This document shows positions 1 to 64,000 of a stretch of 64,000 nucleotides of DNA, in pieces. The DNA lies in the IMG/VR virus record IMGVR_UViG_3300027675_000005, positions 1-64,000 of that record; one strand, written 5' to 3'. The DNA is from a virus. Under the pieces are notes generated by a model. It did no database searches and was not told the DNA's origin. It saw only the letters and a list, made by a program, of their open reading frames with translations. Each line of letters starts with the position of its first letter. Positions within the stretch are counted from its first letter, which is position 1. Made by a program: the position numbers and the translations under genes.

Positions 1-1030
1 CAGTACTATCGGCATCTGTAGCGCCTATCGGCCCTTGGATGCCTTGGATACCTTGGTCACCTTGAGGACCTTCTGGTCCTGTCGCGCCCGTCGGACCCGG
101 ATCTCCCTGTGGTCCCTCCGGACCCACCGGACCGGGAACTGTACTATCCGCACCCGTCGCACCTGTCGGACCTTGCGGACCAGTATTGCCGATCGGCCCT
201 TGTGATCCTGTATCGCCAGTGTCACCTTTAACGCCCTGATCGCCTTGCGGACCCTCCGGACCTACAGGTCCCTGAACACCTTCTGGACCTTGAACACCTT
301 GCGGACCTGCTGGACCTACTGGACCTTGAATTGGCCCCGCATTAATGTATGTCCCAGTCTCTGAATCCCAGATCCACATATCGCCGGTTTCGACGACAAT
401 GTAAGCATCACCATCTGCATTCCCAGTTGGAGGCAAATCACCAACTGTCGGTACCTGTCCCTTGACATTAATACCGGTACCTGCTGCACCCTGTGGTCCT
501 TCCGGCCCTACTGGCCCCTGCGCTCCTGTAGCACCCGGAGGTCCCGCTGGACCGGGTACAGTTGAAGCAGGCCCTGCTGGCCCAGTCGGACCCTGTGAAC
601 CAGGTGTGCCTGGATCTCCTTTGGCACCTTGTGGCCCAGCCGGGCCTGGTATAGTTGAAGGAGCGCCCGGATCGCCGGGAGGTCCTTGTGGCCCAGTTGG
701 TCCTTGAGGGCCTGGGGGACCAGGTGTTCCACCGCTTCCACTTCCCGTACCAAGTGGGCCTACAGTGACACCATTGATACGCGCAAACACCCCGTCCGTT
801 CTTGTCCAAAGATCGCCGTTCTCTGGGTGCGGAGGATGAACGTCATGCGGAAGATTAAGATATCCAACATCCGCTCCAATATAGACTCGACCATCCTTGC
901 CGGAGTTGCCGAATCCTTTACCACCGTTGAAGTAAGTCGAAGCTCCATCCGGGGACTCAGGAGTACCCGGCCCAGGATTATAGCGGATATCGTTTCCCGG
1001 TTCCGCGGATATGTTAAAGTCTTCTGACAT
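1..1030 (-). CDS. Collagen-like tail fibre protein (partial, runs off the left edge)
   Basis: An open frame from ATG at 1030 runs to the window edge without a stop. The first ~95 residues are non-repetitive (start [14 protein letters not shown]). They are followed by long Gly-X-Y runs such as [16 protein letters not shown]. The runs are interrupted near positions 330-480 by a non-collagen segment ([20 protein letters not shown]) like the short WD-type segments in other fibres here, and then resume. Phage collagen-like proteins form trimeric fibres, so this is probably a side or tail fibre. The start overlaps the stop of the endolysin gene (TAATG). The C-terminus and any tip domain are outside the window. 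Confidence 0.85.
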
Positions 1031-1587
1031 TATTCAACTGCATCCGAGATAGCTTGCAAAAACTGTTCATGATATTTTGCAATCTCTTCAGCACGATCAG
1101 TACCGTTGATAATACGACGAGCATTGTAAGGATCGTCGTCAACCTCATTAAAATAATTACCTAACGAATCGCCAGTAAACCAACCTTTCTCCATACCATC
1201 AAACATAATGATTGCAGCAACATCCGGTTGCAACGCCAGATCAGGATAATTAACTAGATCTTCTTCACAGACGTCACTACCCTTAGCGTAATTCTCTTCC
1301 CAAGTAAGTTGAACAAACCCACGGCCTATATATGGATAATATGGCTTGCTCTGCAAGTATTCCATCGAACCGTACTCGGTGATTGGAATCATTGTAAAGG
1401 CTGTTTCGTGATAATCAGTTGCAAACATATAAGCGAGTTTTCGATGATCACCCCCGAAGCCATAACGCTTACGCCACTCACGCAAAACGAAATTCATACC
1501 GGTAACTTGAGATTGCGCTAGTACACCCTCAAACAGGTGATCGCGAACATAATCGAAGAATGTTGCCTTGTTGAATTTTGTGTTCAT
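1030..1587 (-). CDS. GH19-family chitinase-like endolysin
   Basis: A 185-residue protein with the glycoside hydrolase family 19 signature. The catalytic-glutamate region is YHETAFTM (Glu about 61), and [13 protein letters not shown] (about 88-100) matches the conserved GRGxxQLTxxxNY block of the family. Phage GH19 enzymes cut the peptidoglycan glycan chain at lysis. No signal peptide is visible, so export needs a holin or another route. The ATG at 1587 is preferred over upstream in-frame codons because it overlaps the upstream stop (ATGA) and the family domain begins just after it. It sits among fibre genes at the end of the late block, beside a small membrane protein. Confidence 0.9.
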
Positions 1588-1904
1588 GGGCACACCGGAG
1601 GGTTCCAATATTTCAGATTGTAAGCGCGTTGATGTGCGCTGATACCATTGTCTGTTCCAACGATAGCTCGCTTCGGTTCTGGACTGTAATCTTTTAACCA
1701 CACGCTGAATAAATTCGCAATGTGTTCCTGAAACGCTTTATCAATAGCCTCATTATATAATTTACGAATGTGCTCTTGATCTTTGGCACTGACACAAGCT
1801 GGGGTTGACTGTGCATGGGTCGCAGTGATTGCTCGCCAGATGCCAAACACCAGCATGGAGAAAGCAAATATCAATAACAATGTCGACACCAAAGTCTTGT
1901 TCAC
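1584..1904 (-). CDS. Small membrane-anchored protein beside the endolysin
   Basis: A 106-residue protein starting with GTG. One hydrophobic N-terminal segment (residues ~4-24) is followed by a soluble, mostly helical domain with two cysteines. This topology suits an inner-membrane spanin component, a signal-arrest protein or another lysis factor, and the stop overlaps the endolysin start (ATGA). No family is recognised, so the lysis role rests on position and topology only. Confidence 0.7.
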   Translation of the reverse strand: MNKTLVSTLLLIFAFSMLVFGIWRAITATHAQSTPACVSAKDQEHIRKLYNEAIDKAFQEHIANLFSVWLKDYSPEPKRAIVGTDNGISAHQRAYNLKYWNPPVCP

Positions 1905-1934
1905 GGGAAGAATAATCCATTGTCTGGTGCGGGG

Positions 1935-3191
1935 CTATTCTACCGCTGCCGTTTCCAAAACTTCAACGCGGGCTTTTAATTCCTTCACAGCATTGATCAA
2001 CGCATATACAAGTGAAGTACCATTGTAGAGACGCAGATCATTAACAGGAGTACCATCAATGTATCCCGCTACCTTTGATATTAATTCGGGCATTGGTATT
2101 TCAACGTCTTGAGCAACCAATCCAATATATTCTGTAGCGGCTGTTGCCATAAGATAATGACCAGAAGCGGGATACGGCGCTACACCTGGATCACCCGTTC
2201 GTGGCAGCGGATTACCATGTTCGTCGCTGCCCACTGGCTGATCCGGGGGCCTATCTGTATCGTTTCCTTTAAAGGTGTAGCGTACCGGTTGCAATGCAGC
2301 AATCTGATCGAGGCCACTTTCATAGTTACCAGTTACAGTTTTGATACGTGAATCAGAATGGGCTACCCACCAGCCGCCTACTTGACTCGTTGCATCTCCC
2401 TCGCTTCTAAAATCAAAATATGGACCTCCACTCACAGCTCGCCAAAAATAACGAACACCCGCTTGATGTATTGCTTGGAGATACAAAGCAGGCGCACCTG
2501 CTACAACCGCGTTGACAGCTACTACATCATATCCAGGACTGGTGGCATTAAATCCACTTGTACCTGTCGACATTCCATAGGTCGAATAGACGTTACCCGC
2601 TTGAACATTTCCAGAAGCATTTACATGATAACTAGATACCGTACCATTTGGAACAGATATATTTGCTAGATTAGTTAAAGTCCCGGTCATAGTGTCGCCG
2701 GTCTTTAGAACGTAAGCTCCGGACACGCTCTTATTGTCTACATATTGCTTAGTTGCAGCATGAAGTGGAGCAGTTGGATCTCCAATCAATCCCAATCGAC
2801 TATCGGCACGACTAATGGTTAATGGATTACCAACCCCCGCAACTCCGGCATCATCCATTGCATATAATAATAAATTCGATCCAGCATTGCCACCGCCCTC
2901 GGCGGCGTTATCCATACGCCAGCCCCAACGCTGCTTACCACCTCGATAATATTTTATTTCCGCAAGTCCTGCACCAATGTCATCAAGAATAAGAACGGGA
3001 CTGGTCTTTTGTATTGCCAGATTGCCAGTCATCGTGTCGCCGGCTTTTAGAACGTAGTCACCAGTGCCGGCATCAGGATCGCTGGTTACAGTCCACTTCT
3101 CTCCGTCCCACGCATACAGCGGTACACCCGGCTGAGGTGGATTAGGAAAGGTCTGGCCTACAGTTGGACTGGACGGAAAGTCAAGTGCCAT
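1935..3191 (-). CDS. Tail fibre with C-terminal S74 intramolecular chaperone/peptidase
   Basis: A 418-residue protein. Residues 1-40 (ALDFPSSPTVGQ, YAWDGEKWT) repeat the N-terminal module of the fibre at 5105-6214 and probably attach it to the virion. The middle carries KAGDTMTGNL and KTGDTMTGTL repeats typical of phage fibres. The C-terminal ~130 residues match the S74 family: SDSRIKT supplies the Ser-Lys dyad, YIGLVAQDVE is the conserved core, and the protein ends in a coiled coil. S74 domains trimerise the fibre and then cut themselves off. Confidence 0.9.
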   Translation of the reverse strand: MALDFPSSPTVGQTFPNPPQPGVPLYAWDGEKWTVTSDPDAGTGDYVLKAGDTMTGNLAIQKTSPVLILDDIGAGLAEIKYYRGGKQRWGWRMDNAAEGGGNAGSNLLLYAMDDAGVAGVGNPLTISRADSRLGLIGDPTAPLHAATKQYVDNKSVSGAYVLKTGDTMTGTLTNLANISVPNGTVSSYHVNASGNVQAGNVYSTYGMSTGTSGFNATSPGYDVVAVNAVVAGAPALYLQAIHQAGVRYFWRAVSGGPYFDFRSEGDATSQVGGWWVAHSDSRIKTVTGNYESGLDQIAALQPVRYTFKGNDTDRPPDQPVGSDEHGNPLPRTGDPGVAPYPASGHYLMATAATEYIGLVAQDVEIPMPELISKVAGYIDGTPVNDLRLYNGTSLVYALINAVKELKARVEVLETAAVE

Positions 3192-3213
3192 CTCACTTAC
3201 CCTTTTCCTTCAA

Positions 3214-3384
3214 CTAGCTAGTCGGCTTTACAATAGGTGGAATAGGAGGAAACTGATGCATAGCAGCCAACTCAGGTCTGGCTGCTATTGCTGGCGCCCA
3301 GAAAGCGTCATAGTTGAAGGGGCCTGGCGGAAGGGTAAACCACCAGTTTGCTTTTAACTCTACTTCTGTGACTGTTGCGCTCAT
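3214..3384 (-). CDS. 56-residue hypothetical protein between fibre genes
   Basis: The ATG at 3384 overlaps the stop of the upstream tailspike-like gene (ATGA) and the frame ends at TAG 3214. The product has a Trp-rich start (ANWWFTLPPGPFNYDAFWAP) and a proline-rich end. It is translationally coupled and fills a gap that would otherwise be non-coding inside a packed operon. It could be a small fibre chaperone or structural peptide, but no family is recognised. Confidence 0.6.
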   Translation of the reverse strand: MSATVTEVELKANWWFTLPPGPFNYDAFWAPAIAARPELAAMHQFPPIPPIVKPTS

Positions 3385-4721
3385 GGGAAGTACAATCCAT
3401 TCTCTGTTGCTAGACCTGCAGCGTTACCCGGAGGAGTATTACCACCGGCACGGATTAGAGAGTTATCAGTAACTAGATACTGTGGACCAACACAACCCGA
3501 TTGATTTACAGTTATCGCCGACAAACGAATACCACCAAGATCATGCGCGTAGAGACCACCAGCAGAATTGCCAGTGTTATAGAAGTTTAACATACTCGGT
3601 TGAGTTAGCGGATTAGAACCCAGGAAAACCGCGGAACCTCCCATTCCAATACAAGCAGATATAGTATTACCGTTGCCGTAGAAATTATTTTCATAAGTCG
3701 CACCAACCGCACCACCAACTTCGCCCACGATATATGCACCCGGCAGATTCGGATAACGAAGCTCGAACGAACAGTTAAAAATCCCAACAAGTGCCGAAAG
3801 TCGGACTCGCAAATTAGCCCAGTTCTGACTAGCACGATTCGCTACCATATTTATACCGTCAAGATAAAGTGAGACGGCATCGGCCTGCGCACACTGGTAT
3901 TGATAAGCACCAGTATTCGGTTCGATGATATAAGCATTACGATTTGCAGCATCACCGGTAATCCAAACCGAACCACCGTAAGGACCGATAGAGAAACCCT
4001 CATAGTTACCCGGAATGCCGAGTCGGATATCAAGTACGAGTTCGGGTGACGGGAAATAACGAGCACCCATAGTTCGGTAAGCGTAATTGATAGTACGAAA
4101 CGCTTTTGCTGGAGTATTCTCCGTTCCATCGTGAGTTGGAGAATCTAATCCATCTGTACGAACCCAACCACGAACCACACCCGTTCTGATTTCCGGAACC
4201 TGCGATAACACCACACCTACAACGTACCAGGCGCCGTTGTGATGAATAATCTCCATTGGGATGTTTCGTCGGAAATCCTCGGCCCCAAGTTGCTCGCCAT
4301 CGTTACGGAGAACAGGATGGGGGCCGAACCCGTTAACGGTGAGCAGTACTGGACCCGAGTTAGTAAGGTTCGGCAGAATTGACAGTGTCATACCGTCGTT
4401 GATACGGGTAGCAGCCGGATCGAGCAAGCCATAAAGGTTGTCAGCTGTGCCAGTCAGAATGGCATATCGAGGAAGACCCCGTTGAACAATGTAACGGGTC
4501 GCTCTCTCAACATGATCCAATCTGAGGCAATCGTATTTCAATTCCCCCTTCATAATCAGATTCATCTGCTCGGCCAACATAGCATTGGCTGCCGCAGGAT
4601 CGAAGCGGGGTTGACAACGCGACGTCGAATACCACAGCTCGTCGCAGTTATCGCTGTCTACGTCGGGCAAGCTATTCTTAGCTTCCGCCGGAGGCACACC
4701 ACTGTCGGGAAACATAACCAT
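3381..4721 (-). CDS. Tailspike/fibre protein, probable right-handed beta-helix
   Basis: A 446-residue protein. The N-terminal ~190 residues carry Cys pairs and a jellyroll-like stretch. From ~200 the sequence becomes repetitive short beta-strand segments with turns (for example NTPAKAFRTINYAYRTMGAR), ending in Gly/Asn-rich strands typical of pectin-lyase-like folds. The segment DGTENTPAKAFRTI is common at the start of phage tailspike beta-helices. Catalytic residues for polysaccharide cleavage cannot be assigned. It probably recognises a surface glycan. Confidence 0.75.
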   Translation of the reverse strand: MVMFPDSGVPPAEAKNSLPDVDSDNCDELWYSTSRCQPRFDPAAANAMLAEQMNLIMKGELKYDCLRLDHVERATRYIVQRGLPRYAILTGTADNLYGLLDPAATRINDGMTLSILPNLTNSGPVLLTVNGFGPHPVLRNDGEQLGAEDFRRNIPMEIIHHNGAWYVVGVVLSQVPEIRTGVVRGWVRTDGLDSPTHDGTENTPAKAFRTINYAYRTMGARYFPSPELVLDIRLGIPGNYEGFSIGPYGGSVWITGDAANRNAYIIEPNTGAYQYQCAQADAVSLYLDGINMVANRASQNWANLRVRLSALVGIFNCSFELRYPNLPGAYIVGEVGGAVGATYENNFYGNGNTISACIGMGGSAVFLGSNPLTQPSMLNFYNTGNSAGGLYAHDLGGIRLSAITVNQSGCVGPQYLVTDNSLIRAGGNTPPGNAAGLATENGLYFP

Positions 4722-4745
4722 GAGAGTCGTCCTTTCTGCAAGTAA

Positions 4746-5105
4746 TTAGGGAGGTGGTGGTGCAGCCTGCGCTTCAAGCATTGCAACGAATGCATCACTC
4801 AGCGCCTTAGCCTGAACAAGAAACAGTTGAAAGTTTGCAGCGTTGAAGTTTGATGGAATAGCATGTATTGAATTGCGCACTGCTTCTGCTGCGGCGATAG
4901 ATGCAGTAATACCCGCATCTAGACGCGCATTAGCGTCACGCACTGGATCTAATACCGGGGGCACATGCGGATCAGGTACACCGCCATCCGCAAGCCATTC
5001 ATTGTATTCGATCCAGTCACGGTTAGCTGGCTCGTTTGGAACGAAAGCGTTATCAGATGTTCGTATAACACCAGTATCCGTAGCTATAAGTTGATATTCT
5101 GCCAT
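4746..5105 (-). CDS. Tail-fibre-assembly-like small protein
   Basis: A 119-residue protein. The segment VPNEPANRDWIEYNEWLADGG (about 22-42) resembles the IPxDPxNxDWxxYxxWLxxG block found in many phage fibre-assembly and fibre-associated proteins. The C-terminal half is helical and Ala-rich, ending in AAPPPP. It lies between two fibre genes and its start overlaps the stop of the next gene upstream. It could act as a chaperone for one of these fibres. Confidence 0.6.
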   Translation of the reverse strand: MAEYQLIATDTGVIRTSDNAFVPNEPANRDWIEYNEWLADGGVPDPHVPPVLDPVRDANARLDAGITASIAAAEAVRNSIHAIPSNFNAANFQLFLVQAKALSDAFVAMLEAQAAPPPP

Positions 5106-6214
5106 TATAACCTCGCATCCAGAATCGTAGACAAACTACAGACCCACGCTTGCGTCTCTATCGTTCCGATACCGCCAGGTGCAATAACACCTATGTCACC
5201 GGACGAGGGAGTGAGATCCGCGTTACCCGTCGGCCAATACGAACAATTGTAATCTGCGGGTCCCCGCATCGCGCCACCAACCATATTAATCGTTGGAGTT
5301 GTTCTCATCATAACTGGCCAGTTCATTGCAACAGCAAGAGATCCATTCGTTTGACTGGATAGTTTGGTCGCGGCACCGCTTAATTGACAATACGAATAAT
5401 ATCGCTTGCACAATTGCAATTCTGTATTATACGGACGTACCATGAATGGAGACTGTTCTGCTGTAGGAGCTTGCGCACCAGGCAAGATAACAACGCCAGT
5501 AATCTCCATTGTATTGCCGACTGTACTAACAAAATTCATTGACCCAGCAGCAGCAATTCGCATCTTAATCCGCAGACCAGCTAGATTACCTTTATCCCAT
5601 ACCCCAGTTGTTTGACCCGGATAAGTTAACGTCACCCATTTTGCAGTATTCGCTACAAGATTAAGAACCGTTTGTGTGGCACCGGCTGAATGATCATTAT
5701 TATAAACTATAACAGGAAAGCTACCCGAGATAGATGACTTAATCCAAAAACTCATCGTCATTGGGATAGCATTTGGCGTACCCCATCCGAGACGTGCCGA
5801 TAAGATTCCTTCAACATTAAGAGCGATATCAGTTACGTCACTTCCAATTGTCGGCTGTGCAACAAGACAAATTAACTTCAGAGATCTTGCAAAACCAGGA
5901 ATATTTGTTACCACTCCCTGCGCCGACAGCCTGGATGTTCCAGTTGGCTTTTCGATCTTAAATCCATCAACAGGATGTATCGTTCCCGTAACAACCTCGC
6001 CAACCGCGAAGTTATTTTCTTGAGAAATCTCCATCCCGCCGTTAAGCTGTAATCCACTATCAGCAGAAAAAATAATAATCGGATCACTGGCTTCGCCGGG
6101 GCTAGCATAGGATGTCCACTTCTCTCCATCCCAGGTATATTGAACCTGACCAGCGACAGCCGGATCGGGATACTTTTGCCCTATCGTTGGCGTCGAGGGA
6201 AAGTCAATTGCCAC
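5105..6214 (-). CDS. Tail fibre protein with shared N-terminal attachment module
   Basis: A 369-residue protein starting at GTG 6214, which overlaps the upstream stop (TAGTG). Longer upstream starts are less likely. Residues 1-45 (AIDFPSTPTIGQKYPDP, YTWDGEKWTSY) are clearly related to the N-terminus of the S74 fibre at 1935-3191. The remainder is a beta-rich body with a carbohydrate-binding-like stretch (MTMSFWIKSSISG...) often seen in phage distal fibre proteins. No catalytic motif was seen. Confidence 0.75.
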   Translation of the reverse strand: MAIDFPSTPTIGQKYPDPAVAGQVQYTWDGEKWTSYASPGEASDPIIIFSADSGLQLNGGMEISQENNFAVGEVVTGTIHPVDGFKIEKPTGTSRLSAQGVVTNIPGFARSLKLICLVAQPTIGSDVTDIALNVEGILSARLGWGTPNAIPMTMSFWIKSSISGSFPVIVYNNDHSAGATQTVLNLVANTAKWVTLTYPGQTTGVWDKGNLAGLRIKMRIAAAGSMNFVSTVGNTMEITGVVILPGAQAPTAEQSPFMVRPYNTELQLCKRYYSYCQLSGAATKLSSQTNGSLAVAMNWPVMMRTTPTINMVGGAMRGPADYNCSYWPTGNADLTPSSGDIGVIAPGGIGTIETQAWVCSLSTILDARL

Positions 6215-7110
6215 TAGAACCACTCCGCGATAATGTAACTGCCGGGTGCCCAATTGATAGGAGATGTAGAAATGAAACGCAACGCCAACACTTCCAATTG
6301 CGTACCGGCAGCAATAGAAAGATGTGTACTATAGAAAGAGTTGGATGCGCCAGCGGGATTATATGCCGATCCACGCGTCTTGCAGATGAATGGCATCATA
6401 GCGTTAGCTCGTTTGAGTGTAAGGTGACCCTCTGAATATAACGGGTAAGCTCCACTCTCATGCCCAGCACTTAACATGATCCCCGGAGTAGAAGCATGTG
6501 AGTTAAGAAGCACTACTCCCGGTGAATTTGAATTCTGAGAAAAACCAGTTGCGGTATATTGACCGGCTTCTACAAACACACCTGGGGCAAGACTGAGTTG
6601 AAGTAATACGTTGAAAACTGCAGATGTAGATGGATTTATCATTGCTGTCAAACGAACCGCATGAGCTCCATTAGGAACATCAATGACCTTAGAATTAACG
6701 TTTCCAACGTCATAACGCGCATAGTTAAGTTGAGCTGGCGGGCCCGCGGGCCCAACAGGACCAATTAATCCCGTAGGACCAACAGGACCGGGTGGTCCTG
6801 CACCACCAACGATAACCCATTGCGTAGAAGTTCCGTCATTGTAATTGATATAAAGAACGCCGCTATCCGATTCCCACCACAACGTTCCAGCGGGAGCTCC
6901 GAGCGGGGGTTGATCCGCAATCACAACAGTAGAGCCACCACCACTAGCGGATAAATCGACTAGCAACCTCTTTCCAGTTGGATCAAGTGAAATTGGAACG
7001 CCTACCCATAGTCGGGTTGGCGTAGCCATCTCAACAGCTAACTCCCCAGGTAGCAACCCCGTCGGAGGAGCAGCGTAAGATTCTGTTCGTTTGATGAATA
7101 CTTTTTGCAT
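6214..7110 (-). CDS. Tail fibre protein with short collagen-like hinge
   Basis: A 298-residue protein starting MQKVFIKRTES at 7110, four bases after the upstream stop. The N-terminal part has the virion-protein pattern PGELAVEM...RLWVG and an LWWESDSGVLYINYND segment. Residues ~130-145 are a short Gly-Pro collagen-like hinge (GPPGPVGPTGLIGPVGPAG). The C-terminal ~150 residues are a beta-sandwich-like domain of unknown specificity. Confidence 0.75.
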   Translation of the reverse strand: MQKVFIKRTESYAAPPTGLLPGELAVEMATPTRLWVGVPISLDPTGKRLLVDLSASGGGSTVVIADQPPLGAPAGTLWWESDSGVLYINYNDGTSTQWVIVGGAGPPGPVGPTGLIGPVGPAGPPAQLNYARYDVGNVNSKVIDVPNGAHAVRLTAMINPSTSAVFNVLLQLSLAPGVFVEAGQYTATGFSQNSNSPGVVLLNSHASTPGIMLSAGHESGAYPLYSEGHLTLKRANAMMPFICKTRGSAYNPAGASNSFYSTHLSIAAGTQLEVLALRFISTSPINWAPGSYIIAEWF

Positions 7111-7114
7111 CACT

Positions 7115-7639
7115 TCACCATGTTCCGCAGTCAATGATTCCAACTGCGAGTGGTGCAGCGGCAGATCCATCTCCAACGATAGAAATACCGTCCACCGCCA
7201 TTGTCGGATCGTTTACTTTAACCCATCCCGGAATACTTGAATCGTACACATACATTGATAGCGTGTCCGGTTCCCACCAAAGCATACCCTCATAAGGATC
7301 GGGCGGAGCTTCATCTCCAATAAAAATAGCGGGTCGATTTGCATAAACCCACGTCGTAAAAGCACTGCACAGATTCTTTAGCGAGTTACAGTCCCATGGA
7401 CCGTTTGTATCTAAACACTCTGCGAAGGCAACCAGTTCGCTAACGATAGCGTTAATCTGGCGTGGCTCGATTCGTGCGTCGCAGTTCGACGGTAGAGCAG
7501 ATATAGCGCATGTCGCAACATACTCGGGAGGTGGAACATAACCATTGTTAACTTCCGGTTGCGGAATCGGAACACCCGCAGGGTCACGTATTTCGACAGC
7601 ACCGGCGCTCTCGGTATCTGGAAAAATAGTATTAGACAT
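7115..7639 (-). CDS. Baseplate/fibre-proximal structural protein
   Basis: A 174-residue protein that begins directly after the upstream stop. It contains the segment GMLWWEPDTLSMYVYDSSIPGW, which recurs in variant form in the neighbouring fibres ([19 protein letters not shown]). It probably connects the baseplate end (gp48-like protein) to the fibres. Five cysteines are present. No enzymatic motif was seen. Confidence 0.6.
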   Translation of the reverse strand: MSNTIFPDTESAGAVEIRDPAGVPIPQPEVNNGYVPPPEYVATCAISALPSNCDARIEPRQINAIVSELVAFAECLDTNGPWDCNSLKNLCSAFTTWVYANRPAIFIGDEAPPDPYEGMLWWEPDTLSMYVYDSSIPGWVKVNDPTMAVDGISIVGDGSAAAPLAVGIIDCGTW

Positions 7640-8608
7640 CTAGCAAGCCCTTTTGATGTTAGGTGGGCATGTCGGTGGTAGCATTGAACGAACTATGCAC
7701 TCAGCCGCTAACACGCCGGGCCATATACGATCTGGCAGACCCGCAGGACGATCACAGCCCTGATCCCAGTAAGCAGGTATTTGAGGAAGCGGAAGTTGCG
7801 TTTCGCAGACGTCACCACTCCCAACACCCTCGATCCAATCTTGTTTACTACTGATAAGAAAACCCACATCTTCCATACAATAAGATACACATGGGCCTAC
7901 CTCAACAATTGGATGTGTCGGTTCCGGTGGCGGATAGATTGGTTGGATCTGAGCACCAAGAGGTTCAATAATCCAATTAATACCACACAGGTTCTTTATG
8001 ATACCCATGTTGGCGCGAGTGAGAGCTATCGCAACGGCACGTTTAAGAGCTTCCTCCAACTCGGGCGGATAATTGGGCGGACAGAACATCGGACCGCACT
8101 CAGTCCAGACTTCTAATGGAGTGAGTTCGCCAAGCAATACGGAACGACAGTGTTGATTATAACAATCTTCCCATTCCAATCGCGCTAGATAATTGTCCAG
8201 CGTACTGATAGCCGTGTACGGATTACTCTCCCGCATCGCTACCCATAAGGCATCATGAACAACTATCCGTAATTTCAATACTGCGTATATGGCATGTAGG
8301 ATTAATGACGGGCATTGTGGATCACTAATTAGAGGACATTCGGCAGGATCCGCAGATGGATTGGATTCGAAATAACTAATCGCTGCGGCCTTCCAATAAT
8401 CCCATAGTGGTCCACTTGGCAAAAGATTCATAAACGCCACAAAGGTGCAGCATAGATCATTTCCGCAGAGCGGAGGCGGGCAGCAGCCCACCTCGTCAAT
8501 CTCTGTGAATGGTACGCAGCCATCCGCTCCCAGTTTCGTCACCGGGATCATAGCCATCGGCGGCTTACCACTAAGCGGAGGATCACCTGTGGTATTCACA
8601 TCTAGCAT
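7640..8608 (-). CDS. Baseplate protein, gpI/Mu gp48-like (DUF2313-like)
   Basis: A 322-residue protein in the Mu gp48 position, straight after the baseplate J-like gene. The segment FMNLLPSGPLWDYW matches the LLPPGxxW start of the gpI/YmfQ group, which closes the baseplate wedge and links to fibres. It is unusually cysteine-rich, for example GCCPPPLCGNDLCC near residue 42 and a CPPNIKRAC end. The cysteines suggest disulfides or metal sites, which is not typical of the family. Confidence 0.7.
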   Translation of the reverse strand: MLDVNTTGDPPLSGKPPMAMIPVTKLGADGCVPFTEIDEVGCCPPPLCGNDLCCTFVAFMNLLPSGPLWDYWKAAAISYFESNPSADPAECPLISDPQCPSLILHAIYAVLKLRIVVHDALWVAMRESNPYTAISTLDNYLARLEWEDCYNQHCRSVLLGELTPLEVWTECGPMFCPPNYPPELEEALKRAVAIALTRANMGIIKNLCGINWIIEPLGAQIQPIYPPPEPTHPIVEVGPCVSYCMEDVGFLISSKQDWIEGVGSGDVCETQLPLPQIPAYWDQGCDRPAGLPDRIWPGVLAAECIVRSMLPPTCPPNIKRAC

Positions 8609-9819
8609 GGCGGCGATGTCGTGGGTTGTGTAAACGTGATATCATTCAGACAAGGAAGCACATCGCATTCTGGCTCGAGACCGCAACCGCTGGCATACAC
8701 AAGCTCTCTCGGATACGGAGGCTTATGATCTTCCCAACCAACAATCTCAAACCGAACAGATGAGTTGATTTCGGCCCCTAGAACGCTGGCTACGATAAGT
8801 TCGAGCTGTTTAGTGTATAGTGGCATCGACGGACAGATTCGCTTAAACAGCGCCGTGATCTGATCTTCTATAACCTGTTTCTGTGCAGTTGAAGGACAAC
8901 CCTCAATATCTATGAACACATTAACCGGAAGTGGTATCGGAGCAAAGATCTTTCCGCACACTCCAATCTCAACCTGTCCTTCTCCGTAGCCCTGATGCTC
9001 ACCAAACAACCAATCGGTGATATCGTCTACGACATTCTGTGGAGGAATTCCACATGGGAAAGTATCATCAAACAACACATAGAACTGCATCATATTTCCG
9101 CAGTTCTTGCAACCCCAATCGTCGCACTCACCGCCACAACGGCAACAGGCTCCCTCGCGGATACAGACCCGTGTGGCGCAAGGAAACTCCAGTAGCTTGG
9201 CCTTAATCCAAGCCATCGTTGCGCGAGGCTGATAAGCTAGACGTTCGATATATCGCTTGCGAAAGTCTTCACATGACTCTGCGTCTGCACCGCCGCAGAA
9301 GGTACCTCCGCAGATACTTACTTCGGTATTGATACCGGGTGCAGGTGTGATTAGAGTACCTTCTGTTATCTCTCCCGCTGAATTGTAAGCGGGCCCGGGT
9401 GTCAATGCTCTAATGCGAACTACTATCTCACCGGAACTAGGAATCGTTAATGGTATCGTACCGACAGACACATAAATGCCTGCAGAAGTTTGAATTTCAA
9501 AATACGGGGGAACTGCGGATCCGACTACACCAGTTAGTCTAGTATATCCCTCCGCATGTGATGCTGGTCTTGGATATACGCCATGTTGCGCTGCCATCTT
9601 GTACAGATTTTCGCAACAGGCTGTCTCCGGATTAGTCTCCCTCCACATCTGATCCGCAATAGCATAGAACTGCTCTGCTGCGGCATAATCATTCGATACA
9701 ACGTACCATTCATTTGATTCAGGGATAACCTGTCCGCCGCCAAGTACTGTCGACGAAAACTGGCTTTTGATCTGATCAAATAATTGTTTAGGATCTGGTC
9801 TGAGGATGATACAAGACAT
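8602..9819 (-). CDS. Baseplate J-like wedge protein (Mu gp47-like)
   Basis: A 405-residue protein. ATG 9819 overlaps the stop of the gp46-like gene (TGATG) and is preferred over the start 15 bases upstream. The segments TRLTGVVGSAVPPYFEIQTS and GPAYNSAGEIT are typical of the baseplate J family, which builds the wedge of contractile tails. Inside the domain lies a cysteine cluster, CCRCGGECDDWGCKNC (about 230-245), that resembles a metal-binding knuckle and is unusual for this family. Confidence 0.85.
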   Translation of the reverse strand: MSCIILRPDPKQLFDQIKSQFSSTVLGGGQVIPESNEWYVVSNDYAAAEQFYAIADQMWRETNPETACCENLYKMAAQHGVYPRPASHAEGYTRLTGVVGSAVPPYFEIQTSAGIYVSVGTIPLTIPSSGEIVVRIRALTPGPAYNSAGEITEGTLITPAPGINTEVSICGGTFCGGADAESCEDFRKRYIERLAYQPRATMAWIKAKLLEFPCATRVCIREGACCRCGGECDDWGCKNCGNMMQFYVLFDDTFPCGIPPQNVVDDITDWLFGEHQGYGEGQVEIGVCGKIFAPIPLPVNVFIDIEGCPSTAQKQVIEDQITALFKRICPSMPLYTKQLELIVASVLGAEINSSVRFEIVGWEDHKPPYPRELVYASGCGLEPECDVLPCLNDITFTQPTTSPPC

Positions 9820-10355
9820 CAGTTCCACATCCATACGTCAGAGCTATACGAACCGGAAAGGTTTAGTGTTTGACGAACAGATCGAGATGTGATCGTAATC
9901 TCAACATCAACTCTAGATCGACCCCGATACGTTACATCGACATCAATACCGGTAGCTAGATTAAGAATAACCAATTTGCTAACATCACTACGGATAGCAG
10001 CACCGATTGCCTTGACCCCGTCAAGAACTCTGGGGTATGATTTTTCTGCTGCATTAAACATACGAGTTCCGATATAGAGCCCGTCGTCCCGATAGCTTTC
10101 GGACCAGTGACCATAAGTACCCGCAGGGGTTGGACACATAAGATCGCTTCTAGCCCGGGTATTGAGAATATTTAAAACTAGACCCCGCAACCATTCGACA
10201 TTAGAGATCGTTCTACCTTCAGGCTTATTGATATACTCAAGCCCAGGTATAATGCACTCTTGTCCACACAGATTGTAACGACCACATGACTCCAATGTCG
10301 TCCAGAATACTCTGCGACGCTCAATATCGCCAGGTAGGCAATCAGCGGAGCGCAT
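9819..10355 (-). CDS. Baseplate wedge protein, Mu gp46-like
   Basis: A 178-residue protein with the W(L)RGLVLNILNTRARSD block seen in the gp46/W family (lysozyme-like baseplate proteins without catalysis), and a C-terminal beta-rich half ending VWMWN. Its place between the spike (gp45-like) and J-like genes matches the Mu order. Start and stop overlap both neighbours, so it should be translated together with them. Confidence 0.75.
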   Translation of the reverse strand: MRSADCLPGDIERRRVFWTTLESCGRYNLCGQECIIPGLEYINKPEGRTISNVEWLRGLVLNILNTRARSDLMCPTPAGTYGHWSESYRDDGLYIGTRMFNAAEKSYPRVLDGVKAIGAAIRSDVSKLVILNLATGIDVDVTYRGRSRVDVEITITSRSVRQTLNLSGSYSSDVWMWN

Positions 10356-10915
10356 TAATCAGGATCCTTAGCTTCAGCCTGCTTACTTCCTGTGAAGCCA
10401 GGAATCGGTTCCTTACCCTGTACAATTTCAGGAGTTTTAATACGCTTATTTACAATCAATTCGCCTTCCATGATAATCTGACTGGCGCGAATGTAAACCT
10501 TATCGCCCCGAACTTCGAACTCACCTTTCTCGCCAACTGCGAATTTGTTCTTTGTGAGATGTGCAAGAGAATCGCTGAAGTCTAGAGCAAACGTGTCATC
10601 CGTAGGATGTTGAACTCCACCATGCCCCTCTTCCCATCGCCGCTGCTTATCTTTTGGGATGGTTAGCAGCGCCATCTTCAATGTGGTGTCAGATGAACCT
10701 GCAAGCAACATGACCTCGGTATTAAATTTCTCCTTAACGTTGAAGGAGACACCTCCAACTACCAAGACTCCAGCTTCTTGATCTTCGGTATCAGTTCCTC
10801 TAACTTTAATAATCGAACCGTTCTTTTTGATGTATTCTTGCTTACCCCACACATGGCGTTCAGTACCGTCATTTATATCCCGCGAACGTTCACGGAAATG
10901 AGTAAAGCTCGTCAT
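10355..10915 (-). CDS. Baseplate spike protein, gpV/Mu gp45-like
   Basis: A 186-residue protein starting MTSFTHFRERSRDIND at 10915, which overlaps the upstream stop (ATGA). An OB-fold-like N-terminal half (WGKQEYIKKNGSIIKVRGTD) is followed by repetitive strands (GEKGEFEVRGDKVYIRAS) that fit the beta-helical spike of gpV/gp45 proteins. The spike pierces the outer membrane. The C-terminus is charged, and no HxH iron-binding tip motif was seen. Confidence 0.75.
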   Translation of the reverse strand: MTSFTHFRERSRDINDGTERHVWGKQEYIKKNGSIIKVRGTDTEDQEAGVLVVGGVSFNVKEKFNTEVMLLAGSSDTTLKMALLTIPKDKQRRWEEGHGGVQHPTDDTFALDFSDSLAHLTKNKFAVGEKGEFEVRGDKVYIRASQIIMEGELIVNKRIKTPEIVQGKEPIPGFTGSKQAEAKDPD

Positions 10916-12222
10916 GAAACTTCTCCAAACCAATAAGGAAGGGTCAACGGCGGGGGTTTAGGTTGCGGAGGCTCATTCTTCGCCATCTGTTCTAGAGATT
11001 CGGTAGCAGACATAAATGGAAGAATGGATAAATCTGGAGGCAACCACGGCTCTGGAAACTGTCCTGCTATCAACGAAATACCGGACTGCGCCATACGCGC
11101 TTCTCCAGTATTGAATTTGATATTAGCAAGCCCGAATCCTTCTCCACCTCCTGCTGAAGGCGGAGGAGATAGCGTTAGACTAGTCTTAATTGTCTTATCT
11201 GCATTTACAGTGTACGTCAGGTCAGTACATTCGAACATATCAAAAATACCCTCAGGCGGAACCTCAACGTAATGCAAGTTTCCAATATCCCACGGGCCAC
11301 CATTTGACATAACGTGAAACACTTCAATCTGAATCTTCTTACTCTTAGCGGCTCGCGCGTTCATCTCGAACCGTCCCCGCCGCTCCAGTGTCTTATCGTC
11401 AGCATCACCGTTATGTTGAATGGTATGAGGTACATGCGATTTCATACGCTTATTCTTTGTTGTTTTATGCGTCTTGAGAACAGCTTCCTCTCCCCATTTA
11501 TCTTTCTTGGAACGCTGACCTTTTACTTTGACTTCTGACTTGTCATTCTCTTCAGATTGTTCCGCAGAGAACTCAAGGATGTTACGTCCAAGAATAAGAG
11601 GATCTCCACCTCCACCAGCACAGCCATCAGTGACAACTAATTTCCCTTCTCGACTCTCATACATGAAATAACAGTTCTCGACTGCGATACGATTAAGTTC
11701 GTCCACCACACGGGCACCGTCGCGGAAACGCTGTTTATCTAATTTGATTACTTCGCCCTTCCACTCGGTCTGAATCTTCCAAGGCTCGAGCAACTTTTCA
11801 ACAACTTCTTTAGTAGTTGGCTTCAACATATTAGTGGTTGGATGTTGATGCGAACTATCGACCAGACGCTTAGTCTTACCACGAGCAGTCAACTTAATGG
11901 TGTATTCGTTCGGACCAATGTTAACTGATAGCGAAGCACCCTTTCCACTATCTCCTTCGCTTTCTTCAGTTCCAGCAGTACCTTTCTTTGCGCCGGTTCC
12001 TTTACGCTTATCAACGTTCCCAGTGAAAGCAAGCTGCCCGCCCACATAGACGTTTATTTCTGCCCCTGCGGCGGCTGCGCGAGCTATTGGGCCCGACGGC
12101 ATAGCACCAGCAAAGATAGAGACCGAAAGACTTCCAGTCAATTGCTCCTTACTACGCTGGAGGGTCATTTCCGTCCAGGTTGTAAGTTCAGAACCACCAA
12201 CTGTAATGACAACAGGTTTCAC
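10912..12222 (-). CDS. Baseplate hub protein, gpD/Mu gp44-like
   Basis: A 436-residue protein starting with GTG. The N-terminus ELTTWTEMTLQRSKEQLTGSLS followed by GQLAFTGNVDKR is typical of the gp44/late control gene D hub, which forms the central ring under the tube. A low-complexity Lys/Gly insertion (about 70-95) and a proline-rich C-terminus (QPKPPPLTLPYWF) are extra. It lies between the DNA-circularization-like protein and the spike, as in Mu. Confidence 0.8.
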   Translation of the reverse strand: MKPVVITVGGSELTTWTEMTLQRSKEQLTGSLSVSIFAGAMPSGPIARAAAAGAEINVYVGGQLAFTGNVDKRKGTGAKKGTAGTEESEGDSGKGASLSVNIGPNEYTIKLTARGKTKRLVDSSHQHPTTNMLKPTTKEVVEKLLEPWKIQTEWKGEVIKLDKQRFRDGARVVDELNRIAVENCYFMYESREGKLVVTDGCAGGGGDPLILGRNILEFSAEQSEENDKSEVKVKGQRSKKDKWGEEAVLKTHKTTKNKRMKSHVPHTIQHNGDADDKTLERRGRFEMNARAAKSKKIQIEVFHVMSNGGPWDIGNLHYVEVPPEGIFDMFECTDLTYTVNADKTIKTSLTLSPPPSAGGGEGFGLANIKFNTGEARMAQSGISLIAGQFPEPWLPPDLSILPFMSATESLEQMAKNEPPQPKPPPLTLPYWFGEVS

Positions 12223-13415
12223 GTCGGAGCAATTCCCCTAACGATGCGACCGAATCGTCCGTTCGCATCTATGATGTTTCGAGGCTCTAGATCCCTGTGG
12301 CGTTTCGCATCATTATAGATCACATACGCAGCAATCAATGGATGCACCCCACCTTGGAAGTCAACAGTAATTAGACCCGGAAGACGATAAGCAAGATCAT
12401 ACATCATTTCTTTGAAGCTGGTAATATACTTCACAAGCTCAAGATACAGAGCATTGTCACAGATGTTATAGGCAGACTTGGCTTCGTCCTCAAGAACCGC
12501 GGATGCAATGTCCATTGCAGATATTGCAGCTTGAACATTTGGGTACTGGCGAACCATTGCGGTCTCAGCCAGTGCAACGCCAGTCAGTATGCGGAATCGG
12601 CTGTACAGCGAATTCTCTATTGCAGCAGCGCCGCCAGCCACAGGAAGCACACTTTCGACCGCTGCCACGTTAGTGAGTTTTCTTAGAACTCGCCACTGAC
12701 TATCCGGATCTTGGATATTATAAGTGAGTTGGCTTATCCCTGATGTAAGTGATGTGTCTACCGGTTCCGCTTGCATTGCTAGACCAGGATCGCTAGCCAC
12801 TTCTTCCATTTTAAGAGCCACACGCCATTGCGACGTACTTGTCTCCGTAGTGAATGTCTGAACCAGAGCATCGTGCGTCGTCTTAACAAGAGATTGAGCA
12901 GTAGTTACAATATCTCGGGACCAAGGTTGGGACACAGAAGCTGGAATATAGTCTCTTCGAAACGATGTAGAACTAACAGCTAGAACAGCACTTGCAATGA
13001 TTCCGAATAAGGATCCGCCAAGTCCCGTACCAACGGGATTAGCTTCAACGAATTCTAATTCAGCTGTAGTCTCGCCCTGCCCTTCTTCCAGCTTATCGCT
13101 GACTTTGACGCTACGGCAGGCAACAAGATGAGTTCCGCGTGTCGGATGAACAAGTATTCCAGGCTGTGGACTTTGGCAAACAAGAAATAGGCCCTGGCTA
13201 TCCCAAACATGGTCATCTTCCCGAAACACCGCGGTAAGATTAAAGACCCTTATCTTACGACCGAGATCCGCGTATGCAGTGTCTTCACCAAAAGGAAACT
13301 CTCCTTCGGCACCCCGGCGACCACCTTCGGCGTTAGCCTCAGTACACCAGAATCCCACACCCTTGAACGAAGCGGGAACATAGTCCTTACCGATGGCGCA
13401 GTTAGTTCGTGACAT
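12219..13415 (-). CDS. DNA circularization/tail protein N (Mu gp43-like)
   Basis: A 398-residue protein whose first ~130 residues match the DNA_circ_N family: ASFKGVGFWCTEANAEGGRRG, then LGRKIRVFNLTAVFREDDH, then HPTRGTHLVACRSVKVSD. Despite the family name it is a structural baseplate/tail protein in Mu-like phages. The C-terminal ~250 residues are helical. It overlaps the tape measure stop (TAATG) upstream and the hub gene downstream. Confidence 0.85.
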   Translation of the reverse strand: MSRTNCAIGKDYVPASFKGVGFWCTEANAEGGRRGAEGEFPFGEDTAYADLGRKIRVFNLTAVFREDDHVWDSQGLFLVCQSPQPGILVHPTRGTHLVACRSVKVSDKLEEGQGETTAELEFVEANPVGTGLGGSLFGIIASAVLAVSSTSFRRDYIPASVSQPWSRDIVTTAQSLVKTTHDALVQTFTTETSTSQWRVALKMEEVASDPGLAMQAEPVDTSLTSGISQLTYNIQDPDSQWRVLRKLTNVAAVESVLPVAGGAAAIENSLYSRFRILTGVALAETAMVRQYPNVQAAISAMDIASAVLEDEAKSAYNICDNALYLELVKYITSFKEMMYDLAYRLPGLITVDFQGGVHPLIAAYVIYNDAKRHRDLEPRNIIDANGRFGRIVRGIAPT

Positions 13416-15991
13416 TAGCCAACAGCCGTTCTCTGACCTTGATCGGAGCTACCCTCAACATTTTTAACGTTGACAGTAGCAGCAAGTTGGATATTAGCTA
13501 CCCCTGCCCTAATTCTAGCAACTGCATTATCCCCGAAGATTCCACCAGCACCAGCAGCTCCCGAATTGATCGTAGTCATAGCTGTTGTCGAGAAGTTGGT
13601 TCCACCCTCCTGTCCCTTAGCTGGAAGAGTACCAAAAGCCTCGTTAAACTTCCCGGGCGCGGTATCGATCGCTGCCAACATTGACTGAACTTCGGGTGTC
13701 GTAGCTTCGGCTCTCTTTTCGGCACCTGGAGGGAGCGGACCAATGAAGTCCGAAGGATACTTCTTATCATCCTCTTCTTTCTTTTGTTGCAGATCCTTCT
13801 GCCTCTGTTCAAGATATGCTTTCAGACCCGCAGCGTTAGCTCTTGCTTCCTCGAGATCAGCTTCTATCCTGGCAACTAGAGAAGCTAGATTTGCTTTTCG
13901 CTGTTCATTAGCTTTACCGCGCCACGGAGCATTTCTTAGGTCACTCTGTGCTTTCTTTAACTCCCCCTCAAGTCTCATTATATCGTTCAATACTTGACCT
14001 CGCTTAGTAGCATCAGCCGTCGTCTGTGCATCCACTTGTGAAATAGCACCCGAGGTAGCTGAGGGATCCGGACCAATACCAAGTTTAGAAGCTATCCAAG
14101 CAGCACCTTTATAGAATAACTGAGCGGCTTCCCAAAGAAGCCTTCCCGCCTGAGCGGCAGGAGTCATCATAAGGGCTTCCTGTCCTTTAGCTACAAGATT
14201 GGCACGAGCTGGACCGCTGGGATCAGCTAAGGCATCATTTATCTCTTTAATTATTGCAGACAGACCTAGACCCTTTGATACGCTTGTACCCAACTCCTGA
14301 GCTTTAGTATCAAGGGTTGCTTTAAGATTAGATAATTGAGCAGCTATCGAATCACCAAAGATCTGACCTCCTTTTTGACGAAGATTATCTAAAGCAATCC
14401 GTCCTTGTGCAACGGTACCCTGTTGTTGCACATGACTGAATATAGCATCAGAAAGAGCAGTTCTGGCTGTAGCAGCCATCCCCGGGAATGCTTGATCCAG
14501 TATCGTCTGCATTCTAGAACGAAGCGGAGCACGAGCGTCTGCGATCTCCTGTTCAGTTCCACCTTCTTCTCTAACTACCCTTGCTCGTTCTTCTCCCGCC
14601 TTGACCTCAGCTTTGGTAAGGCTCTTATCTGCAATCTTCTCCATCTTAGGGAGAACATTTTTAATGATCCATTCAAAGGGATTAGTTCGAAGTAGATCAG
14701 AATCAACTACATTACCCGATCCAGGTACAATACCGCCCGCTCGCCCAGCTTTTCCAGGTAGAGGCGTACCACCCGTAAGAAGACCTAGCTTCTGAAGACC
14801 TCTATTTAAAGCCTTGTTGTCCACGACGCCGGACATAGACCGCATTGCTTGGTAGAGTTCGTTTGCTACTCGAACTCCGCGATCACCACCCGCAGAAAGG
14901 ACGCGAGCAAGGGCTTCAGGCTCTAATGTGAACGCCGCTGTTTTCAGGTTAGCAAGAACAGTTCGAATGCGCTCAGCTTCCAGCTGAGGATTCATAGCCT
15001 TAGCAAGCGCCACACCTTCAAAGACTCGTTGACCATCCTTAGTTAATTGTCCCGCGGCATTCGTTAAATCACCGGACGCAATATTCAGACCTTTAACAAT
15101 CGTATTAAGATTAGCTATAGACTCTTCACGGCTCTGCTTTGCCCCGCCAAGTCCATAAGCTAATGGAATAAATGTATCTGCAATCTTTGGAGCAATAGCT
15201 GCGGCAGCGGTGGCTCTTTCGGTTGCGGACTTTCCACCAACGTCGCCCAGAATTCCAACCATGAATTCTGTCATTTCCGCTTTAGTCAATTTTATTGGAT
15301 GACCAGCGGTCTCCTTAACATATTTGTCAACAGCAGCTCGAATAATACCCTGTTGACCAGAACCTGGTTTACCTGGCTCATCCGGAGTCGCTGCTAACCT
15401 CAGCATGAGGTCAGCGCGATCTGCCTTAATCGTTTCGCTTCCAATATATCGGAGAGCAGCAGCGGCGGCATAAGCTGCGGCAGCCACAGCTAGCATCGCT
15501 GGATTGACAGCAGCAAGGCCTCCCATGAGACCTAGGCCGAGCCCGCCCCCTGCGCCAGCATTGGCGCCCTGCATTGCAGTTCCAAGGAAGGTTCGCGAAC
15601 GACCCCCACCCCGACCAGCCCCAGGTCTGCCACCACCTCCACCAGGAGGAATTCGAGGGGGTTGTCCAGTAGTATTGAATCTGGTATTGATAACAACAGG
15701 TCGTCTAGCAGATTGCCTTAATCTACTAATCTGCCCCTGTACAGCGCCGAGGCCAGTGGTATTTACATTGATACGAATTGCTGAGCCAGCAACTGACTTC
15801 AGTCTCCTTACGGCACTGGTGAGTTGGTTAACCTGTCGTGTCGCCTGCCCAATACCAGTAAACTGTACTCTGATACTTTTGAGGGATCTTGCAGTGGCTT
15901 GAAGTTTCTTTAACTCAGCATTAATCTTACGGATTTGTGCCGTAGATTTGTCTTTTACCTCAAGGGTTGCTCTTTCAGTAAAAGAAGCCAT
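13415..15991 (-). CDS. Tail tape measure protein
   Basis: An 858-residue protein whose ATG at 15991 follows the end of the frameshifted chaperone extension. Features are a coiled-coil N-terminus (LEVKDKSTAQIRKINAELKK), a Gly/Arg-rich linker (~115-140), a hydrophobic Ala/Gly-rich stretch (~145-185) suited to membrane contact, then long helices and a charged coiled coil (~660-760). Its length sets tail length. The position after the tube and frameshifted chaperone is diagnostic. Confidence 0.9.
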   Translation of the reverse strand: MASFTERATLEVKDKSTAQIRKINAELKKLQATARSLKSIRVQFTGIGQATRQVNQLTSAVRRLKSVAGSAIRINVNTTGLGAVQGQISRLRQSARRPVVINTRFNTTGQPPRIPPGGGGGRPGAGRGGGRSRTFLGTAMQGANAGAGGGLGLGLMGGLAAVNPAMLAVAAAAYAAAAALRYIGSETIKADRADLMLRLAATPDEPGKPGSGQQGIIRAAVDKYVKETAGHPIKLTKAEMTEFMVGILGDVGGKSATERATAAAAIAPKIADTFIPLAYGLGGAKQSREESIANLNTIVKGLNIASGDLTNAAGQLTKDGQRVFEGVALAKAMNPQLEAERIRTVLANLKTAAFTLEPEALARVLSAGGDRGVRVANELYQAMRSMSGVVDNKALNRGLQKLGLLTGGTPLPGKAGRAGGIVPGSGNVVDSDLLRTNPFEWIIKNVLPKMEKIADKSLTKAEVKAGEERARVVREEGGTEQEIADARAPLRSRMQTILDQAFPGMAATARTALSDAIFSHVQQQGTVAQGRIALDNLRQKGGQIFGDSIAAQLSNLKATLDTKAQELGTSVSKGLGLSAIIKEINDALADPSGPARANLVAKGQEALMMTPAAQAGRLLWEAAQLFYKGAAWIASKLGIGPDPSATSGAISQVDAQTTADATKRGQVLNDIMRLEGELKKAQSDLRNAPWRGKANEQRKANLASLVARIEADLEEARANAAGLKAYLEQRQKDLQQKKEEDDKKYPSDFIGPLPPGAEKRAEATTPEVQSMLAAIDTAPGKFNEAFGTLPAKGQEGGTNFSTTAMTTINSGAAGAGGIFGDNAVARIRAGVANIQLAATVNVKNVEGSSDQGQRTAVG

Positions 15992-15994
15992 CGC

Positions 15995-16755
15995 TTACAA
16001 TTTACCTCCAGCCAGGTTGATCCGATTACGGATCTCCTGGTTATGAACTTTGATAAAGTTGGAGATTCGGAGAGTCAGAAGACGCATACTTAGAGATCTA
16101 AGATCGCCGGCAGAAGCAGAGTAGTAACGATATTCTTCTACTCGTTCTCCGACTCGACCGGCAACCCTAAAAAATGTGGAGTCACGAGTTTCGCAATCGT
16201 AACACCATCCCCGATAGTAATAGCATTCACAGCCCAGCTCGGAAGTGCTAGCATTCCCGGAGGTTTAGCAACCGTTGCAATCAGGATCGCTGTCTGCGTG
16301 ATACTATCATTAGCTGATAGAACATCCTCGACATCTCCGTATGTCGAAGCAAGGAACTCAAGTTCTGTAATGGGATCCTTTCCCGTAACAGGAATCGGCG
16401 TACCCAATTGATAAACAATCGAGGTAGAAATCCCATCACCTTCGCGAGTGACCTTACCAACTGCGCCCTCATCCTCATCCAGATGTGATGTCAACATCTG
16501 AGCGTTAGGAATAGGCATCATTGTTACGTCATCCGATTCGATTGGGGTTGTCGAACCGTTGACATAATAGATCACTTGTTTAGCAAGACGCAATCTGCGC
16601 AATCGCGCCTCAAGCGTCTTTGGCTTTTTCATTGTCTGCGCCTCGGCGATCATATCCGAGAACGACTGAAATGAAAGCCGATTAATGACAGCTCCGTCGA
16701 TTACCTTATCGCGAAGCTGCCAAGGCTGTGGTAGTACGAACTTTTCGCTGGGCAT
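15995..16755 (-). CDS. Tail assembly chaperone, -1 frameshift product (gpGT-like)
   Basis: If ribosomes slip -1 at T-TTT-TTA (16174-16168), translation bypasses the stop at 16138 and continues for 57 codons to TAA at 15995, four bases before the tape measure start. The fused protein would be 253 residues. The extension reads like real protein (RVAGRVGERVEEYRYYSASA, then a helical RLLTLRISNFIKVHNQEI) and has no start codon and SD of its own near the shift. In lambda and many other phages the GT form binds the tape measure. Confidence 0.8.
16138..16755 (-). CDS. Tail assembly chaperone, zero-frame product (gpG-like)
   Basis: A 205-residue protein between the tail tube and tape measure genes, the standard place for the chaperone that coats the tape measure during tail assembly. 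The start MPSEKFVLPQPWQLRDKVID is good, and a helical segment ARLRRLRLAKQVIYYV lies near residues 48-63. A slippery heptamer near the 3' end (16174-16168) allows a -1 shift into a 57-codon extension, described separately. Confidence 0.8.
   Translation of the reverse strand: MPSEKFVLPQPWQLRDKVIDGAVINRLSFQSFSDMIAEAQTMKKPKTLEARLRRLRLAKQVIYYVNGSTTPIESDDVTMMPIPNAQMLTSHLDEDEGAVGKVTREGDGISTSIVYQLGTPIPVTGKDPITELEFLASTYGDVEDVLSANDSITQTAILIATVAKPPGMLALPSWAVNAITIGDGVTIAKLVTPHFLGLPVESENE
16168..16174 (-). promoter_or_regulatory. Slippery heptamer for programmed -1 frameshift
   Basis: On the minus strand the heptamer is T TTT TTA, in the X XXY YYZ phase of the chaperone gene (codons CAT TTT TTA). After slippage both tRNAs can re-pair (TTT, TTT). 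It lies 10 codons before the zero-frame stop. Confidence 0.8.
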
Positions 16756-16776
16756 AGATACTCCGTTAGGTTAAGC

Positions 16777-17223
16777 TCACGCTGCGACGGCGAACGTCGG
16801 CTGAACCAAATCAGGTGTTGGTTCGAGAGTACCCGCCGGCAGCATTTCGTCGATCTCCTTGAAGACGATCGTCATTGTCACCTCGTGGGTGTCTGACTTC
16901 TCGTCGCCAGTGCCGGTGCCTTTTGCTGCCGAGTACACAAGACCGTTGTAATACTCGACCTGCAGATTGACGTCCGAACACCCCTGATACATCGAAAGTG
17001 GAATTCGAAGATCACGAATGACCTTGATCTCCACTTCCGGGTTGGTCGGCTGCCGCTTCACATACCCATGAGGGAGTGCCTCGTTATTGTAGCCACACAG
17101 CCTCCAGGTCGGCAATTCCTCCGACGAAAGCTCATGACTGATAGGGCCGTAAACTGCATCGGTGTCGCAATCCCGAAAGGAGATCAGGATGTTTTTGACG
17201 CCAACTTGATTTTCGCAAGTCAT
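16777..17223 (-). CDS. Tail tube protein (Mu gpM-like)
   Basis: A 148-residue protein directly after the sheath gene and before the chaperone. It is beta-rich with the pattern PEVEIKVIRDLRIPLSMYQGCSDVNLQVEYYNG, fitting contractile-tail tube proteins that stack as hexameric rings. It has four cysteines. Strong expression is suggested by G/C-ending codons, as in the sheath and capsid genes. Confidence 0.8.
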   Translation of the reverse strand: MTCENQVGVKNILISFRDCDTDAVYGPISHELSSEELPTWRLCGYNNEALPHGYVKRQPTNPEVEIKVIRDLRIPLSMYQGCSDVNLQVEYYNGLVYSAAKGTGTGDEKSDTHEVTMTIVFKEIDEMLPAGTLEPTPDLVQPTFAVAA

Positions 17224-17263
17224 TTAGACAACTCCTTGAAGCTGTGCGCCTCGGCGCAGTTGA

Positions 17264-18793
17264 TTAGTACGGGCGATCGCAGTTGGTCAGCAACGACGGT
17301 TTGGCGTTGATGATGATGTTGCTGATACGGACCGGCGGGCGATAGATAAAATCGATCCACAGCTTACCGGGGATGCCCTGACACTTCGGAGCAACCTCGA
17401 AGTCCGTCTTCAGAATGATATCCTTATCGATATCCTCGAACTCAGAGAAGAGAATACCGATCTGCGATTTGGCCCATGCTCGGAACGCGCCAAGGATGAG
17501 CTTCGGATTCGTACCACGAACACCTTCGGGAATGCTGGTGTTCTTGGTGTACAGACCAAGGCCAAGCACACGGCCAAGCTGGAGAGCGGCCTGATCCGCA
17601 GTTGCCGCTGCGAGGCGACGGCTGCTGACATTCCACCATGTGGCGTTGAAACGACCGTTCTCGTCGTAACGGTTGTTCGTCACATCGTTGACGATCATCG
17701 GGCTGGTCATCTGGCCGGTGCCACCCTGAAGCGGAACCACCACAACAAAGCCAGTCGCCTGCAGAACCTGCTGCTCCTCGAACGTGAAGCACTGGAAGCA
17801 GCTCTCCGGTTGAATGAGACAACCCAGGACACCAAAGTTTGGTCCCTGAACGTTCATCTCCGGATGATCGATAGTCGAGCAACAAGACAATGCAGCATAC
17901 GCTGCCGCTTTCTGCCAACCAGCAACCGGATCAGTGGTGCAATGAGCGATACGGCTCACTTCTGCAGAGTTCGTGTCAGACGACATAATCTGACCGAACG
18001 AGCCATAGTTGTAAGTGTAACCATGGCCGAAGCATTGCGGCTTCGAGCAGTCCCACGCGGACTTGATGTACTCGATCATCGCGTCCTGCCAATCATCATC
18101 GGCGTACAGCATTGCGATGCAGCAATAGCAGCATTCACCGAGAATCGCCTGATAGTCAGGCGGGGTGAAAGCGGTATTGGCGCCCTGCACACTCTGGGCA
18201 ACCACCACTTCGATACCGACAGGAGCATAGTCACGACGCTGATGCCAATTATAAAGAATGTTGATAGCATTACCGACTGTGCCAGCATTCTTTGACGTCA
18301 ACGTGATTACTCCCGCTGCCGCAACAGCGATAAACGGAAGTCCAGGTTCACTGTTGAGCTCGTTTGCCACATTGGTGGCAATCTCGTCTGCCGTATCGCC
18401 TTCGTGAACGCGAACGGAAGTATTGTAACGCCCGTCGACCAAGAACAGATCAACCCGACCGTCACTCTCCGCCGTACCAGTAAAGGTCACGGTGTAAGCA
18501 GCCTTTACGGATGCCCCGATGGTTGCGTCCATCCACGGAAGAGCATAGAACTCCATCACCTGCTGCGGGCAGCACAGGAAGGCTGTACGCAGACCTTCGG
18601 CAATGATGCTGCCCTCGCCGAACAGCAGATCGACGTCCTTCAACGAAGGCATCTTGATGAGCTCGCCATCCAAAGCAGTACCGGTGTCGAGCATCTGACC
18701 CTCGACTAGAATGCGGCACCGGTTGGGATAGGCATTGAGGCTCGGATCGAAACAAATCCGGATTGCACCGGACCGCAGACTGTCGATTGACAT
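17264..18793 (-). CDS. Contractile tail sheath protein (Mu gpL-like)
   Basis: A 509-residue protein. The C-terminal third carries the sheath signature: a TKNTSIPEGVRGTNPKLILGAFRAW segment, FEVAPKCQGIPGKLWIDF, and an end that would donate strands to the neighbouring subunit. The N-terminal segment NAYPNRCRILVEGQMLDTGTA is typical of Mu-like sheaths. A GECCYCCIAM cluster near residue 220 gives it an unusual number of cysteines. It makes this phage a myovirus. Confidence 0.9.
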   Translation of the reverse strand: MSIDSLRSGAIRICFDPSLNAYPNRCRILVEGQMLDTGTALDGELIKMPSLKDVDLLFGEGSIIAEGLRTAFLCCPQQVMEFYALPWMDATIGASVKAAYTVTFTGTAESDGRVDLFLVDGRYNTSVRVHEGDTADEIATNVANELNSEPGLPFIAVAAAGVITLTSKNAGTVGNAINILYNWHQRRDYAPVGIEVVVAQSVQGANTAFTPPDYQAILGECCYCCIAMLYADDDWQDAMIEYIKSAWDCSKPQCFGHGYTYNYGSFGQIMSSDTNSAEVSRIAHCTTDPVAGWQKAAAYAALSCCSTIDHPEMNVQGPNFGVLGCLIQPESCFQCFTFEEQQVLQATGFVVVVPLQGGTGQMTSPMIVNDVTNNRYDENGRFNATWWNVSSRRLAAATADQAALQLGRVLGLGLYTKNTSIPEGVRGTNPKLILGAFRAWAKSQIGILFSEFEDIDKDIILKTDFEVAPKCQGIPGKLWIDFIYRPPVRISNIIINAKPSLLTNCDRPY

Positions 18794-18833
18794 TAGTCAG
18801 TCTCCTTGTAAATGAAGTCCAGTGAAGGACGGT

Positions 18834-19103
18834 TTAGGCTTTTGGTGCAGGCGAACCGGTACCGGGAGCGGGTGGCTCAGAAGCTGATTTGCCACCACTT
18901 AGCCACGGTTGCTCTTTCTTCCTGGATTGCGCAGGTCTCCCTCCGCTACCCTTACCTTCTTCGACTTCGAGGTCTTCCCAGTGGTGAACCAGCCTCCGAA
19001 TATACGGATTGTCTGGAACAGGAATAAACTTGTCCTGAGGGATCACTTTCCCCTCGAAGAAGGCCTTTCGGCCTGGCTTAGTTCGCACATAAATCATGGC
19101 CAT
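18834..19103 (-). CDS. DUF2635-like small tail protein (Mu gp38-like)
   Basis: An 89-residue protein. The first ~45 residues (RTKPGRKAFFEGKVIPQDKF, then VPDNPYIRRL) match the DUF2635 group located just upstream of the sheath gene in Mu-like phages. The C-terminal half is a low-complexity Gly/Pro/Ser tail. Its function in Mu is unknown, probably in the tail. Confidence 0.7.
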   Translation of the reverse strand: MAMIYVRTKPGRKAFFEGKVIPQDKFIPVPDNPYIRRLVHHWEDLEVEEGKGSGGRPAQSRKKEQPWLSGGKSASEPPAPGTGSPAPKA

Positions 19104-19118
19104 TGGGTCTCTCCTTAG

Positions 19119-19721
19119 TTAGGGACAGGGATCTTCACACGGAACAGGATCGAAGCATTCAGGCACACAACATTCTGAAGCAGGAGCACACATATTGAAT
19201 CCAATATGATCGATTATCATATCAGGGGGATAAGAAATGCAAGCCTTCCAGTTAACAGCCGCTATAAAGCCGAACGTCATTGTCACAGCTAGATGGTCTG
19301 CTTCCGTATCCAAAGCTCGGAAAGCAATTCGAGCATCCCGAGGCGCCTTCCAAGTCGCCATATGCGTCAGTAGCTTATCTCGAATTGCTTCATAATTGTA
19401 ATAGCTCCAGAAAGGTGCGTCGCTTCCATTAGCGCGTTTATATTTCTCTGGAGACAACCAAAACTCTACAATAAAATGATCCGTAATTTCATATTGACTC
19501 TGACGAGACTTTACACTCTGCTCACCGACCGCACGAACAAAAGCAACCACAGCCAGCGGCAGTGTCGGAATGTTCTCTTTTGTCACCGCGCTCTCAGAAA
19601 CTGCCATTGCACGACCGTTCAACTCAGGAAACCACTCTGCGACCGCCGCGGCAAGGGCAGGCAGGAGACGAGTTTCTACCTGAACTGGAGGAAGTTCACC
19701 TTTGGGAGTAATAGCATCCAT
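19119..19721 (-). CDS. Tail terminator-like protein, Mu gp37-like
   Basis: A 200-residue protein in the Mu gp37 position. N-terminal RLLPALAAAVAEWFPELNG and central beta-strands fit the tail terminator/tail completion fold, though identity is too low to be sure. The C-terminus is a striking Cys/Pro run (CAPASECCVPEC, then CEDPCP), with seven cysteines in about 25 residues. Confidence 0.6.
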   Translation of the reverse strand: MDAITPKGELPPVQVETRLLPALAAAVAEWFPELNGRAMAVSESAVTKENIPTLPLAVVAFVRAVGEQSVKSRQSQYEITDHFIVEFWLSPEKYKRANGSDAPFWSYYNYEAIRDKLLTHMATWKAPRDARIAFRALDTEADHLAVTMTFGFIAAVNWKACISYPPDMIIDHIGFNMCAPASECCVPECFDPVPCEDPCP

Positions 19722-20120
19722 CTACCCGCCTTCTATTCCTCTTGTTCCCGGAGAACCGTGCGACCATCCAACCCAAGTCTTAGCTCGCTTTTTAGCAGCA
19801 GCAAGACCTTCCTTCAAAGCATTATCGGACATCTTACGTCGTTGCATCTTTCGGGTACCGTGACGCAGATATCCTGCGTAAGATGTGTTACTGCTAATTT
19901 CGACACCGGTATCTGACACTTTAGTTCTGATTGATCTTCTGAGTCTACCCGACCGAACCGCAGGATATTCACCTGGGGATGATGCGGGAGGATACTTCCC
20001 CATCTTTTTGAAGGCTTTCTCAGACTCGTTAGCTACCAATTGAAGCCAACGCCGAAATGCAGCCTTATCCCGTTTCGCCCAGAACGGCGCCCATTGTTTA
20101 AAACTAATTTCGAGTGTCAC
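19722..20120 (-). CDS. HK97 gp10-like head-tail/neck protein
   Basis: A 132-residue GTG-start protein. The block PPASSPGEYPAVRSGRLRRSI followed by NTSYAGYLRHGTRKM is characteristic of HK97 gp10-like and other neck proteins (tail completion). It overlaps the stop of the head closure gene by four bases and lies next to the tail terminator-like gene. Confidence 0.75.
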   Translation of the reverse strand: MTLEISFKQWAPFWAKRDKAAFRRWLQLVANESEKAFKKMGKYPPASSPGEYPAVRSGRLRRSIRTKVSDTGVEISSNTSYAGYLRHGTRKMQRRKMSDNALKEGLAAAKKRAKTWVGWSHGSPGTRGIEGG

Positions 20121-20539
20121 AGGTTTACCCGAGTACGTTCAGGATTAAGATCACTCGGCATTGGCTGAGCGGTTTCACTGGCTTCAACAAGGTGGCATTC
20201 AAGCATTACAAATTTTCTAGTCTCATCTACAAAGCCTAGAACTTTATACCAACGAGATGGGCTCTGAAAAAATTCCTCGTAGATCCAAGCTGCTGAACTA
20301 TAATCAATACCCAGATCAGCACGAATTCGAATACGATGAGTTGCTCGAGTTGCAAGTTCCTTGATTGCAAAACCTACTTCAGATAAAAATGAAGGTAGAT
20401 GCTGCTGATGATCAATCTTAGCCCAAGTCCACACCACAGCTTCCCGACGCAAATCCATCCGATCAGCGGACACAACAACATCCTTCATCGTACAGATTGC
20501 GACGCGGTGTCTCAATTGTGAGATTTTAGTTTCCGCCAC
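20117..20539 (-). CDS. Head closure/head-tail joining protein
   Basis: A 140-residue protein, GTG start. The pattern LRHRVAICTMKD, then LRREAVVWTWAKI, then HRIRIRADLGID and SRWYKVLGFVDE matches the SPP1 gp16/head-tail joining family, in which the protein plugs the connector after packaging. Its position between connector and gp10-like gene agrees. Confidence 0.75.
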   Translation of the reverse strand: MAETKISQLRHRVAICTMKDVVVSADRMDLRREAVVWTWAKIDHQQHLPSFLSEVGFAIKELATRATHRIRIRADLGIDYSSAAWIYEEFFQSPSRWYKVLGFVDETRKFVMLECHLVEASETAQPMPSDLNPERTRVNL

Positions 20540-21241
20540 TTAGAATCCCTCAGGATCGAACTGCCGCCAAGACTCCAACGCGCCACTGATCAGAGCAATA
20601 TTGTTAGTACCAATAATAGCACCACCCCTTGCAGAAAGAGTATTCCGCATACTAAGTACTTCATCACCTGGGTGTTCGACGACCCATGCGACAAATTGAA
20701 GAATTCCAAGAAGTATTCCAGCCGGGACTTGATCTGCACAGGAGAATCCTGCTTTGTACATGATACGAAGTCCATTTGTCGCTACCGAACAAGGATTGCA
20801 ACAATTGCTCAGATCTGGGGTGTAAAAGAAACGACCCGGAAGTTTTACCTTACGGCTGTTCGGAGTAACATGAACAATCTCAGGGTTCTGATTGTTTCCG
20901 TAGATATAAACTATTCCATCAGTCGAAGGATACTGAAGTCTAATTGTAACATAATCGTGTCCCAGCTTAGGCTTCTTTACAGCAAGGACTTCGCTGAACA
21001 CCTTTTGTTTACTTAGAGTGAGACCAGTATAGAATTCTGCCGCCTCAACCGCAGCAGCACGATAGAGACGCAGTTGTTCGTCGCTCACACCAGGCACATC
21101 GTCTGTCTTGGTATGCTCACGAATCAACTTAATGCTGAGATACTCATCCCAGTTAACGCCGCCCAAAGCATCCCCTTCCTTCAGGGGCTGATCTGGCGCG
21201 GGCGGACCCGGGGAAAGAGTGTAGCCAGTACTGCTCAACAC
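20540..21241 (-). CDS. Head-tail connector/adaptor protein (HK97 gp6-like)
   Basis: A 233-residue protein starting at GTG 21241 or TTG 21238, overlapping the upstream stop. Residues ~30-75 (EYLSIKLIREHTKTDD, then LRLYRAAAVEAAEFYTGLTL) match the gp6-like adaptor, a helical ring protein attached below the portal. The C-terminal helices (AGILLGILQFVAWVVEHPG) also fit. The middle holds an extra beta-rich stretch. Confidence 0.8.
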   Translation of the reverse strand: MLSSTGYTLSPGPPAPDQPLKEGDALGGVNWDEYLSIKLIREHTKTDDVPGVSDEQLRLYRAAAVEAAEFYTGLTLSKQKVFSEVLAVKKPKLGHDYVTIRLQYPSTDGIVYIYGNNQNPEIVHVTPNSRKVKLPGRFFYTPDLSNCCNPCSVATNGLRIMYKAGFSCADQVPAGILLGILQFVAWVVEHPGDEVLSMRNTLSARGGAIIGTNNIALISGALESWRQFDPEGF

Positions 21242-21927
21242 TTGCTCATCCTGATATCAAAACAGTCTTGCCGACTGTAGCAGACACAGTTGCAATCGAT
21301 TGCCTGCATCTGCGCAGTAAGACGCCACACTTCACAGGCATCCGCATTCGGTGCAACCTTGACTGCGACTGTGACATAATAATGCTGGTAATTAACAGTC
21401 CAGCTTTCGACGCTGACGTGTGGCGTCTCTTCCATATCGGCGGAATCGTAAGATCCAACACCGATCAAAACTTCAAAAACAGAAGTCTTGTTTGTCTCGT
21501 CCGTAGCACTAATATAGAAACGATCCGGACCATTATATCCACCGTTTGGAATATAGTCAAATGTTCCATCCAAGTGAACATCAACTGCCCCATGGCTTGG
21601 CCCAGTAAATGGAACGATCTTAAAAGTCATTGGGCCGAGTTCGGGATCTGTGATCTTGGTTTTAAAATCCCCATTGAGTGGCGGCGACGGAACATTGAAC
21701 GCCACATTGGCCCCGTCAACTTTCACGGGTGCGCCCGCGCTGACACCACAAGCTGCCATCTGCTCCAGAGCAAACTGCGGCTCACAATGTAAACGGCCGA
21801 TAGGAACAGCCCATGGGGCATAATGAATCGGAAGCCGCGACGTAGTACCAGGCTTCAGAGTAACCTGCTCGCAGCAACAAACTTGACACGCATCGCGAAC
21901 GACGTCTTCAACGGCAAACTGGAGCAT
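21235..21927 (-). CDS. Head protein with Ig-like/cadherin-like domain
   Basis: A 230-residue protein. A central domain (about 75-150) contains GAVDVHLDGTFDYIPNGGY followed by DRFYISATDETN, a hallmark of Big_9/VCBS-type Ig-like repeats. Such domains decorate capsids or help adhesion. The N-terminus has CQVCCCEQ and the C-terminus CNCVCYSRQDC, giving two dense Cys clusters. It lies between capsid and connector genes, so it is probably a head or neck protein. Confidence 0.65.
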   Translation of the reverse strand: MLQFAVEDVVRDACQVCCCEQVTLKPGTTSRLPIHYAPWAVPIGRLHCEPQFALEQMAACGVSAGAPVKVDGANVAFNVPSPPLNGDFKTKITDPELGPMTFKIVPFTGPSHGAVDVHLDGTFDYIPNGGYNGPDRFYISATDETNKTSVFEVLIGVGSYDSADMEETPHVSVESWTVNYQHYYVTVAVKVAPNADACEVWRLTAQMQAIDCNCVCYSRQDCFDIRMSKC

Positions 21928-22003
21928 GATGTTACCCTCTGGTTAGCGGGAATCCTCTCCCCCATCTCTCAAGGGAGGGCGAAAACGGAGGAGAGGCCCC
22001 TAC

Positions 22004-22096
22004 TTACGGAGCAGGCGGACAGGTGAAGCAAGGCGGAGCAGCAAGCGGAACTGCGGCAGCCGCACCGCAACCTGGTCGACAGGTAACTGGAATCAT
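22004..22096 (-). CDS. 30-residue Cys/Pro/Ala-rich peptide
   Basis: The ATG at 22096 is preceded by a near-perfect AAGGAG ribosome-binding site seven bases upstream, and the frame ends at TAA 22004. The peptide is small with four cysteines (starts MIPVTCRPGCGAAAAV). It fills the gap between two head genes, and its Cys content resembles its neighbours. No homologue is recognised. Confidence 0.45.
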   Translation of the reverse strand: MIPVTCRPGCGAAAAVPLAAPPCFTCPPAP

Positions 22097-22106
22097 AATA
22101 ATCTCC

Positions 22107-22466
22107 TTAGTTATCACCGCTAGGTTTCAGCCACGAAGGTGCAGGAGGAGGCGGTGGGGGCTCCTCTGCAGTGACATCTTGTTTGGGTTTTGGAGAAGGA
22201 GCGGGCGCCGTGGGCGCCGCTGGCGGAGGAGCAGTTGGCTTCGTAGCTACAGGGGCCGAACCCGGAGCAACGGGGGCAGCATAGCCCGCTCGCAGCAAGT
22301 AGTCAGCAACCGGAGAATCAAGTTCCACGTCCATTGTGTCGAGTTCCCACTCGATGCGTACAATGTCCACACGAAACGACGGCCGATACTCGAACCATTG
22401 AATGGTATCGTTCTTCCCCGTAACACGGAGCATACGGACTTTCAAAGTTTCACTGTCTTCGGCCAT
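22107..22466 (-). CDS. Proline-rich head-region protein
   Basis: A 119-residue protein with an N-terminal beta-rich ~60-residue domain (TLKVRMLRVTGKNDTIQWFEYR) and a Pro/Ala-rich tail (about 62-115). Its start overlaps the preceding gene by 25 bases and follows a CGGAGA ribosome-binding site. It is probably a minor head component, with function unknown. Confidence 0.6.
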   Translation of the reverse strand: MAEDSETLKVRMLRVTGKNDTIQWFEYRPSFRVDIVRIEWELDTMDVELDSPVADYLLRAGYAAPVAPGSAPVATKPTAPPPAAPTAPAPSPKPKQDVTAEEPPPPPPAPSWLKPSGDN

Positions 22467-22843
22467 TCTGTCAATCTCCGTTTGAATCTATCTAGGCGCG
22501 AAGTGGTAGCCATAATAAGATCGAGACTTACTTCAGCAACTTTATCGTCACGAGTATCTACTTCTTGGACGATGACAATCTGGCCTTTCATGTCAGCTAC
22601 AAAGCTGATCTTGTGCGCCGGACGTTGAGGAACCAATCTCATGCTTATAGGAGAAAGCATATTGGGTAGTTCACCCAGATCAATTACATCCGTTCCTAGG
22701 ACATAGGGTGAGAATTGATCTGACCCAACTTGCTTTGCCCAGACGTATAAGCGAGCAAGACCGAGGTCAGCGGGAAGTGCAGCACGGACGATTATCTCAT
22801 CACCCGGCCGCACTCTCACCGCCTTTGTAGCTGTTTTCCTCAC
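22442..22843 (-). CDS. Hypothetical head-region protein
   Basis: A 133-residue GTG-start protein whose start overlaps the stop of the gene before it (GTGA). It is beta-rich (VRPGDEIIVRAALPADLGLARLYVW) and could be an Ig-like or jellyroll decoration protein. No family is recognised. It follows the two tandem paralogous head proteins and is probably co-expressed with them. Confidence 0.6.
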   Translation of the reverse strand: MRKTATKAVRVRPGDEIIVRAALPADLGLARLYVWAKQVGSDQFSPYVLGTDVIDLGELPNMLSPISMRLVPQRPAHKISFVADMKGQIVIVQEVDTRDDKVAEVSLDLIMATTSRLDRFKRRLTEWPKTVKL

Positions 22844-23256
22844 CGGGGGCCCGAGAGGACAGCGACAACAATGATGCGACCAGTATCTCCACTGACCGCG
22901 AACACCTTAATAAAGGCATCCGGTCTGCACGGTATCGTGGCCGTGCAGACAGTACCCGCCTTTGTACCGACGGGAAAGATGATCTGCGATTTCGGAGCAG
23001 CGACTTGCCCCGGCATCGCACACATCGCGATCACGGGGATATCAGATGCGTTAGCAACATCCCCCATGCAGTTGTCGGAAGGAAGAGGCGGTGCTGATCT
23101 GACCTCAAACACAGCCTCCACAGCAATATCAGAATCAACAGTAAAGGTAAACGAGAACCCATTATGCTGTCTGATATCTATTCCAGGGTTGAATGGAGCA
23201 GCTTTGGCGCTCCAGGCAATAAACCCCTGGTGCTGAGAAGCAATATTCAGATTCAT
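22840..23256 (-). CDS. Head protein, tandem paralogue B (decoration candidate)
   Basis: A 138-residue protein clearly related to the next gene (23266-23658): MNLNIASQHQGFIAW versus MNINVASQNNGLLAW, DIRQHNGFSFTF versus DIRQHNNFAFTF, and CTATIPCRPDAFI versus CTATLPCRPDAFI, both ending VAVL-GPR. It is beta-rich and placed right after the capsid genes. Head decoration or cement function is plausible but unproven. Confidence 0.7.
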   Translation of the reverse strand: MNLNIASQHQGFIAWSAKAAPFNPGIDIRQHNGFSFTFTVDSDIAVEAVFEVRSAPPLPSDNCMGDVANASDIPVIAMCAMPGQVAAPKSQIIFPVGTKAGTVCTATIPCRPDAFIKVFAVSGDTGRIIVVAVLSGPR

Positions 23257-23265
23257 GGCAGCTCC

Positions 23266-23658
23266 TTAGCGGGGGCCACCAAGAACAGCAACAGCGATAA
23301 CTGACGCTGCTCCGGTGCCAACCAGTTGGATGAAAGCGTCGGGTCTGCACGGCAACGTCGCTGTGCAGATGGTTCCCTTCTTGGTCCCGTTCGGGATAAC
23401 GAACCCAGTTGTCGGATTCGCCGGCCCGAAGTCCATGCAGGTGAGCGTCTCCTTGACGTCGTACAACGTACCGGGGAGACACGGATCTGCATCGCTAGGC
23501 GGAGCCGCCTGCACCTTAAACGAAGCGTCAGCAGCAAGATCTGCTGTCGTTTCGAAAGTGAAAGCGAAGTTGTTATGCTGGCGGATGTCAATAGGCCGAC
23601 CCGCCGTACCAGACCACGCCAGAAGGCCGTTGTTCTGGCTAGCTACATTGATATTCAT
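23266..23658 (-). CDS. Head protein, tandem paralogue A (decoration candidate)
   Basis: A 130-residue paralogue of the 22840-23256 product, with nine bases between the two genes. The conserved segments lie at the start, near residue 27 (DIRQHNNF) and near 98-110 (CTATLPCRPDAFI), so the pair arose by tandem duplication and has diverged in the middle. Four cysteines occur at similar places. It follows the major capsid and a 71-residue protein in transcription order. Confidence 0.7.
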   Translation of the reverse strand: MNINVASQNNGLLAWSGTAGRPIDIRQHNNFAFTFETTADLAADASFKVQAAPPSDADPCLPGTLYDVKETLTCMDFGPANPTTGFVIPNGTKKGTICTATLPCRPDAFIQLVGTGAASVIAVAVLGGPR

Positions 23659-23670
23659 GTGAACCTCTTC

Positions 23671-23704
23671 TGAGTTAACGTGACTAGTGAGTTAACGTGA
23701 CTAG
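23671..23704. repeat. 17-bp tandem direct duplication
   Basis: TGAGTTAACGTGACTAG occurs twice back to back. The right copy contains the stop codon of the 71-residue gene, so the duplication leaves the coding frame intact. Confidence 0.9.
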
Positions 23705-23916
23705 GCGGGCGAAGCAGCCTTTGGAGCGGCCTTCGGAGCAGCTTTGGGCTCCGCAGTTTCCTTGGCGGGAGAGAACTCTCCCGTACGAGCGGTCCGGCGA
23801 AATACCTCGTTCGAGATATACCAACCGGAGTCCACAGTTTGATTCCAACGGATGGGAGGAACCTCCATCTCTGGTTGCTCCACCGTGGCTTTAGGATCAG
23901 CAGCTTTGTCGGCCAT
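23701..23916 (-). CDS. Small head-region protein with Lys/Pro/Ala tail
   Basis: A 71-residue protein with a strong ribosome-binding site (AAGGAGATCAC before ATG). The N-terminal half contains WNQTVDSGWYISNEVFRRTAR and the end is low complexity (PKAAPKAAPKAASPA). It lies directly after the major capsid gene in transcription order. Unknown function, possibly a capsid accessory or head fibre base. Confidence 0.6.
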   Translation of the reverse strand: MADKAADPKATVEQPEMEVPPIRWNQTVDSGWYISNEVFRRTARTGEFSPAKETAEPKAAPKAAPKAASPA

Positions 23917-23976
23917 TGTGATCTCCTTGGGAAGTGAATGAAACGGCGGACGCTTGCAGTCGCCCCGACAGTTTGA

Positions 23977-23994
23977 AGCACGTCAATTCGTGCT
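23977..23994. other. Short inverted repeat downstream of the capsid gene
   Basis: AGCACG-TCAATT-CGTGCT forms a 6-bp stem in the ~90-base gap between the major capsid stop and the next start. There is no T-run, so it is more likely a pause or mRNA-stabilising stem than a terminator. Confidence 0.4.
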
Positions 23995-24008
23995 GCCGAG
24001 TCAATCGG

Positions 24009-25457
24009 TTAACCAACGGTGAGGATACGGGCTGCGGGGCAGCAGGCGGTGAAGCCACCGTCTTCGGCACCGAACACATATTTGACGCACCAAGCCGTGG
24101 ACTGACCTTCCCACTGCTCCATCCAAAGCGAACGCTTGTTGACCATGTAGTAGGCCTGAGACCAGCTACCAGCAGCCACAAGGAAGTCGCCTGCGGTGAA
24201 CGGCGCAGCCGCAGAGCCCTTTGTCAGACCTTCCGTCGGATCCGGCAAACAGTTGCTGATGCGGATATTCTCACGCACATCGTTCGGAGAATAAGTCATC
24301 AGACCATCGCCGAAGATGAAACGCCCGGTGGTGTCAACCAATGCAGCCAGATACGCGAACGTGTTCTGGTGCATGACAGCCGTCACCGGACCATACTCCA
24401 CAGGGGAGCTGGCATAGAACAGACGGAAGTCAATATGGTTAAACTGTGCCGGAGTGTTCGTAGCCTTCTTCGCAAAGCAGGAAGCATTCAGCCAGCCGAG
24501 CGGCTCGTTGATGCCATCGCCCACCATCAATGCGCGGTTGCGATTGATGCGATAAGAGCGAGCCGCCGCGCGGAACATGAAGTCCAGGAGCGGGTAGTTG
24601 GCTTCCGCCAGCACCTTGCGCTGGAAGCAGAACACGCCACGGAAGTCGGAAACGGCGCCGGACTTGAACTGAATGTTCCCTTCCGGACCGTACTCGGCAT
24701 CGCACTTGGCATCGCAATCATACTTGCCGATCTGACCGTAGTCCATGACCTGCGGGTACATGAACTGCGACTTGCTGACCGTCACGCTGCCGTACAGATC
24801 CAGCAGCTCGGCACACTCGATAATACAGTTCACCTCGATCCCAAGAAGCTCGGGCGAGAAGAATGCGCTGTCGAGAGACGAAGCATCGAACGCCTTGCGT
24901 TCGACGTCCGTAAGACCACGAATGACCTTCTGCTTCGACTCGATGCCAACCTGCATCATCTTGCGTACCGCGGAACGGTAAGCAGATGCGTCGATCAGAT
25001 TGTTCATGTCGGGCTTGAAGTCGTCGTCCGTGCCGCCCTTGAAGATATGGGCGCGGCGCTGGCATTCGACACCAGCCTTCTTGTCGGACTCCACCAGAGC
25101 GTCGCCGCCCTTGAGAATCGGAGCATCGAGCTCCTTCTTCACCTGGTCGAGCGCCTGAGTGAGCGATTGCTGAGTAGCCACAAGTGCGGCGTAGTCCTCA
25201 GCATGTTTCAGGACGGTCTTTTTCAGATCATCACTGTCGGCCTTGACGGCGCCGAAGTGGTTCGTCAGGTCCTTGTACTGCTGCTCGGTGTCGGCGCGAT
25301 TCTTGGTCAGCAGACCAGTGATATCGCCAAGCTCCTTACTCAGCAGCTCGAGCGCCTGTTCGGCTGCCTGCTTGTCGGCCGGAGCTTCCTTTTTCAGATA
25401 CATGCCCCTGGTCACAAGAGCAGGAGCCGCCATCAGTCTATTCTTAACCTGGTTCAT
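24009..25457 (-). CDS. Major capsid protein, HK97 fold
   Basis: A 482-residue protein. Residues ~25-120 are a long coiled coil (HK97 delta-domain scaffold: QAAEQALELLSKELGDITGL). The mature shell domain starts near 145, with MVGDGINEPLGWLN matching the conserved GxGxxxPxG loop. The prohead protease immediately upstream should remove the delta domain. Codon use is strongly biased to G/C-ending codons, as expected for the most abundant protein. It ends FTACCPAARILTVG. Confidence 0.92.
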   Translation of the reverse strand: MNQVKNRLMAAPALVTRGMYLKKEAPADKQAAEQALELLSKELGDITGLLTKNRADTEQQYKDLTNHFGAVKADSDDLKKTVLKHAEDYAALVATQQSLTQALDQVKKELDAPILKGGDALVESDKKAGVECQRRAHIFKGGTDDDFKPDMNNLIDASAYRSAVRKMMQVGIESKQKVIRGLTDVERKAFDASSLDSAFFSPELLGIEVNCIIECAELLDLYGSVTVSKSQFMYPQVMDYGQIGKYDCDAKCDAEYGPEGNIQFKSGAVSDFRGVFCFQRKVLAEANYPLLDFMFRAAARSYRINRNRALMVGDGINEPLGWLNASCFAKKATNTPAQFNHIDFRLFYASSPVEYGPVTAVMHQNTFAYLAALVDTTGRFIFGDGLMTYSPNDVRENIRISNCLPDPTEGLTKGSAAAPFTAGDFLVAAGSWSQAYYMVNKRSLWMEQWEGQSTAWCVKYVFGAEDGGFTACCPAARILTVG

Positions 25458-25468
25458 AGGGAATCCCC

Positions 25469-26203
25469 TTAAAGCATCGATTTGATGCGTGCGAGTTGAT
25501 CGCGAACTGGTTGCAACAATTGTACATCCAGCAGGGGATGTGGAGCTACGAGCGGTTCAGCCAAAGGCTCTCGCTCGTCTAGGAACAGATGCGAATTCGC
25601 TTTCAAGTAGTTCGCCAACTTGTGCGCTTCGCCTCTGCTTCGGCACATCCCCTGAGCTACAAGAGCTTTTTCGAGCTGTGCCATCGTATCGTGATTCTTA
25701 ATGAAAGTCATCTCTGCCTCGAGTTGGGCAGGGAACACCACAACGCTGACTTCCATCAAGTCGCCTGACTTAATGAGAAGATATTCTCCGTCTTCGGATT
25801 TCTTCTCATCAACAAAACTGAATTCGTCCAGCGTGAAACCAACGCTGAAGTTGAGTCCGCCGTTCTGGATAGCAACTTCGTGAACGTCCTTCACATAGGA
25901 GACGTTCAGATTCATTTGCCCGGCGATCTCCAGATTCTCTCCTACAGTCTTGAGTTTGGAGATAGTGCCGGCTGGCTTGTGCCAGTCATGATGAACAAGG
26001 AGTTTCACACCCCGAGGACCAGTAAGGCCCTTCTGCTTGATCGATTTATCGAAAGCACCCTTCATCACCTTGTGACCATAGAGGTCAGTAGATGGGGTGC
26101 TTGCAATTCCTTCAAAATAACCAGGAGGTTGATTCTCGACGTTGACTTTGGTAAGTTCCATACCAAGATCGAGATTGATCTGATCACCCTGTTTATAGGT
26201 CAT
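25469..26203 (-). CDS. HK97-family prohead protease (S78)
   Basis: A 244-residue protein starting MTYKQGDQINLD at 26203 with a GAGAG ribosome-binding site; a TTG 15 bases upstream is less likely. The family blocks are present: GYFEGIASTPSTDLYGHKVMKGAF, the catalytic-His region VKLLVHHDW, and the catalytic-Ser region GGLNFSVGFT. It cleaves capsid delta domains and itself during head maturation. The last ~75 residues are a non-family extension. Confidence 0.9.
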   Translation of the reverse strand: MTYKQGDQINLDLGMELTKVNVENQPPGYFEGIASTPSTDLYGHKVMKGAFDKSIKQKGLTGPRGVKLLVHHDWHKPAGTISKLKTVGENLEIAGQMNLNVSYVKDVHEVAIQNGGLNFSVGFTLDEFSFVDEKKSEDGEYLLIKSGDLMEVSVVVFPAQLEAEMTFIKNHDTMAQLEKALVAQGMCRSRGEAHKLANYLKANSHLFLDEREPLAEPLVAPHPLLDVQLLQPVRDQLARIKSML

Positions 26204-26214
26204 AGGTCTATCTC

Positions 26215-27534
26215 TCAATTTACGAGCTTGAGCGGGGGAGCCAATTTGTCAGGCTCGGGTTCAATTTCAGGTTCTTCGGGCTCAACACCACCAGTCGGGA
26301 TCGGTGTGGATGTGGTGGAACCAATCAGTGAAGGTAGCGTGTTGTCCTCCTCGAAGCCGAGGATCTCACGCTTCTCGTTGGTGGTAAGGAAGTTGACGTG
26401 GCTGAGGGTTTGTCCGAGCTTGGCGCGTCCTTCCCAGAGCGCAGGAATAGCATCATAGTCGAAGGAAATCTTAGCACCATACGGACAAAGACACGCACTG
26501 AGACCAGCTGCCATCGGAGATATATAATTGGGAACCACCGTATCTTGCCATAGGGCGAGTCTGGACTGTTCATAATTGTTCGAATACTTTGCAGAGTCCG
26601 CATTGCTCAATCCTAGGAGAGCTACAGGAACGCCGAACACGCCTGCGATAATGCGCGTCATGTCGTCGAGAGGAATCTTACTGTGAATGTCACCCATCTT
26701 ATTGTCAAGGGTATGGACTTCAATCTTCGTGTTGTAAAGGAATAGGACAGTACCAGAACCATCTTCCCCTGGCCCCGAAGATTCGAGATGCTCCTTAAGA
26801 GCCTCGACCTGCTGCTTAGTTAGAGTCTTGTCAGACGTAACCACATACTTGATATTGGGATGGCCACTCGCAGTGTCATACGCTCGCTGCATCAGACAAG
26901 TAATAATTGCAAGCGGAATTGCAAGGGATTCGATAGCCGCCGGAGCTTTGTTATATTCAATCAGACCGGTAATGGATGGAAAGGAGATCTCCGCAGCGTA
27001 GCTCTCACCGGGGAGAGCTTTACGCTTCGACGGGAACCTCTGCTCCTGTGGTGTATTCTCACCATAGATATAGGTGTCGATAGTACCGCGGGAGTTCGGA
27101 ACCCCCTTCATGTACTTGGTAGCAAGAGGATAGATCCCGTTCGGGAGCCCCTTTGTTCCAATGCCGACCTTGAAATGAACGCGAGAGTAAAGCATCAGAT
27201 TCAGGGTTAGCCAGTAACGTAGATTCTCTGGAGTGAAATTGTCGTTCGGGGATTTGAGAAGAGAGTTGATCGCTTTGATCTCGCCTGGGTTGGCGCGATC
27301 GGAGGCGGAGACGTTTGGATCAGCTTCGCAGAACCACGGAACAGCCTGGGCGCTAGATGCAACCAAATGAGTCACACGATATAGTTGAGGAATGCGCCGC
27401 TGCGCTTCCTCCGCCGTCATAACCGCCGTAGCCGATATAAGCCGGATCGGTTGATTCCCGATCGTAAAGATCGGGCTCATAGGCTCGTCAGCGACGTCCC
27501 GTTTCGGTGGCTTTTTAATTAACCAGTCCCACAT
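26215..27534 (-). CDS. Portal protein, HK97 family
   Basis: A 439-residue protein with HK97 portal features: RIPQLYRVTHLVASSAQAVPW near the N-terminus, NFTPENLRYWLTLNLMLYSRVHFKV, and FGVPVALLGLSNADSAKYSNNYEQ. It forms the dodecameric DNA channel at one capsid vertex. The C-terminus is Pro/Glu-rich (EPEEPEIEPEPD). Its start overlaps the stop of the 60-residue gene (TGATG) and its stop lies just before the protease. Confidence 0.92.
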   Translation of the reverse strand: MWDWLIKKPPKRDVADEPMSPIFTIGNQPIRLISATAVMTAEEAQRRIPQLYRVTHLVASSAQAVPWFCEADPNVSASDRANPGEIKAINSLLKSPNDNFTPENLRYWLTLNLMLYSRVHFKVGIGTKGLPNGIYPLATKYMKGVPNSRGTIDTYIYGENTPQEQRFPSKRKALPGESYAAEISFPSITGLIEYNKAPAAIESLAIPLAIITCLMQRAYDTASGHPNIKYVVTSDKTLTKQQVEALKEHLESSGPGEDGSGTVLFLYNTKIEVHTLDNKMGDIHSKIPLDDMTRIIAGVFGVPVALLGLSNADSAKYSNNYEQSRLALWQDTVVPNYISPMAAGLSACLCPYGAKISFDYDAIPALWEGRAKLGQTLSHVNFLTTNEKREILGFEEDNTLPSLIGSTTSTPIPTGGVEPEEPEIEPEPDKLAPPLKLVN

Positions 27535-27716
27535 CAGACTTTACGTCTTCCTGACGATGCCGCAGCTTGGGCTTGCACAGTCTTCGCCTGAAGCGATTTA
27601 CTCTGAATGCTCACAGGCGCCGGTCTTGTAGTCGGAACGTGGGTGGTAGCCCCGCCCTTGTACCGCTGACCAGTAGCATACGAATTGGAGAATGATTTTC
27701 CGCAACCACATCCCAT
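27534..27716 (-). CDS. Small Cys-motif protein between terminase and portal
   Basis: A 60-residue protein beginning MGCGCGKSF and otherwise basic and Ser/Ala/Thr-rich. Similar short MxCGCGKS proteins sit beside portal or terminase genes in other phages, with unknown function. The start overlaps nothing upstream, and the stop overlaps the portal start. Confidence 0.65.
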   Translation of the reverse strand: MGCGCGKSFSNSYATGQRYKGGATTHVPTTRPAPVSIQSKSLQAKTVQAQAAASSGRRKV

Positions 27717-27735
27717 AGCAAAGTCTCCGTTTGAT

Positions 27736-28986
27736 CTACCACAGCTTCACAACTCCACCAAACGGATCGTCTCCGGAATCGGGCTGGGTGATACAGTCTT
27801 CTAAAGCGTAACGAGAAGCATCCCAACCGTGGTTATTCGCATCTACGGGAACCCGACCAGGAAGAACCTTACCACTGAGCTTGTCAGTCATGAACGAGTA
27901 CAGACGTGCTTCATCCCGCATCATTTCACATTGCGGATGAATGATAATCTTATACCCGGACATAAAGTTAATGCCCTCTTTGACGGAACCAGGACCTTTC
28001 TTAGCCCCAATGATATTTGGGAAGCCTCTAGCATTAAGGAATTCAATTGTTCCCGGTTGACTGGAATCTGCCTTAACTAAATCGTCAGGGGAATCAAGTA
28101 CAGAAAGGAGCAACGTAGGGAGCTGATCCATAGGAACACGACCGCTAGCCTCCGCTGCGATATAGATCGTCTGAATGGCCTCGATCAGATAAATCTTAAC
28201 CACAAAGGAGGGATCGGAGCCAAAGCCAAAGTCCATCCCATATCGGGGCGGACAATCCACTGGTACCAGTGTGGTGCCAGTAGTGCAGTTCGGGAACACC
28301 TTGGAGTCGGCCGCTGTGTCATAACCACCAAGCCACACATGCTTATAACGCTCGAAATTGCCCTTCTTCAGTGTTTCCCGTTCTTCAGGGAGTTCCGTCT
28401 GGTAGAAGTAGGGGTTATCGGAGCAGTCGACGAAGGTGACCAAGGAACGTGGAGGCGGGCCTTCTTTGGTGTTTCGAAAGTAGTAATCGACGGGGTCGTC
28501 GGGCTTCTCTGGGTTCCAAGTCCAGATGAAGAAGGAACCAGGGCTGCGCACTGTTGGCAGCAGAACTTCCATCGACTTGGCACGGATCGTCCTCGCTTCC
28601 TCTACCCAAACGATATCTGCGCCTTCCAAGGAACGAATCGAATCAATGTTGCGCTCGAGGCCTACGAAGCTGATCTCGGTCTTAGTCTCGACATGCGTAA
28701 TGTATTGATCTGTTACCCGGTAATGTCCAGTAAAACCAAGGGAGTCAATCCGTTTCTCAATTAGTGCTTTGGAGCTGTCCCGAATGGAGTTCTGGAACTG
28801 ACGGGCGCAGACAATCTTCTTCTTTGCCTGTCCGCCAACTATAGTAAGGAAAGAAGCAACGGACCAGGACTTAGCAGAGCCTCGGCCACCAAATAGAGCG
28901 TGATGGCGAGCAGGAGTCCACAGATTTTGTACATACTTTTCACCGAGGTGAAGATCTAGCTGGGCCTTTCTGGCTTGGGCAGACAT
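27736..28986 (-). CDS. terL: Terminase large subunit (PBSX-like)
   Basis: A 416-residue packaging ATPase/nuclease. ATG 28986 is preferred over an upstream TTG. Walker A is GGRGSAKS (33-40) and Walker B is IVWVEEA (125-131). The nuclease half carries GMDFGFGSDPS and a KADSSQPG segment with further acidic residues near WDASRYALED. It pumps DNA into the prohead and cuts it at packaging ends. Its start overlaps a possible 18-residue leader ORF. Confidence 0.93.
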   Translation of the reverse strand: MSAQARKAQLDLHLGEKYVQNLWTPARHHALFGGRGSAKSWSVASFLTIVGGQAKKKIVCARQFQNSIRDSSKALIEKRIDSLGFTGHYRVTDQYITHVETKTEISFVGLERNIDSIRSLEGADIVWVEEARTIRAKSMEVLLPTVRSPGSFFIWTWNPEKPDDPVDYYFRNTKEGPPPRSLVTFVDCSDNPYFYQTELPEERETLKKGNFERYKHVWLGGYDTAADSKVFPNCTTGTTLVPVDCPPRYGMDFGFGSDPSFVVKIYLIEAIQTIYIAAEASGRVPMDQLPTLLLSVLDSPDDLVKADSSQPGTIEFLNARGFPNIIGAKKGPGSVKEGINFMSGYKIIIHPQCEMMRDEARLYSFMTDKLSGKVLPGRVPVDANNHGWDASRYALEDCITQPDSGDDPFGGVVKLW

Positions 28987-29042
28987 CAACTAACCATCCA
29001 GAAGATACTCACAATGATAAAAACCCACAACGTCACTGCCAT
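28986..29042 (-). CDS. Possible 18-residue hydrophobic peptide
   Basis: The frame from ATG 29042 to TGA 28986 encodes MAVTLWVFIIVSIFWMVS. Its start lies inside the last codons of the preceding membrane gene and its stop overlaps the terminase start (TGATG). It could be a true micro-protein or just a translational coupler for terL. Confidence 0.3.
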   Translation of the reverse strand: MAVTLWVFIIVSIFWMVS

Positions 29043-29326
29043 TGGTAGGCCAAGAAAAAACCCACGGCAACAGCCAAGGGCATCATAATGACCGCGCTGA
29101 TAACTATCCCGGTTGAAATCCCTCTGAATAGGAGACAGCATGGGCAATCCGTAAATAAGTACTGAGTGAGGCGGCTAGTCCAGTGTTCGGGTGTCTGGCA
29201 CCAATTAGGCAGAAACTTGTAGGAGAACCAAGCCATCGTGTTGGAGATAGCATTGTCTTCCCACTCAACAGGCGTATTGGGAGTGGTAGGATCTCCTTCT
29301 GGTAAGTCCCCTGGTCTAAAGCGCAC
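29033..29326 (-). CDS. Membrane protein upstream of terminase
   Basis: A 97-residue GTG-start protein. The N-terminal ~60 residues are soluble (RFRPGDLPEGDPTTP...), and the C-terminal ~30 are a strong transmembrane segment (GIVISAVIMMPLAVAVGFFL). A CPCC motif lies just before the membrane. The C-tail-anchored layout could suit a holin-like or lysis-timing protein, but the role is unknown. Confidence 0.65.
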   Translation of the reverse strand: MRFRPGDLPEGDPTTPNTPVEWEDNAISNTMAWFSYKFLPNWCQTPEHWTSRLTQYLFTDCPCCLLFRGISTGIVISAVIMMPLAVAVGFFLAYQWQ

Positions 29327-29329
29327 GGA

Positions 29330-29581
29330 TCAGACGGGCTTATGTTGCGGATAGTGGAACCAGTTGGCGCAACTCCCTACGCTGCCGCGTGGCGGATTCG
29401 GTCCTAAACTGAAAAGGTGGAAACCACACAGCATCTTGCTCAGGGCTAGCTCGACAGCATAAGGATGGCTGTAGAGAAGCCGATCCCGCTCGGTGGGATA
29501 AACAGTAATCCGCTGGCGCCGTTGTGCATCAGCAACAGAGGTGAAGATCAGCAGTAGCGCGAGCGTGAGGAGGGTTTTCAT
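29330..29581 (-). CDS. Small secreted/periplasmic protein
   Basis: An 83-residue protein starting MKTLLTLALLLIFTSVADA at 29581, a textbook signal peptide with an AxA-type cleavage site. The start has an AAGGA ribosome-binding site and lies 16 bases after the preceding stop. The mature ~64 residues hold two cysteines. It could be an o-spanin-like or other periplasmic factor, though no lipobox is present. Confidence 0.7.
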   Translation of the reverse strand: MKTLLTLALLLIFTSVADAQRRQRITVYPTERDRLLYSHPYAVELALSKMLCGFHLFSLGPNPPRGSVGSCANWFHYPQHKPV

Positions 29582-29597
29582 CTGTTTTATCCTTGAC

Positions 29598-30077
29598 TCA
29601 AGCAACGTCGGACTTGAAAGGATCTACGGGAGTGGGGTTGTTGAGGAGATCCTCAATAGTCTGGACAGACTCGGGAGTGGTATCTGGAGCTGTATCGGAA
29701 GCGGAGGGAACGTGATCGATCGTAGGGCCTTTAAAGCCGGAGGCGGGCATATACCGATCGGGAGGAACGGAAACGATGTTCACATGCTCGATCACGTTGA
29801 TGGTTGATTTGGAATCGATCTGCAGCGGGAGAACCTTAGAGATCACCTGGAGGTACTGCTTCGGGTAGGTGCTCGCTGCGAACTTCAAGTAACCGAGCAG
29901 GCCGTCCCTTCCGTTCCCATCCATACCAATAGCTGCCGCTGCGTCTAGGATAAGCGTTCGCAGGTCAGCGTGTTGATCAACCGTCAGGGTATTCTGGAGA
30001 GCAACCTTCTGCAATTCAGCAGTCAGGTTGACAGGCTGAAGATTCACTTGGACATGGGGTGTGCTCGGGTTGTTCAT
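29598..30077 (-). CDS. Candidate terminase small subunit
   Basis: A 159-residue protein, first gene of the late block. The core GRDGLLGYLKFAASTYPKQYLQVISKVLPLQ resembles a DGLxGYLxxLAxxxPxxFxxLLxKVLPLQ motif found in short phage proteins encoded next to large terminases. The C-terminus is disordered and Pro/Thr/Asp-rich. The small terminase role is inferred from position and this motif. Confidence 0.55.
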   Translation of the reverse strand: MNNPSTPHVQVNLQPVNLTAELQKVALQNTLTVDQHADLRTLILDAAAAIGMDGNGRDGLLGYLKFAASTYPKQYLQVISKVLPLQIDSKSTINVIEHVNIVSVPPDRYMPASGFKGPTIDHVPSASDTAPDTTPESVQTIEDLLNNPTPVDPFKSDVA

Positions 30078-30097
30078 GTTGCTGATATATAGTCAAT

Positions 30098-30128
30098 AAA
30101 AAAGATCGCTCCCTTTCGAGAGCGATCT
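30098..30128 (-). terminator. Intrinsic terminator reading leftward
   Basis: On the minus strand a 9-bp stem AGATCGCTC/GAGCGATCT (30128-30103, 8-base loop) is followed by six T. It would stop transcripts arriving from the 30.4-30.6 kb gene before the late block, implying a separate late promoter or antitermination. Confidence 0.8.
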
Positions 30129-30414
30129 GAGGTGGCAGTCATCGTCAGTAGGCAGGCTAGAAAGGGGATGCGGGGACGTCCAACGGAGTAGAAGTCCGTC
30201 CCCGCTCTGGTTAGGCGGAAGCAGTGGCCGGAGCCTAGCTACACCACCCCAGTTACTAAAGTCGGAGCGAGTTTGGTGCCCACGACTTTAACTTCGCTTC
30301 CGAGTGGGAGCATCGGGGGAATTAAGATGCCCAGACCCGAAAGCTAAAGCGGTGTGTGAACAAATCCACTACTCACCGCAAGTCAAACTGAACCGCAGAC
30401 GCAACGCTGACTAA
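30129..30414. other. Structured non-coding region next to terminase genes
   Basis: No convincing gene. It holds a 9-bp GC stem GCGGGGACG/CGTCCCCGC (30170-30178 with 30197-30205) and a nested pair of stems, CGGAAGC/GCTTCCG (about 30214/30296) enclosing AAAGTCG/CGACTTT (about 30258/30282). The position beside the putative small terminase makes it a candidate cos/pac or a structured RNA. Confidence 0.5.
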
Positions 30415-30624
30415 CTACAGCAAGCGTAACACAGAAGCATTTACGATGCAAGTATTTATTTGCCATCCTAAATGTTCTTTGATTTTCAATGTGATATCGC
30501 CATTTGTCTTAATATTGAGTATCGTTCCTGTACAGCCACATAGCAAGCCGTCAGTTACCTCAACGTGAGCGTTAATGGTCAGTCCATCGGGAGGGATGGC
30601 AAGAAGGGCATGGGTGGTGGACAT
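30415..30624 (-). CDS. 69-residue hypothetical protein, KOW/SH3-like pattern
   Basis: Start chosen at ATG 30624 (MSTTHALLAIPPDGLTINAH). A longer frame reaches 30924, but that extension is a low-complexity Pro/Ser/Leu translation of a G-rich tract and has no ribosome-binding site. The core AHVEVTDGLLCGCTGTILNI followed by alternating beta-strands resembles small KOW-type folds. It is the only gene in the divergent zone on this strand. Confidence 0.5.
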   Translation of the reverse strand: MSTTHALLAIPPDGLTINAHVEVTDGLLCGCTGTILNIKTNGDITLKIKEHLGWQINTCIVNASVLRLL

Positions 30625-30929
30625 AATTGTAATCTCGGATAGTGTACAGGTGGCGTATGGGAGTGGGGGTCGTTTCATAATATGCAGCTTATGAGAGAAG
30701 CGGGGGAAAGAGAGTTGGATAGACTGGATGGGGTGGGGGTAGAACAGGAATGAGGGCAGTATTGGGATAGTAATCGTTTCGCGTTGGCGGGAGGGGCCAC
30801 GGCGGACTTGGATAGTTGTGGTTGGACAGAGGAGGTCGGGGTTCAGGAGGGATAGGTTCAAGGTGTCGCGTGGGTGACAGCGTAGGATGAGGAAGCGGGG
30901 ATCATTTAGCAAGGAGCCCTCCATTGGAT

Positions 30930-31006
30930 GAGAGAATGGTTTTTCGCAAAACGCTCGATCTGGTTTTTGGGGGTGAAGTTTCGAGGAGAGAATGGTTTTT
31001 TGCGAA
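30930..31006. repeat. Two 21-bp direct repeats 56 bp apart
   Basis: GAGAGAATGGTTTTTCGCAAA (30930-30950) and a near-identical copy at 30986-31006 that differs only in the last seven bases (TTGCGAA for TCGCAAA). A pair of long direct repeats in the divergent control zone suggests protein-binding sites. Confidence 0.75.
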
Positions 31007-31150
31007 GGCTGAGATTTTAGATGACCGATCAGTTTTTTCGTAAACCTCGATCACGATACGCCACCGCCGACCCCCGCCGATCTCGATTTATCCACCGCCC
31101 CGGGGGGTCCCTCTGCATAGCTGCTATGCAAACAAACATAGCACATCGCA

Positions 31151-31179
31151 TTGCATTTTCGACTAGCTTACCCCATATT
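31151..31179 (+). promoter_or_regulatory. Candidate promoter for the rightward block
   Basis: TTGCAT (31151) and CATATT (31174) with a 17-bp spacer. The -35 equals the TTGCAT seen at other phage promoters here; the -10 is weaker. Confidence 0.4.
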
Positions 31180-31255
31180 GCATTTGTTGGTGCAAACGCA
31201 CTAACCGCGTCAGCAGCCGCTGCCGCGTTTCGCTACACAACAGAAAGTAGTCGTT

Positions 31256-31618
31256 ATGTCAAAAAAGTCACGTAAGTCGCAGTCAGTTGCCGTCGCTGCC
31301 CCCGTCATCGTTGCTGATGTCGCCGAGCTGCCGCCGGAAGTCGCAGTCGCTGAAGTCGCTGCTGAAGTCGCAGCCCCCGAAGCCGCTGCCCCCGAAGCCG
31401 CTGCTGTCGCAGTTGTCGCGCCAGTTGTCAAAACCAAAAAGTACCCCCGCGAAGGGGGCAAGTGTTGGCTTGTCTGGCACGAGTGTGACAACTTGCTCGC
31501 CGCCGGCACTCACCCCACCGTTGCTCACTTGCGCGCAACCGCAGTCGAGCGCAACTGGAACGTGTCAAACGCCAGCCAGGAATTTTACGCTTGGCGCAAG
31601 TATCACGGTCGCAAGTAA
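31256..31618 (+). CDS. Ala/Glu/Lys-rich protein with small C-terminal domain shared with 51588-52157
   Basis: A 120-residue protein. Residues 1-60 are a basic N-terminus (SKKSRKSQSVAV) and Ala/Val/Pro/Glu repeats (EVAAPEAAAPEAAA). Residues ~65-118 (GGKCWLVWHECDNLLAAGTH, then EFYAWRKYHG) match the C-terminal domain of the 189-residue protein at 51588. It looks like a helix-turn-helix-sized module on a flexible tail, so a nucleic-acid-binding or nucleoid-associated role is plausible. It is followed by a strong terminator. Confidence 0.7.
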   Translation: MSKKSRKSQSVAVAAPVIVADVAELPPEVAVAEVAAEVAAPEAAAPEAAAVAVVAPVVKTKKYPREGGKCWLVWHECDNLLAAGTHPTVAHLRATAVERNWNVSNASQEFYAWRKYHGRK

Positions 31619-31635
31619 GCGACACGTCAAAATCG

Positions 31636-31668
31636 GGGGACACGCGCGTCGCGTGTCCCCTACTTTTT
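31636..31668 (+). terminator. Strong intrinsic terminator
   Basis: A 10-bp stem GGGGACACGC/GCGTGTCCCC (31636-31645, 31651-31660, loop GCGTC) followed by TACTTTTTTC. It closes the single-gene unit at 31256. Confidence 0.9.
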
Positions 31669-31696
31669 TCAACCCCTCGTATCGAAAGGACACGCC

Positions 31697-31876
31697 ATGC
31701 GCGTCAAATTGATAAACCTCGAAACCGGCAAGGTGATCTTCACCTGCCAGTCGCTTCGCTCCGCGATCGCGTTGCAGGAGACGATGACCGAAGCCGGCCT
31801 GCGGGTCGTCTTCCACTTCCCCACCCCGAAGCTCGACGCCGAGCGCGCGGCCCTGCTCAGCGAGGTGCGCCGATGA
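31697..31876 (+). CDS. 59-residue hypothetical protein in a high-GC island
   Basis: ATG 31697 follows an AAAGGACACGCC ribosome-binding leader, nearly identical to that of the gene at 33603. The protein (MRVKLINLETGKVIFTCQSL...) is beta-alpha-beta-like with no known family. Third codon positions are almost all G or C, unlike most of the right block. It overlaps the next start (ATGA). Confidence 0.65.
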   Translation: MRVKLINLETGKVIFTCQSLRSAIALQETMTEAGLRVVFHFPTPKLDAERAALLSEVRR

Positions 31877-32190
31877 GACGCGCCCTCGTTGCCCTGCTCC
31901 TGATCGGCACGTCGCCGGCGGGAGCCGCGCCCTCGCTCACCGATCGAGCGGCGCTCGCGCTCTTCGCTGCTCCGAACCGAGTGCAGTCGGCGGTGATCGC
32001 CGACGTCTGCGCCGACTGGAACCCGTTCGAGCAGACGGTCGCGGCTCGCCTCCGTCTTCGGAAGGCCGAGCGGCGTATCTACGACCGAGTTCTGAAGAGG
32101 CTTGGAGATGCCTACGGAGCAACGAACTCCACCGACGGGGAGCTGGAAGCGGTCCAGCAGGAGTTCTGCGAAGCCGCTGACAACCGATAA
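31873..32190 (+). CDS. Small secreted protein in a high-GC island
   Basis: A 105-residue protein, start overlapping the previous stop. Residues 1-19 (MRRALVALLLIGTSPAGAA) are a signal peptide. The mature part is helical with two cysteines (VCADWNPF and EFCEAADNR). It is probably periplasmic. Codon use is very GC-rich, and two strong terminators flank this gene pair, so it forms a self-contained, possibly recently acquired cassette. Confidence 0.7.
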   Translation: MRRALVALLLIGTSPAGAAPSLTDRAALALFAAPNRVQSAVIADVCADWNPFEQTVAARLRLRKAERRIYDRVLKRLGDAYGATNSTDGELEAVQQEFCEAADNR

Positions 32191-32208
32191 GCGACACCTG
32201 TCGACCTG

Positions 32209-32235
32209 GGGCCCCTCGAAAGAGGGGCCCTTTTT
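32209..32235 (+). terminator. Strong intrinsic terminator with GAAA tetraloop
   Basis: Stem GGGCCCCTC/GAGGGGCCC (32209-32217, 32222-32230) closed by GAAA and followed by TTTTT. It ends the high-GC cassette. Confidence 0.92.
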
Positions 32236-33509
32236 CGTGGTCGCCGTCCTCCGACATCCGGCGCAGAGGCCCACATCTCGACGCACGTCGAGGCCGCTCC
32301 GACCGAGGCACAGCCCGATGGAGAATTTCTCGAAACCCGACCCACGTCGACGGCTATCGGCCTGCAGCCCCGAAGCGGCTCGCCTCTCAGCAAAATTTCG
32401 AGTCGGGCCTGCGCCGACACGTTTTCGCTGCCCTCGAGTTGCCTCGAGTTGTCCGGTCTCAGAGTCGATTCTCGGCGACACCGGAGATCGAGGCCGGTAC
32501 CGATCTTCGATCCGATCGAGAAGCTTGAGGGTGAGAGAAGCGATACATATACGCGCGGGCGCGGGCGCGGATGTACACACGCTAGGAGGCGCGCTGAGAC
32601 TGATGAAGATTCGAAATCGATTGCGAGAGAGTTCTCAAGAAGTCTCTCGAGAGATCGAAATTCGATTTTCATCGGCGTTGACGCGCAAACTTATATCCTG
32701 CCGACTCCTTTCGACAAACACCACACACAGAGTCTTCTCGCGGCGGCCTGCGATCGGTCTCTGCTGAGACTTGCCTCGCTTCGGTCCGGAGAATTTCTGC
32801 GCTAGTGAACGGCATGTCAATCTGACCGCGCGGTCGCGGCAGACTGTAACCCTTCACAATGTCAAACAGCGCAGGCTAGACGATGGAGACCGAGATCGAA
32901 CTCGACCGAAGAAAGACTCGAGCCGAGAAAGAACTCGGCCTTCAACTCGACCATCAACTCGACCGGAACATTGAACTCGACCTCCTAACTCAGCATGGAG
33001 CCTAGCATAGGACTTTGTTGATTGCAAGGGGGAAAACAAAAATAATTATTTCTTGAAATAAACAGGAGAAAAGAAGTTTAGATGGAAAAATTGTGGGGGA
33101 GAATGGTGGAATTATACGGTATAAAGAAGATTTTTCCAGGTTAAGTGGTTGTTCTATATAAAGAATATATAATAGAATATATAGAATAATAGTAAAGGCT
33201 TTATACCTGGCTCATCTCTTCTCTTGTTCAATCGATCGAGGCGTGTTTTCCCGACGACCCTCCCCCCGTAAAGGGAACAAAAAAAATTTCTTGGCTCCAT
33301 CTACCTGACTTTTTTGTTAATGAATTCAATCACTTAGCCGGGAAAAATCTAAACAATTGTCCCCAATTCCCGCAATTCGTACTCTTCTCCTATTCTCAGT
33401 TGCCCCGCCAGTTGTCCACACTACAACTCGCCAGTCATGTCGCTCGCGTAATCATCCACACCTCCTCCCTTCCCTAACTCGTCCCGGTAAACGATACCCA
33501 CCTTGGCAC
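32236..33509. other. Gene-free control/origin-like region
   Basis: No convincing gene despite several open frames. 32,236-32,880 is GC-rich with many TCGA-containing words, including two CCTCGAGTTG copies (32,432-32,451) and a large imperfect inverted repeat around CTCTCGAGAG (32,612-32,675). 32,899-32,982 is the first ACTCGRCC array. 33,030-33,220 is very AT-rich (for example TATATAAAGAATATATAATA) with GGTATAAAG/CTTTATACC inverted repeats at about 33,118 and 33,199. Iterons beside an AT-rich tract suggest a replication origin. Confidence 0.5.
32899..32982 (+). repeat. Iteron-like array 1: six copies of ACTCGRCC
   Basis: Copies begin (at ACTCG) at 32900, 32916, 32933, 32945, 32957 and 32975. 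Intervals are 16, 17, 12, 12 and 18. The third is ACTCGGCC, the second ACTCGAGCC, and the others ACTCGACC. The same motif, order and spacing recur at 37734-37822. Confidence 0.85.
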
Positions 33510-33555
33510 TTGCACTCACCCCCACATCTATGTTATACTTGTCTTTTAAGACAAG
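33510..33555 (+). promoter_or_regulatory. Phage promoter with 5' stem-loop
   Basis: TTGCAC (33510) and TATACT (33534), 18-bp spacer. The inverted repeat CTTGTCTT-TT-AAGACAAG (33538-33555) sits where the transcript would begin. A closely related promoter with a covarying stem lies at 35197. It drives the accessory gene cluster starting at 33603. Confidence 0.8.
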
Positions 33556-33602
33556 GAACGGCGCACTTGCCAAACGTGCCAAATAGTACCAAAGGACACG
33601 CT

Positions 33603-33905
33603 ATGCGACTACCCTACCGTGTAACCCTTCGCGCTATCGGCGAGGAGGACTTCCAAGTCACCATCAACGCTACGGACGCTGAAGACGCTCGTAGATGGAT
33701 CCGCAGCATTTATGAAGCGGAGATCCTCAACGTCGTCCCGCAGCCAGTCCACAACTTCCGTGTGGTGGAACATGACGTCCAATTCAACTTGGATTCCGTC
33801 ATTTACAGCTCGGACGATCTGCACGACGCCACAGCCATGCTAGAGCATCTGCGCCGCGCGTGGCTCTCTGGCACTCGCTACACTTTCACCCTTCAACACG
33901 GCTAG
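33603..33905 (+). CDS. 100-residue hypothetical protein, first of the accessory cluster
   Basis: ATG 33603 has an AAAGGACACGCT leader; frames extending upstream cross the promoter and are rejected. The sequence (RLPYRVTLRAIGEEDFQVTI, then ATDAEDARRWIRSIYEA) alternates strands and helices in a ferredoxin-like pattern. No function is recognised. Confidence 0.75.
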   Translation: MRLPYRVTLRAIGEEDFQVTINATDAEDARRWIRSIYEAEILNVVPQPVHNFRVVEHDVQFNLDSVIYSSDDLHDATAMLEHLRRAWLSGTRYTFTLQHG

Positions 33906-33914
33906 GATATCCCT

Positions 33915-34109
33915 ATGAACGAACTTGCAAACGCAAGACGTCGCTACCGGAAAGCACTTGAAGAAGTGTTCTCCGCCAAGGTTGAGCTTGTGGCACAACT
34001 GCAGAAACAGTACGCCGAGGTTCAAAAAGCTGCTGATGTGGATTGCACAGCAGCGGACTTAGAAGAGCTAACCGAACTCAACGCTGAAATCCTTCAGCTG
34101 TTGAGCTAA
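33915..34109 (+). CDS. 64-residue coiled-coil protein
   Basis: The protein is almost entirely helical and charged (MNELANARRRYRKALEEVFS). A single Cys lies in VDCTAADLEEL. It is co-directional, 9 bases after its neighbour. Unknown function; it could be a small regulator or host-protein inhibitor. Confidence 0.65.
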   Translation: MNELANARRRYRKALEEVFSAKVELVAQLQKQYAEVQKAADVDCTAADLEELTELNAEILQLLS

Positions 34110-34124
34110 CCGAAAGCACACCTT

Positions 34125-34361
34125 ATGAAAACGTACACACTCGGTTCCACCTCACTATTCTGCGCCCCCGGCATCGTACGCTGGGCAATCAACGGAGCGC
34201 AGTTTCGCAAAGATCGTAAGAAAATGATCTTTGTAATCAGCGGCGGTTGGGGCATCCCTATCGAGGCCGCAACGCAGCTGGTTCTCAAAGAAGTCCCGTA
34301 CATCGTCACTAAGGACGAAGCGGTTCAATTCACCGTAAACACAGAAAGTCTGCCCACATGA
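34125..34361 (+). CDS. 78-residue hypothetical protein
   Basis: Leader CGAAAGCACACCTT before ATG matches the leader style of nearby small genes. The sequence has basic (QFRKDRKKMIFVISGGWGI) and acidic parts. No family is recognised. Its end overlaps the next start (ATGA). Confidence 0.6.
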   Translation: MKTYTLGSTSLFCAPGIVRWAINGAQFRKDRKKMIFVISGGWGIPIEAATQLVLKEVPYIVTKDEAVQFTVNTESLPT

Positions 34362-34630
34362 GCAAGCACAATCCCGACGGCACAACTGAACACTATCTGT
34401 CTGCGCCGGAGACAGTTACTCTGGAAGGTTCCCATATCCGGACCATCACAATGAGCCTCACAAAGACTCACAAAACGCTAGCGGAGTACGCCCAGCTCGA
34501 CGGAGATCTCCAACCCGTCAAAAAGCCTGCGCTTTCTCCCATATACATCCGCAAGAGCGAGTTCGAAGTTAACGGGGAACTTCCTACGCACTTCGACATC
34601 GCAATCAACCCTGTGTACGCGGAGAAATGA
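34358..34630 (+). CDS. 90-residue hypothetical protein
   Basis: Starts MSKHNPDGTTEHYLSAPETV, overlapping the previous stop by four bases. Mixed alpha/beta, no cysteines, no membrane segment. Translational coupling to both neighbours supports expression, but the function is unknown. Confidence 0.6.
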   Translation: MSKHNPDGTTEHYLSAPETVTLEGSHIRTITMSLTKTHKTLAEYAQLDGDLQPVKKPALSPIYIRKSEFEVNGELPTHFDIAINPVYAEK

Positions 34631-34869
34631 CAATGGGATGGTACGTTGGACCGAAAGCAGATCACATCTGCTCACACGCTAAGTTCAACCTGCGCGGATG
34701 TACCCGCCGCGCAGGGCATTCTGGCTCGCACACAAACATCAATGATCCTTACGGGCGCACCTGGGAGGATGCTGATGGGAAATACTGCGAGACAAAAGAA
34801 GATTGGGTCTGGTTAATTGACAACCTAACCGGTTCCGGCGGAAAGTACAACGACTACCCGAAGGAGTGA
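34627..34869 (+). CDS. 80-residue hypothetical protein with Cys/His pattern
   Basis: Start at 34627 overlaps the previous stop; an in-frame ATG two codons later is an alternative. HICSHAKFNLRGCTRRAGH has two Cys and three His in 19 residues, suggesting a small zinc site. The C-terminus is Trp- and Gly-rich. Its stop TGA directly precedes the first two-hairpin RNA element. Confidence 0.6.
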   Translation: MTMGWYVGPKADHICSHAKFNLRGCTRRAGHSGSHTNINDPYGRTWEDADGKYCETKEDWVWLIDNLTGSGGKYNDYPKE

Positions 34870-34870
34870 T

Positions 34871-34925
34871 GCAAGCCCTTGCCCTGGGTCACTCCAGGGC
34901 AAGAACGTGCATCCCGCACGACAAC
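34871..34925 (+). ncRNA. Two-hairpin RNA element, copy 1
   Basis: After GCAAGCC comes a perfect 10-bp stem CTTGCCCTGG/CCAGGGCAAG (34878-34887, 34894-34903, loop GTCACT), then AA, then a second stem CGTGC/GCACG with loop ATCCC (34906-34920), then ACAACGGAG. Copy 2 at 35951 keeps the flanks and the second hairpin but changes four base pairs of the first stem in a compensated way. It lies in the leader of the secreted-protein gene at 34938. Confidence 0.7.
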
Positions 34926-34937
34926 GGAGTAACTAAA

Positions 34938-35150
34938 ATGAAGAAGCTTCTTATCTCGCTTTCGTTTGCTGCCCTTCTCGGCGTTCCCGAGGCCTACGCT
35001 GCGGAAATCAGCGCCGACAAGCTGAAGGCCTGCGAGTCCGCTTATCGCGAGAAGAACAAGGCCGACAAGGACGCAGCACCGGAGGGATACAAGGTTTCCC
35101 GCCCGCGTGGCTTCCGGCAGGCATTCATCGTTGAGTGCCTGAGCAAGTAG
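34938..35150 (+). CDS. Small secreted protein
   Basis: A 70-residue protein starting MKKLLISLSFAALLGVPEA, a signal peptide with cleavage after AYA. The mature ~48 residues are Lys-rich with two cysteines (KACESAYREK and FIVECLSK). A longer frame from 34866 would run through the RNA element and lacks a reason to be used. It is probably periplasmic, with function unknown. Confidence 0.7.
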   Translation: MKKLLISLSFAALLGVPEAYAAEISADKLKACESAYREKNKADKDAAPEGYKVSRPRGFRQAFIVECLSK

Positions 35151-35196
35151 TCCACAAGAGGTCCACCATCTATGACCCAGATGCCACGCAAGCCGC

Positions 35197-35241
35197 TTGT
35201 GCTCAGCGTGGCATCTGTGTTATACTTATCTGTAAGATAAG
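35197..35241 (+). promoter_or_regulatory. Phage promoter with 5' stem-loop
   Basis: TTGTGC (35197) and TATACT (35221), 18-bp spacer, in a context GCATCTGTGTTATACTT almost identical to the 33510 promoter. The inverted repeat CTTATCT-GTA-AGATAAG (35225-35241) follows and covaries with the 33538 stem. Confidence 0.8.
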
Positions 35242-35265
35242 GCAAACAGAGAGAAAGGTACGCAA

Positions 35266-35559
35266 ATGATAGTTCTAAACAACCTGCGTCGCGATAACCC
35301 CTATCGTGAAGGACAAACGCAGAACATGCACTGGCAAGACCTCTACACGGCGCTCGGTCTGAGCACCACACGGCATCTCCCCGCTGAAGGGCTGCCGCCG
35401 CGCATGATTGGGAACGTTGAAGTCTGGGTCGATGCTAAGATCCCAGGCGTCAATCAGGACGCCAAGCGCGTGTGGTGCAAATGTCCAGTCTGCGATAAGC
35501 CGTTCACCGCCGGAAAGCTGTTCCAGCATCTCCCGGTTCACAAGAAGGACACCAAGTAA
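35266..35559 (+). CDS. 97-residue protein with C2H2-like zinc finger
   Basis: The C-terminal third reads WCKCPVCDKPFTAGKLFQHL then PVH, giving a CxC-x2-C ... H-x3-H pattern close to a C2H2 finger. The N-terminal part (NMHWQDLYTALGLSTTRHLPA) is helical. Ribosome-binding site GAGAGAAAGG. A nucleic-acid-binding or protein-binding role is likely, with partner unknown. Confidence 0.7.
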   Translation: MIVLNNLRRDNPYREGQTQNMHWQDLYTALGLSTTRHLPAEGLPPRMIGNVEVWVDAKIPGVNQDAKRVWCKCPVCDKPFTAGKLFQHLPVHKKDTK

Positions 35560-35560
35560 G

Positions 35561-35947
35561 ATGAAAAAAGATCTATACGATCCAAATCACCAAGCCCTCA
35601 AACAGGGCTGGAAGGTGATTAAATCTGTAGCGGTTCCCGGCGACGGAGTGCAAGCTCCGGGCGCCGTGGTGATGTGTGAAGTCAACAGCGAACATCACCC
35701 GCTCGCAGTTCACTTCTTCAATGCACAGGACGGGGGTTTCCACAGCGGAAACTACTGCAAGACCCGCGCTGAGGCGGAGGAAGCCTTTGGAAAGCGGGCG
35801 CTGCGGTTCAACGTCGAGGATGAGCCTTGGGACACTGACGGGGACACCAGCAAGTGGAACGAGAACGGCGAGAGCAGCGAGCGTGAAAACGATCGCATGT
35901 CCCGCGACGAGCAATACAACGACTACGAAAGCTCGTTCGGAGGCTGA
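35561..35947 (+). CDS. 128-residue hypothetical acidic protein
   Basis: ATG 35561 lies one base after the previous stop. The first ~85 residues form an alpha/beta domain (WKVIKSVAVPGDGVQAPGAV, then HFFNAQDGGFHSGNYCKTR). The C-terminus is acidic and disordered (DGDTSKWNENGESSERENDR). The stop TGA is followed immediately by copy 2 of the RNA element. Confidence 0.65.
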   Translation: MKKDLYDPNHQALKQGWKVIKSVAVPGDGVQAPGAVVMCEVNSEHHPLAVHFFNAQDGGFHSGNYCKTRAEAEEAFGKRALRFNVEDEPWDTDGDTSKWNENGESSERENDRMSRDEQYNDYESSFGG

Positions 35948-35950
35948 TTG

Positions 35951-36006
35951 CAAGCCCATGTCCCCGGGTCAGAGGCGGGGACATGAACGTGCAATCCCGC
36001 ACGACA
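35951..36006 (+). ncRNA. Two-hairpin RNA element, copy 2
   Basis: GCAAGCC, a 10-bp stem CATGTCCCCG/CGGGGACATG (35957-35966, 35976-35985, loop containing GGTCA), AA, and a second stem CGTGC/GCACG with loop AATCCC (35988-36003), then ACAACG. It has the same architecture and flanks as copy 1 at 34871. Confidence 0.7.
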
Positions 36007-36021
36007 ACGAAAGCACATCCT

Positions 36022-36297
36022 ATGACTAAACCTGTGATGCGCTACCCGGGCAACGATCCTGAGAATGGTCCTGCCTATCCGCAAGTGTTCGACGGTGTCG
36101 ATTGGCACTGTGCCGAACACAAGTTCGTTACCGGAATCGATCACGATCACGAGACCGGTGAGGAATACGAAGTCACCCATTGCGTCCACTGCGGTGATTG
36201 GCCCTCGGACCACAGCGCCCACGTTCTGGCCTGGTACGAGTTCACCTCCGCCATGTCCGACAGCGAATGGGGAGCATATAATGCATCACGTAGATGA
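36022..36297 (+). CDS. 91-residue hypothetical protein with Cys/His pairs
   Basis: ATG 36022 (MTKPVMRYPGNDPENGPAY) with leader CGAAAGCACATCCT. VDWHCAEHKFVTGIDHDHE and VTHCVHCGDWPSDHSAH give a probable zinc-binding set. A start at 35983 would place coding sequence inside the RNA element and is rejected. Unknown function. Confidence 0.65.
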   Translation: MTKPVMRYPGNDPENGPAYPQVFDGVDWHCAEHKFVTGIDHDHETGEEYEVTHCVHCGDWPSDHSAHVLAWYEFTSAMSDSEWGAYNASRR

Positions 36298-36514
36298 TCT
36301 TGGGATTAGATGCCCCAAGGGCCACACGGAACTCACGGCGAGTTCCATGGGGAAGCCGATTACTGAAGCTCGTTGGATGATCCGACCCTTTAAAGTCGGG
36401 GATGAACACGGGCGTTGGTGGTCTGAGTGCATGGTCTGCGCCGGGGTTATCGACGCAGACGGTAATTCAACCGGTAAATCGAACAATAAGAAAGGATGGT
36501 ACTGCAATGGCTAG
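36281..36514 (+). CDS. 77-residue hypothetical zinc-ribbon-like protein
   Basis: Start MHHVDDLGIRCPKGHTEL with GGGGAGC ribosome-binding site inside the previous gene (17-base overlap). CPKGH and CMVCAGVI supply two metal-ligand pairs about 40 residues apart, a zinc-ribbon arrangement. The C-terminus is basic (KSNNKKGWYCNG). Confidence 0.65.
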   Translation: MHHVDDLGIRCPKGHTELTASSMGKPITEARWMIRPFKVGDEHGRWWSECMVCAGVIDADGNSTGKSNNKKGWYCNG

Positions 36515-36815
36515 ATCAATCTTTGGATGGGACTTGCCCCCGGGCGTGTCCACTTCTGATCTTCCTGGCAACAGCCGGGAAGAGCAGGAGGTAGAAGCCT
36601 TTGTTGAAGGTGTGTACGAGATGCTTGGCGAGGCTGCCAAGGACGAGAAGTTAGCTGAGATGGTTGCCACCTGGGCTCTCGCTCTTCGAGGCAACGCTTA
36701 CTCCGAAGGATACCAGCAGGGAATGGCTGATGCTGAAGAAGCCAAGCGTCACACGGAGCAGCAGCTCCACCGAATCGTTTGTTCCAACACGCTAACTTCA
36801 GGAGAGGACAAGTGA
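36507..36815 (+). CDS. 102-residue helical hypothetical protein
   Basis: Starts MARSIFGWDLPPGVSTSDLP with an AAAGGA ribosome-binding site in the previous gene (8-base overlap). The rest is acidic and helical (EVEAFVEGVYEMLGEAAKDE), ending in a GTGA overlap with the next gene. The GWDLPPGVS start is typical of short phage proteins of unknown role. Confidence 0.65.
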   Translation: MARSIFGWDLPPGVSTSDLPGNSREEQEVEAFVEGVYEMLGEAAKDEKLAEMVATWALALRGNAYSEGYQQGMADAEEAKRHTEQQLHRIVCSNTLTSGEDK

Positions 36816-37084
36816 GAACCTTCCAAACCACCCGCGATCAGCGGTACACATCATTACTCGCTCGATATGAGGGCAACGGAGACGAACTCGACAATGACGA
36901 ACTGGTTGAGTTCCGTGCCCTGCACCGACGCGCAATCGAACGCGATCTGCCCCTCTGTCGTTCAGTAATGGTTGAGGCGCTTCTCGACCGGGGCATGGAT
37001 ATCCACGAGATTGCGGAACTTACTGATCCCAATCTACTGGCAATGATCAAGACAATGATGGAACTGGATAAGACAAATGGGTAA
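36812..37084 (+). CDS. 90-residue helical hypothetical protein
   Basis: GTG start at 36812 overlapping the previous stop, preceded by CAGGAGAGGAC. Helical and charged (TSLLARYEGNGDELDNDELV, then LLDRGMDIHEIAELTDPNLL). The segment MDIHEIAELTDPNLL could be an HTH-like turn, but support is weak. Confidence 0.6.
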   Translation: MRTFQTTRDQRYTSLLARYEGNGDELDNDELVEFRALHRRAIERDLPLCRSVMVEALLDRGMDIHEIAELTDPNLLAMIKTMMELDKTNG

Positions 37085-37262
37085 CTATCTTGTCGAAGTC
37101 TACGATTCCTCCGGGGACTGTTTCCATCGTTGGAAAAGTACCGATCCAATGACTGCGATAGCTGAACTTGGATTGAAGTGCATGGATTGGCGGGGGTTGG
37201 GATTCAGGAATGCATCCTGCTATCTCAACTCCGTGGAGCAATGGAATCTGGAAGTGAAATGA
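37077..37262 (+). CDS. 61-residue hypothetical protein
   Basis: Starts MGNYLVEVYDSSGDCFHRWK within the last codons of the previous gene (8-base overlap). It is a small alpha/beta protein with three cysteines. Unknown function. The region downstream to 37545 has structured DNA and a possible small gene. Confidence 0.6.
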   Translation: MGNYLVEVYDSSGDCFHRWKSTDPMTAIAELGLKCMDWRGLGFRNASCYLNSVEQWNLEVK

Positions 37263-37284
37263 AACCTTCCAACGGAGATCGAAA

Positions 37285-37440
37285 GTGACGCGGCTGGAGA
37301 GAGCCCACCTCCGGTCGCGAAACCGTGATCGACACGAGCCAGAGACCGAGACCGGCGGGGTCGGTACGGGACCTTCGAAATCATCTGCGAGTTCCTATGG
37401 GGAGCGCGGGCGAGGCAGCCCTGACGTGCAAACTTTTTAG
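37285..37440 (+). CDS. Possible 51-residue Arg/Gly/Glu-rich protein
   Basis: GTG 37285 lies seven bases after AACGGAG, the usual phage ribosome-binding motif here. The product (VTRLERAHLRSRNRDRHEPE...) is low complexity. The same DNA can fold into strong hairpins (37289-37319: CGCGGCTGGA/TCCGGTCGCG, two G-U pairs), so a regulatory RNA is the alternative. Confidence 0.35.
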   Translation: MTRLERAHLRSRNRDRHEPETETGGVGTGPSKSSASSYGERGRGSPDVQTF

Positions 37441-37485
37441 CGCGGAGCTGGCGGTTGACGCAACGTCTCTGAAAACAATTGATGG

Positions 37486-37514
37486 TTGCATCGAACCAAA
37501 ATCTGTGCTACTAT
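37486..37514 (+). promoter_or_regulatory. Phage promoter
   Basis: TTGCAT (37486) and TACTAT (37509), 17-bp spacer, with TGTGC just before the -10; an overlapping TATAAT starts at 37512. CAACGGAG follows before the gene at 37546. Confidence 0.7.
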
Positions 37515-37545
37515 AATGCCACTGGAATCACAACGGAGATCCTAA

Positions 37546-37731
37546 ATGGCTAGAAGGAAAGAAAGACCAATTGAACCACAGAAATGGCTGGTTCGTATAA
37601 TTCGCGACTCACGAGACGCAACGCGCGATTATTGGCTTCCGGCGCGCGAAGCTAGCGAATTGGAAAAGCAGGGGAAGCTGGCGTTTGATCTAACGAATAG
37701 CTGCTATAGCACGGCTAGGGTTATCGATTAA
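37546..37731 (+). CDS. 61-residue basic hypothetical protein
   Basis: Has its own promoter and AACGGAG ribosome-binding site. MARRKERPIEPQKWLVRIIR is basic at the start, followed by an alpha/beta body (DYWLPAREASELEKQGKLAF). It is followed immediately by the second ACTCGRCC array, so it could encode the protein that binds the array, a guess based on position only. Confidence 0.65.
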   Translation: MARRKERPIEPQKWLVRIIRDSRDATRDYWLPAREASELEKQGKLAFDLTNSCYSTARVID

Positions 37732-37733
37732 AG

Positions 37734-37822
37734 ACTCGACGACCGGCTGGAGACTCGACCGCTGAGAAATGACTCGGCCAAGGACTCGGCCAGAAACTCG
37801 ACCACCGAAAAACAACTCGACC
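37734..37822 (+). repeat. Iteron-like array 2: six copies of ACTCGRCC
   Basis: Copies begin at 37734, 37753, 37772, 37784, 37796 and 37815. Intervals are 19, 19, 12, 12 and 19. The third is ACTCGGCC, as in array 1, and the last is followed by TCT, as the last copy of array 1 is followed by TCC. The two arrays are about 4.8 kb apart. Confidence 0.85.
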
Positions 37823-37840
37823 TCTAGAAAGGAATATGCT

Positions 37841-38131
37841 ATGGAACGCTTCAATGAAGAGAAACTGCACACTGACATGCGACCCAAGAAACGATACACT
37901 TATTGGGTCACAGGCACTAGAGAATTTCCATTCGACATGCTGCGTTATGATTCTGCATGGCCCGCAGATTCACAGAGCGCATCCAATCTTGCGTGGAGTT
38001 ACGCAGATCTGAATGTTTCTAGGGACCGTCGCTCGGTGAGATTGCACTCGTACAGGGAGCCTACAGTGGATAGGTGGGCATCCTTCAGTTGGTCCGTTGG
38101 TGAACAAGCCGTTCAAAAGGAAACGCTATGA
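37841..38131 (+). CDS. 96-residue hypothetical protein
   Basis: ATG 37841 with an AAAGGA site just after array 2; a frame opening upstream would translate the array into Thr-Arg-Pro repeats and is rejected. The product starts MERFNEEKLHTDMRPKKRYT and is rich in aromatic residues and arginine. Unknown function. It overlaps the next start by four bases. Confidence 0.65.
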   Translation: MERFNEEKLHTDMRPKKRYTYWVTGTREFPFDMLRYDSAWPADSQSASNLAWSYADLNVSRDRRSVRLHSYREPTVDRWASFSWSVGEQAVQKETL

Positions 38132-38331
38132 TCAGCAAAGAAGACTGGACCACCTACTTCAAATTCCTGGACGCTCTACGGGAATCAGGCGCCACAAACA
38201 TGCTCGGCGCTGGTCCTTATCTTACAGAGGCGTTCGATATTCCAAGGGGCGATGCAAATAAGATCTTGCAAGCCTGGTGGAAAAACTTCAGCGACGAGCC
38301 TGCTGAGGTCAGAGCAGAGAAAGTTATCTGA
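38128..38331 (+). CDS. 67-residue helical hypothetical protein
   Basis: Starts MISKEDWTTYFKFLDALRES. A helical pattern with GPYLTEAFDIPRGDANKILQ resembles small HTH domains that read phage operators, but no clear family match is seen. The start overlaps the previous stop (ATGA). Confidence 0.6.
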   Translation: MISKEDWTTYFKFLDALRESGATNMLGAGPYLTEAFDIPRGDANKILQAWWKNFSDEPAEVRAEKVI

Positions 38332-38452
38332 GCTACCCACGAAGATGTACTTTCGGTCGGGTAGCGGGAGACTCGGTCTTCAGAAAGGTGACCTGCGGTT
38401 CTTCGTGGGTTATGTCATAGCGCCGTTCAAGGTCACCAACTCCCGCATTTAA
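38332..38452 (+). promoter_or_regulatory. Leader with alternative stems, or a 35-codon micro-gene
   Basis: Stem A is ACCCACGAAGA/TCTTCGTGGGT (38335-38345, 38400-38410, 11 perfect bp). Stem B is GGTGACCT/AGGTCACC (38387-38394, 38430-38437) and interlocks with A as a pseudoknot. Stem C, GCTACCC/GGGTAGC (38332-38338, 38359-38365), excludes A. The same DNA also encodes 35 codons from ATG 38345 (MYFRSGSGRLGLQKGDLRFF...) with a poor ribosome-binding site. Confidence 0.45.
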
Positions 38453-38469
38453 TTCAACGGAGGACTACC

Positions 38470-38676
38470 ATGCGTGTCCAGATCCCCGCCTACACTGATC
38501 GCTGGATGATGGGCGATCGATACGGTTATGTAATCAAAACCACTAGACATAAGGAGCGTTACATTGGCGTACCGTCGTCCCGTTCACGTTCAGACGAATA
38601 TGAAGTTGCTCATGTTAAACTGGACAAGTCAGGCAAGACAGTGAAAGTTATTCTTGCTGATTGCACGAATGTCTAA
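38470..38676 (+). CDS. 68-residue hypothetical protein
   Basis: AACGGAGGACTACC precedes ATG 38470. The protein is basic and beta-rich (RVQIPAYTDRWMMGDRYGYV, then HVKLDKSGKTVKVILADC), an SH3-like pattern. Its stop overlaps the next gene. Confidence 0.65.
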   Translation: MRVQIPAYTDRWMMGDRYGYVIKTTRHKERYIGVPSSRSRSDEYEVAHVKLDKSGKTVKVILADCTNV

Positions 38677-39733
38677 GCAACCACCCACGCTAGCCGACGC
38701 TCTCATTCGCGAATGGTCTCGGCCATTCTATCGGCGAGTCGACCCTAACAATTGGTTGGCAACTCACATCGCACAAGCTCGCAAATTCGTAATGGATGAG
38801 AGCATGTCTGCCTTCATGGCGGACCTGGGCTACACTAGCCTGAATGCCTGCACCACAATCCCGAGGCGGATTCAGCTGTGCGAAAGCATGAGAAGACTAG
38901 CGCGGCTGCCCCATGCTCTGACGTGGATGGAATACGATAAGCAAGCGCACCGTAAGCGAGTTAAGGAAGCCTACCATCCCGAGGTTGATGCAAACCCGGA
39001 ATCGGTTCCCGACCGCAGTGGTTGGCTTCTAATGCAGCATCCAAAGATCGAAACTGCATTCATGGCACTCCACTGCACTAGTCACTCCTGGAAGGACGAC
39101 CAACGAGTAACGAGTGCAAACTCGGGTGCATTTGCTTACTCCTGGACTTGTGATGATGGCGTTTCGCCTTGGCCCAGGGATCCGTTCTATCATCAGGATC
39201 ATGCAGCTCACATTAATCACACGGATAAGATCCGTATATGCTCTCCGGAAGGTATCCTAACAGGTGTGCTCGAGTACCGAACCCCATGTGTATCCGTTAA
39301 CGCAGCTCCTCATTTTAATCGCGTAGCAAATGAGCAGCTTCAACTCCTTGCTATCAAAAGATTCCATCCGTTAGGGGAACTGGCACACGACGCTCGTTAT
39401 CTTTGGAGCCTGCTTGCAACGATTAACGATTTGCCCACTTCGTTGGTTAGCGTGAGACCTGATCATGGATACTTCTCTCGAGGCAAGTATAGAAAGTTTT
39501 CCGAACACACTGTAATCAGCCTCACAGTTCCTGCGAAACGATACATCATTACAGCCAAGCGAGCGATCGCAGTTGCTCGGCGCCGCGGACATCAAGTCCG
39601 TGGGCACTGGCGTAAGAATCGTTTTCATCCAGGCGAGCGTGTTTGGATCCGTGAGCATGTACGGGGTGACACATCACTCGGCTTCGTCCTACACGACTAC
39701 ACTGTCGAACACCCAACGGAGGATCAACAATGA
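38669..39733 (+). CDS. 354-residue hypothetical protein with basic C-terminal domain
   Basis: ATG 38669 (MSKQPPTLADALIREWSRPF) lies inside the end of the previous gene. The N-terminal part is helical. The C-terminal ~55 residues (HQVRGHWRKNRFHPGERVWI, then EHVRGDTSLGFVLHDYTVEH) form a compact His/Arg/Trp-rich module that I have seen at the C-terminus of other short phage proteins of unknown function. Nucleic-acid binding is possible. Confidence 0.65.
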   Translation: MSKQPPTLADALIREWSRPFYRRVDPNNWLATHIAQARKFVMDESMSAFMADLGYTSLNACTTIPRRIQLCESMRRLARLPHALTWMEYDKQAHRKRVKEAYHPEVDANPESVPDRSGWLLMQHPKIETAFMALHCTSHSWKDDQRVTSANSGAFAYSWTCDDGVSPWPRDPFYHQDHAAHINHTDKIRICSPEGILTGVLEYRTPCVSVNAAPHFNRVANEQLQLLAIKRFHPLGELAHDARYLWSLLATINDLPTSLVSVRPDHGYFSRGKYRKFSEHTVISLTVPAKRYIITAKRAIAVARRRGHQVRGHWRKNRFHPGERVWIREHVRGDTSLGFVLHDYTVEHPTEDQQ

Positions 39734-39954
39734 AAAAGTTATACCTAATAAAAATGCAGTCAGATGAAAATCCGCGCATGTTTTATAAGGAATATGTGAT
39801 AGCTGAAAGTCTTGTTGTTGCTCGACAAGTTGTTCAAGAAAAATGTCCAAACTACAGTTTTTGTTGGTTTGCAGATTTTCATCTTCCTGAAGACCTTCAG
39901 AAGGATGTTGTAGATTTCTTTTATCCGGATGGTTTCCCGGAGCATCTTCGATGA
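39730..39954 (+). CDS. 74-residue hypothetical protein
   Basis: Starts MKKLYLIKMQSDENPRMFYK, overlapping the previous stop by four bases. It is alpha/beta with aromatic residues in its second half (NYSFCWFADFHLPEDLQ). No family is recognised. AT-richer codon use than its neighbours. Confidence 0.6.
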   Translation: MKKLYLIKMQSDENPRMFYKEYVIAESLVVARQVVQEKCPNYSFCWFADFHLPEDLQKDVVDFFYPDGFPEHLR

Positions 39955-40538
39955 AATTCTTATTCGACATGACCCATATTACAATCCTGCACACAGCAGA
40001 GACAGCTCAAGAACTTTTGTTCGATGACGATAGCTGGCCTGCCCATATGGCTCATGTTCGAAGTGTGCGAATCGAAGGAATAGATGATTCTTTGTTTCTT
40101 GGCAGCCGTAAAGATTGGCATGAGATGAATTTACGGCGTCTTTACCATTGGTTAAAGATGGATCCTCCGCTTTCCCCTACTAAAATGGACGATAATGCAA
40201 TTCTATCTCTACGAATACGCATTCGAAACTTTATTGCTGCGAGTTTGCACCTTGAACCCAATACACTACCGCCACTAGAGCCCGTGCTCGCTACAGTCAG
40301 CGCCCCACCTGCACCGAAACCCATCCGCCTCCCAAATGCTAGTCGAGGTTCCGTGGGGCCTCTCATTCATCGTGTGGCAACTGAGATGTGGGAAGCGGCA
40401 GGCAGTCCTAAAGATATCCCCGCCATCTTAACGCTGCGACAAACAATTATGAAGACACTTAACGACGAACATAAGATCAAAACTTCTACAAGTAGCAATG
40501 AACTTGGCCGTTGGCAGAAACAGATTTTGAGCTTGTGA
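39951..40538 (+). CDS. 195-residue hypothetical protein
   Basis: The N-terminal ~100 residues are mixed alpha/beta, followed by a Pro-rich linker (PPLEPVLATVSAPPAPKPIR). The C-terminal ~60 residues (GPLIHRVATEMWEAAGSPKD, then TLRQTIMKTLNDEHKIKTST, ending ELGRWQKQ) resemble in layout the small domains of the 31256 and 51588 proteins. A third member of that group is possible but uncertain. Confidence 0.6.
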   Translation: MKFLFDMTHITILHTAETAQELLFDDDSWPAHMAHVRSVRIEGIDDSLFLGSRKDWHEMNLRRLYHWLKMDPPLSPTKMDDNAILSLRIRIRNFIAASLHLEPNTLPPLEPVLATVSAPPAPKPIRLPNASRGSVGPLIHRVATEMWEAAGSPKDIPAILTLRQTIMKTLNDEHKIKTSTSSNELGRWQKQILSL

Positions 40539-40571
40539 CTATTCAAACGGTGGACCGCTACATTTAGTAGC

Positions 40572-40605
40572 TTGACCTTCCCGACTATCCATGCTACAGT
40601 AGCAT
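40572..40605 (+). promoter_or_regulatory. Phage promoter with palindrome over the -10
   Basis: TTGACC (40572) and TACAGT (40595), 17-bp spacer. ATGCTA-CAG-TAGCAT (40591-40605) is centred on the -10, so a repressor could bind there. It serves the primase-helicase gene, whose ribosome-binding site is AACGGAG. Confidence 0.7.
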
Positions 40606-40654
40606 CTTCCCTGCCTTCTCTGCTTTTTACTATTCTGCCCAACGGAGCCCTTCA

Positions 40655-43024
40655 ATGACCGACGACCCACGCCTGCTCCAATGGCGAAATCTTCCCATGG
40701 AGCTGCGTTTAAAGAGGCAGTGGCTCGTTGCAAATCCAGGAAATAAGAATCCACTTTTCCATAAGAACAATCAGTTCTATAACGCTTCCGTATCCATACA
40801 TGCTAGCTCGCAATGGATGACGTTTGAGGAAGCGACAACTATAGCTCTCACATACAGTCTCGCAATTGGCTTCGTCATTATGGAAGGCGAAGACATTACT
40901 TGTATTGATCTTGACGTAAAGCCCAACACCTTAAAAGAGCGTCTGGACCTATACGATAGTATTGTTCATTCGTTTGATAGTTACAGTGAGCGTTCTATTG
41001 GTGGACAAGGTATCCATATATGGTGTAAGGGGAGCATCGGACTCGGCCGCAAGCGTGACGGTGTAGAAATCTACAGCCAGAACAGATTTATGATATGCAC
41101 TGGCAATGTATTGCATCAGAAGGAGCAATTGGAATCTAGGCAAGAGAAGCTGACTAAGATGGTTAGTCAGATGCCTCTGTCTGCAGACTATAGCGAGATC
41201 GTTCTTGAAGAGCTTCCACAGATTGAAACAGACGAAGACGTTGGGCGCAAGCTGTTCGAAGTGGAAGACGCAAAGATGCTCTGGCAGGGCATGTGGCGCG
41301 AACTTGATCATCCGTCGCAGTCTGAAGGCGATCTGGATTTGATGGTTTACCTTGTACGCTTTAGTCCTTCGAATGAACAGTGTAGGCGTCTGTTTCGACA
41401 GTCCGGGCTCGGAAAGCGAACCAAAGCAAACCGAGTAGATTACATCTCGCGTACTTTGCGCCATGCTCGGTTTATCCGTCAAAGCGAACTGGTAGATATC
41501 GAAGCAGGTAAACGTAGCTCCGAAGCTATTGCTGCTAAATATGATGCTATGCAGGCTGAATTGAAACAAGCCGCTAACGGATCTTATCCTGTTGAATTCT
41601 ACTCTGCTCAATCATTTATACAGACCTTTGAACCTCAACCTCAACTTAAAGAAGAAGAGGAAGAAAGCAATGCAACTCCTATTGAATTTCCTCCCGGGGG
41701 ACTTGGATATCTAGCGCATTATTTCTATCGTGGATCAGTCTATCCTAATGCTGAATTCTCAGTAGCAGCAGCGATTACAGTAATGTCTGCTCTCTGTGGG
41801 AGAGCTTGGAATACCCATACATCTGCAGGATTGAATACTTATAATCTTGTTGTTGCTCCTTCTGGTATGGGTAAAGAACAAATGGCAACAGGAATCAGTA
41901 GATTAATAGATGTCTGTGCTGAAAAATTTCCTATGTTCAAAGACTTCTTTTATTTTGGAACTTTTGCAAGTGGACAGGGCCTAACGAAACATTTCAATCC
42001 AGCACGAACCTGTTTCGCTCAAATTTTACCAGAATTTGGAACAGTAATAAAGCGATTCTCAAATGGCCGTGATGAAAATATGCAAGGTCTGATGTCTCAG
42101 ATGCTCGATTTCCATTCGAAAGCAGGACCAAAATCAGTATCGAATGCAATCAATTATAGTGATGCAACTAAAAATATAGCTTCAGTTAGATCACCAGCAT
42201 ATAGTTTCCTTGGAGATACTACACCTGAAGTTTTTGAGAGCGTCAACGCATTTCTTCTTAACAACGGATTCATTTCGCGATTCAATATTTTTGAATATAA
42301 GGGGCTTCGACCCCCATTAAACGAACATATAGATTATTCAATTGATCCTGGGTTTATAGAATATCTAATTATGCTTGCTCGAATTTCTGATCTTATCTCC
42401 ACTCAGAAAAAGGACCCCATTACTGCTAGAATGGATACGGAAGCTAAAATTCAATTTAATAATTTTGAAAGATATTGTGACGGTAATTATAACAAGGCAG
42501 TTAGAACTAGAAGTGGAGATATTGAACATCATATGTGGTCCCGTTCTCTTACTCGAATTAATGTTCTAGCAACTCTTGCTGCAATTCTTGATGCACCTCC
42601 GCCTACGGCACAAGGGATTGTTACTCAACCGGTCGTTACAAAGGCTCACTGGAACTATTTCGAACAAATGGTAGTGAATGATATAAACAACTTTAAAACT
42701 AAACAAGAGTCCGGTGACATAGGAACTGGTGATACTGTACAGATTAAAAAACTTGAGAAACTTATTGATGACTATCTATGTAGAACTGTTCCAGAGAGCT
42801 ATAAAATCAAATCAGAATTACAAGCATCCGGAAAAATTCAATACAGTTATATCCGGCAACGAATGCAACACATACCTTCTTTTAAAACTGACGGTAACTT
42901 CGATGATAGGAAATTGAAAAATTCAATTCATACTCTTATCCAGATGGGGAGACTTAAAGAAATTAAAGATCCATTTGAAAAGGGAATGATAGGGGGCGAT
43001 CTATATTGGGTCAGAGGCACATAA
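40655..43024 (+). CDS. Primase-polymerase / DUF3987 helicase-like fusion
   Basis: A 789-residue protein. Residues ~10-160 form a PrimPol-like domain: TFEEATTIAL, CIDLDVKPN (Asp 85/87, catalytic pair), SIGGQGIHIWCKG, and GVEIYSQNRFMICTG. A linker with EEEEE near 330 leads to a DUF3987-type domain with Walker A-like APSGMGKEQ at about 401. Together these would prime and unwind DNA at the fork. The 3' half (from ~41,600) is much more AT-rich than the 5' half, suggesting joining of two sources. Confidence 0.85.
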   Translation: MTDDPRLLQWRNLPMELRLKRQWLVANPGNKNPLFHKNNQFYNASVSIHASSQWMTFEEATTIALTYSLAIGFVIMEGEDITCIDLDVKPNTLKERLDLYDSIVHSFDSYSERSIGGQGIHIWCKGSIGLGRKRDGVEIYSQNRFMICTGNVLHQKEQLESRQEKLTKMVSQMPLSADYSEIVLEELPQIETDEDVGRKLFEVEDAKMLWQGMWRELDHPSQSEGDLDLMVYLVRFSPSNEQCRRLFRQSGLGKRTKANRVDYISRTLRHARFIRQSELVDIEAGKRSSEAIAAKYDAMQAELKQAANGSYPVEFYSAQSFIQTFEPQPQLKEEEEESNATPIEFPPGGLGYLAHYFYRGSVYPNAEFSVAAAITVMSALCGRAWNTHTSAGLNTYNLVVAPSGMGKEQMATGISRLIDVCAEKFPMFKDFFYFGTFASGQGLTKHFNPARTCFAQILPEFGTVIKRFSNGRDENMQGLMSQMLDFHSKAGPKSVSNAINYSDATKNIASVRSPAYSFLGDTTPEVFESVNAFLLNNGFISRFNIFEYKGLRPPLNEHIDYSIDPGFIEYLIMLARISDLISTQKKDPITARMDTEAKIQFNNFERYCDGNYNKAVRTRSGDIEHHMWSRSLTRINVLATLAAILDAPPPTAQGIVTQPVVTKAHWNYFEQMVVNDINNFKTKQESGDIGTGDTVQIKKLEKLIDDYLCRTVPESYKIKSELQASGKIQYSYIRQRMQHIPSFKTDGNFDDRKLKNSIHTLIQMGRLKEIKDPFEKGMIGGDLYWVRGT

Positions 43025-43029
43025 GATGC

Positions 43030-43058
43030 TTGCATCCGGTCACAGAATGTGTTACACA
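43030..43058 (+). promoter_or_regulatory. Phage promoter
   Basis: TTGCAT (43030) and TACACA (43053), 17-bp spacer, directly after the primase stop; AACAACGGAGG follows as the ribosome-binding site of the gene at 43090. Confidence 0.7.
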
Positions 43059-43089
43059 TTAGGGAGCTACAACAACGGAGGTATTTGCT

Positions 43090-43524
43090 ATGGTTCTAAT
43101 TCCAGAACGCGAGGTGACCCACCAACACCTCAAAGAATGGTATGCTTTAAAGCAGCAGCTTGATGAGCTGAAGGGCAAGGAAGTTGTTCTTCGGCAGTTC
43201 ATTGTTGCTGGATTGTTCCCCGATCCAGTAGAAGGCGTTAACACTCACCCATTGAATGATGGAACGGGCGCCGTTGCTAAAGCGACGCACGTTATCAATC
43301 GTTCTGTGCAGGTTGAGCCGCTTGAAGAGCTTCGTAAGTCGCTCGAGAGTGACAATAACTTGCCCAAGCTGGACCTGGATAAACTGGTTCGGTGGAAGCC
43401 GGAAGTTGCAACTAAAGAGTACCGAACTCTTACTGACGAAGAGAGGCACTTGTTCGATCAGGTGCTTGTGATCAAGCCGGGTATGCCTGGATTTGAAATC
43501 ATGATTCCAAAGAAAGGAAGCTAA
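43090..43524 (+). CDS. 144-residue protein of the recombination cluster
   Basis: The N-terminal ~45 residues are a coiled coil (HLKEWYALKQQLDELKGKEV), followed by a domain with LNDGTGAVAKATHVINRSVQ and WKPEVATKEYRTLTDEERHL. Proteins of this layout accompany Sak4-like ATPases and SSB-like proteins in other phages, with function unknown. It overlaps the ATPase start (TAATG). Confidence 0.6.
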   Translation: MVLIPEREVTHQHLKEWYALKQQLDELKGKEVVLRQFIVAGLFPDPVEGVNTHPLNDGTGAVAKATHVINRSVQVEPLEELRKSLESDNNLPKLDLDKLVRWKPEVATKEYRTLTDEERHLFDQVLVIKPGMPGFEIMIPKKGS

Positions 43525-44246
43525 TGGCACTAAATTTCTCTACCGCTTCACAAGAGTCTGCCGGTAACGGCATCAAGGTGCTTGTGTACGGGGGCTCGGG
43601 GGTTGGCAAAACGGTTCTCACTGCCACACTCCCGAATCCCGTCTTGATCTCCGCCGAATCGGGCGCCTTGTCTCTTCGTGAAGCTAATCTACGTCGTTTG
43701 TTTGGTGATGATCAATCCATCTGTTATAACATGCCTATCATTACCATTCGAACGGCAGATGATCTGCGTGATGTACATCTCTGGTGTACACAGAGCGCAG
43801 AAGCAAAGAACTTTCAGAGCATTGGATTGGACAGCATAAGTGAGATCGGTGAGGTTGTTCTCAACAATGCCAAACGGCAAGTGAAAGATCCAAGACAAGC
43901 CTACGGAGATCTAATCGAACAGATGGAAACTGCGATTAGGGCTTTTCGGGATCTTCCTGGTAAGAATGTTCTCGTCTCCGCAAAAATGGAGCCGATGAAG
44001 GATGAATTGTCTGGTGTCGTTAAGTATGGTCCGTCGATGCCCGGAGCTAAACTTGGACCTAAGCTGCCTTACTTCTTTGACGAAGTCTTTCGTCTTGGAA
44101 TAAATAAGGATCCGCAGGGAAAGGAATATCGTTTCCTGCAAACGCAACCTGACCTTCAGTACGAAGCGAAGGATCGAAGTGGAGCTTTGCTTATCACAGA
44201 GCCTCCACATCTGCACTACATCTTCAACAAGATCATCAACGCATAA
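43524..44246 (+). CDS. Sak4-like RecA-type ATPase
   Basis: A 240-residue protein. Walker A is GGSGVGKT (23-30), with a Walker B-like IGLDSISEIGE near residue 100. It belongs to the AAA_24/Sak4 group of short RecA-fold ATPases that act as single-strand annealing or recombination factors, often beside an SSB. The DUF669 protein follows 12 bases downstream, supporting a joint role in recombination-dependent replication. Confidence 0.85.
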   Translation: MALNFSTASQESAGNGIKVLVYGGSGVGKTVLTATLPNPVLISAESGALSLREANLRRLFGDDQSICYNMPIITIRTADDLRDVHLWCTQSAEAKNFQSIGLDSISEIGEVVLNNAKRQVKDPRQAYGDLIEQMETAIRAFRDLPGKNVLVSAKMEPMKDELSGVVKYGPSMPGAKLGPKLPYFFDEVFRLGINKDPQGKEYRFLQTQPDLQYEAKDRSGALLITEPPHLHYIFNKIINA

Positions 44247-44258
44247 GGAGACACCGAT

Positions 44259-45053
44259 ATGGTGCAACTTAACTTCGACGCACGGCAACACGCTCCCCTC
44301 GACAATGACCCTCTTCCGGAGGGGTGGTATAACTTCATCATTGACGAGTCGAACGCAGTTCCAACGAAGGATGGTAACCCTAACCACCTTCGCCTAGTTC
44401 TGCGTTTCTCCGTCATGGATGGACCACACCAGGGCCGCAAGGTCTTCAACGGTCTGAACATTCGCCACACTAACGTTCAGACGATGGAGATCGCAAACAG
44501 GGAATTGAGTGCGATCTGCGCTGCCGTTAACCTGCCTTACGTTCAGGATACACAGCAGCTTCACAATATCCCGATGAAGGGGCGCGTGAAGATCCGCAAG
44601 GATCCCACGGGTCAATATGACGATCAGGCGGAGATCAAGAGCTACAAGCCCATCAACTTCGTACCGCCTGTGGCTCCTGGTTTCGTTCAACAGGGCGCAG
44701 CGGCAGCAGCACCCCAGACGGCGCCAGCAGCTCCGCAAGGGTGGATGCAGACGCCGCAGTCTCAACAGGCTGCTCAGCAAGCTGCACCGCATCCGCAAGC
44801 TGCTCCAAACGGAGGTTGGCAGCAGCCGCAGCAGCCGCAGCCGTGGGGACAGCCTCAGCAGCAGACCGCCCCGCAGCCGGTAGCGCCGCCGGTACAGCAG
44901 CCGACACCAACTGCACCGCCACCGCAGCAGCCCGCGCCAGCTGGGTTCGCTGCACCGACCCCGCCTCCACCTGCTCAACAGGCTGCTCCAGCTCCGGCAT
45001 CCCCGGAAGTTGCAGCAGCTCAACAGGCAGCTCCACCTTGGGCGCGGGGTTAA
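44259..45053 (+). CDS. DUF669-like single-strand DNA-binding protein
   Basis: A 264-residue protein. Residues ~15-130 match DUF669: LPEGWYNFIIDESNAVPTKD, then LVLRFSVMDGPHQGRKVFNG, then GRVKIRKDPTGQYDD. This family is found beside Sak4 and thought to be an SSB. Residues ~145-258 are a long Pro/Gln/Ala low-complexity tail, and the C-terminus is PPWARG rather than the acidic tip of classical SSBs. Confidence 0.8.
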   Translation: MVQLNFDARQHAPLDNDPLPEGWYNFIIDESNAVPTKDGNPNHLRLVLRFSVMDGPHQGRKVFNGLNIRHTNVQTMEIANRELSAICAAVNLPYVQDTQQLHNIPMKGRVKIRKDPTGQYDDQAEIKSYKPINFVPPVAPGFVQQGAAAAAPQTAPAAPQGWMQTPQSQQAAQQAAPHPQAAPNGGWQQPQQPQPWGQPQQQTAPQPVAPPVQQPTPTAPPPQQPAPAGFAAPTPPPPAQQAAPAPASPEVAAAQQAAPPWARG

Positions 45054-45068
45054 ACGTAACCAACTCAA

Positions 45069-45093
45069 GGGGGTCCCATCCGGGGCCCCCATT
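45069..45093 (+). terminator. Weak intrinsic terminator after the SSB gene
   Basis: Stem GGGGGTCCC/GGGGCCCCC (one G-U pair, loop ATCC) followed by ATTTC. The short T-run means partial termination at best. Confidence 0.5.
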
Positions 45094-45125
45094 TCATCTG
45101 CAACGGAGACAATTGCGGAGAGAAA

Positions 45126-45308
45126 ATGAACGGCATCGAAAAGTTAATCGCGGACCTTAAATGGCGCGGTCCGAACGACAAGCCAATGGGTCATATTGTG
45201 TTAACTCGAGAACAGGCTGAGAGTATATTAATCGAGACACAGATGCTTTGGGAATCCGTAGCTAAAAAGAATGAGGAGATACTACAATTGAGAAAGGATA
45301 AATCTTAA
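45126..45308 (+). CDS. 60-residue hypothetical protein
   Basis: A GCGGAG site lies just before ATG 45126. MNGIEKLIADLKWRGPNDKP is followed by a helical end (SILIETQMLWESVAKKNEEI). It overlaps the nuclease start (TAATG), so it is expressed with the recombination genes. Confidence 0.6.
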   Translation: MNGIEKLIADLKWRGPNDKPMGHIVLTREQAESILIETQMLWESVAKKNEEILQLRKDKS

Positions 45309-46252
45309 TGGTCGATATTGCGATTGATCTATGCCTTGCTATCGATAAAGCTATCCAAGTAGATCAGGGGGCAACCTATCGAGGTTGGCTTGGTAAGGTA
45401 CTCCCGCATATGTCAGATGCATATCGGGACACTGAGGAATCGCATCGAAGCCACATGGGGGCTTCGCAGCTCGGCCAGGACTGTGGACGAGCCGTCTGGT
45501 ACAGTTTTCATTGGACAACTAAGGCAGCCCACAGTGGCCGTATGCTTCGGCTATTTAATCGTGGCCACATTGAAGAAGCCCGTTTCATTGCAATGCTGCT
45601 CACTGTTGGAATGCCAGTCTACCAACAGGATGCAGAAGGAAAACAGTTTCGAATTCAATTTGGAGACGGCCACGGTGGTGGAAGCGGAGACGGAGTCACA
45701 CATTATAATAACAGCCCCGCACTCATTGAAGCAAAGACGCACAATGAGAAGTCTTTTACCGAGCTGGCTGGATCGCTTGAGAGTTGGCGGGCATATCTAA
45801 TTGGTGAAGGTCATTTTAAGGGAAAGGGAGTTCGTGACGCCAAGCCCGAGCATTTTGTTCAAGCGCAGATCTACATGCGCAAGATGGGTATTGCGAGCTG
45901 TCTCTACTTCGCAGTCTGCAAGAACACTGATGATCTTTACATTGAAATCATTACTCTTAATCCCGAACACGCAGACCAGTATATTGATAGGGGTGAGAAG
46001 CTGATACAAACAACGACACCCCCACCCCGAATCAATAACTCGCCTGGCTTCTGGAAGTGTACATGGTGTGAACATAAACCCGTCTGTCATATGAAGCGAG
46101 ATCCTGATCGGAATTGCCGTACCTGCAAATATGCTCAAGTCGGCTCGGCAGCAACTTGGCACTGTACTCATCCTACTGAACGTGCTATACTTAGCGTAGA
46201 GAAACAATTAGTAGGTTGTCCGATGTACAAAATGGCAGAGTATTACAGATGA
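45308..46252 (+). CDS. Cas4/RecB-like PD-(D/E)XK nuclease with Cys cluster
   Basis: A 314-residue protein. The active site fits Asp 128 (GSGDGV) and IEAKTH (Glu 141, Lys 143). An N-terminal Cys (59) and the C-terminal CTWCEHKPVC plus NCRTC segments look like the four-Cys Fe-S site of Cas4/AddB-type exonucleases. Further cysteines follow. It probably resects DNA ends for the Sak4/SSB annealing pathway. It overlaps the helicase start (ATGA). Confidence 0.8.
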   Translation: MVDIAIDLCLAIDKAIQVDQGATYRGWLGKVLPHMSDAYRDTEESHRSHMGASQLGQDCGRAVWYSFHWTTKAAHSGRMLRLFNRGHIEEARFIAMLLTVGMPVYQQDAEGKQFRIQFGDGHGGGSGDGVTHYNNSPALIEAKTHNEKSFTELAGSLESWRAYLIGEGHFKGKGVRDAKPEHFVQAQIYMRKMGIASCLYFAVCKNTDDLYIEIITLNPEHADQYIDRGEKLIQTTTPPPRINNSPGFWKCTWCEHKPVCHMKRDPDRNCRTCKYAQVGSAATWHCTHPTERAILSVEKQLVGCPMYKMAEYYR

Positions 46253-48048
46253 AGAAACCCTTCACCGATCGCCAGTACCAGACCGAGGCTGTTCAAAGTA
46301 TCTGGGCATACTTTGAAACCCATACTACTGGCAATCCTATCATTGCAATGCCTACCGGCAGCGGGAAGACGATTGTTAACGCTCGCTTCCTTGAAGAAAT
46401 CTTTCGTAGGTTTCCATTCCAAAAAGTAATGCTGTTGACTCACGTTAAGGAATTGATTCAACAGAATTATGATAAGCTATTAGTCTTGTGGCCCGACTCC
46501 CCTGTTGGAATCTACAGCGATGGACTTGGACAAAAGAATTCCAGACAGTCCATTACAATAGGCGGTATTGCTTCTGTGTGGAGACAGCCGCAACTCTTTG
46601 GGCATGTGGACTTAGTCATCATTGATGAGGTTCATCTAGTTAGTCAGAACGGTACTACAATGTACCAGAAGTTTATCAAGGCGCTAGCCAAAGTTAACCC
46701 AAACATCCGTGTCATTGGACTCACCGCTACCCCTTGGCGTATGGGGCATGGAAAGCTAACTGATCCCTATCTAGAGAAAGACGGATCACTAACACCAAGT
46801 CTCTTTACAGATTTCTGTTTCGACATTACAAACTATCAAAGTTTCAACCGGTTGATCGCAGAGGGCTATCTTGTCCCGCTGATCCCGAAGAAACCAAAGA
46901 CCGAACTTAACGTAGATGGAGTTCATCTCCGTGGTGGCGAGTTCGTTGAGAAGGAACTGCAAATCGCAGTCGACAAACACGAAGTCACCGTAGCAGCAGT
47001 TACGGAAGCTATCGAGCTTGGTAAGGATCGTAAGAAATGGTTAGTGTTCGGAGCGGGTATTGAACACGCGGAACACATTACCGAGATCCTAAACGAGATG
47101 GGAGTCTCTGCAAAATGCGTTCACAGCAAACTCGATAAGTCAGAACGCGATAAGGTAATTGCAGACTTCCGAGCGGGACGAATCCGTGCGATAGTCAATA
47201 ACAACATTCTGACCACAGGGTTCGATGATCCAGCAGTCGATATGATTGTTGTGCTGCGGCCAACTATGTCCACGGTGCTGTGGGTTCAAATGCTTGGACG
47301 CGGCACACGACCAATCTATCCTAAGGGACACAACAGCGATACGATAGAACAGCGTATTGAAGCGATCAAGGTCAGCGGCAAACTGGACTGCCTAGTTCTA
47401 GACTACGCTGGTAACACACGCCGCCTGGGGCCCATCAATGACCCTGTGATTCCCGAAGGCCCCAAGTCCCGCGGAACGCGCCCCGCCCCAGTTAAGCTCT
47501 GCGATGTATGTCAGACCTATGTCCACGCTAGTCTGCGCATCTGCCCCCATTGTGGCAACGAGTTCCACATCCAACTCAACATTGTGCAGACCGCAAGTTC
47601 TGTCAGTCCATTGAAGGGTGAGCTACCAATCACAAAGGTATTCAAAGTAGATCACATCACTGCAATGCGCCACGAGAAGATTGGAGGCGGTTCCGTATCG
47701 TTGCGCGTCTCATACTACTGCGGACTAAAGATGTACACCGAGTTCGTAACGTTTGAGAATAGCAACGCCTTTGCTCAACGCCGTGCGCGAGCTTGGTGGA
47801 AGACACGAATGCACAATCCGAACGCATTAATTCCCGCCACAGTGAACGAGGCTCTCGCGCGCCTCGAAGAAGTCAATCACCCAACGCACATCCGCGTCTG
47901 GGTTAACAAGGCTCCCTATCCAGAGATCATGGCCCTCTGCTTTGATGGCACTGCTTTTGGAACGGAGGAGATGTCAGACGTGGTTCCCGAGATTTCAACC
48001 TCCCTGACAACTGCAACGAAGGCTCCCGAAATCGAAATCCCATTCTAA
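46249..48048 (+). CDS. SF2 helicase with C-terminal zinc finger
   Basis: A 599-residue protein starting at ATG 46249 (MKKPFTDRQYQTEAVQSIWA). Motif I is PTGSGKT (35-41), motif II DEVH (126-129), motif III LTATP, and motif VI LGRGTRP. The Cys set CDVCQTYVHASLRICPHCG near 420 is a zinc ribbon. The family includes UvsW/XPB-like helicases acting in recombination, repair or replication restart. It is the largest gene of the recombination cluster. Confidence 0.9.
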   Translation: MKKPFTDRQYQTEAVQSIWAYFETHTTGNPIIAMPTGSGKTIVNARFLEEIFRRFPFQKVMLLTHVKELIQQNYDKLLVLWPDSPVGIYSDGLGQKNSRQSITIGGIASVWRQPQLFGHVDLVIIDEVHLVSQNGTTMYQKFIKALAKVNPNIRVIGLTATPWRMGHGKLTDPYLEKDGSLTPSLFTDFCFDITNYQSFNRLIAEGYLVPLIPKKPKTELNVDGVHLRGGEFVEKELQIAVDKHEVTVAAVTEAIELGKDRKKWLVFGAGIEHAEHITEILNEMGVSAKCVHSKLDKSERDKVIADFRAGRIRAIVNNNILTTGFDDPAVDMIVVLRPTMSTVLWVQMLGRGTRPIYPKGHNSDTIEQRIEAIKVSGKLDCLVLDYAGNTRRLGPINDPVIPEGPKSRGTRPAPVKLCDVCQTYVHASLRICPHCGNEFHIQLNIVQTASSVSPLKGELPITKVFKVDHITAMRHEKIGGGSVSLRVSYYCGLKMYTEFVTFENSNAFAQRRARAWWKTRMHNPNALIPATVNEALARLEEVNHPTHIRVWVNKAPYPEIMALCFDGTAFGTEEMSDVVPEISTSLTTATKAPEIEIPF

Positions 48049-48061
48049 CGGAGTAAAGACT

Positions 48062-48451
48062 ATGCCTTTCAAACTGACTAAAACTGAAGAAACAGAATTC
48101 GAAAAACTGAAAATGGATCTCACTAACAAATATGGTGAGGTGGAAGTAACTGTCAGTGAGTATAATGAAGAGACAGAAAAAGTTAAAGCGGCTGTTGATA
48201 CCGCATTGGCTACCTATAATGCATCTCTTGCTGAGTTCCGTTCATTCGTAGATAAGATTGCCTCGGAACGACGCGACGAATATGACGAGAAGTCTGACGG
48301 TTGGAAAGAAGGGGATAATGGATCCACTGCCGAGGAGTGGGTCTCTACCTGGGAACAAGCCGATCTCGAAGACGCAGCTATTACTTTTCCTGACGATCTA
48401 GAACTTGAATTCGACAATCACGCTGATACTGATCTGCCCATCGAGCCCTAA
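48062..48451 (+). CDS. 129-residue acidic coiled-coil protein
   Basis: A TAACGGAG site precedes ATG 48062. The first ~75 residues are helical and charged (EETEFEKLKMDLTNKYGEVE), and the rest is very acidic (DLELEFDNHADTDLPIEP). It could be a DNA mimic or partner of the helicase; no family is recognised. Confidence 0.6.
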   Translation: MPFKLTKTEETEFEKLKMDLTNKYGEVEVTVSEYNEETEKVKAAVDTALATYNASLAEFRSFVDKIASERRDEYDEKSDGWKEGDNGSTAEEWVSTWEQADLEDAAITFPDDLELEFDNHADTDLPIEP

Positions 48452-48457
48452 CTCGGC

Positions 48458-48486
48458 TTGCATCTTGTAGGGAATCATGCTATGCT
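48458..48486 (+). promoter_or_regulatory. Phage promoter
   Basis: TTGCAT (48458) and TATGCT (48481), 17-bp spacer, with CATGC before the -10. It rules out starts upstream of ~48,490 for the next gene. Confidence 0.75.
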
Positions 48487-48514
48487 TGTGGTGTTCAATG
48501 GAGCACCACAAGCA

Positions 48515-48832
48515 ATGCGAATGTGGATGGTAGACCCTAAGATTCTATGTCGGAAACACTTACTGGGTGAGCATGTCGAGTTACATATGTTCGTTGGTAC
48601 AATCCAAAAGGGTGTGTCACTGGACGGCTATGTGAGTCGTGGGTTAGTTGACACCTCTAAGATTGCATCTCGGCATGAAACGTTGGTCGAGGAAATGGTA
48701 GCGCGTGGCTACAATCATCAATCTCCATTACCGTATGTGGATACGCTTGGAATAGGAAAGGTTGATCCGTTAAATTCGGCTACAGAATTGGCCCGGCGTT
48801 GTCCTGACTGTGCGAAGCTTCAAGGGGGCTAA
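48515..48832 (+). CDS. Pyrimidine-dimer DNA glycosylase-like protein
   Basis: A 105-residue protein starting MRMWMVDPKILCRKHLLGEH at 48515, downstream of the promoter. HLLGEHVELHMFVGTI and ASRHETLVEEMVARGYNHQSP match the group related to T4 endonuclease V (HLxxExxELxR and a late RGxNxxxP block). Such enzymes excise UV photoproducts. The C-terminus ends in CPDCAKLQGG, an extra Cys pair. An alternative is a relative with another base specificity. Confidence 0.7.
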   Translation: MRMWMVDPKILCRKHLLGEHVELHMFVGTIQKGVSLDGYVSRGLVDTSKIASRHETLVEEMVARGYNHQSPLPYVDTLGIGKVDPLNSATELARRCPDCAKLQGG

Positions 48833-48833
48833 T

Positions 48834-49280
48834 ATGATCCGCTTTATTAAGGACGACGGGGGCCGTGCTGCCTGCGGATACAAAGGAAAGACAGGCGACT
48901 GCGTAACTCGATCTATCGCTATCGCTACCGGGAAACCCTATCATAAGATCTACGCCGATCTTGCGTATATCAATCTTACGATGCCTAAGACCCGGGGTCG
49001 TACAACGGTAGGCATCCACAGCGCCGCACATGGTATCTTTACCAGGAGTGTGATATTCAAACGATACATGCAAGAGATCGGTTTCGTATGGACACCAACT
49101 ATGGGCATCGGTACGGGTTGTAAAGTCCATCTACGAGCAGACGAACTGCCCATGGGCCGACTCGTCGTTAATGTTAGCAAACATCTTGTCGCTGTTATTG
49201 ATAAAGTGATACACGACGAATATGACCCTTCACGGCACGGTACCCGCTGCGTCTATGGATACTGGAAATTGGAGAAGTAG
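48834..49280 (+). CDS. Papain-like cysteine-peptidase-fold protein
   Basis: A 148-residue protein starting MIRFIKDDGGRAACGYKGKT. TGDCVTRSIAIATGKPYHKI has the Cys after a turn and before a helix as in papain-like folds. SKHLVAVIDKVIHDEYDP supplies a His and an Asp/Asn in the usual later positions. Many phages encode this short family with unknown substrate. It could process a host protein or act as an anti-defence factor, which is inference. Confidence 0.65.
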   Translation: MIRFIKDDGGRAACGYKGKTGDCVTRSIAIATGKPYHKIYADLAYINLTMPKTRGRTTVGIHSAAHGIFTRSVIFKRYMQEIGFVWTPTMGIGTGCKVHLRADELPMGRLVVNVSKHLVAVIDKVIHDEYDPSRHGTRCVYGYWKLEK

Positions 49281-49281
49281 A

Positions 49282-49500
49282 ATGGCTGTCAAAATCAAAG
49301 CCAGACTGGTGACCGCGCGCGATCTTATGCCAGGTGACTTGTTCTCGGCTGCGGGGCCCTCCTATTGGGATACCGCACTGGACAAGGGCTCGATTGGTGA
49401 GATGGTCTATATCCGTACTCGCGCCCATCCTGACCGCGCTCCGGATGCTAACGATGTGGTGTACCATATCACTATCGAAGGGAACGAGGAAACAAAATGA
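49282..49500 (+). CDS. 72-residue hypothetical protein
   Basis: Starts MAVKIKARLVTARDLMPGDL one base after the previous stop. The pattern ARDLMPGDLFSA followed by VYIRTRAHPDRAPDANDVVY suggests a small beta-barrel. It overlaps the next gene (ATGA). Confidence 0.6.
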   Translation: MAVKIKARLVTARDLMPGDLFSAAGPSYWDTALDKGSIGEMVYIRTRAHPDRAPDANDVVYHITIEGNEETK

Positions 49501-49754
49501 AGATTCGATTAGCGATGCGTCAAGAAGGAAACTTCTGGAACGCTTATCTTGCGCTCCCAGACACCATGGAGAATGCAAAACTAATTGGATCAATCATGAT
49601 GGGTGCTATTGCCCGAGATCCAAAAATTAAAAAAGATTTTATGAAGCTAATGCAACGTGTGCTCGGTAATGCTATCAAAGACACCACAGGTGAAAAGCCG
49701 AAGGACTGGGTAATCAATCCAGCACCGGAATCTGAACGCTCGGGACACTCATAA
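49497..49754 (+). CDS. 85-residue hypothetical protein
   Basis: Starts MKIRLAMRQEGNFWNAYLAL, then a helical region (ENAKLIGSIMMGAIARDPKI) and a polar end. Such short proteins occur in many phages near replication genes. Translation is coupled to the gene before. Confidence 0.6.
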   Translation: MKIRLAMRQEGNFWNAYLALPDTMENAKLIGSIMMGAIARDPKIKKDFMKLMQRVLGNAIKDTTGEKPKDWVINPAPESERSGHS

Positions 49755-49766
49755 CGGAGGACTAAG

Positions 49767-49970
49767 ATGCCAACTCTTAAAGACTACGCCTGGAACATAT
49801 TGGACAGGAAATGCCAGTGTGGTTCTGGTAGGGAACAAGAAGCACAGTATGACGGGCATGGAATCTTTCTCTGCAACACTTGTACCAAGTGCCACAAGGA
49901 AAAGATGTCCCGATATCGTTCCGACATTCACGAACGCTACGAGTGCGACGAACCGATAGAGGAGGACTAG
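49767..49970 (+). CDS. 67-residue zinc-finger-like protein
   Basis: AACGGAGG precedes ATG 49767. KCQCGSGREQ and LCNTCTKCHKEK give two Cys pairs about 20 residues apart, a zinc ribbon. Acidic C-terminus. It is followed without gap by a 25-residue membrane peptide. Confidence 0.65.
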   Translation: MPTLKDYAWNILDRKCQCGSGREQEAQYDGHGIFLCNTCTKCHKEKMSRYRSDIHERYECDEPIEED

Positions 49971-50048
49971 ATGGGTTTCTTCTTTCTCTGGCTTTGCATC
50001 TTTATTGTGTTTCTAATTCTCGCTCGTATGATATTCGGAGTAAGGTGA
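49971..50048 (+). CDS. 25-residue single-span membrane peptide
   Basis: Strong GGAGG site eight bases before ATG 49971, and the stop overlaps the next start (TGATG). The peptide MGFFFLWLCIFIVFLILARM is one transmembrane helix with a basic C-terminus. It is the first of three consecutive small membrane genes. Confidence 0.6.
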   Translation: MGFFFLWLCIFIVFLILARMIFGVR

Positions 50049-50206
50049 TGTCTGGCGGTGGGATGTTTCTAATGTTGCTACTGACCGTCCTGATGACTGT
50101 TAGCGGTGTACGCGAGATTAGTCAACAACGTTATGCAATGGGTGTGACATTGATTGCAATTCCGGCGTGTGGTTGGATCGCGTTAATGTTTGGGAGAGTA
50201 GCATGA
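50048..50206 (+). CDS. 52-residue two-span membrane protein
   Basis: The start overlaps the previous stop. Two hydrophobic segments (MFLMLLLTVLMTVSGV and GVTLIAIPACGWIALMFG) are joined by a polar loop with REISQQR. This hairpin topology fits small holins or membrane modifiers; no family match. Confidence 0.6.
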   Translation: MSGGGMFLMLLLTVLMTVSGVREISQQRYAMGVTLIAIPACGWIALMFGRVA

Positions 50207-50379
50207 AATCGCCGCCCGATGAAAACCATTCACTTGGGGGATGGCGTCCGCCACCACCGTCACCGCCTCCGATCCGTATAATCCCCGAGCCGCTTCTGTG
50301 GCGGGGCGTCGCACTCGGCGGGTTGGTCGCGGGGGTCTTGGCGCTGATGGTGATGATCCTGTTGAAGCTGATGTGCTGA
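50203..50379 (+). CDS. 58-residue C-tail-anchored protein
   Basis: The start overlaps the previous stop (ATGA). The N-terminal ~30 residues are Pro-rich and cytosolic (WRPPPPSPPPIRIIPEPL), followed by one transmembrane helix (GVALGGLVAGVLALMVMILL). Together with the two preceding genes it forms a membrane cassette of unknown role. Confidence 0.6.
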   Translation: MKSPPDENHSLGGWRPPPPSPPPIRIIPEPLLWRGVALGGLVAGVLALMVMILLKLMC

Positions 50380-50402
50380 TAAAATAAGATACAAAATAGT
50401 GC

Positions 50403-50432
50403 TTGCGTTGAGGTGAAGAGCTGTGCTTACAT
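50403..50432 (+). promoter_or_regulatory. Phage promoter
   Basis: TTGCGT (50403) and TTACAT (50427), 18-bp spacer, with CTGTGC before the -10. It serves the DUF932-like gene. Confidence 0.6.
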
Positions 50433-50484
50433 ACTGGGGCAGCAGCAAGTTATATCCAAGCTGCATCAACAATGGAGTTAGAGA

Positions 50485-51444
50485 ATGTCACACGAAGTGG
50501 AATCAATGGCCTGGGCACACGAAGTTCCCTGGCACGGTCTCGGCAACAAGGTCGAAGGAAATATCACCTGCGATGAGATGTTGGTCGCTGCTGGTATCGA
50601 CTGGACGGTCGAGGAGCTTCCTTGCTACATCATGATTGATGGCAAGAACGTTCCAGTTAATCGCAAAGCGATTGTTCGTTCCACGGACAAGAGAATCTTC
50701 ACTGTAACTGGTCTGGATTGGAAGCCCAATCAGAACAAAGTTACGATGGATTTCTTCCGCGAATACACCAAAGAAGGCGGCTGCACACTTGAGACAGCCG
50801 GTTCGCTTCGTGGCGGAAAAATCGTTTGGGCGTTGGCGCGTGTTTCCGCTGGGTTCTCACTCCAGGGTAGGGACCACGTGAAAGCGTACATTCTGATAGT
50901 ATCGCCGCACGAAGTTGGAAAGGCAATCACTGTCCGAACCACAAGCGTCCGCGTCGTGTGCGCCAATACGCTGGCGATGGCCGGTGGGGTTCACGGCAAA
51001 CACGCAGAGTATCGTCAAAGCCACACCTACAACTTCGACACCGCTGCTGCAAAGGCTTCCGTTCAACTTGTGAAGGAAGAGATCGCTCAGCTAGCTCTCG
51101 ACGCTGCGGCATTGCAACAGCTGAAGATGAGCCAGTTCGACACGTTGCGCGTCCTGGCAGAGTTCTTCCAGCCCGCGCTGCCGAACGGAACTCAGCACAA
51201 CATCGAAGAGCTGATCAACGAGCCGGACGCGCGTTCGCCCAAGCTCCAGCGTGTTCTGTGGGCAACAGAAAAGGCGCCGGGTGCGACTCCGGGCAATGGC
51301 TGGGGCGTTCTGAACGGTGTCACTTACTGGGCCGACCATATGGCAGGCAACTCCAAGGATTCCCGCCTGTTCAACAGCTGGTTGGGTGAGACTGGAAAGA
51401 AGAAAGATCAAGTCAAGGGTAAGCTGATGGAAATGATCTCTTGA
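50485..51444 (+). CDS. DUF932 / phage-plasmid-like protein
   Basis: A 319-residue protein with the DUF932 (TIGR03299-type) blocks: WHGLGNKVEGNITCDEMLVA, then GGKIVWALARVSAGFSLQGR, then VRVVCANTLAMAGG and a C-terminal NGWGVLNGVTYWADHM. The family is widespread in phages and plasmids, is expressed early, and its function is unknown. It has its own promoter and a strong terminator. Confidence 0.85.
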   Translation: MSHEVESMAWAHEVPWHGLGNKVEGNITCDEMLVAAGIDWTVEELPCYIMIDGKNVPVNRKAIVRSTDKRIFTVTGLDWKPNQNKVTMDFFREYTKEGGCTLETAGSLRGGKIVWALARVSAGFSLQGRDHVKAYILIVSPHEVGKAITVRTTSVRVVCANTLAMAGGVHGKHAEYRQSHTYNFDTAAAKASVQLVKEEIAQLALDAAALQQLKMSQFDTLRVLAEFFQPALPNGTQHNIEELINEPDARSPKLQRVLWATEKAPGATPGNGWGVLNGVTYWADHMAGNSKDSRLFNSWLGETGKKKDQVKGKLMEMIS

Positions 51445-51459
51445 GGCAGATACACGATC

Positions 51460-51495
51460 AGACAGGGTTGGGTTCTTTCCCAGCCCTGTCTTTTT
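51460..51495 (+). terminator. Strong intrinsic terminator
   Basis: AGACAGGG-TT-GGG paired with CCC-AG-CCCTGTCT (51460-51472, 51479-51491, loop TTCTTT), then TTTTATTTC. Confidence 0.92.
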
Positions 51496-51525
51496 ATTTC
51501 GGCAAAAATCGAGTTAAAATAGTCC

Positions 51526-51570
51526 TTGCAATCTGCGGCGCATTATATTATGTTGTTCTATTGTAACAAC
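51526..51570 (+). promoter_or_regulatory. Phage promoter with 5' stem-loop
   Basis: TTGCAA (51526) and TATGTT (51549), 17-bp spacer. GTTGTT...AACAAC (51552-51557, 51565-51570) would form a hairpin near the transcript start. It drives the Lys/Ala-rich protein gene. Confidence 0.65.
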
Positions 51571-51587
51571 GAGTAAAGGAGATCCAC

Positions 51588-52157
51588 ATGAATGATGCTA
51601 CAAAGGCACCCGATTGGGCTGCACCTCCGTCCGCTGGTGGCGCCGTCGCGGCTCCGGCCGATGATCCTGCTGTGAAAGCTCAGAAGGAGCAGGAAGCGGC
51701 TGCGAAGAAGCTCGAGCGTGAGCAGAAGAAGGCCGCTAAGGACGCGGAGAAAGCTGCCGCCGCCGAAGCCAAGGAAGCCGCCAAGGCTGCCAAGGCCCAG
51801 GAGAAGGCCGACAAGCAGGCTCAGAAGGAAGCTGCGATGCTTGCCCGCAACGAGGCGAAGGCCGCCAAGGCTGCTCAAAAGGAGCAGGCAAAGCAGCCGG
51901 AGCAGAACGGCATCCGTCGTCCGAAGCCGGACGGTGAGTGCGGTAAGGCGTGGGCGCTGTTCGATCAGCTGTCTGCAAGCAAGGGTGCTCCCGTTGCTGC
52001 GGCTGAGATCCGCGCTGCTCTGCCACAGCATTCGCATCTGAACGAAGGCAACGTCAAAGCGGAATACCCGCGTTGGAAGAAGTTCCACGGTCTGTCTGGT
52101 ACCATCCAGCCGACCGCGCCGCTTGCTCCGACGCCCCAGCCTCAGGCCACTGCCTGA
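51588..52157 (+). CDS. Lys/Ala-rich protein with small C-terminal domain (nucleoid-protein-like)
   Basis: A 189-residue protein with AAAGGAGATCC ribosome-binding site. Residues ~30-105 form a Lys/Ala/Glu-rich helix (EKAAAAEAKEAAKAAKAQEK), reminiscent of histone H1-like tails. Residues ~115-165 (GECGKAWALFDQLSASKGAP, ending AEYPRWKKFHG) match the C-terminal domain of the 31256 protein. G/C-ending codons and its own promoter suggest high expression. A DNA-organising role is plausible. Confidence 0.7.
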   Translation: MNDATKAPDWAAPPSAGGAVAAPADDPAVKAQKEQEAAAKKLEREQKKAAKDAEKAAAAEAKEAAKAAKAQEKADKQAQKEAAMLARNEAKAAKAAQKEQAKQPEQNGIRRPKPDGECGKAWALFDQLSASKGAPVAAAEIRAALPQHSHLNEGNVKAEYPRWKKFHGLSGTIQPTAPLAPTPQPQATA

Positions 52158-52181
52158 TCTAACGTCTCAATACCGAAACCT

Positions 52182-52207
52182 GCCCCGGAGGAATTCGCCT
52201 CCGGGGC
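52182..52207 (+). other. Perfect 10-bp stem-loop upstream of queE
   Basis: GCCCCGGAGG-AATTCG-CCTCCGGGGC. There is no T-run, so it could be a 3' mRNA end of the previous gene or a leader element of the modification operon. The preQ1/preQ0 riboswitch pattern was not seen. Confidence 0.6.
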
Positions 52208-52225
52208 TACCTCCCGGGGAGAGAC

Positions 52226-52945
52226 ATGAACGAACAAGCAATCGAGAAGTCGGTCAACCATTCTGAAGGGTTGCTCGACGTCCACAGTATCTTCTACACC
52301 ATCCAAGGCGAGGGACCCTTCAGTGGATTCCCCGCCGTTTTTATTCGGCTCGCGGGCTGCAATCTCCAATGCCCGTGGTGTGATACCGAATACACACAAG
52401 GGCGCCGCTTTGCGCATCCCGAAGTCGTTGCGGACTACGTTAGCTCGCTGAGCCTACCCGGAGGCCTCATAGTTATAACGGGCGGGGAACCGTTCAGGCA
52501 GAATCTAACTGCGCTACTTGAGCATCTGGACGATCGCAAACATCTTGTTCAGATCGAAACCAACGGCACCCTTCCACCAAGCGAATTTAAACACTATTCA
52601 AAATACCCGCGAATGGATCATTTCCACGGCGTCTATATTGTCTGCAGTCCAAAAACAGGACGTGTTAATCAGGCGATCATAAATAACGCATGTTGTTTCA
52701 AATACGTTCTCGATGCGGATAGTATGAATCCGGAAGACGGACTTCCGATTCGTGCCCTCGGCCACACTGCTAATCCCCAACTTGCTCGACCACCAGATGG
52801 TTGGGCTGAACCAATCTATCTCCAGCCTATGGATACAAAAGACCCCGCGCATAATATTCGGAACATCCAAGCTGTAACTCAGTCTTGCATGAAACACGGG
52901 TATAGGCTACAGTTACAAATTCATAAGTACATCGGAGTGGAGTAA
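52226..52945 (+). CDS. queE: QueE, 7-carboxy-7-deazaguanine synthase
   Basis: A 239-residue radical-SAM enzyme converting 6-carboxy-tetrahydropterin to 7-carboxy-7-deazaguanine. The start region SIFYTIQGEGPFSGFPAVFI is diagnostic. The Fe-S motif is CNLQCPWC (Cys 45, 49, 52; CX3CX2C), and TGGEP (85-89) is the SAM-binding block. It is the first gene of the modification cluster and ends one base into the gat-queC start (TAATG). Confidence 0.95.
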   Translation: MNEQAIEKSVNHSEGLLDVHSIFYTIQGEGPFSGFPAVFIRLAGCNLQCPWCDTEYTQGRRFAHPEVVADYVSSLSLPGGLIVITGGEPFRQNLTALLEHLDDRKHLVQIETNGTLPPSEFKHYSKYPRMDHFHGVYIVCSPKTGRVNQAIINNACCFKYVLDADSMNPEDGLPIRALGHTANPQLARPPDGWAEPIYLQPMDTKDPAHNIRNIQAVTQSCMKHGYRLQLQIHKYIGVE

Positions 52946-54330
52946 TGTGCGCAATCATGGGGGCCCTCATCTGGAGGGCGACCACCCACCATCTCATCGC
53001 GGCTAATCAAATCCTTACTGATATCGGAAATGCTAGTTTCGCTCGGGGTCGTGATGGATGGGGGTTTCATACTCAGGAGAGCAATGGACCCAACCACGAA
53101 TACAAAACAGCCGTAAGATCCATAAGTCTAAAAAAGAATCTACAATTCTTTAGTGTGACTAACTCACGCGCGGCTGTAAATCTGATCGGTAATTTCCGTG
53201 CTGAGCCCACGACGGAGTTTGTGGTCAAGAAAACAGCAAACGATCAGCAACCCTACTCACTTAATAAATGGAACATTGTTCACAATGGAACTATTGCGAA
53301 CGATAAAGTATTGCGAACAGGAGAATACCCCACCACAATTGATAGTGCTGCAATTGTTGAGCAACTTGCCAAAGTTACTGATCTACCAGATCGAATACAA
53401 GCAGAATCAGCTTTTCGAATTGTTATTTCTAAACTTAAAGGAAGCTACGCTATCCTTGCAACACATGATGACTTTCCAGATCTGATGTTTGCTGCCTGCA
53501 ATTATAGACCTATCTGGTTCACTAGACAAGAACGAGGGATCTTCTTTGCAAGCTCAAAGGATTATTTTCCAAAAGATTTTGTTTCCGAAATGCTTCAACC
53601 TTATTCCTGTTGGGTTTTTGGACCTGACCAGATTACTAGACTCGACGCTGAATCCGATTACGGCACGAGAGCTCTTATCGTATGTAGTGGTGGCATGGAC
53701 AGCGTTGTCGCTGCTACTAAAATGAAAGATGATGGATATAAGATAGAGCTAGTTCATTTTGAATACGGTTCGCGAGCTGAAGGTCCTGAAATAATAGCGG
53801 TCAAGAATGTAGCGGAATTTCTTGACGTACCGTTACACTTTATACCAATGAACATCTACGATCCCAAAGATTCCCCATTACTTCAAGCAGATAGTAAAAT
53901 TGCAGGGGGCGAAGCTGGAGCTGAATTTGCACACGAATGGGTCCCGGCGCGTAATCTTGTGATGTTATCACTCGCAACTGCGTTTGCAGAAGCTAGAGGG
54001 ATTAGTATAATCGTACTTGGTAACAATCTAGAGGAAGCAGGTGCTTACCCAGACAACGAACCTGAGTTCATTAATCGTTTTAATGATATGCTTCCATTTG
54101 CAGTCGGAGATGGAAAACGAGTTAAAGTTGTCATGCCTGTTGGTAACTATATGAAACACGAAATCGTTGCTATAGGGCACGAGGTCGGCGCTCCACTTCA
54201 CCTCACATGGAGTTGCTATCGTGCGGGTCCGATCCACTGTGGTACTTGTGGACCATGTTACATGCGTAGAACTGCATTCGAGATTAATAAGCTGCCCGAA
54301 GTTATCCAATACACAAATGGAGGAGAATAA
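52945..54330 (+). CDS. queC: GAT-QueC fusion: amidotransferase plus 7-cyano-7-deazaguanine synthase
   Basis: A 461-residue fusion. Residues 2-~235 are a class II glutamine amidotransferase with nucleophile Cys 2 (MCAIMG), RGRDGWG (34-40) and HNGT (113-116). Residues ~240-461 are QueC with PP-loop SGGMDS (248-253) and the C-terminal zinc motif CYRAGPIHCGTCGPC. QueC makes preQ0. GAT-QueC fusions replace archaeosine synthase in some archaea and occur in phages such as 9g that carry deoxyarchaeosine in DNA, so the ammonia domain probably modifies the nitrile. Confidence 0.93.
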   Translation: MCAIMGALIWRATTHHLIAANQILTDIGNASFARGRDGWGFHTQESNGPNHEYKTAVRSISLKKNLQFFSVTNSRAAVNLIGNFRAEPTTEFVVKKTANDQQPYSLNKWNIVHNGTIANDKVLRTGEYPTTIDSAAIVEQLAKVTDLPDRIQAESAFRIVISKLKGSYAILATHDDFPDLMFAACNYRPIWFTRQERGIFFASSKDYFPKDFVSEMLQPYSCWVFGPDQITRLDAESDYGTRALIVCSGGMDSVVAATKMKDDGYKIELVHFEYGSRAEGPEIIAVKNVAEFLDVPLHFIPMNIYDPKDSPLLQADSKIAGGEAGAEFAHEWVPARNLVMLSLATAFAEARGISIIVLGNNLEEAGAYPDNEPEFINRFNDMLPFAVGDGKRVKVVMPVGNYMKHEIVAIGHEVGAPLHLTWSCYRAGPIHCGTCGPCYMRRTAFEINKLPEVIQYTNGGE

Positions 54331-54331
54331 G

Positions 54332-54778
54332 ATGACCTATATCTCAACAAAGACATGGGGTCACGACATTGGGCTCTCCGCTTGCTTCCGGCAATGGAAA
54401 GCACAAAGTCATTGCAAATATCTTCACGGCTACGCTCTTTGTATTCACATTGAATTTGAATCCAAAGAATTGGATGAACGCAACTGGGTAGTTGATTTTG
54501 GTTCTCTAAAAGGTTTCAAAGGTTGGCTTGAAAATACCTTTGATCATAAGATGTTAGTAGCTGAAGACGACCCAGACCGAACAGCCTTATGCCATCTGGC
54601 AAAATTACACATCGCCAATGTAGTATTGGTACCCGATACAGGATGTGAAGCATTTGCTAAGATGATTTATGAATATGGAAAGATCTGGTTAAAAGATAAC
54701 GGCTACGCTCCACGAGTTGAAGTTCGATCTGTCGAAGTGAAAGAACACGGTGCTAACTCAGCAATCTATATGGAGTAG
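54332..54778 (+). CDS. queD: QueD-like 6-carboxy-tetrahydropterin synthase, variant zinc site
   Basis: A 148-residue protein starting at ATG 54332 after AGGAG. It keeps the catalytic Cys (28) and the His of LHG (32) in SHCKYLHGYAL, plus NWVVDFGSLK and the FDHK motif. The usual first zinc His (AAH in E. coli QueD) is replaced near LSACF (Cys 18), and the third is Tyr (HGY for HGH). Position between gat-queC and folE makes the QueD role the best call, but zinc binding must differ. Confidence 0.88.
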   Translation: MTYISTKTWGHDIGLSACFRQWKAQSHCKYLHGYALCIHIEFESKELDERNWVVDFGSLKGFKGWLENTFDHKMLVAEDDPDRTALCHLAKLHIANVVLVPDTGCEAFAKMIYEYGKIWLKDNGYAPRVEVRSVEVKEHGANSAIYME

Positions 54779-54780
54779 AA

Positions 54781-55110
54781 ATGAAACAACTTCGAGCACT
54801 AAATGAGATCCGTCAGAAGGAATGGGACCCAACTGACGTAATTACTCTCGCTTACCGGGGCAATGAACTTGCTGGCGAGATTGGAGAAGCCTGTAATGTA
54901 ATTAAGAAACTGGAACGCGAACGTCTTGGTATCCGGGGATCGCGAGCTACGATTGAACAACTCGCTGAAGAACTAGCAGATGCAGTAATCTGTCTCGATT
55001 TGATTGCTATGCAAGCCGGGATTGATCTAAACGCAGCAGTCATTAAGAAATTCAACGCCACTTCTGAGAAGTACGGACTCAGAACTAAATTCAACGGAGA
55101 TCAGACGTGA
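54781..55110 (+). CDS. MazG-like nucleotide pyrophosphohydrolase
   Basis: A 109-residue protein with the MazG EXXE...EXXD pattern: ELAGEIGEACNVIKKL (Glu 33, 36) and EELADAVICLD (Glu 64, Asp 67). These enzymes hydrolyse (d)NTPs to monophosphates. Located inside the deazaguanine cluster, it may adjust the dGTP/GTP pool or remove a non-canonical nucleotide. Four bases overlap the next start. Confidence 0.88.
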   Translation: MKQLRALNEIRQKEWDPTDVITLAYRGNELAGEIGEACNVIKKLERERLGIRGSRATIEQLAEELADAVICLDLIAMQAGIDLNAAVIKKFNATSEKYGLRTKFNGDQT

Positions 55111-55532
55111 AGATCTATCTTGCCGGTGCGATATGGGGAGTCGAAGATCCAGTTACGTGGCGTCGCAAACTTGCAGATCGTCTACCACAGGGGTGGGAAG
55201 CAATCGATCCAACACAGATTGAATTGTTTGTAGAGAACGAGCATGAAGAAGAAAAGGCCCGTGAAATAGTATCAGCAGACCTTAATGCGATCCAGATGAG
55301 TAATGCTTTCCTTGCTCGAATAGATCGACCCTCTTGGGGTACTGCAATGGAGATGTTCTACGCCTATAACCTACGGATCCCAGTCATTGGTTGGATTCCA
55401 AATCGAGAAGCAGTAAGTGAGTGGGGTGGGAAAAGAATAACGCCACCCTGGGTCAGAGCTCACTCCGATATCGTTACTTCGGACTTCGAAGTCGTTAAAC
55501 AATTCTTGCAGAATCTACTTGTAAAAGCATAA
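55107..55532 (+). CDS. Nucleoside 2-deoxyribosyltransferase-like protein
   Basis: A 141-residue GTG-start protein. KIYLAGAIWGVEDPVTWRRK, IVSADLNAIQMSNAFLARID and RPSWGTAMEMFYAYNLRIPV follow the family order, with an acidic residue in the middle and SWGTAME near the active site. The family swaps bases on deoxyribose or hydrolyses deoxynucleoside monophosphates. Within this cluster it could salvage or discard deoxyguanosine derivatives; the substrate is unknown. Confidence 0.8.
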   Translation: MKIYLAGAIWGVEDPVTWRRKLADRLPQGWEAIDPTQIELFVENEHEEEKAREIVSADLNAIQMSNAFLARIDRPSWGTAMEMFYAYNLRIPVIGWIPNREAVSEWGGKRITPPWVRAHSDIVTSDFEVVKQFLQNLLVKA

Positions 55533-55547
55533 CATCTCGCTTATAAT
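55519..55547 (+). promoter_or_regulatory. Phage promoter for folE
   Basis: TTGTAA (55519) and TATAAT (55542), 17-bp spacer, overlapping the end of the previous gene. TAACGGAG follows. Confidence 0.7.
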
Positions 55548-55568
55548 TAACCACTAACGGAGTACCCC

Positions 55569-56123
55569 ATGACCGGTAATCTACGCGGCGCTTTTAAAGC
55601 CGTCCTTGAAAACATCCCTGGTGAAGACGCCAACAGGGAAGGTCTGCAAGAGACGCCGGAGCGTGTGGCTCGAGCCTGGGAATTCTGGACGTCCGGCTAC
55701 AACGTAGATCCAATCAGCGTACTTAAGACCTTCGTTGATGGATCTGAAGGAGTAGACGAAATGGTCGTAGTCAAAGACCTGCCGTTCTATTCTCACTGTG
55801 AACATCACCTTGCCCCATTCTTTGGTACTGTGACAATTGGTTATCTACCATACAAACGAATCGTTGGATTAAGCAAGCTCGCTCGCTTACTCCAAATCTA
55901 TTCTAGACGCCTACAAGTTCAGGAACGTCTGACCTGTCAAATGGCCGACGCTATCTTCGAGGCTCTGAAGCCTTTGGGATGTGGTGTTATTATTCGCGCC
56001 CGGCACTTATGTATGGAGTCCCGGGGAATATGTCAACAGGGTCATTACACTGTTACTAGTGCTCTCCGAGGCATTTTTAAGACTGAGGATTCCGCTCGTT
56101 CAGAATTTCTGGGAATGAAATAA
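55569..56123 (+). CDS. folE: GTP cyclohydrolase I
   Basis: A 184-residue enzyme making dihydroneopterin triphosphate from GTP, the first step to 7-deazaguanine. The family blocks are GLQETPERVARAWEFWTSGY, FYSHCEHHLAPF (zinc Cys 77 and His 80), RIVGLSKLARLLQIYSRRLQ and RARHLCMESRG (zinc Cys 148). It lies after the que genes under its own promoter. The stop overlaps the next start. Confidence 0.95.
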   Translation: MTGNLRGAFKAVLENIPGEDANREGLQETPERVARAWEFWTSGYNVDPISVLKTFVDGSEGVDEMVVVKDLPFYSHCEHHLAPFFGTVTIGYLPYKRIVGLSKLARLLQIYSRRLQVQERLTCQMADAIFEALKPLGCGVIIRARHLCMESRGICQQGHYTVTSALRGIFKTEDSARSEFLGMK

Positions 56124-56251
56124 TGGCAATTAAACAGATTGTTTTTACTGAAGACGGATGGTGGATATGGGTAGTGGGCCGGGATGGCACTTTTCATATC
56201 GGACCCTATCGTTGGCGCTTACTAGCAGTGATCAGGAGTTGGCGTGTCTAA
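56123..56251 (+). CDS. 42-residue Trp-rich hypothetical protein
   Basis: ATG 56123 overlaps the folE stop (TAATG). It has six Trp in 42 residues (GWWIWVVGRDGTFHIGPYRW). Its stop lies inside the next gene. A small beta-sheet protein is likely; role unknown. Confidence 0.55.
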   Translation: MAIKQIVFTEDGWWIWVVGRDGTFHIGPYRWRLLAVIRSWRV

Positions 56252-56468
56252 ACGTTCATCCTATGCTGTCTTTGTTGATGGCGAATTGATCGGAAATCTA
56301 ATCTGGCAAAGTTGGAGATTAGTATTACATAAGCATGACGGTACGTCGATTCGATATCACCGTGATGTCGGAGTTAAACGAGCCCGTGGTAACATCGCAA
56401 GGAATTACAGAGTCAGAGATGACCAAGTATCACTAACACTCTGGAAACTTGAATTGGCAGCAGAATAA
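56244..56468 (+). CDS. 74-residue basic hypothetical protein
   Basis: GTG start at 56244 after CAGGAG (8-base overlap). Basic and beta-rich (SYAVFVDGELIGNLIWQSWR, then RDVGVKRARGNIARNYRV). It could bind nucleic acid. Located between folE and dpdA. Confidence 0.55.
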   Translation: MSKRSSYAVFVDGELIGNLIWQSWRLVLHKHDGTSIRYHRDVGVKRARGNIARNYRVRDDQVSLTLWKLELAAE

Positions 56469-56650
56469 TGAAAGATAAATACACCGCACGACATTGTGAT
56501 ATGGTCATCCCATCTGATATAGATGATTTAATTCATCGTCGAATAAAACCATTCTTAGATAGCGTTGGGATGAATAAAAGTCTAGAGCATCTACTAGCAG
56601 AAGCATATCTGCAAGGAATGAAAGATGCCGTACAGACTATGGAAAAATAG
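56468..56650 (+). CDS. 60-residue helical hypothetical protein
   Basis: The start overlaps the previous stop (TAATG), and it ends directly before dpdA. KYTARHCDMVIPSDIDDLIH and a helical C-terminus (HLLAEAYLQGMKDAVQTMEK). Unknown; co-expression with dpdA is expected. Confidence 0.55.
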   Translation: MKDKYTARHCDMVIPSDIDDLIHRRIKPFLDSVGMNKSLEHLLAEAYLQGMKDAVQTMEK

Positions 56651-57577
56651 ATGCAAATCTATCTAGCTGCGATCTATACAAACGGATATCGTGCCGGGGG
56701 TAACTCCGGCCGATATCGTAACTTGACTGACAATGAAAAGTTATTGGTAGACGCAGTCCCACATATCCTAGAATCATATCATTATGTTCAGAAACAGAAG
56801 TTCGCTGATGCCATGCGTGAGGACCACAGCAAGGTCTTTCTTGACTCCGGAGCGTTCTCCGCTCATACGCTTAAGGTAGAACTCTCAGTTGCCGAGTACT
56901 GCGAGTATATCAAACGCAACACAGATATCATTCGTGTCGAAGATGGAATCCCATTAGTATCCGTACTCGACGGCATCGGTGATCCGCTTCAGACGTATCG
57001 CAACCAATGCGAAATGGAAGCCCGTGGGGTTCGCCCACTTCCTTGCTTTCACTCAGGCGAAGATGAACGCTATCTTGAATACTACGTTAAAAATTATGAA
57101 TACATTACTCTAGGTGGTATGGTCGGAGCTTCCTCTGCGCAGCTTATGAAATGGCTCGATCGAATTTGGGATAGATATCTAGTTGACGGCAGCGGTCGCC
57201 CGCGCCTCAAGGTACATGGGTTTGGTATCACCTCTATTCCAATTATGGAAGCCTATCCTTGGTATAGTTGCGACTCATCTTCTTGGGTGCAGACCGCAGC
57301 GTTCGGTGGTATTCAGACACCACAATGGGGTCCGATCAACGTCTCCGAGAAGAGTCCGCAACGCCACGATGCAAACCAACACGCCACAACTCTGTCTGCG
57401 ATCGAGCAGGATGTTATCTTTAAGCATCTTGAGGATAAGGGTTTCACATACGAACGGTTGTCCACCGTCTACGAGTCTCGAGCTGCATATAACTTGTGGG
57501 CTTATGGTATAATCAATGCTATAGTTAACATCAGGAATCGTGGCATCTACAAAGGCAGAGTGAGGGAACTATTCTGA
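56651..57577 (+). CDS. dpdA: DpdA-like DNA-guanine transglycosylase
   Basis: A 308-residue protein related to tRNA-guanine transglycosylase through the phage DpdA branch. KVFLDSGAFSA (Asp 65) corresponds to the base-binding acid loop. KVHGFGITSIP followed by YSCDSSSW (Asp 208) matches the candidate nucleophile loop. It should exchange guanine in DNA for the 7-deazaguanine made by the upstream enzymes. The tRNA-binding zinc domain is absent, as expected for a DNA enzyme. It overlaps the clamp gene (TGATG). Confidence 0.92.
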   Translation: MQIYLAAIYTNGYRAGGNSGRYRNLTDNEKLLVDAVPHILESYHYVQKQKFADAMREDHSKVFLDSGAFSAHTLKVELSVAEYCEYIKRNTDIIRVEDGIPLVSVLDGIGDPLQTYRNQCEMEARGVRPLPCFHSGEDERYLEYYVKNYEYITLGGMVGASSAQLMKWLDRIWDRYLVDGSGRPRLKVHGFGITSIPIMEAYPWYSCDSSSWVQTAAFGGIQTPQWGPINVSEKSPQRHDANQHATTLSAIEQDVIFKHLEDKGFTYERLSTVYESRAAYNLWAYGIINAIVNIRNRGIYKGRVRELF

Positions 57578-58533
57578 TGTTGAAAGAACTTAAATTCGTT
57601 CAAGGTGCTGTAGCGAAGAAAGACTTCGTTCCTGCGATGACACATTTCCGTATCGAAAAAGGTACAGTAAGATCGTTCAATGGTAATCTCGCTATCTGTT
57701 CTCCTATTCCGCTGGATCTGGAATGCACTCCGAAAGCGGACCCGCTAGTCCGTGCGATTGCTAACTGTGAAGAAGAGGTTGTACTTAGTTTAACGGAGAA
57801 AGGGCGTCTCAAAGTACAGAGCGGTAAGTTTCGAGCTTTCATTGAGACTATAGAAGGGGATGCACAAACACATCTAGAACCTATTGGTAACATTGTTAAC
57901 ATCGATGGATCTAAATTACTTGATGCGTTTCAAAAGATCAATACGTTTATTGGTAACGATGCGTCCCGCCCTTGGACCAATGGTATTCTATTGCGTAATC
58001 AATCCGCATTTGCAACAAACAATGTCTGCGTGATTGAATACTGGCTTGCGATTGACATTCCGTTTGTGGTTAACATTCCTGGAACTGCGGTTAAAGAAAT
58101 CATTCGTGTTGGGGAAGCTCCATCCCATCTCCAACTTAGCGATAATTCTGTTACCTTTCATTATACCGGGGGTCGTTGGATTCGAACGCAACTCTACGTT
58201 ACCCACTGGCCGGATATCAGTAAAGTACTCGATCAGAAGTCCGCTCCAGTTCCCATTGATCCGCGTCTCTATCCAGCATTAGATAGTCTAACTATGTTCT
58301 CAGATGATCTAACGCGCGTCCATCTTAAAGACGGACTTCTCCGAACTCATCTGGCAGATGAAGTTGGAGCTACCTACGAAGTAAGCGGCCTAGGAATCAC
58401 TGGACTTTACCAAATTAAAATGCTACGCTTGCTAGAAGGAGTAGCTGAAACAGCAGACTTCACTAGGTACCCGGATCCCGTATTGTTCTTTGGAAAGAAT
58501 CTGCGGGGTGCGATTGTTGGTATGCGTGGATAA
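57577..58533 (+). CDS. DNA polymerase sliding-clamp-like protein
   Basis: A 318-residue protein with beta-clamp-like layout. LKFVQGAVAKKDFVPAMTHF and GTVRSFNGNLAICSPIPLDL resemble phage clamp homologues, followed by two further domains with repeated beta-alpha patterns. It sits between dpdA and the DNA polymerase, so a processivity factor is the likely role. Similarity to bacterial DnaN is low. Confidence 0.7.
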   Translation: MLKELKFVQGAVAKKDFVPAMTHFRIEKGTVRSFNGNLAICSPIPLDLECTPKADPLVRAIANCEEEVVLSLTEKGRLKVQSGKFRAFIETIEGDAQTHLEPIGNIVNIDGSKLLDAFQKINTFIGNDASRPWTNGILLRNQSAFATNNVCVIEYWLAIDIPFVVNIPGTAVKEIIRVGEAPSHLQLSDNSVTFHYTGGRWIRTQLYVTHWPDISKVLDQKSAPVPIDPRLYPALDSLTMFSDDLTRVHLKDGLLRTHLADEVGATYEVSGLGITGLYQIKMLRLLEGVAETADFTRYPDPVLFFGKNLRGAIVGMRG

Positions 58534-58556
58534 TCATCAAACAAACGGAGGATAAA

Positions 58557-58742
58557 ATGGCAGCTAAAACTAAGTCAGTTGATCTCGGAACCCTTCAGGA
58601 TAATCTGATCTTGGCAAAACGAAAACTCGTCACCGACGAACGTGCGCTCGAACGCGCTCGTATGGCATACGATACGGCCAAGGAAGATTATTCAAAAGCA
58701 GTTCAAGAACTAAAGGACGCAACTCGAACTGTACTGGGATAA
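58557..58742 (+). CDS. 61-residue coiled-coil protein
   Basis: AACGGAGG before ATG 58557. Helical and charged throughout (NLILAKRKLVTDERALERAR). Just upstream of the polymerase, one base apart, so probably co-translated. Unknown function. Confidence 0.6.
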   Translation: MAAKTKSVDLGTLQDNLILAKRKLVTDERALERARMAYDTAKEDYSKAVQELKDATRTVLG

Positions 58743-58743
58743 G

Positions 58744-60792
58744 ATGCCGCGTAATCCTGTTGAAGGAATCTTCTGGGACGACACAATTATTCCCAAGGAA
58801 CCAAAGGTCCAACGGGAGAAACGTACTCCGCCTGAGCAAACTTGGCTCGATCATTTGCCCGGGCTTGAAGAAGCCCGGGCGTTTCCTGTTGAATTCTTAA
58901 CGTACGATGACCTGCTGCGTATCAGCGCAGACGTCGAAGAACTTATAATCGATGTGGAAGTATTCGAAAATTATTTCCTCGCAGTGTTCACGCATGTGGC
59001 GTCCGGTAAAGTCTTCTACCTAGATTCTAAAACTCCACAGCTAACCGAGGGCTTGCGTTGGATCCTTGAGAATTGTCTTACCGTGGGATTTAATTCTATC
59101 TCTTACGATCTAACAATCTGTTATCTGATATGTGATGGTGTAGAAGAAGATACCGTAAAAAATGCTTCAGATGCCATAATCAAACTTAACATAAATCCAT
59201 CTGATATTCTTAGAGAACACCGAGTTAAGAAGTTCGGTGTTAACCATATTGATCTAATTGAAGTTGCTCCTTTATTTGCAAGCCTGAAAACGTATGCCGG
59301 AAGACTCCACGCAAAGAAGATGCAAGATCTTCCATTCCATCCCGATACCGTTCTAAGCGAAGATCAGATCAGCATTGTCCGTTGGTATTGTGTTAACGAT
59401 ACTCTCAACACCCAACTGCTTCGTGAGTGCTTGAACGAACAGATTGCATTGCGATATGAACTCAGTAACGAATTCAATATCGATCTACGTTCGAAATCCG
59501 ATGCGCAGATTGCTGAAGCTGTCATTAACAGGGAGCTCAAAAGGCTCACTGGGCGTTTCCCAAGTAAACCTATGGTTCCGATTGGCACAGTTTATCAATA
59601 CCGCATTCCCTATTACCTTAACTTTCAATCTGACTTAATGAAGTACGCTCTGAATGTAGTTGCCAATGCCCAGTTTATTGTCGATCACACTGGTTCGATC
59701 GCAATGCCGAAAGAGATCAAAGAACTTCCGATCGAAATGAACGGAGCAGTGTACCGCATGGGAATCGGCGGACTACACAGTTCGGAACAGACAGCAGCCC
59801 ATGTGGCGGACGATGACTTTATATTACTTGACAAAGACGTAGTATCTTATTATCCTTTCATTATTCTGAATCTAGAATTAGCACCACAACATCTTGGAGA
59901 TCCGTTCCTTACTGTCTATCGATCCATTGTTAATAAGCGCGTCGATGCAAAGCGGGCTGGAAACAAAGCTGCCGCGGATTCGCTCAAGATCGTAGTCAAC
60001 GGAACGTTCGGTAAACTGGGTAACATGCACTCCATTATCTACTCGCCCGACTTGCTTTTTCAAGTTACGCTTACGGGCCAACTAACCCTTCTACTTCTAA
60101 TTGAACGTCTCGAGCTGGCAGGCATTCGTGTGGTCAGCGCCAATACGGATGGTATTGTAATCAAATGTCCACGCGCACTTAAAGAACGCATGGAAGGGAT
60201 TATTAAATCATGGGAATTTGATACTCGCTTTGAGACCGAGGGGTCTGAATTCCAAGCTCTCTATTCCAGGGATGTCAATAACTATATTGCGATTAAGAAA
60301 GATGGAAAGATCAAATCCAAAGGGGCTTATGCGAAACCCGAATACGCTGCCGAGCGACTGCATAAGAATCCAACAGCAACTATCTGTCTAGATGCAGTAC
60401 TTGAATATCTTATTAGAGCTGTTCCATTGGAAACCACAATACGGTCTTGTGCTGACATCGCGAAGTTTGTTAGCGTCCGCACTGTACGGGGAGGCGCTGC
60501 ACGGGTTCGGCCTTCAGGAAACGAATATATAGGTCGATCTATACGATGGTATTATGCAACCAATACTGAAGGGGAATTAGTCTATGTTATGTCCGGTAAT
60601 AAAGTACCGAGGTCTGATGGAGCAAAGGAGCTAATGGTGCTTCCAGATTCTCTGCCCACCGACATAGATTACGAGTGGTACATCAAGGAGGCACACAGAA
60701 TATTAATTGATATAGGAGCGGAAACTGAAACCGCTAGCGGGGCCCCCACAGCCGCTGATCAGCAGGGGGCTCCCCATGTACAGGCCAGCTAG
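58744..60792 (+). CDS. Replicative DNA polymerase, family B-like, with 3'-5' exonuclease
   Basis: A 682-residue protein. Exonuclease motifs: IIDVEVFE (Asp 70, Glu 72), GFNSISYD (Asn 117, Asp 122), YCVND (Tyr 215, Asp 219). Polymerase motif A is DVVSYYP (Asp 365), motif B KIVVNGTFGKLGN (Lys 415), motif C SANTDGI (Asp 469). Motif C has Asn where family B normally has the first Asp of DTD. The C-terminal ~30 residues are low complexity. It is the likely replicase of the phage and is preceded by a clamp-like gene. Confidence 0.88.
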   Translation: MPRNPVEGIFWDDTIIPKEPKVQREKRTPPEQTWLDHLPGLEEARAFPVEFLTYDDLLRISADVEELIIDVEVFENYFLAVFTHVASGKVFYLDSKTPQLTEGLRWILENCLTVGFNSISYDLTICYLICDGVEEDTVKNASDAIIKLNINPSDILREHRVKKFGVNHIDLIEVAPLFASLKTYAGRLHAKKMQDLPFHPDTVLSEDQISIVRWYCVNDTLNTQLLRECLNEQIALRYELSNEFNIDLRSKSDAQIAEAVINRELKRLTGRFPSKPMVPIGTVYQYRIPYYLNFQSDLMKYALNVVANAQFIVDHTGSIAMPKEIKELPIEMNGAVYRMGIGGLHSSEQTAAHVADDDFILLDKDVVSYYPFIILNLELAPQHLGDPFLTVYRSIVNKRVDAKRAGNKAAADSLKIVVNGTFGKLGNMHSIIYSPDLLFQVTLTGQLTLLLLIERLELAGIRVVSANTDGIVIKCPRALKERMEGIIKSWEFDTRFETEGSEFQALYSRDVNNYIAIKKDGKIKSKGAYAKPEYAAERLHKNPTATICLDAVLEYLIRAVPLETTIRSCADIAKFVSVRTVRGGAARVRPSGNEYIGRSIRWYYATNTEGELVYVMSGNKVPRSDGAKELMVLPDSLPTDIDYEWYIKEAHRILIDIGAETETASGAPTAADQQGAPHVQAS

Positions 60793-60805
60793 TTGATCCG
60801 CACTG

Positions 60806-60826
60806 TAGCGGCGGCAGCCGCCGCTA
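60806..60826 (+). other. Perfect 9-bp stem-loop after the polymerase gene
   Basis: TAGCGGCGG-CAG-CCGCCGCTA with no T-run, so probably an mRNA 3' stem or weak terminator. Confidence 0.6.
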
Positions 60827-60869
60827 AACACACATCAAAAACACAGGTCGCAGCACATGGGGGCTCGCA

Positions 60870-61310
60870 ATGATTCACGTTGTCAATAAGGGGAAAACGG
60901 GGGAACGCGAAGTTGCGGATACAATGAATTATTGTATCTTCTTAGCAATGGAAGCATTGGGTTATCCAAGAGAAGAATGTATCGCAGGCATGGCAACTAT
61001 CCAAAGGAATCAGATACAGACCGCTATTGGAGGTTCAGATCTGATTGGCTGCTTTGGTCTTTCAGTTGAAGTCAAACGTCAAGAAGTTTTAAGTGTCAAT
61101 ACATGGTGGAGACAGTGCGAGACTTCCGCAAAGCGGGATGGCTGTATTCCTGTTCTTATTTATAGACAAAACAAGAAACCCTGGCGAGTCAGAACTTATT
61201 TCTATCTCCCACTTCCCGAAGGGCATCAGATGCAAGTTACGGGAGAGATAGACTGGGAAACTTTCAAGACCTGGTTCATCGGTTGGGTGAAGGCTACTCT
61301 CCAAAAATAA
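60870..61310 (+). CDS. PD-(D/E)XK nuclease, resolvase-like
   Basis: A 146-residue protein. NKGKTGEREVADTMN (Glu 13), GGSDLIG (Asp about 57), and VEVKRQE (Glu-X-Lys about 67-69) form the active site, followed by WWRQCETSAKRDGCIPVLIY. This is the layout of small archaeal-type Holliday junction resolvases and related nucleases. It probably processes replication intermediates before packaging. Confidence 0.8.
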   Translation: MIHVVNKGKTGEREVADTMNYCIFLAMEALGYPREECIAGMATIQRNQIQTAIGGSDLIGCFGLSVEVKRQEVLSVNTWWRQCETSAKRDGCIPVLIYRQNKKPWRVRTYFYLPLPEGHQMQVTGEIDWETFKTWFIGWVKATLQK

Positions 61311-61313
61311 CGC

Positions 61314-61342
61314 TTGCATCAAGGGCTTGAAACACCTATAAT
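61314..61342 (+). promoter_or_regulatory. Phage promoter
   Basis: TTGCAT (61314) and TATAAT (61337), 17-bp spacer, the best match to the phage consensus. The transcript would begin near 61349. Confidence 0.85.
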
Positions 61343-61366
61343 ATGCGGTGTAACGGAGTCCCGCGA

Positions 61367-61777
61367 TTGTTAAAGCTCACTTATCTCGCTGCTGGATGCG
61401 GCGTCTTTTTTGTTGTCTGGGGCGTATTTTTCCTCAGATCCGAACCGCCGCGAGTTCTTACGCTTCAAGAAAAATGGAATGATGCAATTCGAGAACTTCC
61501 ACCAATCTCCCCGGGGCCTCGCGTGGTAAAGACCGATAGAATCCTTCCTGATCCACCCCGTCCTGATTTTGGTTGGGTCACAGACATAAAAAAGATTGAT
61601 CCTCCTGTTGTTCCTTTTCCTTCTGTTGTTGAGAAGCCACAACAGATTATTGAGAAGCCACAACGGTCGAGGAGAATGCGTAGCGAAGAAAGAGTTACTC
61701 GTTCTGAAGTCTGTAGCGCACACGGTATGCGTAAAGTCATAACCAATGGAGGTAAATCATGGAGATGCCGAAAATGA
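61367..61777 (+). CDS. Membrane-anchored protein with Cys-rich C-terminal tip (TTG start)
   Basis: A 136-residue protein starting at TTG 61367. An in-frame ATG at 61343 overlaps the promoter and lies upstream of the expected transcript start, whereas TTG follows AACGGAG by eight bases. One transmembrane helix (TYLAAGCGVFFVVWGVFFLR) near residues 4-24, a Pro-rich stalk, then a C-terminal tip CSAHGMRKVITNGGKSWRC. It is probably exposed to the periplasm; function unknown. Confidence 0.65.
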   Translation: MLKLTYLAAGCGVFFVVWGVFFLRSEPPRVLTLQEKWNDAIRELPPISPGPRVVKTDRILPDPPRPDFGWVTDIKKIDPPVVPFPSVVEKPQQIIEKPQRSRRMRSEERVTRSEVCSAHGMRKVITNGGKSWRCRK

Positions 61778-61980
61778 AACAGTCGATCGAATACCCAATT
61801 GGATTCAATAGAGAAGATGGCACCAAGCAGATTGCCATCCGGCTCCCACCAGTATTGTTTAATCAGATCATCGAGATGGCTAAGACTGAACAAAAGAATT
61901 TCAATGCTATGGTAACTGAGCTTATCATATGTGGAAAGCTCTGCCTTGATGAGAGTGACGCAATGGAGCTTAAACAATGA
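61759..61980 (+). CDS. Ribbon-helix-helix-like DNA-binding protein
   Basis: A 73-residue protein. KQIAIRLPPVLFNQIIEMAK is a typical RHH strand plus helix, followed by QKNFNAMVTELIICGKLCLD as the second helix. It is likely a phage transcription regulator acting at small operators. It overlaps the preceding gene by 19 bases and the following by four. Confidence 0.75.
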   Translation: MEMPKMKQSIEYPIGFNREDGTKQIAIRLPPVLFNQIIEMAKTEQKNFNAMVTELIICGKLCLDESDAMELKQ

Positions 61981-62213
61981 TTGATGACGTAGATAAGAAA
62001 ATGATAGACGAGATGCTGTGTTCGATCGACGATGATCGCATTGCAGAAGGACTTCCAATTCTATCAGTTCTTGTTCGTCACGATGATGGTGCAGTTAGCA
62101 CAGCGTTCTGGGCTACTGTCAAAAAACACAATCTACGTTTACCCGGGGAGAATGACGCTATGCTGATTAATCGGTTGGTTGAATTGGCATTCGCAGGAGC
62201 TAAACAATCATGA
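61977..62213 (+). CDS. 78-residue hypothetical protein
   Basis: Starts MIDDVDKKMIDEMLCSIDDD; the core LPILSVLVRHDDGAVSTAFW is followed by a helix and an Arg/Leu-rich end. Similar short proteins occur near restriction or repair genes in phages, with unknown role. ATGA overlaps at both ends. Confidence 0.6.
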   Translation: MIDDVDKKMIDEMLCSIDDDRIAEGLPILSVLVRHDDGAVSTAFWATVKKHNLRLPGENDAMLINRLVELAFAGAKQS

Positions 62214-62410
62214 ATAACATTCTCGCAAAACGAGCAGAGCTAATCCGCAACATTCTTGTGATGCGTACAAAGCTAGAAGATCGCATTCGCGCTGCGGGTG
62301 GTGTAATACCTCCACCATGGCCATGGGATGAAGATGGGACACTTCGAAATCTACAGCTACTAGAAGTAGTTGAAGATCTAGAAAGGAGACAGCGAGGAAA
62401 GAAAGGATGA
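62210..62410 (+). CDS. 66-residue hypothetical protein
   Basis: Two charged helices (NNILAKRAELIRNILVMRTK and LQLLEVVEDLERRQRGKKG) joined by a Pro/Trp turn (GGVIPPPWPWDED). Basic end. Coupled to both neighbours by four-base overlaps. Confidence 0.6.
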   Translation: MNNILAKRAELIRNILVMRTKLEDRIRAAGGVIPPPWPWDEDGTLRNLQLLEVVEDLERRQRGKKG

Positions 62411-62643
62411 ACATTCGTATTCCAACTCGTGTTCTAAAACTTGAAGAAAGAAATCGTATCGTTAGCGCAAGAAAAAACGAAGACGGTACAGTAACTTTCA
62501 GACACGAGAACCTTGGTTGGTTTGTACATTTCGAAGGGAGTTATGAAGCTCTCTTTGTGGGTTTTGAAAAGCCCGAAGAACTCGCTCCAGGTATCGAAGT
62601 AGATATCCTTATCGTACCAAGGGGAATCAATATTGACATCTAA
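62407..62643 (+). CDS. 78-residue hypothetical protein
   Basis: Beta-rich with RIVSARKNEDGTVTFRHENL and an acidic end (ELAPGIEVDILIVPRGINI), an SH3-like profile. Its last codons overlap the promoter at 62633. Confidence 0.6.
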   Translation: MNIRIPTRVLKLEERNRIVSARKNEDGTVTFRHENLGWFVHFEGSYEALFVGFEKPEELAPGIEVDILIVPRGINIDI

Positions 62644-62661
62644 TAGTTAGTGTGCTATGCT
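62633..62661 (+). promoter_or_regulatory. Phage promoter
   Basis: TTGACA (62633) and TATGCT (62656), 17-bp spacer, TGTGC before the -10. AAACGGAG follows before ATG 62692. Confidence 0.8.
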
Positions 62662-62691
62662 ATACGTCTAAGCAAACAAACGGAGTATTAG

Positions 62692-63042
62692 ATGTTTAGA
62701 ATCGAAGCCTTCTGTGACGATAAAAACCTACCGCGCGTTCTTCACGCGCTGATGGGACTCGTCCATGGCCAGCCCGCTATCCAGCCGGTAGCCAACGCGA
62801 AAGTAAAGAAGGGAGAAGTTCGCGCTAAAGTGAACGGTAACCTTCCTGAGTTGTTCTCAGTGTACATCAAGAAAAATAAACTTGAAGCAGTAACGCCTAC
62901 AAACATTAAAGCGTTCGCCGTTGAAAATGGTTACGCTGAAGGATCGTACAGTCTGTTTCTAAAGAATCTGATTCAGGCTAAAGTCCTTCGCAGAAACCCT
63001 AAAACACATGGGAACAAGACTAGCTATGTGGTGGTGAAATAA
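62692..63042 (+). CDS. 116-residue winged-helix-like hypothetical protein
   Basis: The N-terminal ~40 residues read like a small alpha/beta domain (FRIEAFCDDKNLPRVLHALM). Residues ~60-115 (LPELFSVYIKKNKLEAVTPT, then GSYSLFLKNLIQAKVLRRNP) have a winged-helix pattern with a basic end. Likely DNA binding. Confidence 0.65.
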   Translation: MFRIEAFCDDKNLPRVLHALMGLVHGQPAIQPVANAKVKKGEVRAKVNGNLPELFSVYIKKNKLEAVTPTNIKAFAVENGYAEGSYSLFLKNLIQAKVLRRNPKTHGNKTSYVVVK

Positions 63043-63320
63043 TGGCCCGCCGCAAAAGCAACGGATCTCCACCCATCTACGGAGCTTATAGATTCCGTGA
63101 AAAGGATCCTGCAATCGATGAATACAGAACGCTGGTTGAGGACTACTTCGGTCATCGCGTTAACAGCAAGGCTCTCACAGCTATTACCGAAGCGGGCGGT
63201 CCCACCTCCGGAACAATGGGCTCGTGGTTTTTTGGCAAGACACGTCGCCCGCAAAGCGCAACTCTCGAAGCCGCAGGCCGCGCCCTCGGATACAAAAGGA
63301 AATGGGTAAAGATGACATGA
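63042..63320 (+). CDS. HTH-type DNA-binding protein
   Basis: A 92-residue protein. VNSKALTAITEAGGPTSGTM followed by GSWFFGKTRRPQSATLEAAG is a helix-turn-helix in which RRPQ starts the recognition region, a pattern seen in many short phage regulators. The start overlaps the previous stop. Confidence 0.7.
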   Translation: MARRKSNGSPPIYGAYRFREKDPAIDEYRTLVEDYFGHRVNSKALTAITEAGGPTSGTMGSWFFGKTRRPQSATLEAAGRALGYKRKWVKMT

Positions 63321-63604
63321 GCACAATTCGAAAAGTTGATCCCAACAATTACGACATTCCAAAAACAGGTAGTCCTATACTACATCAAAACTTGGAATGG
63401 TATGCTACAGATGACGATAAGGTACTTGGAGTTGTGATTCTTGACCTTGTCGATAAAGACTATAGCTGGGTAGTGTTGACAGACACTCCAGAAGACACCC
63501 CAGGCTATTGCTGTGTCAATATGGCTGCGTCGCTTCGTAGTCAAGACGAAGCTACGCGAATTCTACATTTAGAAATGTTAAAGCAATGGGGGCAGATGAA
63601 ATGA
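63317..63604 (+). CDS. 95-residue hypothetical protein
   Basis: Starts MSTIRKVDPNNYDIPKTGSP with ATGA overlap. Mixed alpha/beta (LEWYATDDDKVLGVVILDLV, then SWVVLTDTPEDTPGYCCVNM). No domain recognised. Confidence 0.6.
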   Translation: MSTIRKVDPNNYDIPKTGSPILHQNLEWYATDDDKVLGVVILDLVDKDYSWVVLTDTPEDTPGYCCVNMAASLRSQDEATRILHLEMLKQWGQMK

Positions 63605-64000
63605 ATCTCTACTATATCGACTCCGGAGAGACTCGGTTCTATTCTAAAATAGCGGACGCGCAAAACGCCGCTCAAGAAGAAGCAGACAAAACACGCCGAC
63701 AAGTATTAGTGACTCGGATGTTTATTGCAACCGATCGCGACAACGTTGCTCGTCTAGCAAACAAAGAAAATGGATTTAGTAAATTCGTTGGGCGGGTCTG
63801 CGTAGTGGAGCCCAGGAAACGCCCGAAGTTAAAACTGAGAAAAGTTGCGGCAGCACTAGCTTTCTTCGCACTGCTATCGCCGAACCTTGCCGACGCTGCC
63901 AGCTGCACTACGCGGAAGAGCGGTTCGGTAATTATCACCACCTGTGATAGTAAAAATTCCTATTCACAATGTCGCAGCTACAAATCAGGGAGCGTCGTTA
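63601..64000 (+). CDS. Two-part protein with internal signal-like helix (partial, runs off the right edge)
   Basis: From ATG 63601, overlapping the previous stop. Residues 1-~75 form a soluble alpha/beta domain (NLYYIDSGETRFYSKIADAQ). Residues ~80-98 (KVAAALAFFALLSPNLADAA) look like a signal peptide, then CTTRKSGSVIITTC and CRSYKSGSVV as in small secreted phage proteins. The frame is open to 64000. A fusion of two genes or an internal start is possible. Confidence 0.6.
   Translation, partial: MNLYYIDSGETRFYSKIADAQNAAQEEADKTRRQVLVTRMFIATDRDNVARLANKENGFSKFVGRVCVVEPRKRPKLKLRKVAAALAFFALLSPNLADAASCTTRKSGSVIITTCDSKNSYSQCRSYKSGSVV

Follow-up and report, generated by a model that had tools for sequence, protein, structure and literature searches.

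A predicted 7-deazaguanine DNA-modification cluster with a QueD of altered site in a contractile-tailed mosaic phage

The stretch of DNA analyzed here, referred to as the window, comprises 64,000 bases of a metagenomic IMG/VR virus record of 69,235 bases (69.2 kb). An earlier, sequence-only reading had placed queE, gat-queC, queD, folE and dpdA on one strand within 5.4 kb, and this arrangement is borne out by family matches to all five genes at 52226-57577, with E-values ranging from 9e-18 to 2e-207 (Table 1). Homologs of FolE, QueD, QueE and QueC, all four, therefore co-occur in the cluster. That reading passed over two further genes between queD and folE, one MazG-like (54781-55110) and one of the Nuc_deoxyrib_tr family (55107-55532), and two small ORFs separate folE from dpdA. 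The sliding clamp gene and then that of the DNA polymerase follow directly after dpdA. The gene order of the cluster is that of the Queuovirinae (9g, PaMx25 and MiCath) and is found also in R7M and Vid5; the family E-values and the same order in these named phages together exclude chance as an explanation.

Table 1. Coordinates in the window of the cluster genes, their conserved downstream neighbors and two contractile-tail genes.
Feature	Position	Strand	Matches
baseplate hub	10912-12222		
tail sheath	17264-18793		phrog_165, 2e-54
queE	52226-52945	+	phrog_2076, E 1e-61; Pfam Radical_SAM; PDB QueE 6nhl, E 2e-18; 60% identity to PaMx25 QueE
gat-queC, class II glutamine amidotransferase fused to QueC	52945-54330	+	phrog_10428, E 2e-207; Pfam QueC, 3e-54; GATase_7, 3e-5
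queD, HGY branch, CPH4 synthase-like	54332-54778	+	Pfam PTPS, 9e-18; phrog_2389, 3e-43
MazG-like nucleotide pyrophosphohydrolase gene	54781-55110	+	phrog_229, E 6e-7; Pfam MazG-like, 1.5e-4 (under cut-off)
Nuc_deoxyrib_tr gene	55107-55532	+	PF05014, 8e-12
folE, GTP cyclohydrolase I	55569-56123	+	Pfam, 5e-66; NCBIfam TIGR00063, above cut-off
dpdA, DNA guanine transglycosylase, 9g/CAjan type, 308 aa	56651-57577	+	phrog_887, E 1e-89
DNA polymerase sliding clamp, conserved downstream neighbor	57577-58533	+	phrog_947, E 3e-75
DNA polymerase, conserved downstream neighbor	58744-60792	+	phrog_1252, E 8e-201; 53-55% identity to PaMx25 and MiCath

Apart from QueD, the proteins of the cluster keep the active-site motifs that had been ascribed to them, as the catalytic segments are retained in GAT-QueC, QueE, FolE and DpdA. 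In GAT-QueC the class II GAT domain has its catalytic residues, and Cys2, N-RAEPTTE, HNGTIANDK, IDSAA, SGGMDS and the cysteines of CX(n)CGTCGPC are all as in 9g, with a full-length identity of 55-58% to the 9g and PaMx25 proteins; QueE keeps CX3CX2C and FolE its Cys/His segments.

DpdA is 66.6% identical to its 9g counterpart and 70.8% to that of MiCath (67-71% across 9g, PaMx25 and MiCath), and D65, D107 and D208 are invariant in 42 relatives. Searches of Pfam and NCBIfam with this protein gave no match, but its model (pLDDT 92.6) has the tRNA-guanine-transglycosylase fold and aligns with TGTs and with the bacterial DNA preQ0 insertase DpdA, 7ui4, at Z about 18.5, which with the phrog_887 match places the 308-residue protein inside the DpdA/TGT superfamily, as the sequence-only reading had assumed. 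Do these genes serve the queuosine or archaeosine modification of host tRNA rather than that of DNA? Both of these tRNA bases are made with the same four synthesis genes. However, a Pfam TGT search of the record found no match, the transglycosylase groups with phage DpdA proteins (67% identity to that of 9g), and the 9g enzyme failed to complement an E. coli tgt mutant and acts on DNA (PMC6884629), so that we consider a tRNA role exceedingly improbable.

The interpretation we favor, with a probability of roughly 0.8, is that the enzymes of the cluster build a 7-deazaguanine base from GTP and insert it into the phage's own DNA. Judged by homology, FolE would convert GTP to dihydroneopterin triphosphate, QueD, working with an altered metal site, would form 6-carboxytetrahydropterin, QueE would form 7-carboxy-7-deazaguanine and the QueC part of GAT-QueC would yield preQ0; DpdA would swap guanine in DNA for the 7-deazaguanine base, and the GAT part would supply ammonia for conversion of the nitrile to the amidine (archaeosine), either ahead of insertion or once the base is in DNA. 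The outcome would be DNA in which part of the dG is replaced, most likely by deoxyarchaeosine (dG+), and the benefit, on the best reading by homology, would be resistance to restriction enzymes. This route through preQ0 to DpdA had been proposed from the sequence alone, and it is upheld by homologs for every step in 9g, PaMx25 and MiCath, at 55-71% identity, QueD apart; the proposed link of GAT-QueC to archaeosine likewise holds. The 9g proteins FolE, QueD and QueE complement mutants of E. coli, and dG+ appears in plasmid DNA, in place of up to about 18% of G, when GAT-QueC and DpdA of 9g are both present (PMC6884629). The replacement of G in virions of the phage studied here may likewise be partial. 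The DNA of 9g is reported to be resistant to many restriction enzymes (PMC5567051), and that of MiCath, which also has a GAT-QueC, to the three named below (PMC10710427).

It is feasible that the pathway runs and yet the main virion base is dPreQ0 or dADG, if the GAT domain has low activity, works slowly or reaches only a portion of the DNA. Expression of 9g dpdA alone gives dPreQ0, and this base could still be seen with gat-queC present at a lower expression level than dpdA (PMC6884629). Among close relatives no part is less conserved than the GAT domain (60-75% identity, versus 77-84% for the QueC domain). Nevertheless, every GAT catalytic segment is as in 9g, where dG+ dominates (PMC6884629), and we regard a main base other than dG+ as unlikely. 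Caution in predicting a base from gene content is still warranted, because phages nt-1 (ArcS) and Dp-1 (QueF-like) do not carry mainly dG+ despite prediction (PMC6884629), although neither uses GAT-QueC.

The one exception to the conserved active sites, singled out in the sequence-only reading also, is QueD, in which two residues aligned with zinc ligands of the E. coli enzyme differ. We take H16, H31 and H33 of E. coli QueD, from its structures, to be these ligands; in the alignment H16 corresponds to F19, H33 to Y34 and T111 to H139, while E. coli C27, H31, D70, H71 and E110 are kept (C28, H32, D71, H72 and E138 in the window), with C27, D70 and H71 being catalytic and E110 the residue that anchors the pterin. 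In place of the three zinc histidines of a C-X3-HGH motif there are F19, H32 and Y34, and because this set is incomplete we refer to the protein as a QueD-branch enzyme with an altered site, the HGY type, and not as a canonical QueD. Its AF2 model (pLDDT 96.7) has the PTPS/QueD fold and aligns with E. coli QueD at Z 14.1 and an rmsd of 1.7 over 114 residues. Its score of 43.8 bits against the NCBIfam model queuosine_QueD (TIGR03367) is under the cut-off of 89.25, but so is that of the proven 9g QueD (63.1 bits), and the low score therefore carries little weight. Our search for solved structures near the HGY branch found none, the best being 3jyg and QueD2 7v0f at <30% identity.

The altered residues are widely shared. 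Phe19, Tyr34, His27 and His139 are invariant in 86 relatives, that is, the window, 80 viral loci and five named phages. Across 284 family members the states of the three positions are coupled, being either the canonical H16, H33 and T111 or Phe (rarely Tyr or Leu), Tyr and His; the sole intermediate is the QueD of Synechococcus phage Yong-L2-223 (Phe, His, Glu-Gln-His), and a few distant cellular paralogs show other patterns. The cleanness of this split is partly a sampling effect, because the sequences were chosen by similarity to the QueD of the window or of PaMx25. When viral contigs were scanned with the Yong-L2-223 QueD, no relatives were found. A long stem leads to the HGY branch, which is monophyletic (support 0.95) and to which Yong-L2-223 is sister with weak support; members of the branch come from phages, Alphaproteobacteria and marine group II archaea. 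Damage or a frameshift in the gene was rejected, as the HGY pattern is fixed in 183 of the 284 aligned members: the changes in QueD are a lineage trait and not decay.

A lineage trait could still be a loss, with an inactive QueD, a phage relying on that of its host, and a cluster incomplete in practice. Two of the three zinc ligands are missing and known QueD enzymes require zinc (PMC9508795). Against such a loss, a large clade shares the altered site throughout, with 29 positions invariant across 56 sequences and no variation in the catalytic Cys, Asp, His and Glu, positions that a dead gene would not keep; in addition, there are marine group II archaea without any other PTPS-family gene. We therefore judge an inactive QueD to be decidedly unlikely.

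Does the HGY branch, then, do the work of QueD? In viral loci the neighbors of the HGY type are QueE (66/80), FolE (63/80) and DpdA (45/80), and those of the canonical type are QueE (65/80), FolE (66/80) and DpdA (54/80); none of the viral loci compared has both types. The HGY protein fills the place of QueD beside QueE, FolE, QueC and DpdA. In four marine group II archaea, whose genomes may be incomplete, no PTPS-family gene other than the HGY one is present; it lies inside a FolE-QueE-QueC-QueD cluster, and an archaeosine-type TGT is encoded elsewhere in the genome. In Alphaproteobacteria folE adjoins the HGY gene, which in three genomes of this class is again the only PTPS-family gene; these three show neither a full QueC nor any QueE, so that its product is used otherwise there or the pathway is partial. 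The DNA of MiCath, a phage with an HGY-type QueD, is resistant to EcoRI, BamHI and EcoRV (PMC10710427); the product could, though, come from the QueD of its host. We found no support for a role of the cellular proteins in zinc starvation, because the neighbors in Rhizobium, Bradyrhizobium, Aurantimonas and Microvirga (pyrimidine, ETF and other families) include no zinc-homeostasis families, and also because the phage FolE and QueC keep their zinc residues intact. The type of QueD was rejected, too, as a predictor of the final base, since both types occur with several QueC arrangements: the HGY type with GAT-QueC (the window, MiCath and R7M), plain QueC (Iggy and RHEph04) or QueC plus a QueF-like protein (MMDA13), and the canonical type with GAT-QueC (9g and PaMx25) or QueC (Seurat).

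The coupled change of three positions, together with the replacement of His27 by Asp or Gln in a few members of the branch, suggests a re-built metal site with His27, His32 and His139 as candidate ligands. We propose tentatively, as a possibility that falls short of an even chance, that HGY QueD makes 6-carboxytetrahydropterin in one of two ways: 1. via such a re-built site, with H27, H32 and H139 as candidates for the roles of H16, H31 and H33, or 2. without zinc. If true, the rule that enzymes of the QueD/PTPS family use zinc would be broken for the first time, and in common by phages, Alphaproteobacteria and marine group II archaea. In a large branch of a family regarded as dependent on zinc, two zinc ligands and a neighboring residue have changed in concert while those for catalysis are retained, and this branch, which may hold a second solution to the same chemistry, is the part of the cluster worth following. 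Annotation by the HGH motif would either miss working QueD enzymes or merge different ones. A literature search found no description of the HGY branch, an absence that is weak evidence, nor an assay of any of its enzymes.

The two additional genes within the cluster are treated here as putative nucleotide-pool genes. Nearly all close relatives have the Nuc_deoxyrib_tr gene between queD and folE, and among relatives only the nearest has the MazG-like gene. Agrobacterium phage 7-7-1, with no dpd genes annotated in its first 50 kb, also has genes of both families, and on this basis we set the two aside as candidate enzymes of the pathway; nucleotide salvage or clean-up is a likely function of the Nuc_deoxyrib_tr gene. 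A search of the record for a preQ0 transporter (PF02592) found none.

While the replication and dpd module is of the 9g/PaMx25 type, a tail sheath and baseplate hub are present instead of the non-contractile tail structural module of the Queuovirinae. The structural genes at about 6-29 kb (tail sheath, baseplate, capsid, portal and terminase) are nearest to Yong-L2-223, with the Agrobacterium phages 7-7-1 and Milano further away, whereas the genes at 40-61 kb are nearest to MMDA13, PaMx25 and MiCath. The phage is consequently a mosaic, with a contractile-tail structural half and a siphovirus-type replication and modification half, and the setting of the cluster is such a genome and not that of a Queuovirinae siphovirus. 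Transfer of the module between phage types has precedent, because Rhizobium phage RHEph04 carries the same module and its close relative RHEph06 has been termed a myovirus (PMC7472734). The gene set itself is already known and holds little surprise for a specialist: the cluster extends the documented distribution of archaeosine-type DNA modification by one more genome, here with a contractile tail. It is the QueD branch that is little-noticed.

Among named phages with comparable clusters, Escherichia phage 9g (Nonagvirus, Queuovirinae) is like the window in FolE, QueD, QueE, GAT-QueC (55%), DpdA, gene order and the downstream clamp and polymerase, but is a siphovirus with a canonical QueD (H16, H31 and H33), a further gene separating queE from gat-queC, and a cluster without the MazG or deoxyribosyltransferase gene. 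Pseudomonas phage MiCath, which has the nearest DpdA, agrees with the window in GAT-QueC, HGY-type QueD and gene order, although its genome is of siphovirus type and its cluster also lacks these two genes. The Nipunavirus phages PaMx25/NP1 are 58% identical in GAT-QueC, 60% in QueE, 67% in DpdA, 58% in the clamp and 53% in the polymerase, but have a canonical QueD. Sphingomonas phage vB_StuS_MMDA13 has an HGY-type QueD and a DpdA related at 62% identity, and the ATPase (69%), exonuclease and helicase of the window find their nearest relatives there; plain QueC and a separate QueF-like amidotransferase take the place of GAT-QueC in this phage (PMC7472734). Synechococcus phage Yong-L2-223, a contractile-tail type of ~65-69 kb like the phage studied here (capsid 64%, sheath 58% and terminase 54% identical), has a dpd cluster of its own, but with plain QueC, a DpdA only 44% identical to that of the window and a QueD in which the site pattern is mixed, with F16, H33 kept and E-Q-H.

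The QueD encoded in the window belongs to a branch, here called HGY-type, in which zinc ligands H16 and H33 (E. coli numbering) are replaced by Phe and Tyr, respectively, and T111 by His, and this Phe/Tyr/His pattern is fixed in phages, Alphaproteobacteria and marine group II archaea. In Synechococcus phage Yong-L2-223 the site pattern of QueD is intermediate, combining Phe16 with a retained His33 and Glu-Gln-His.

Locations of the features discussed
Feature	Location	Remarks
HGY-type QueD	window 54332-54778; relatives' loci L013-L092, L104-L183	
Nuc_deoxyrib_tr-family gene	window 55107-55532; relatives L003-L010	between queD and folE
Yong-L2-223 QueD	L214:40123-40560	- strand
Stenotrophomonas Menderavirus HGY-type QueD	L297:4004-4669	

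In three alphaproteobacterial genomes (G004, G006 and G016; loci L125, L168 and L129, respectively) the HGY-type QueD is the sole PTPS-family gene and adjoins folE, and no clear QueC or QueE was found in them. In Stenotrophomonas Menderavirus phages the HGY-type QueD has an additional C-terminal stretch; its gene adjoins one for a YbiA-like N-glycosidase, and the genes annotated within 4 kb include neither QueE, QueC nor DpdA. Almost all of the window phage's close relatives retain the Nuc_deoxyrib_tr-family gene at its place between queD and folE.

The window phage genome is mosaic, its two parts differing in their nearest relatives: the contractile-tail structural genes (1-30000) resemble those of Yong-L2-223, whereas the replication and modification genes (39951-61310) resemble those of siphoviruses MMDA13, PaMx25 and MiCath.
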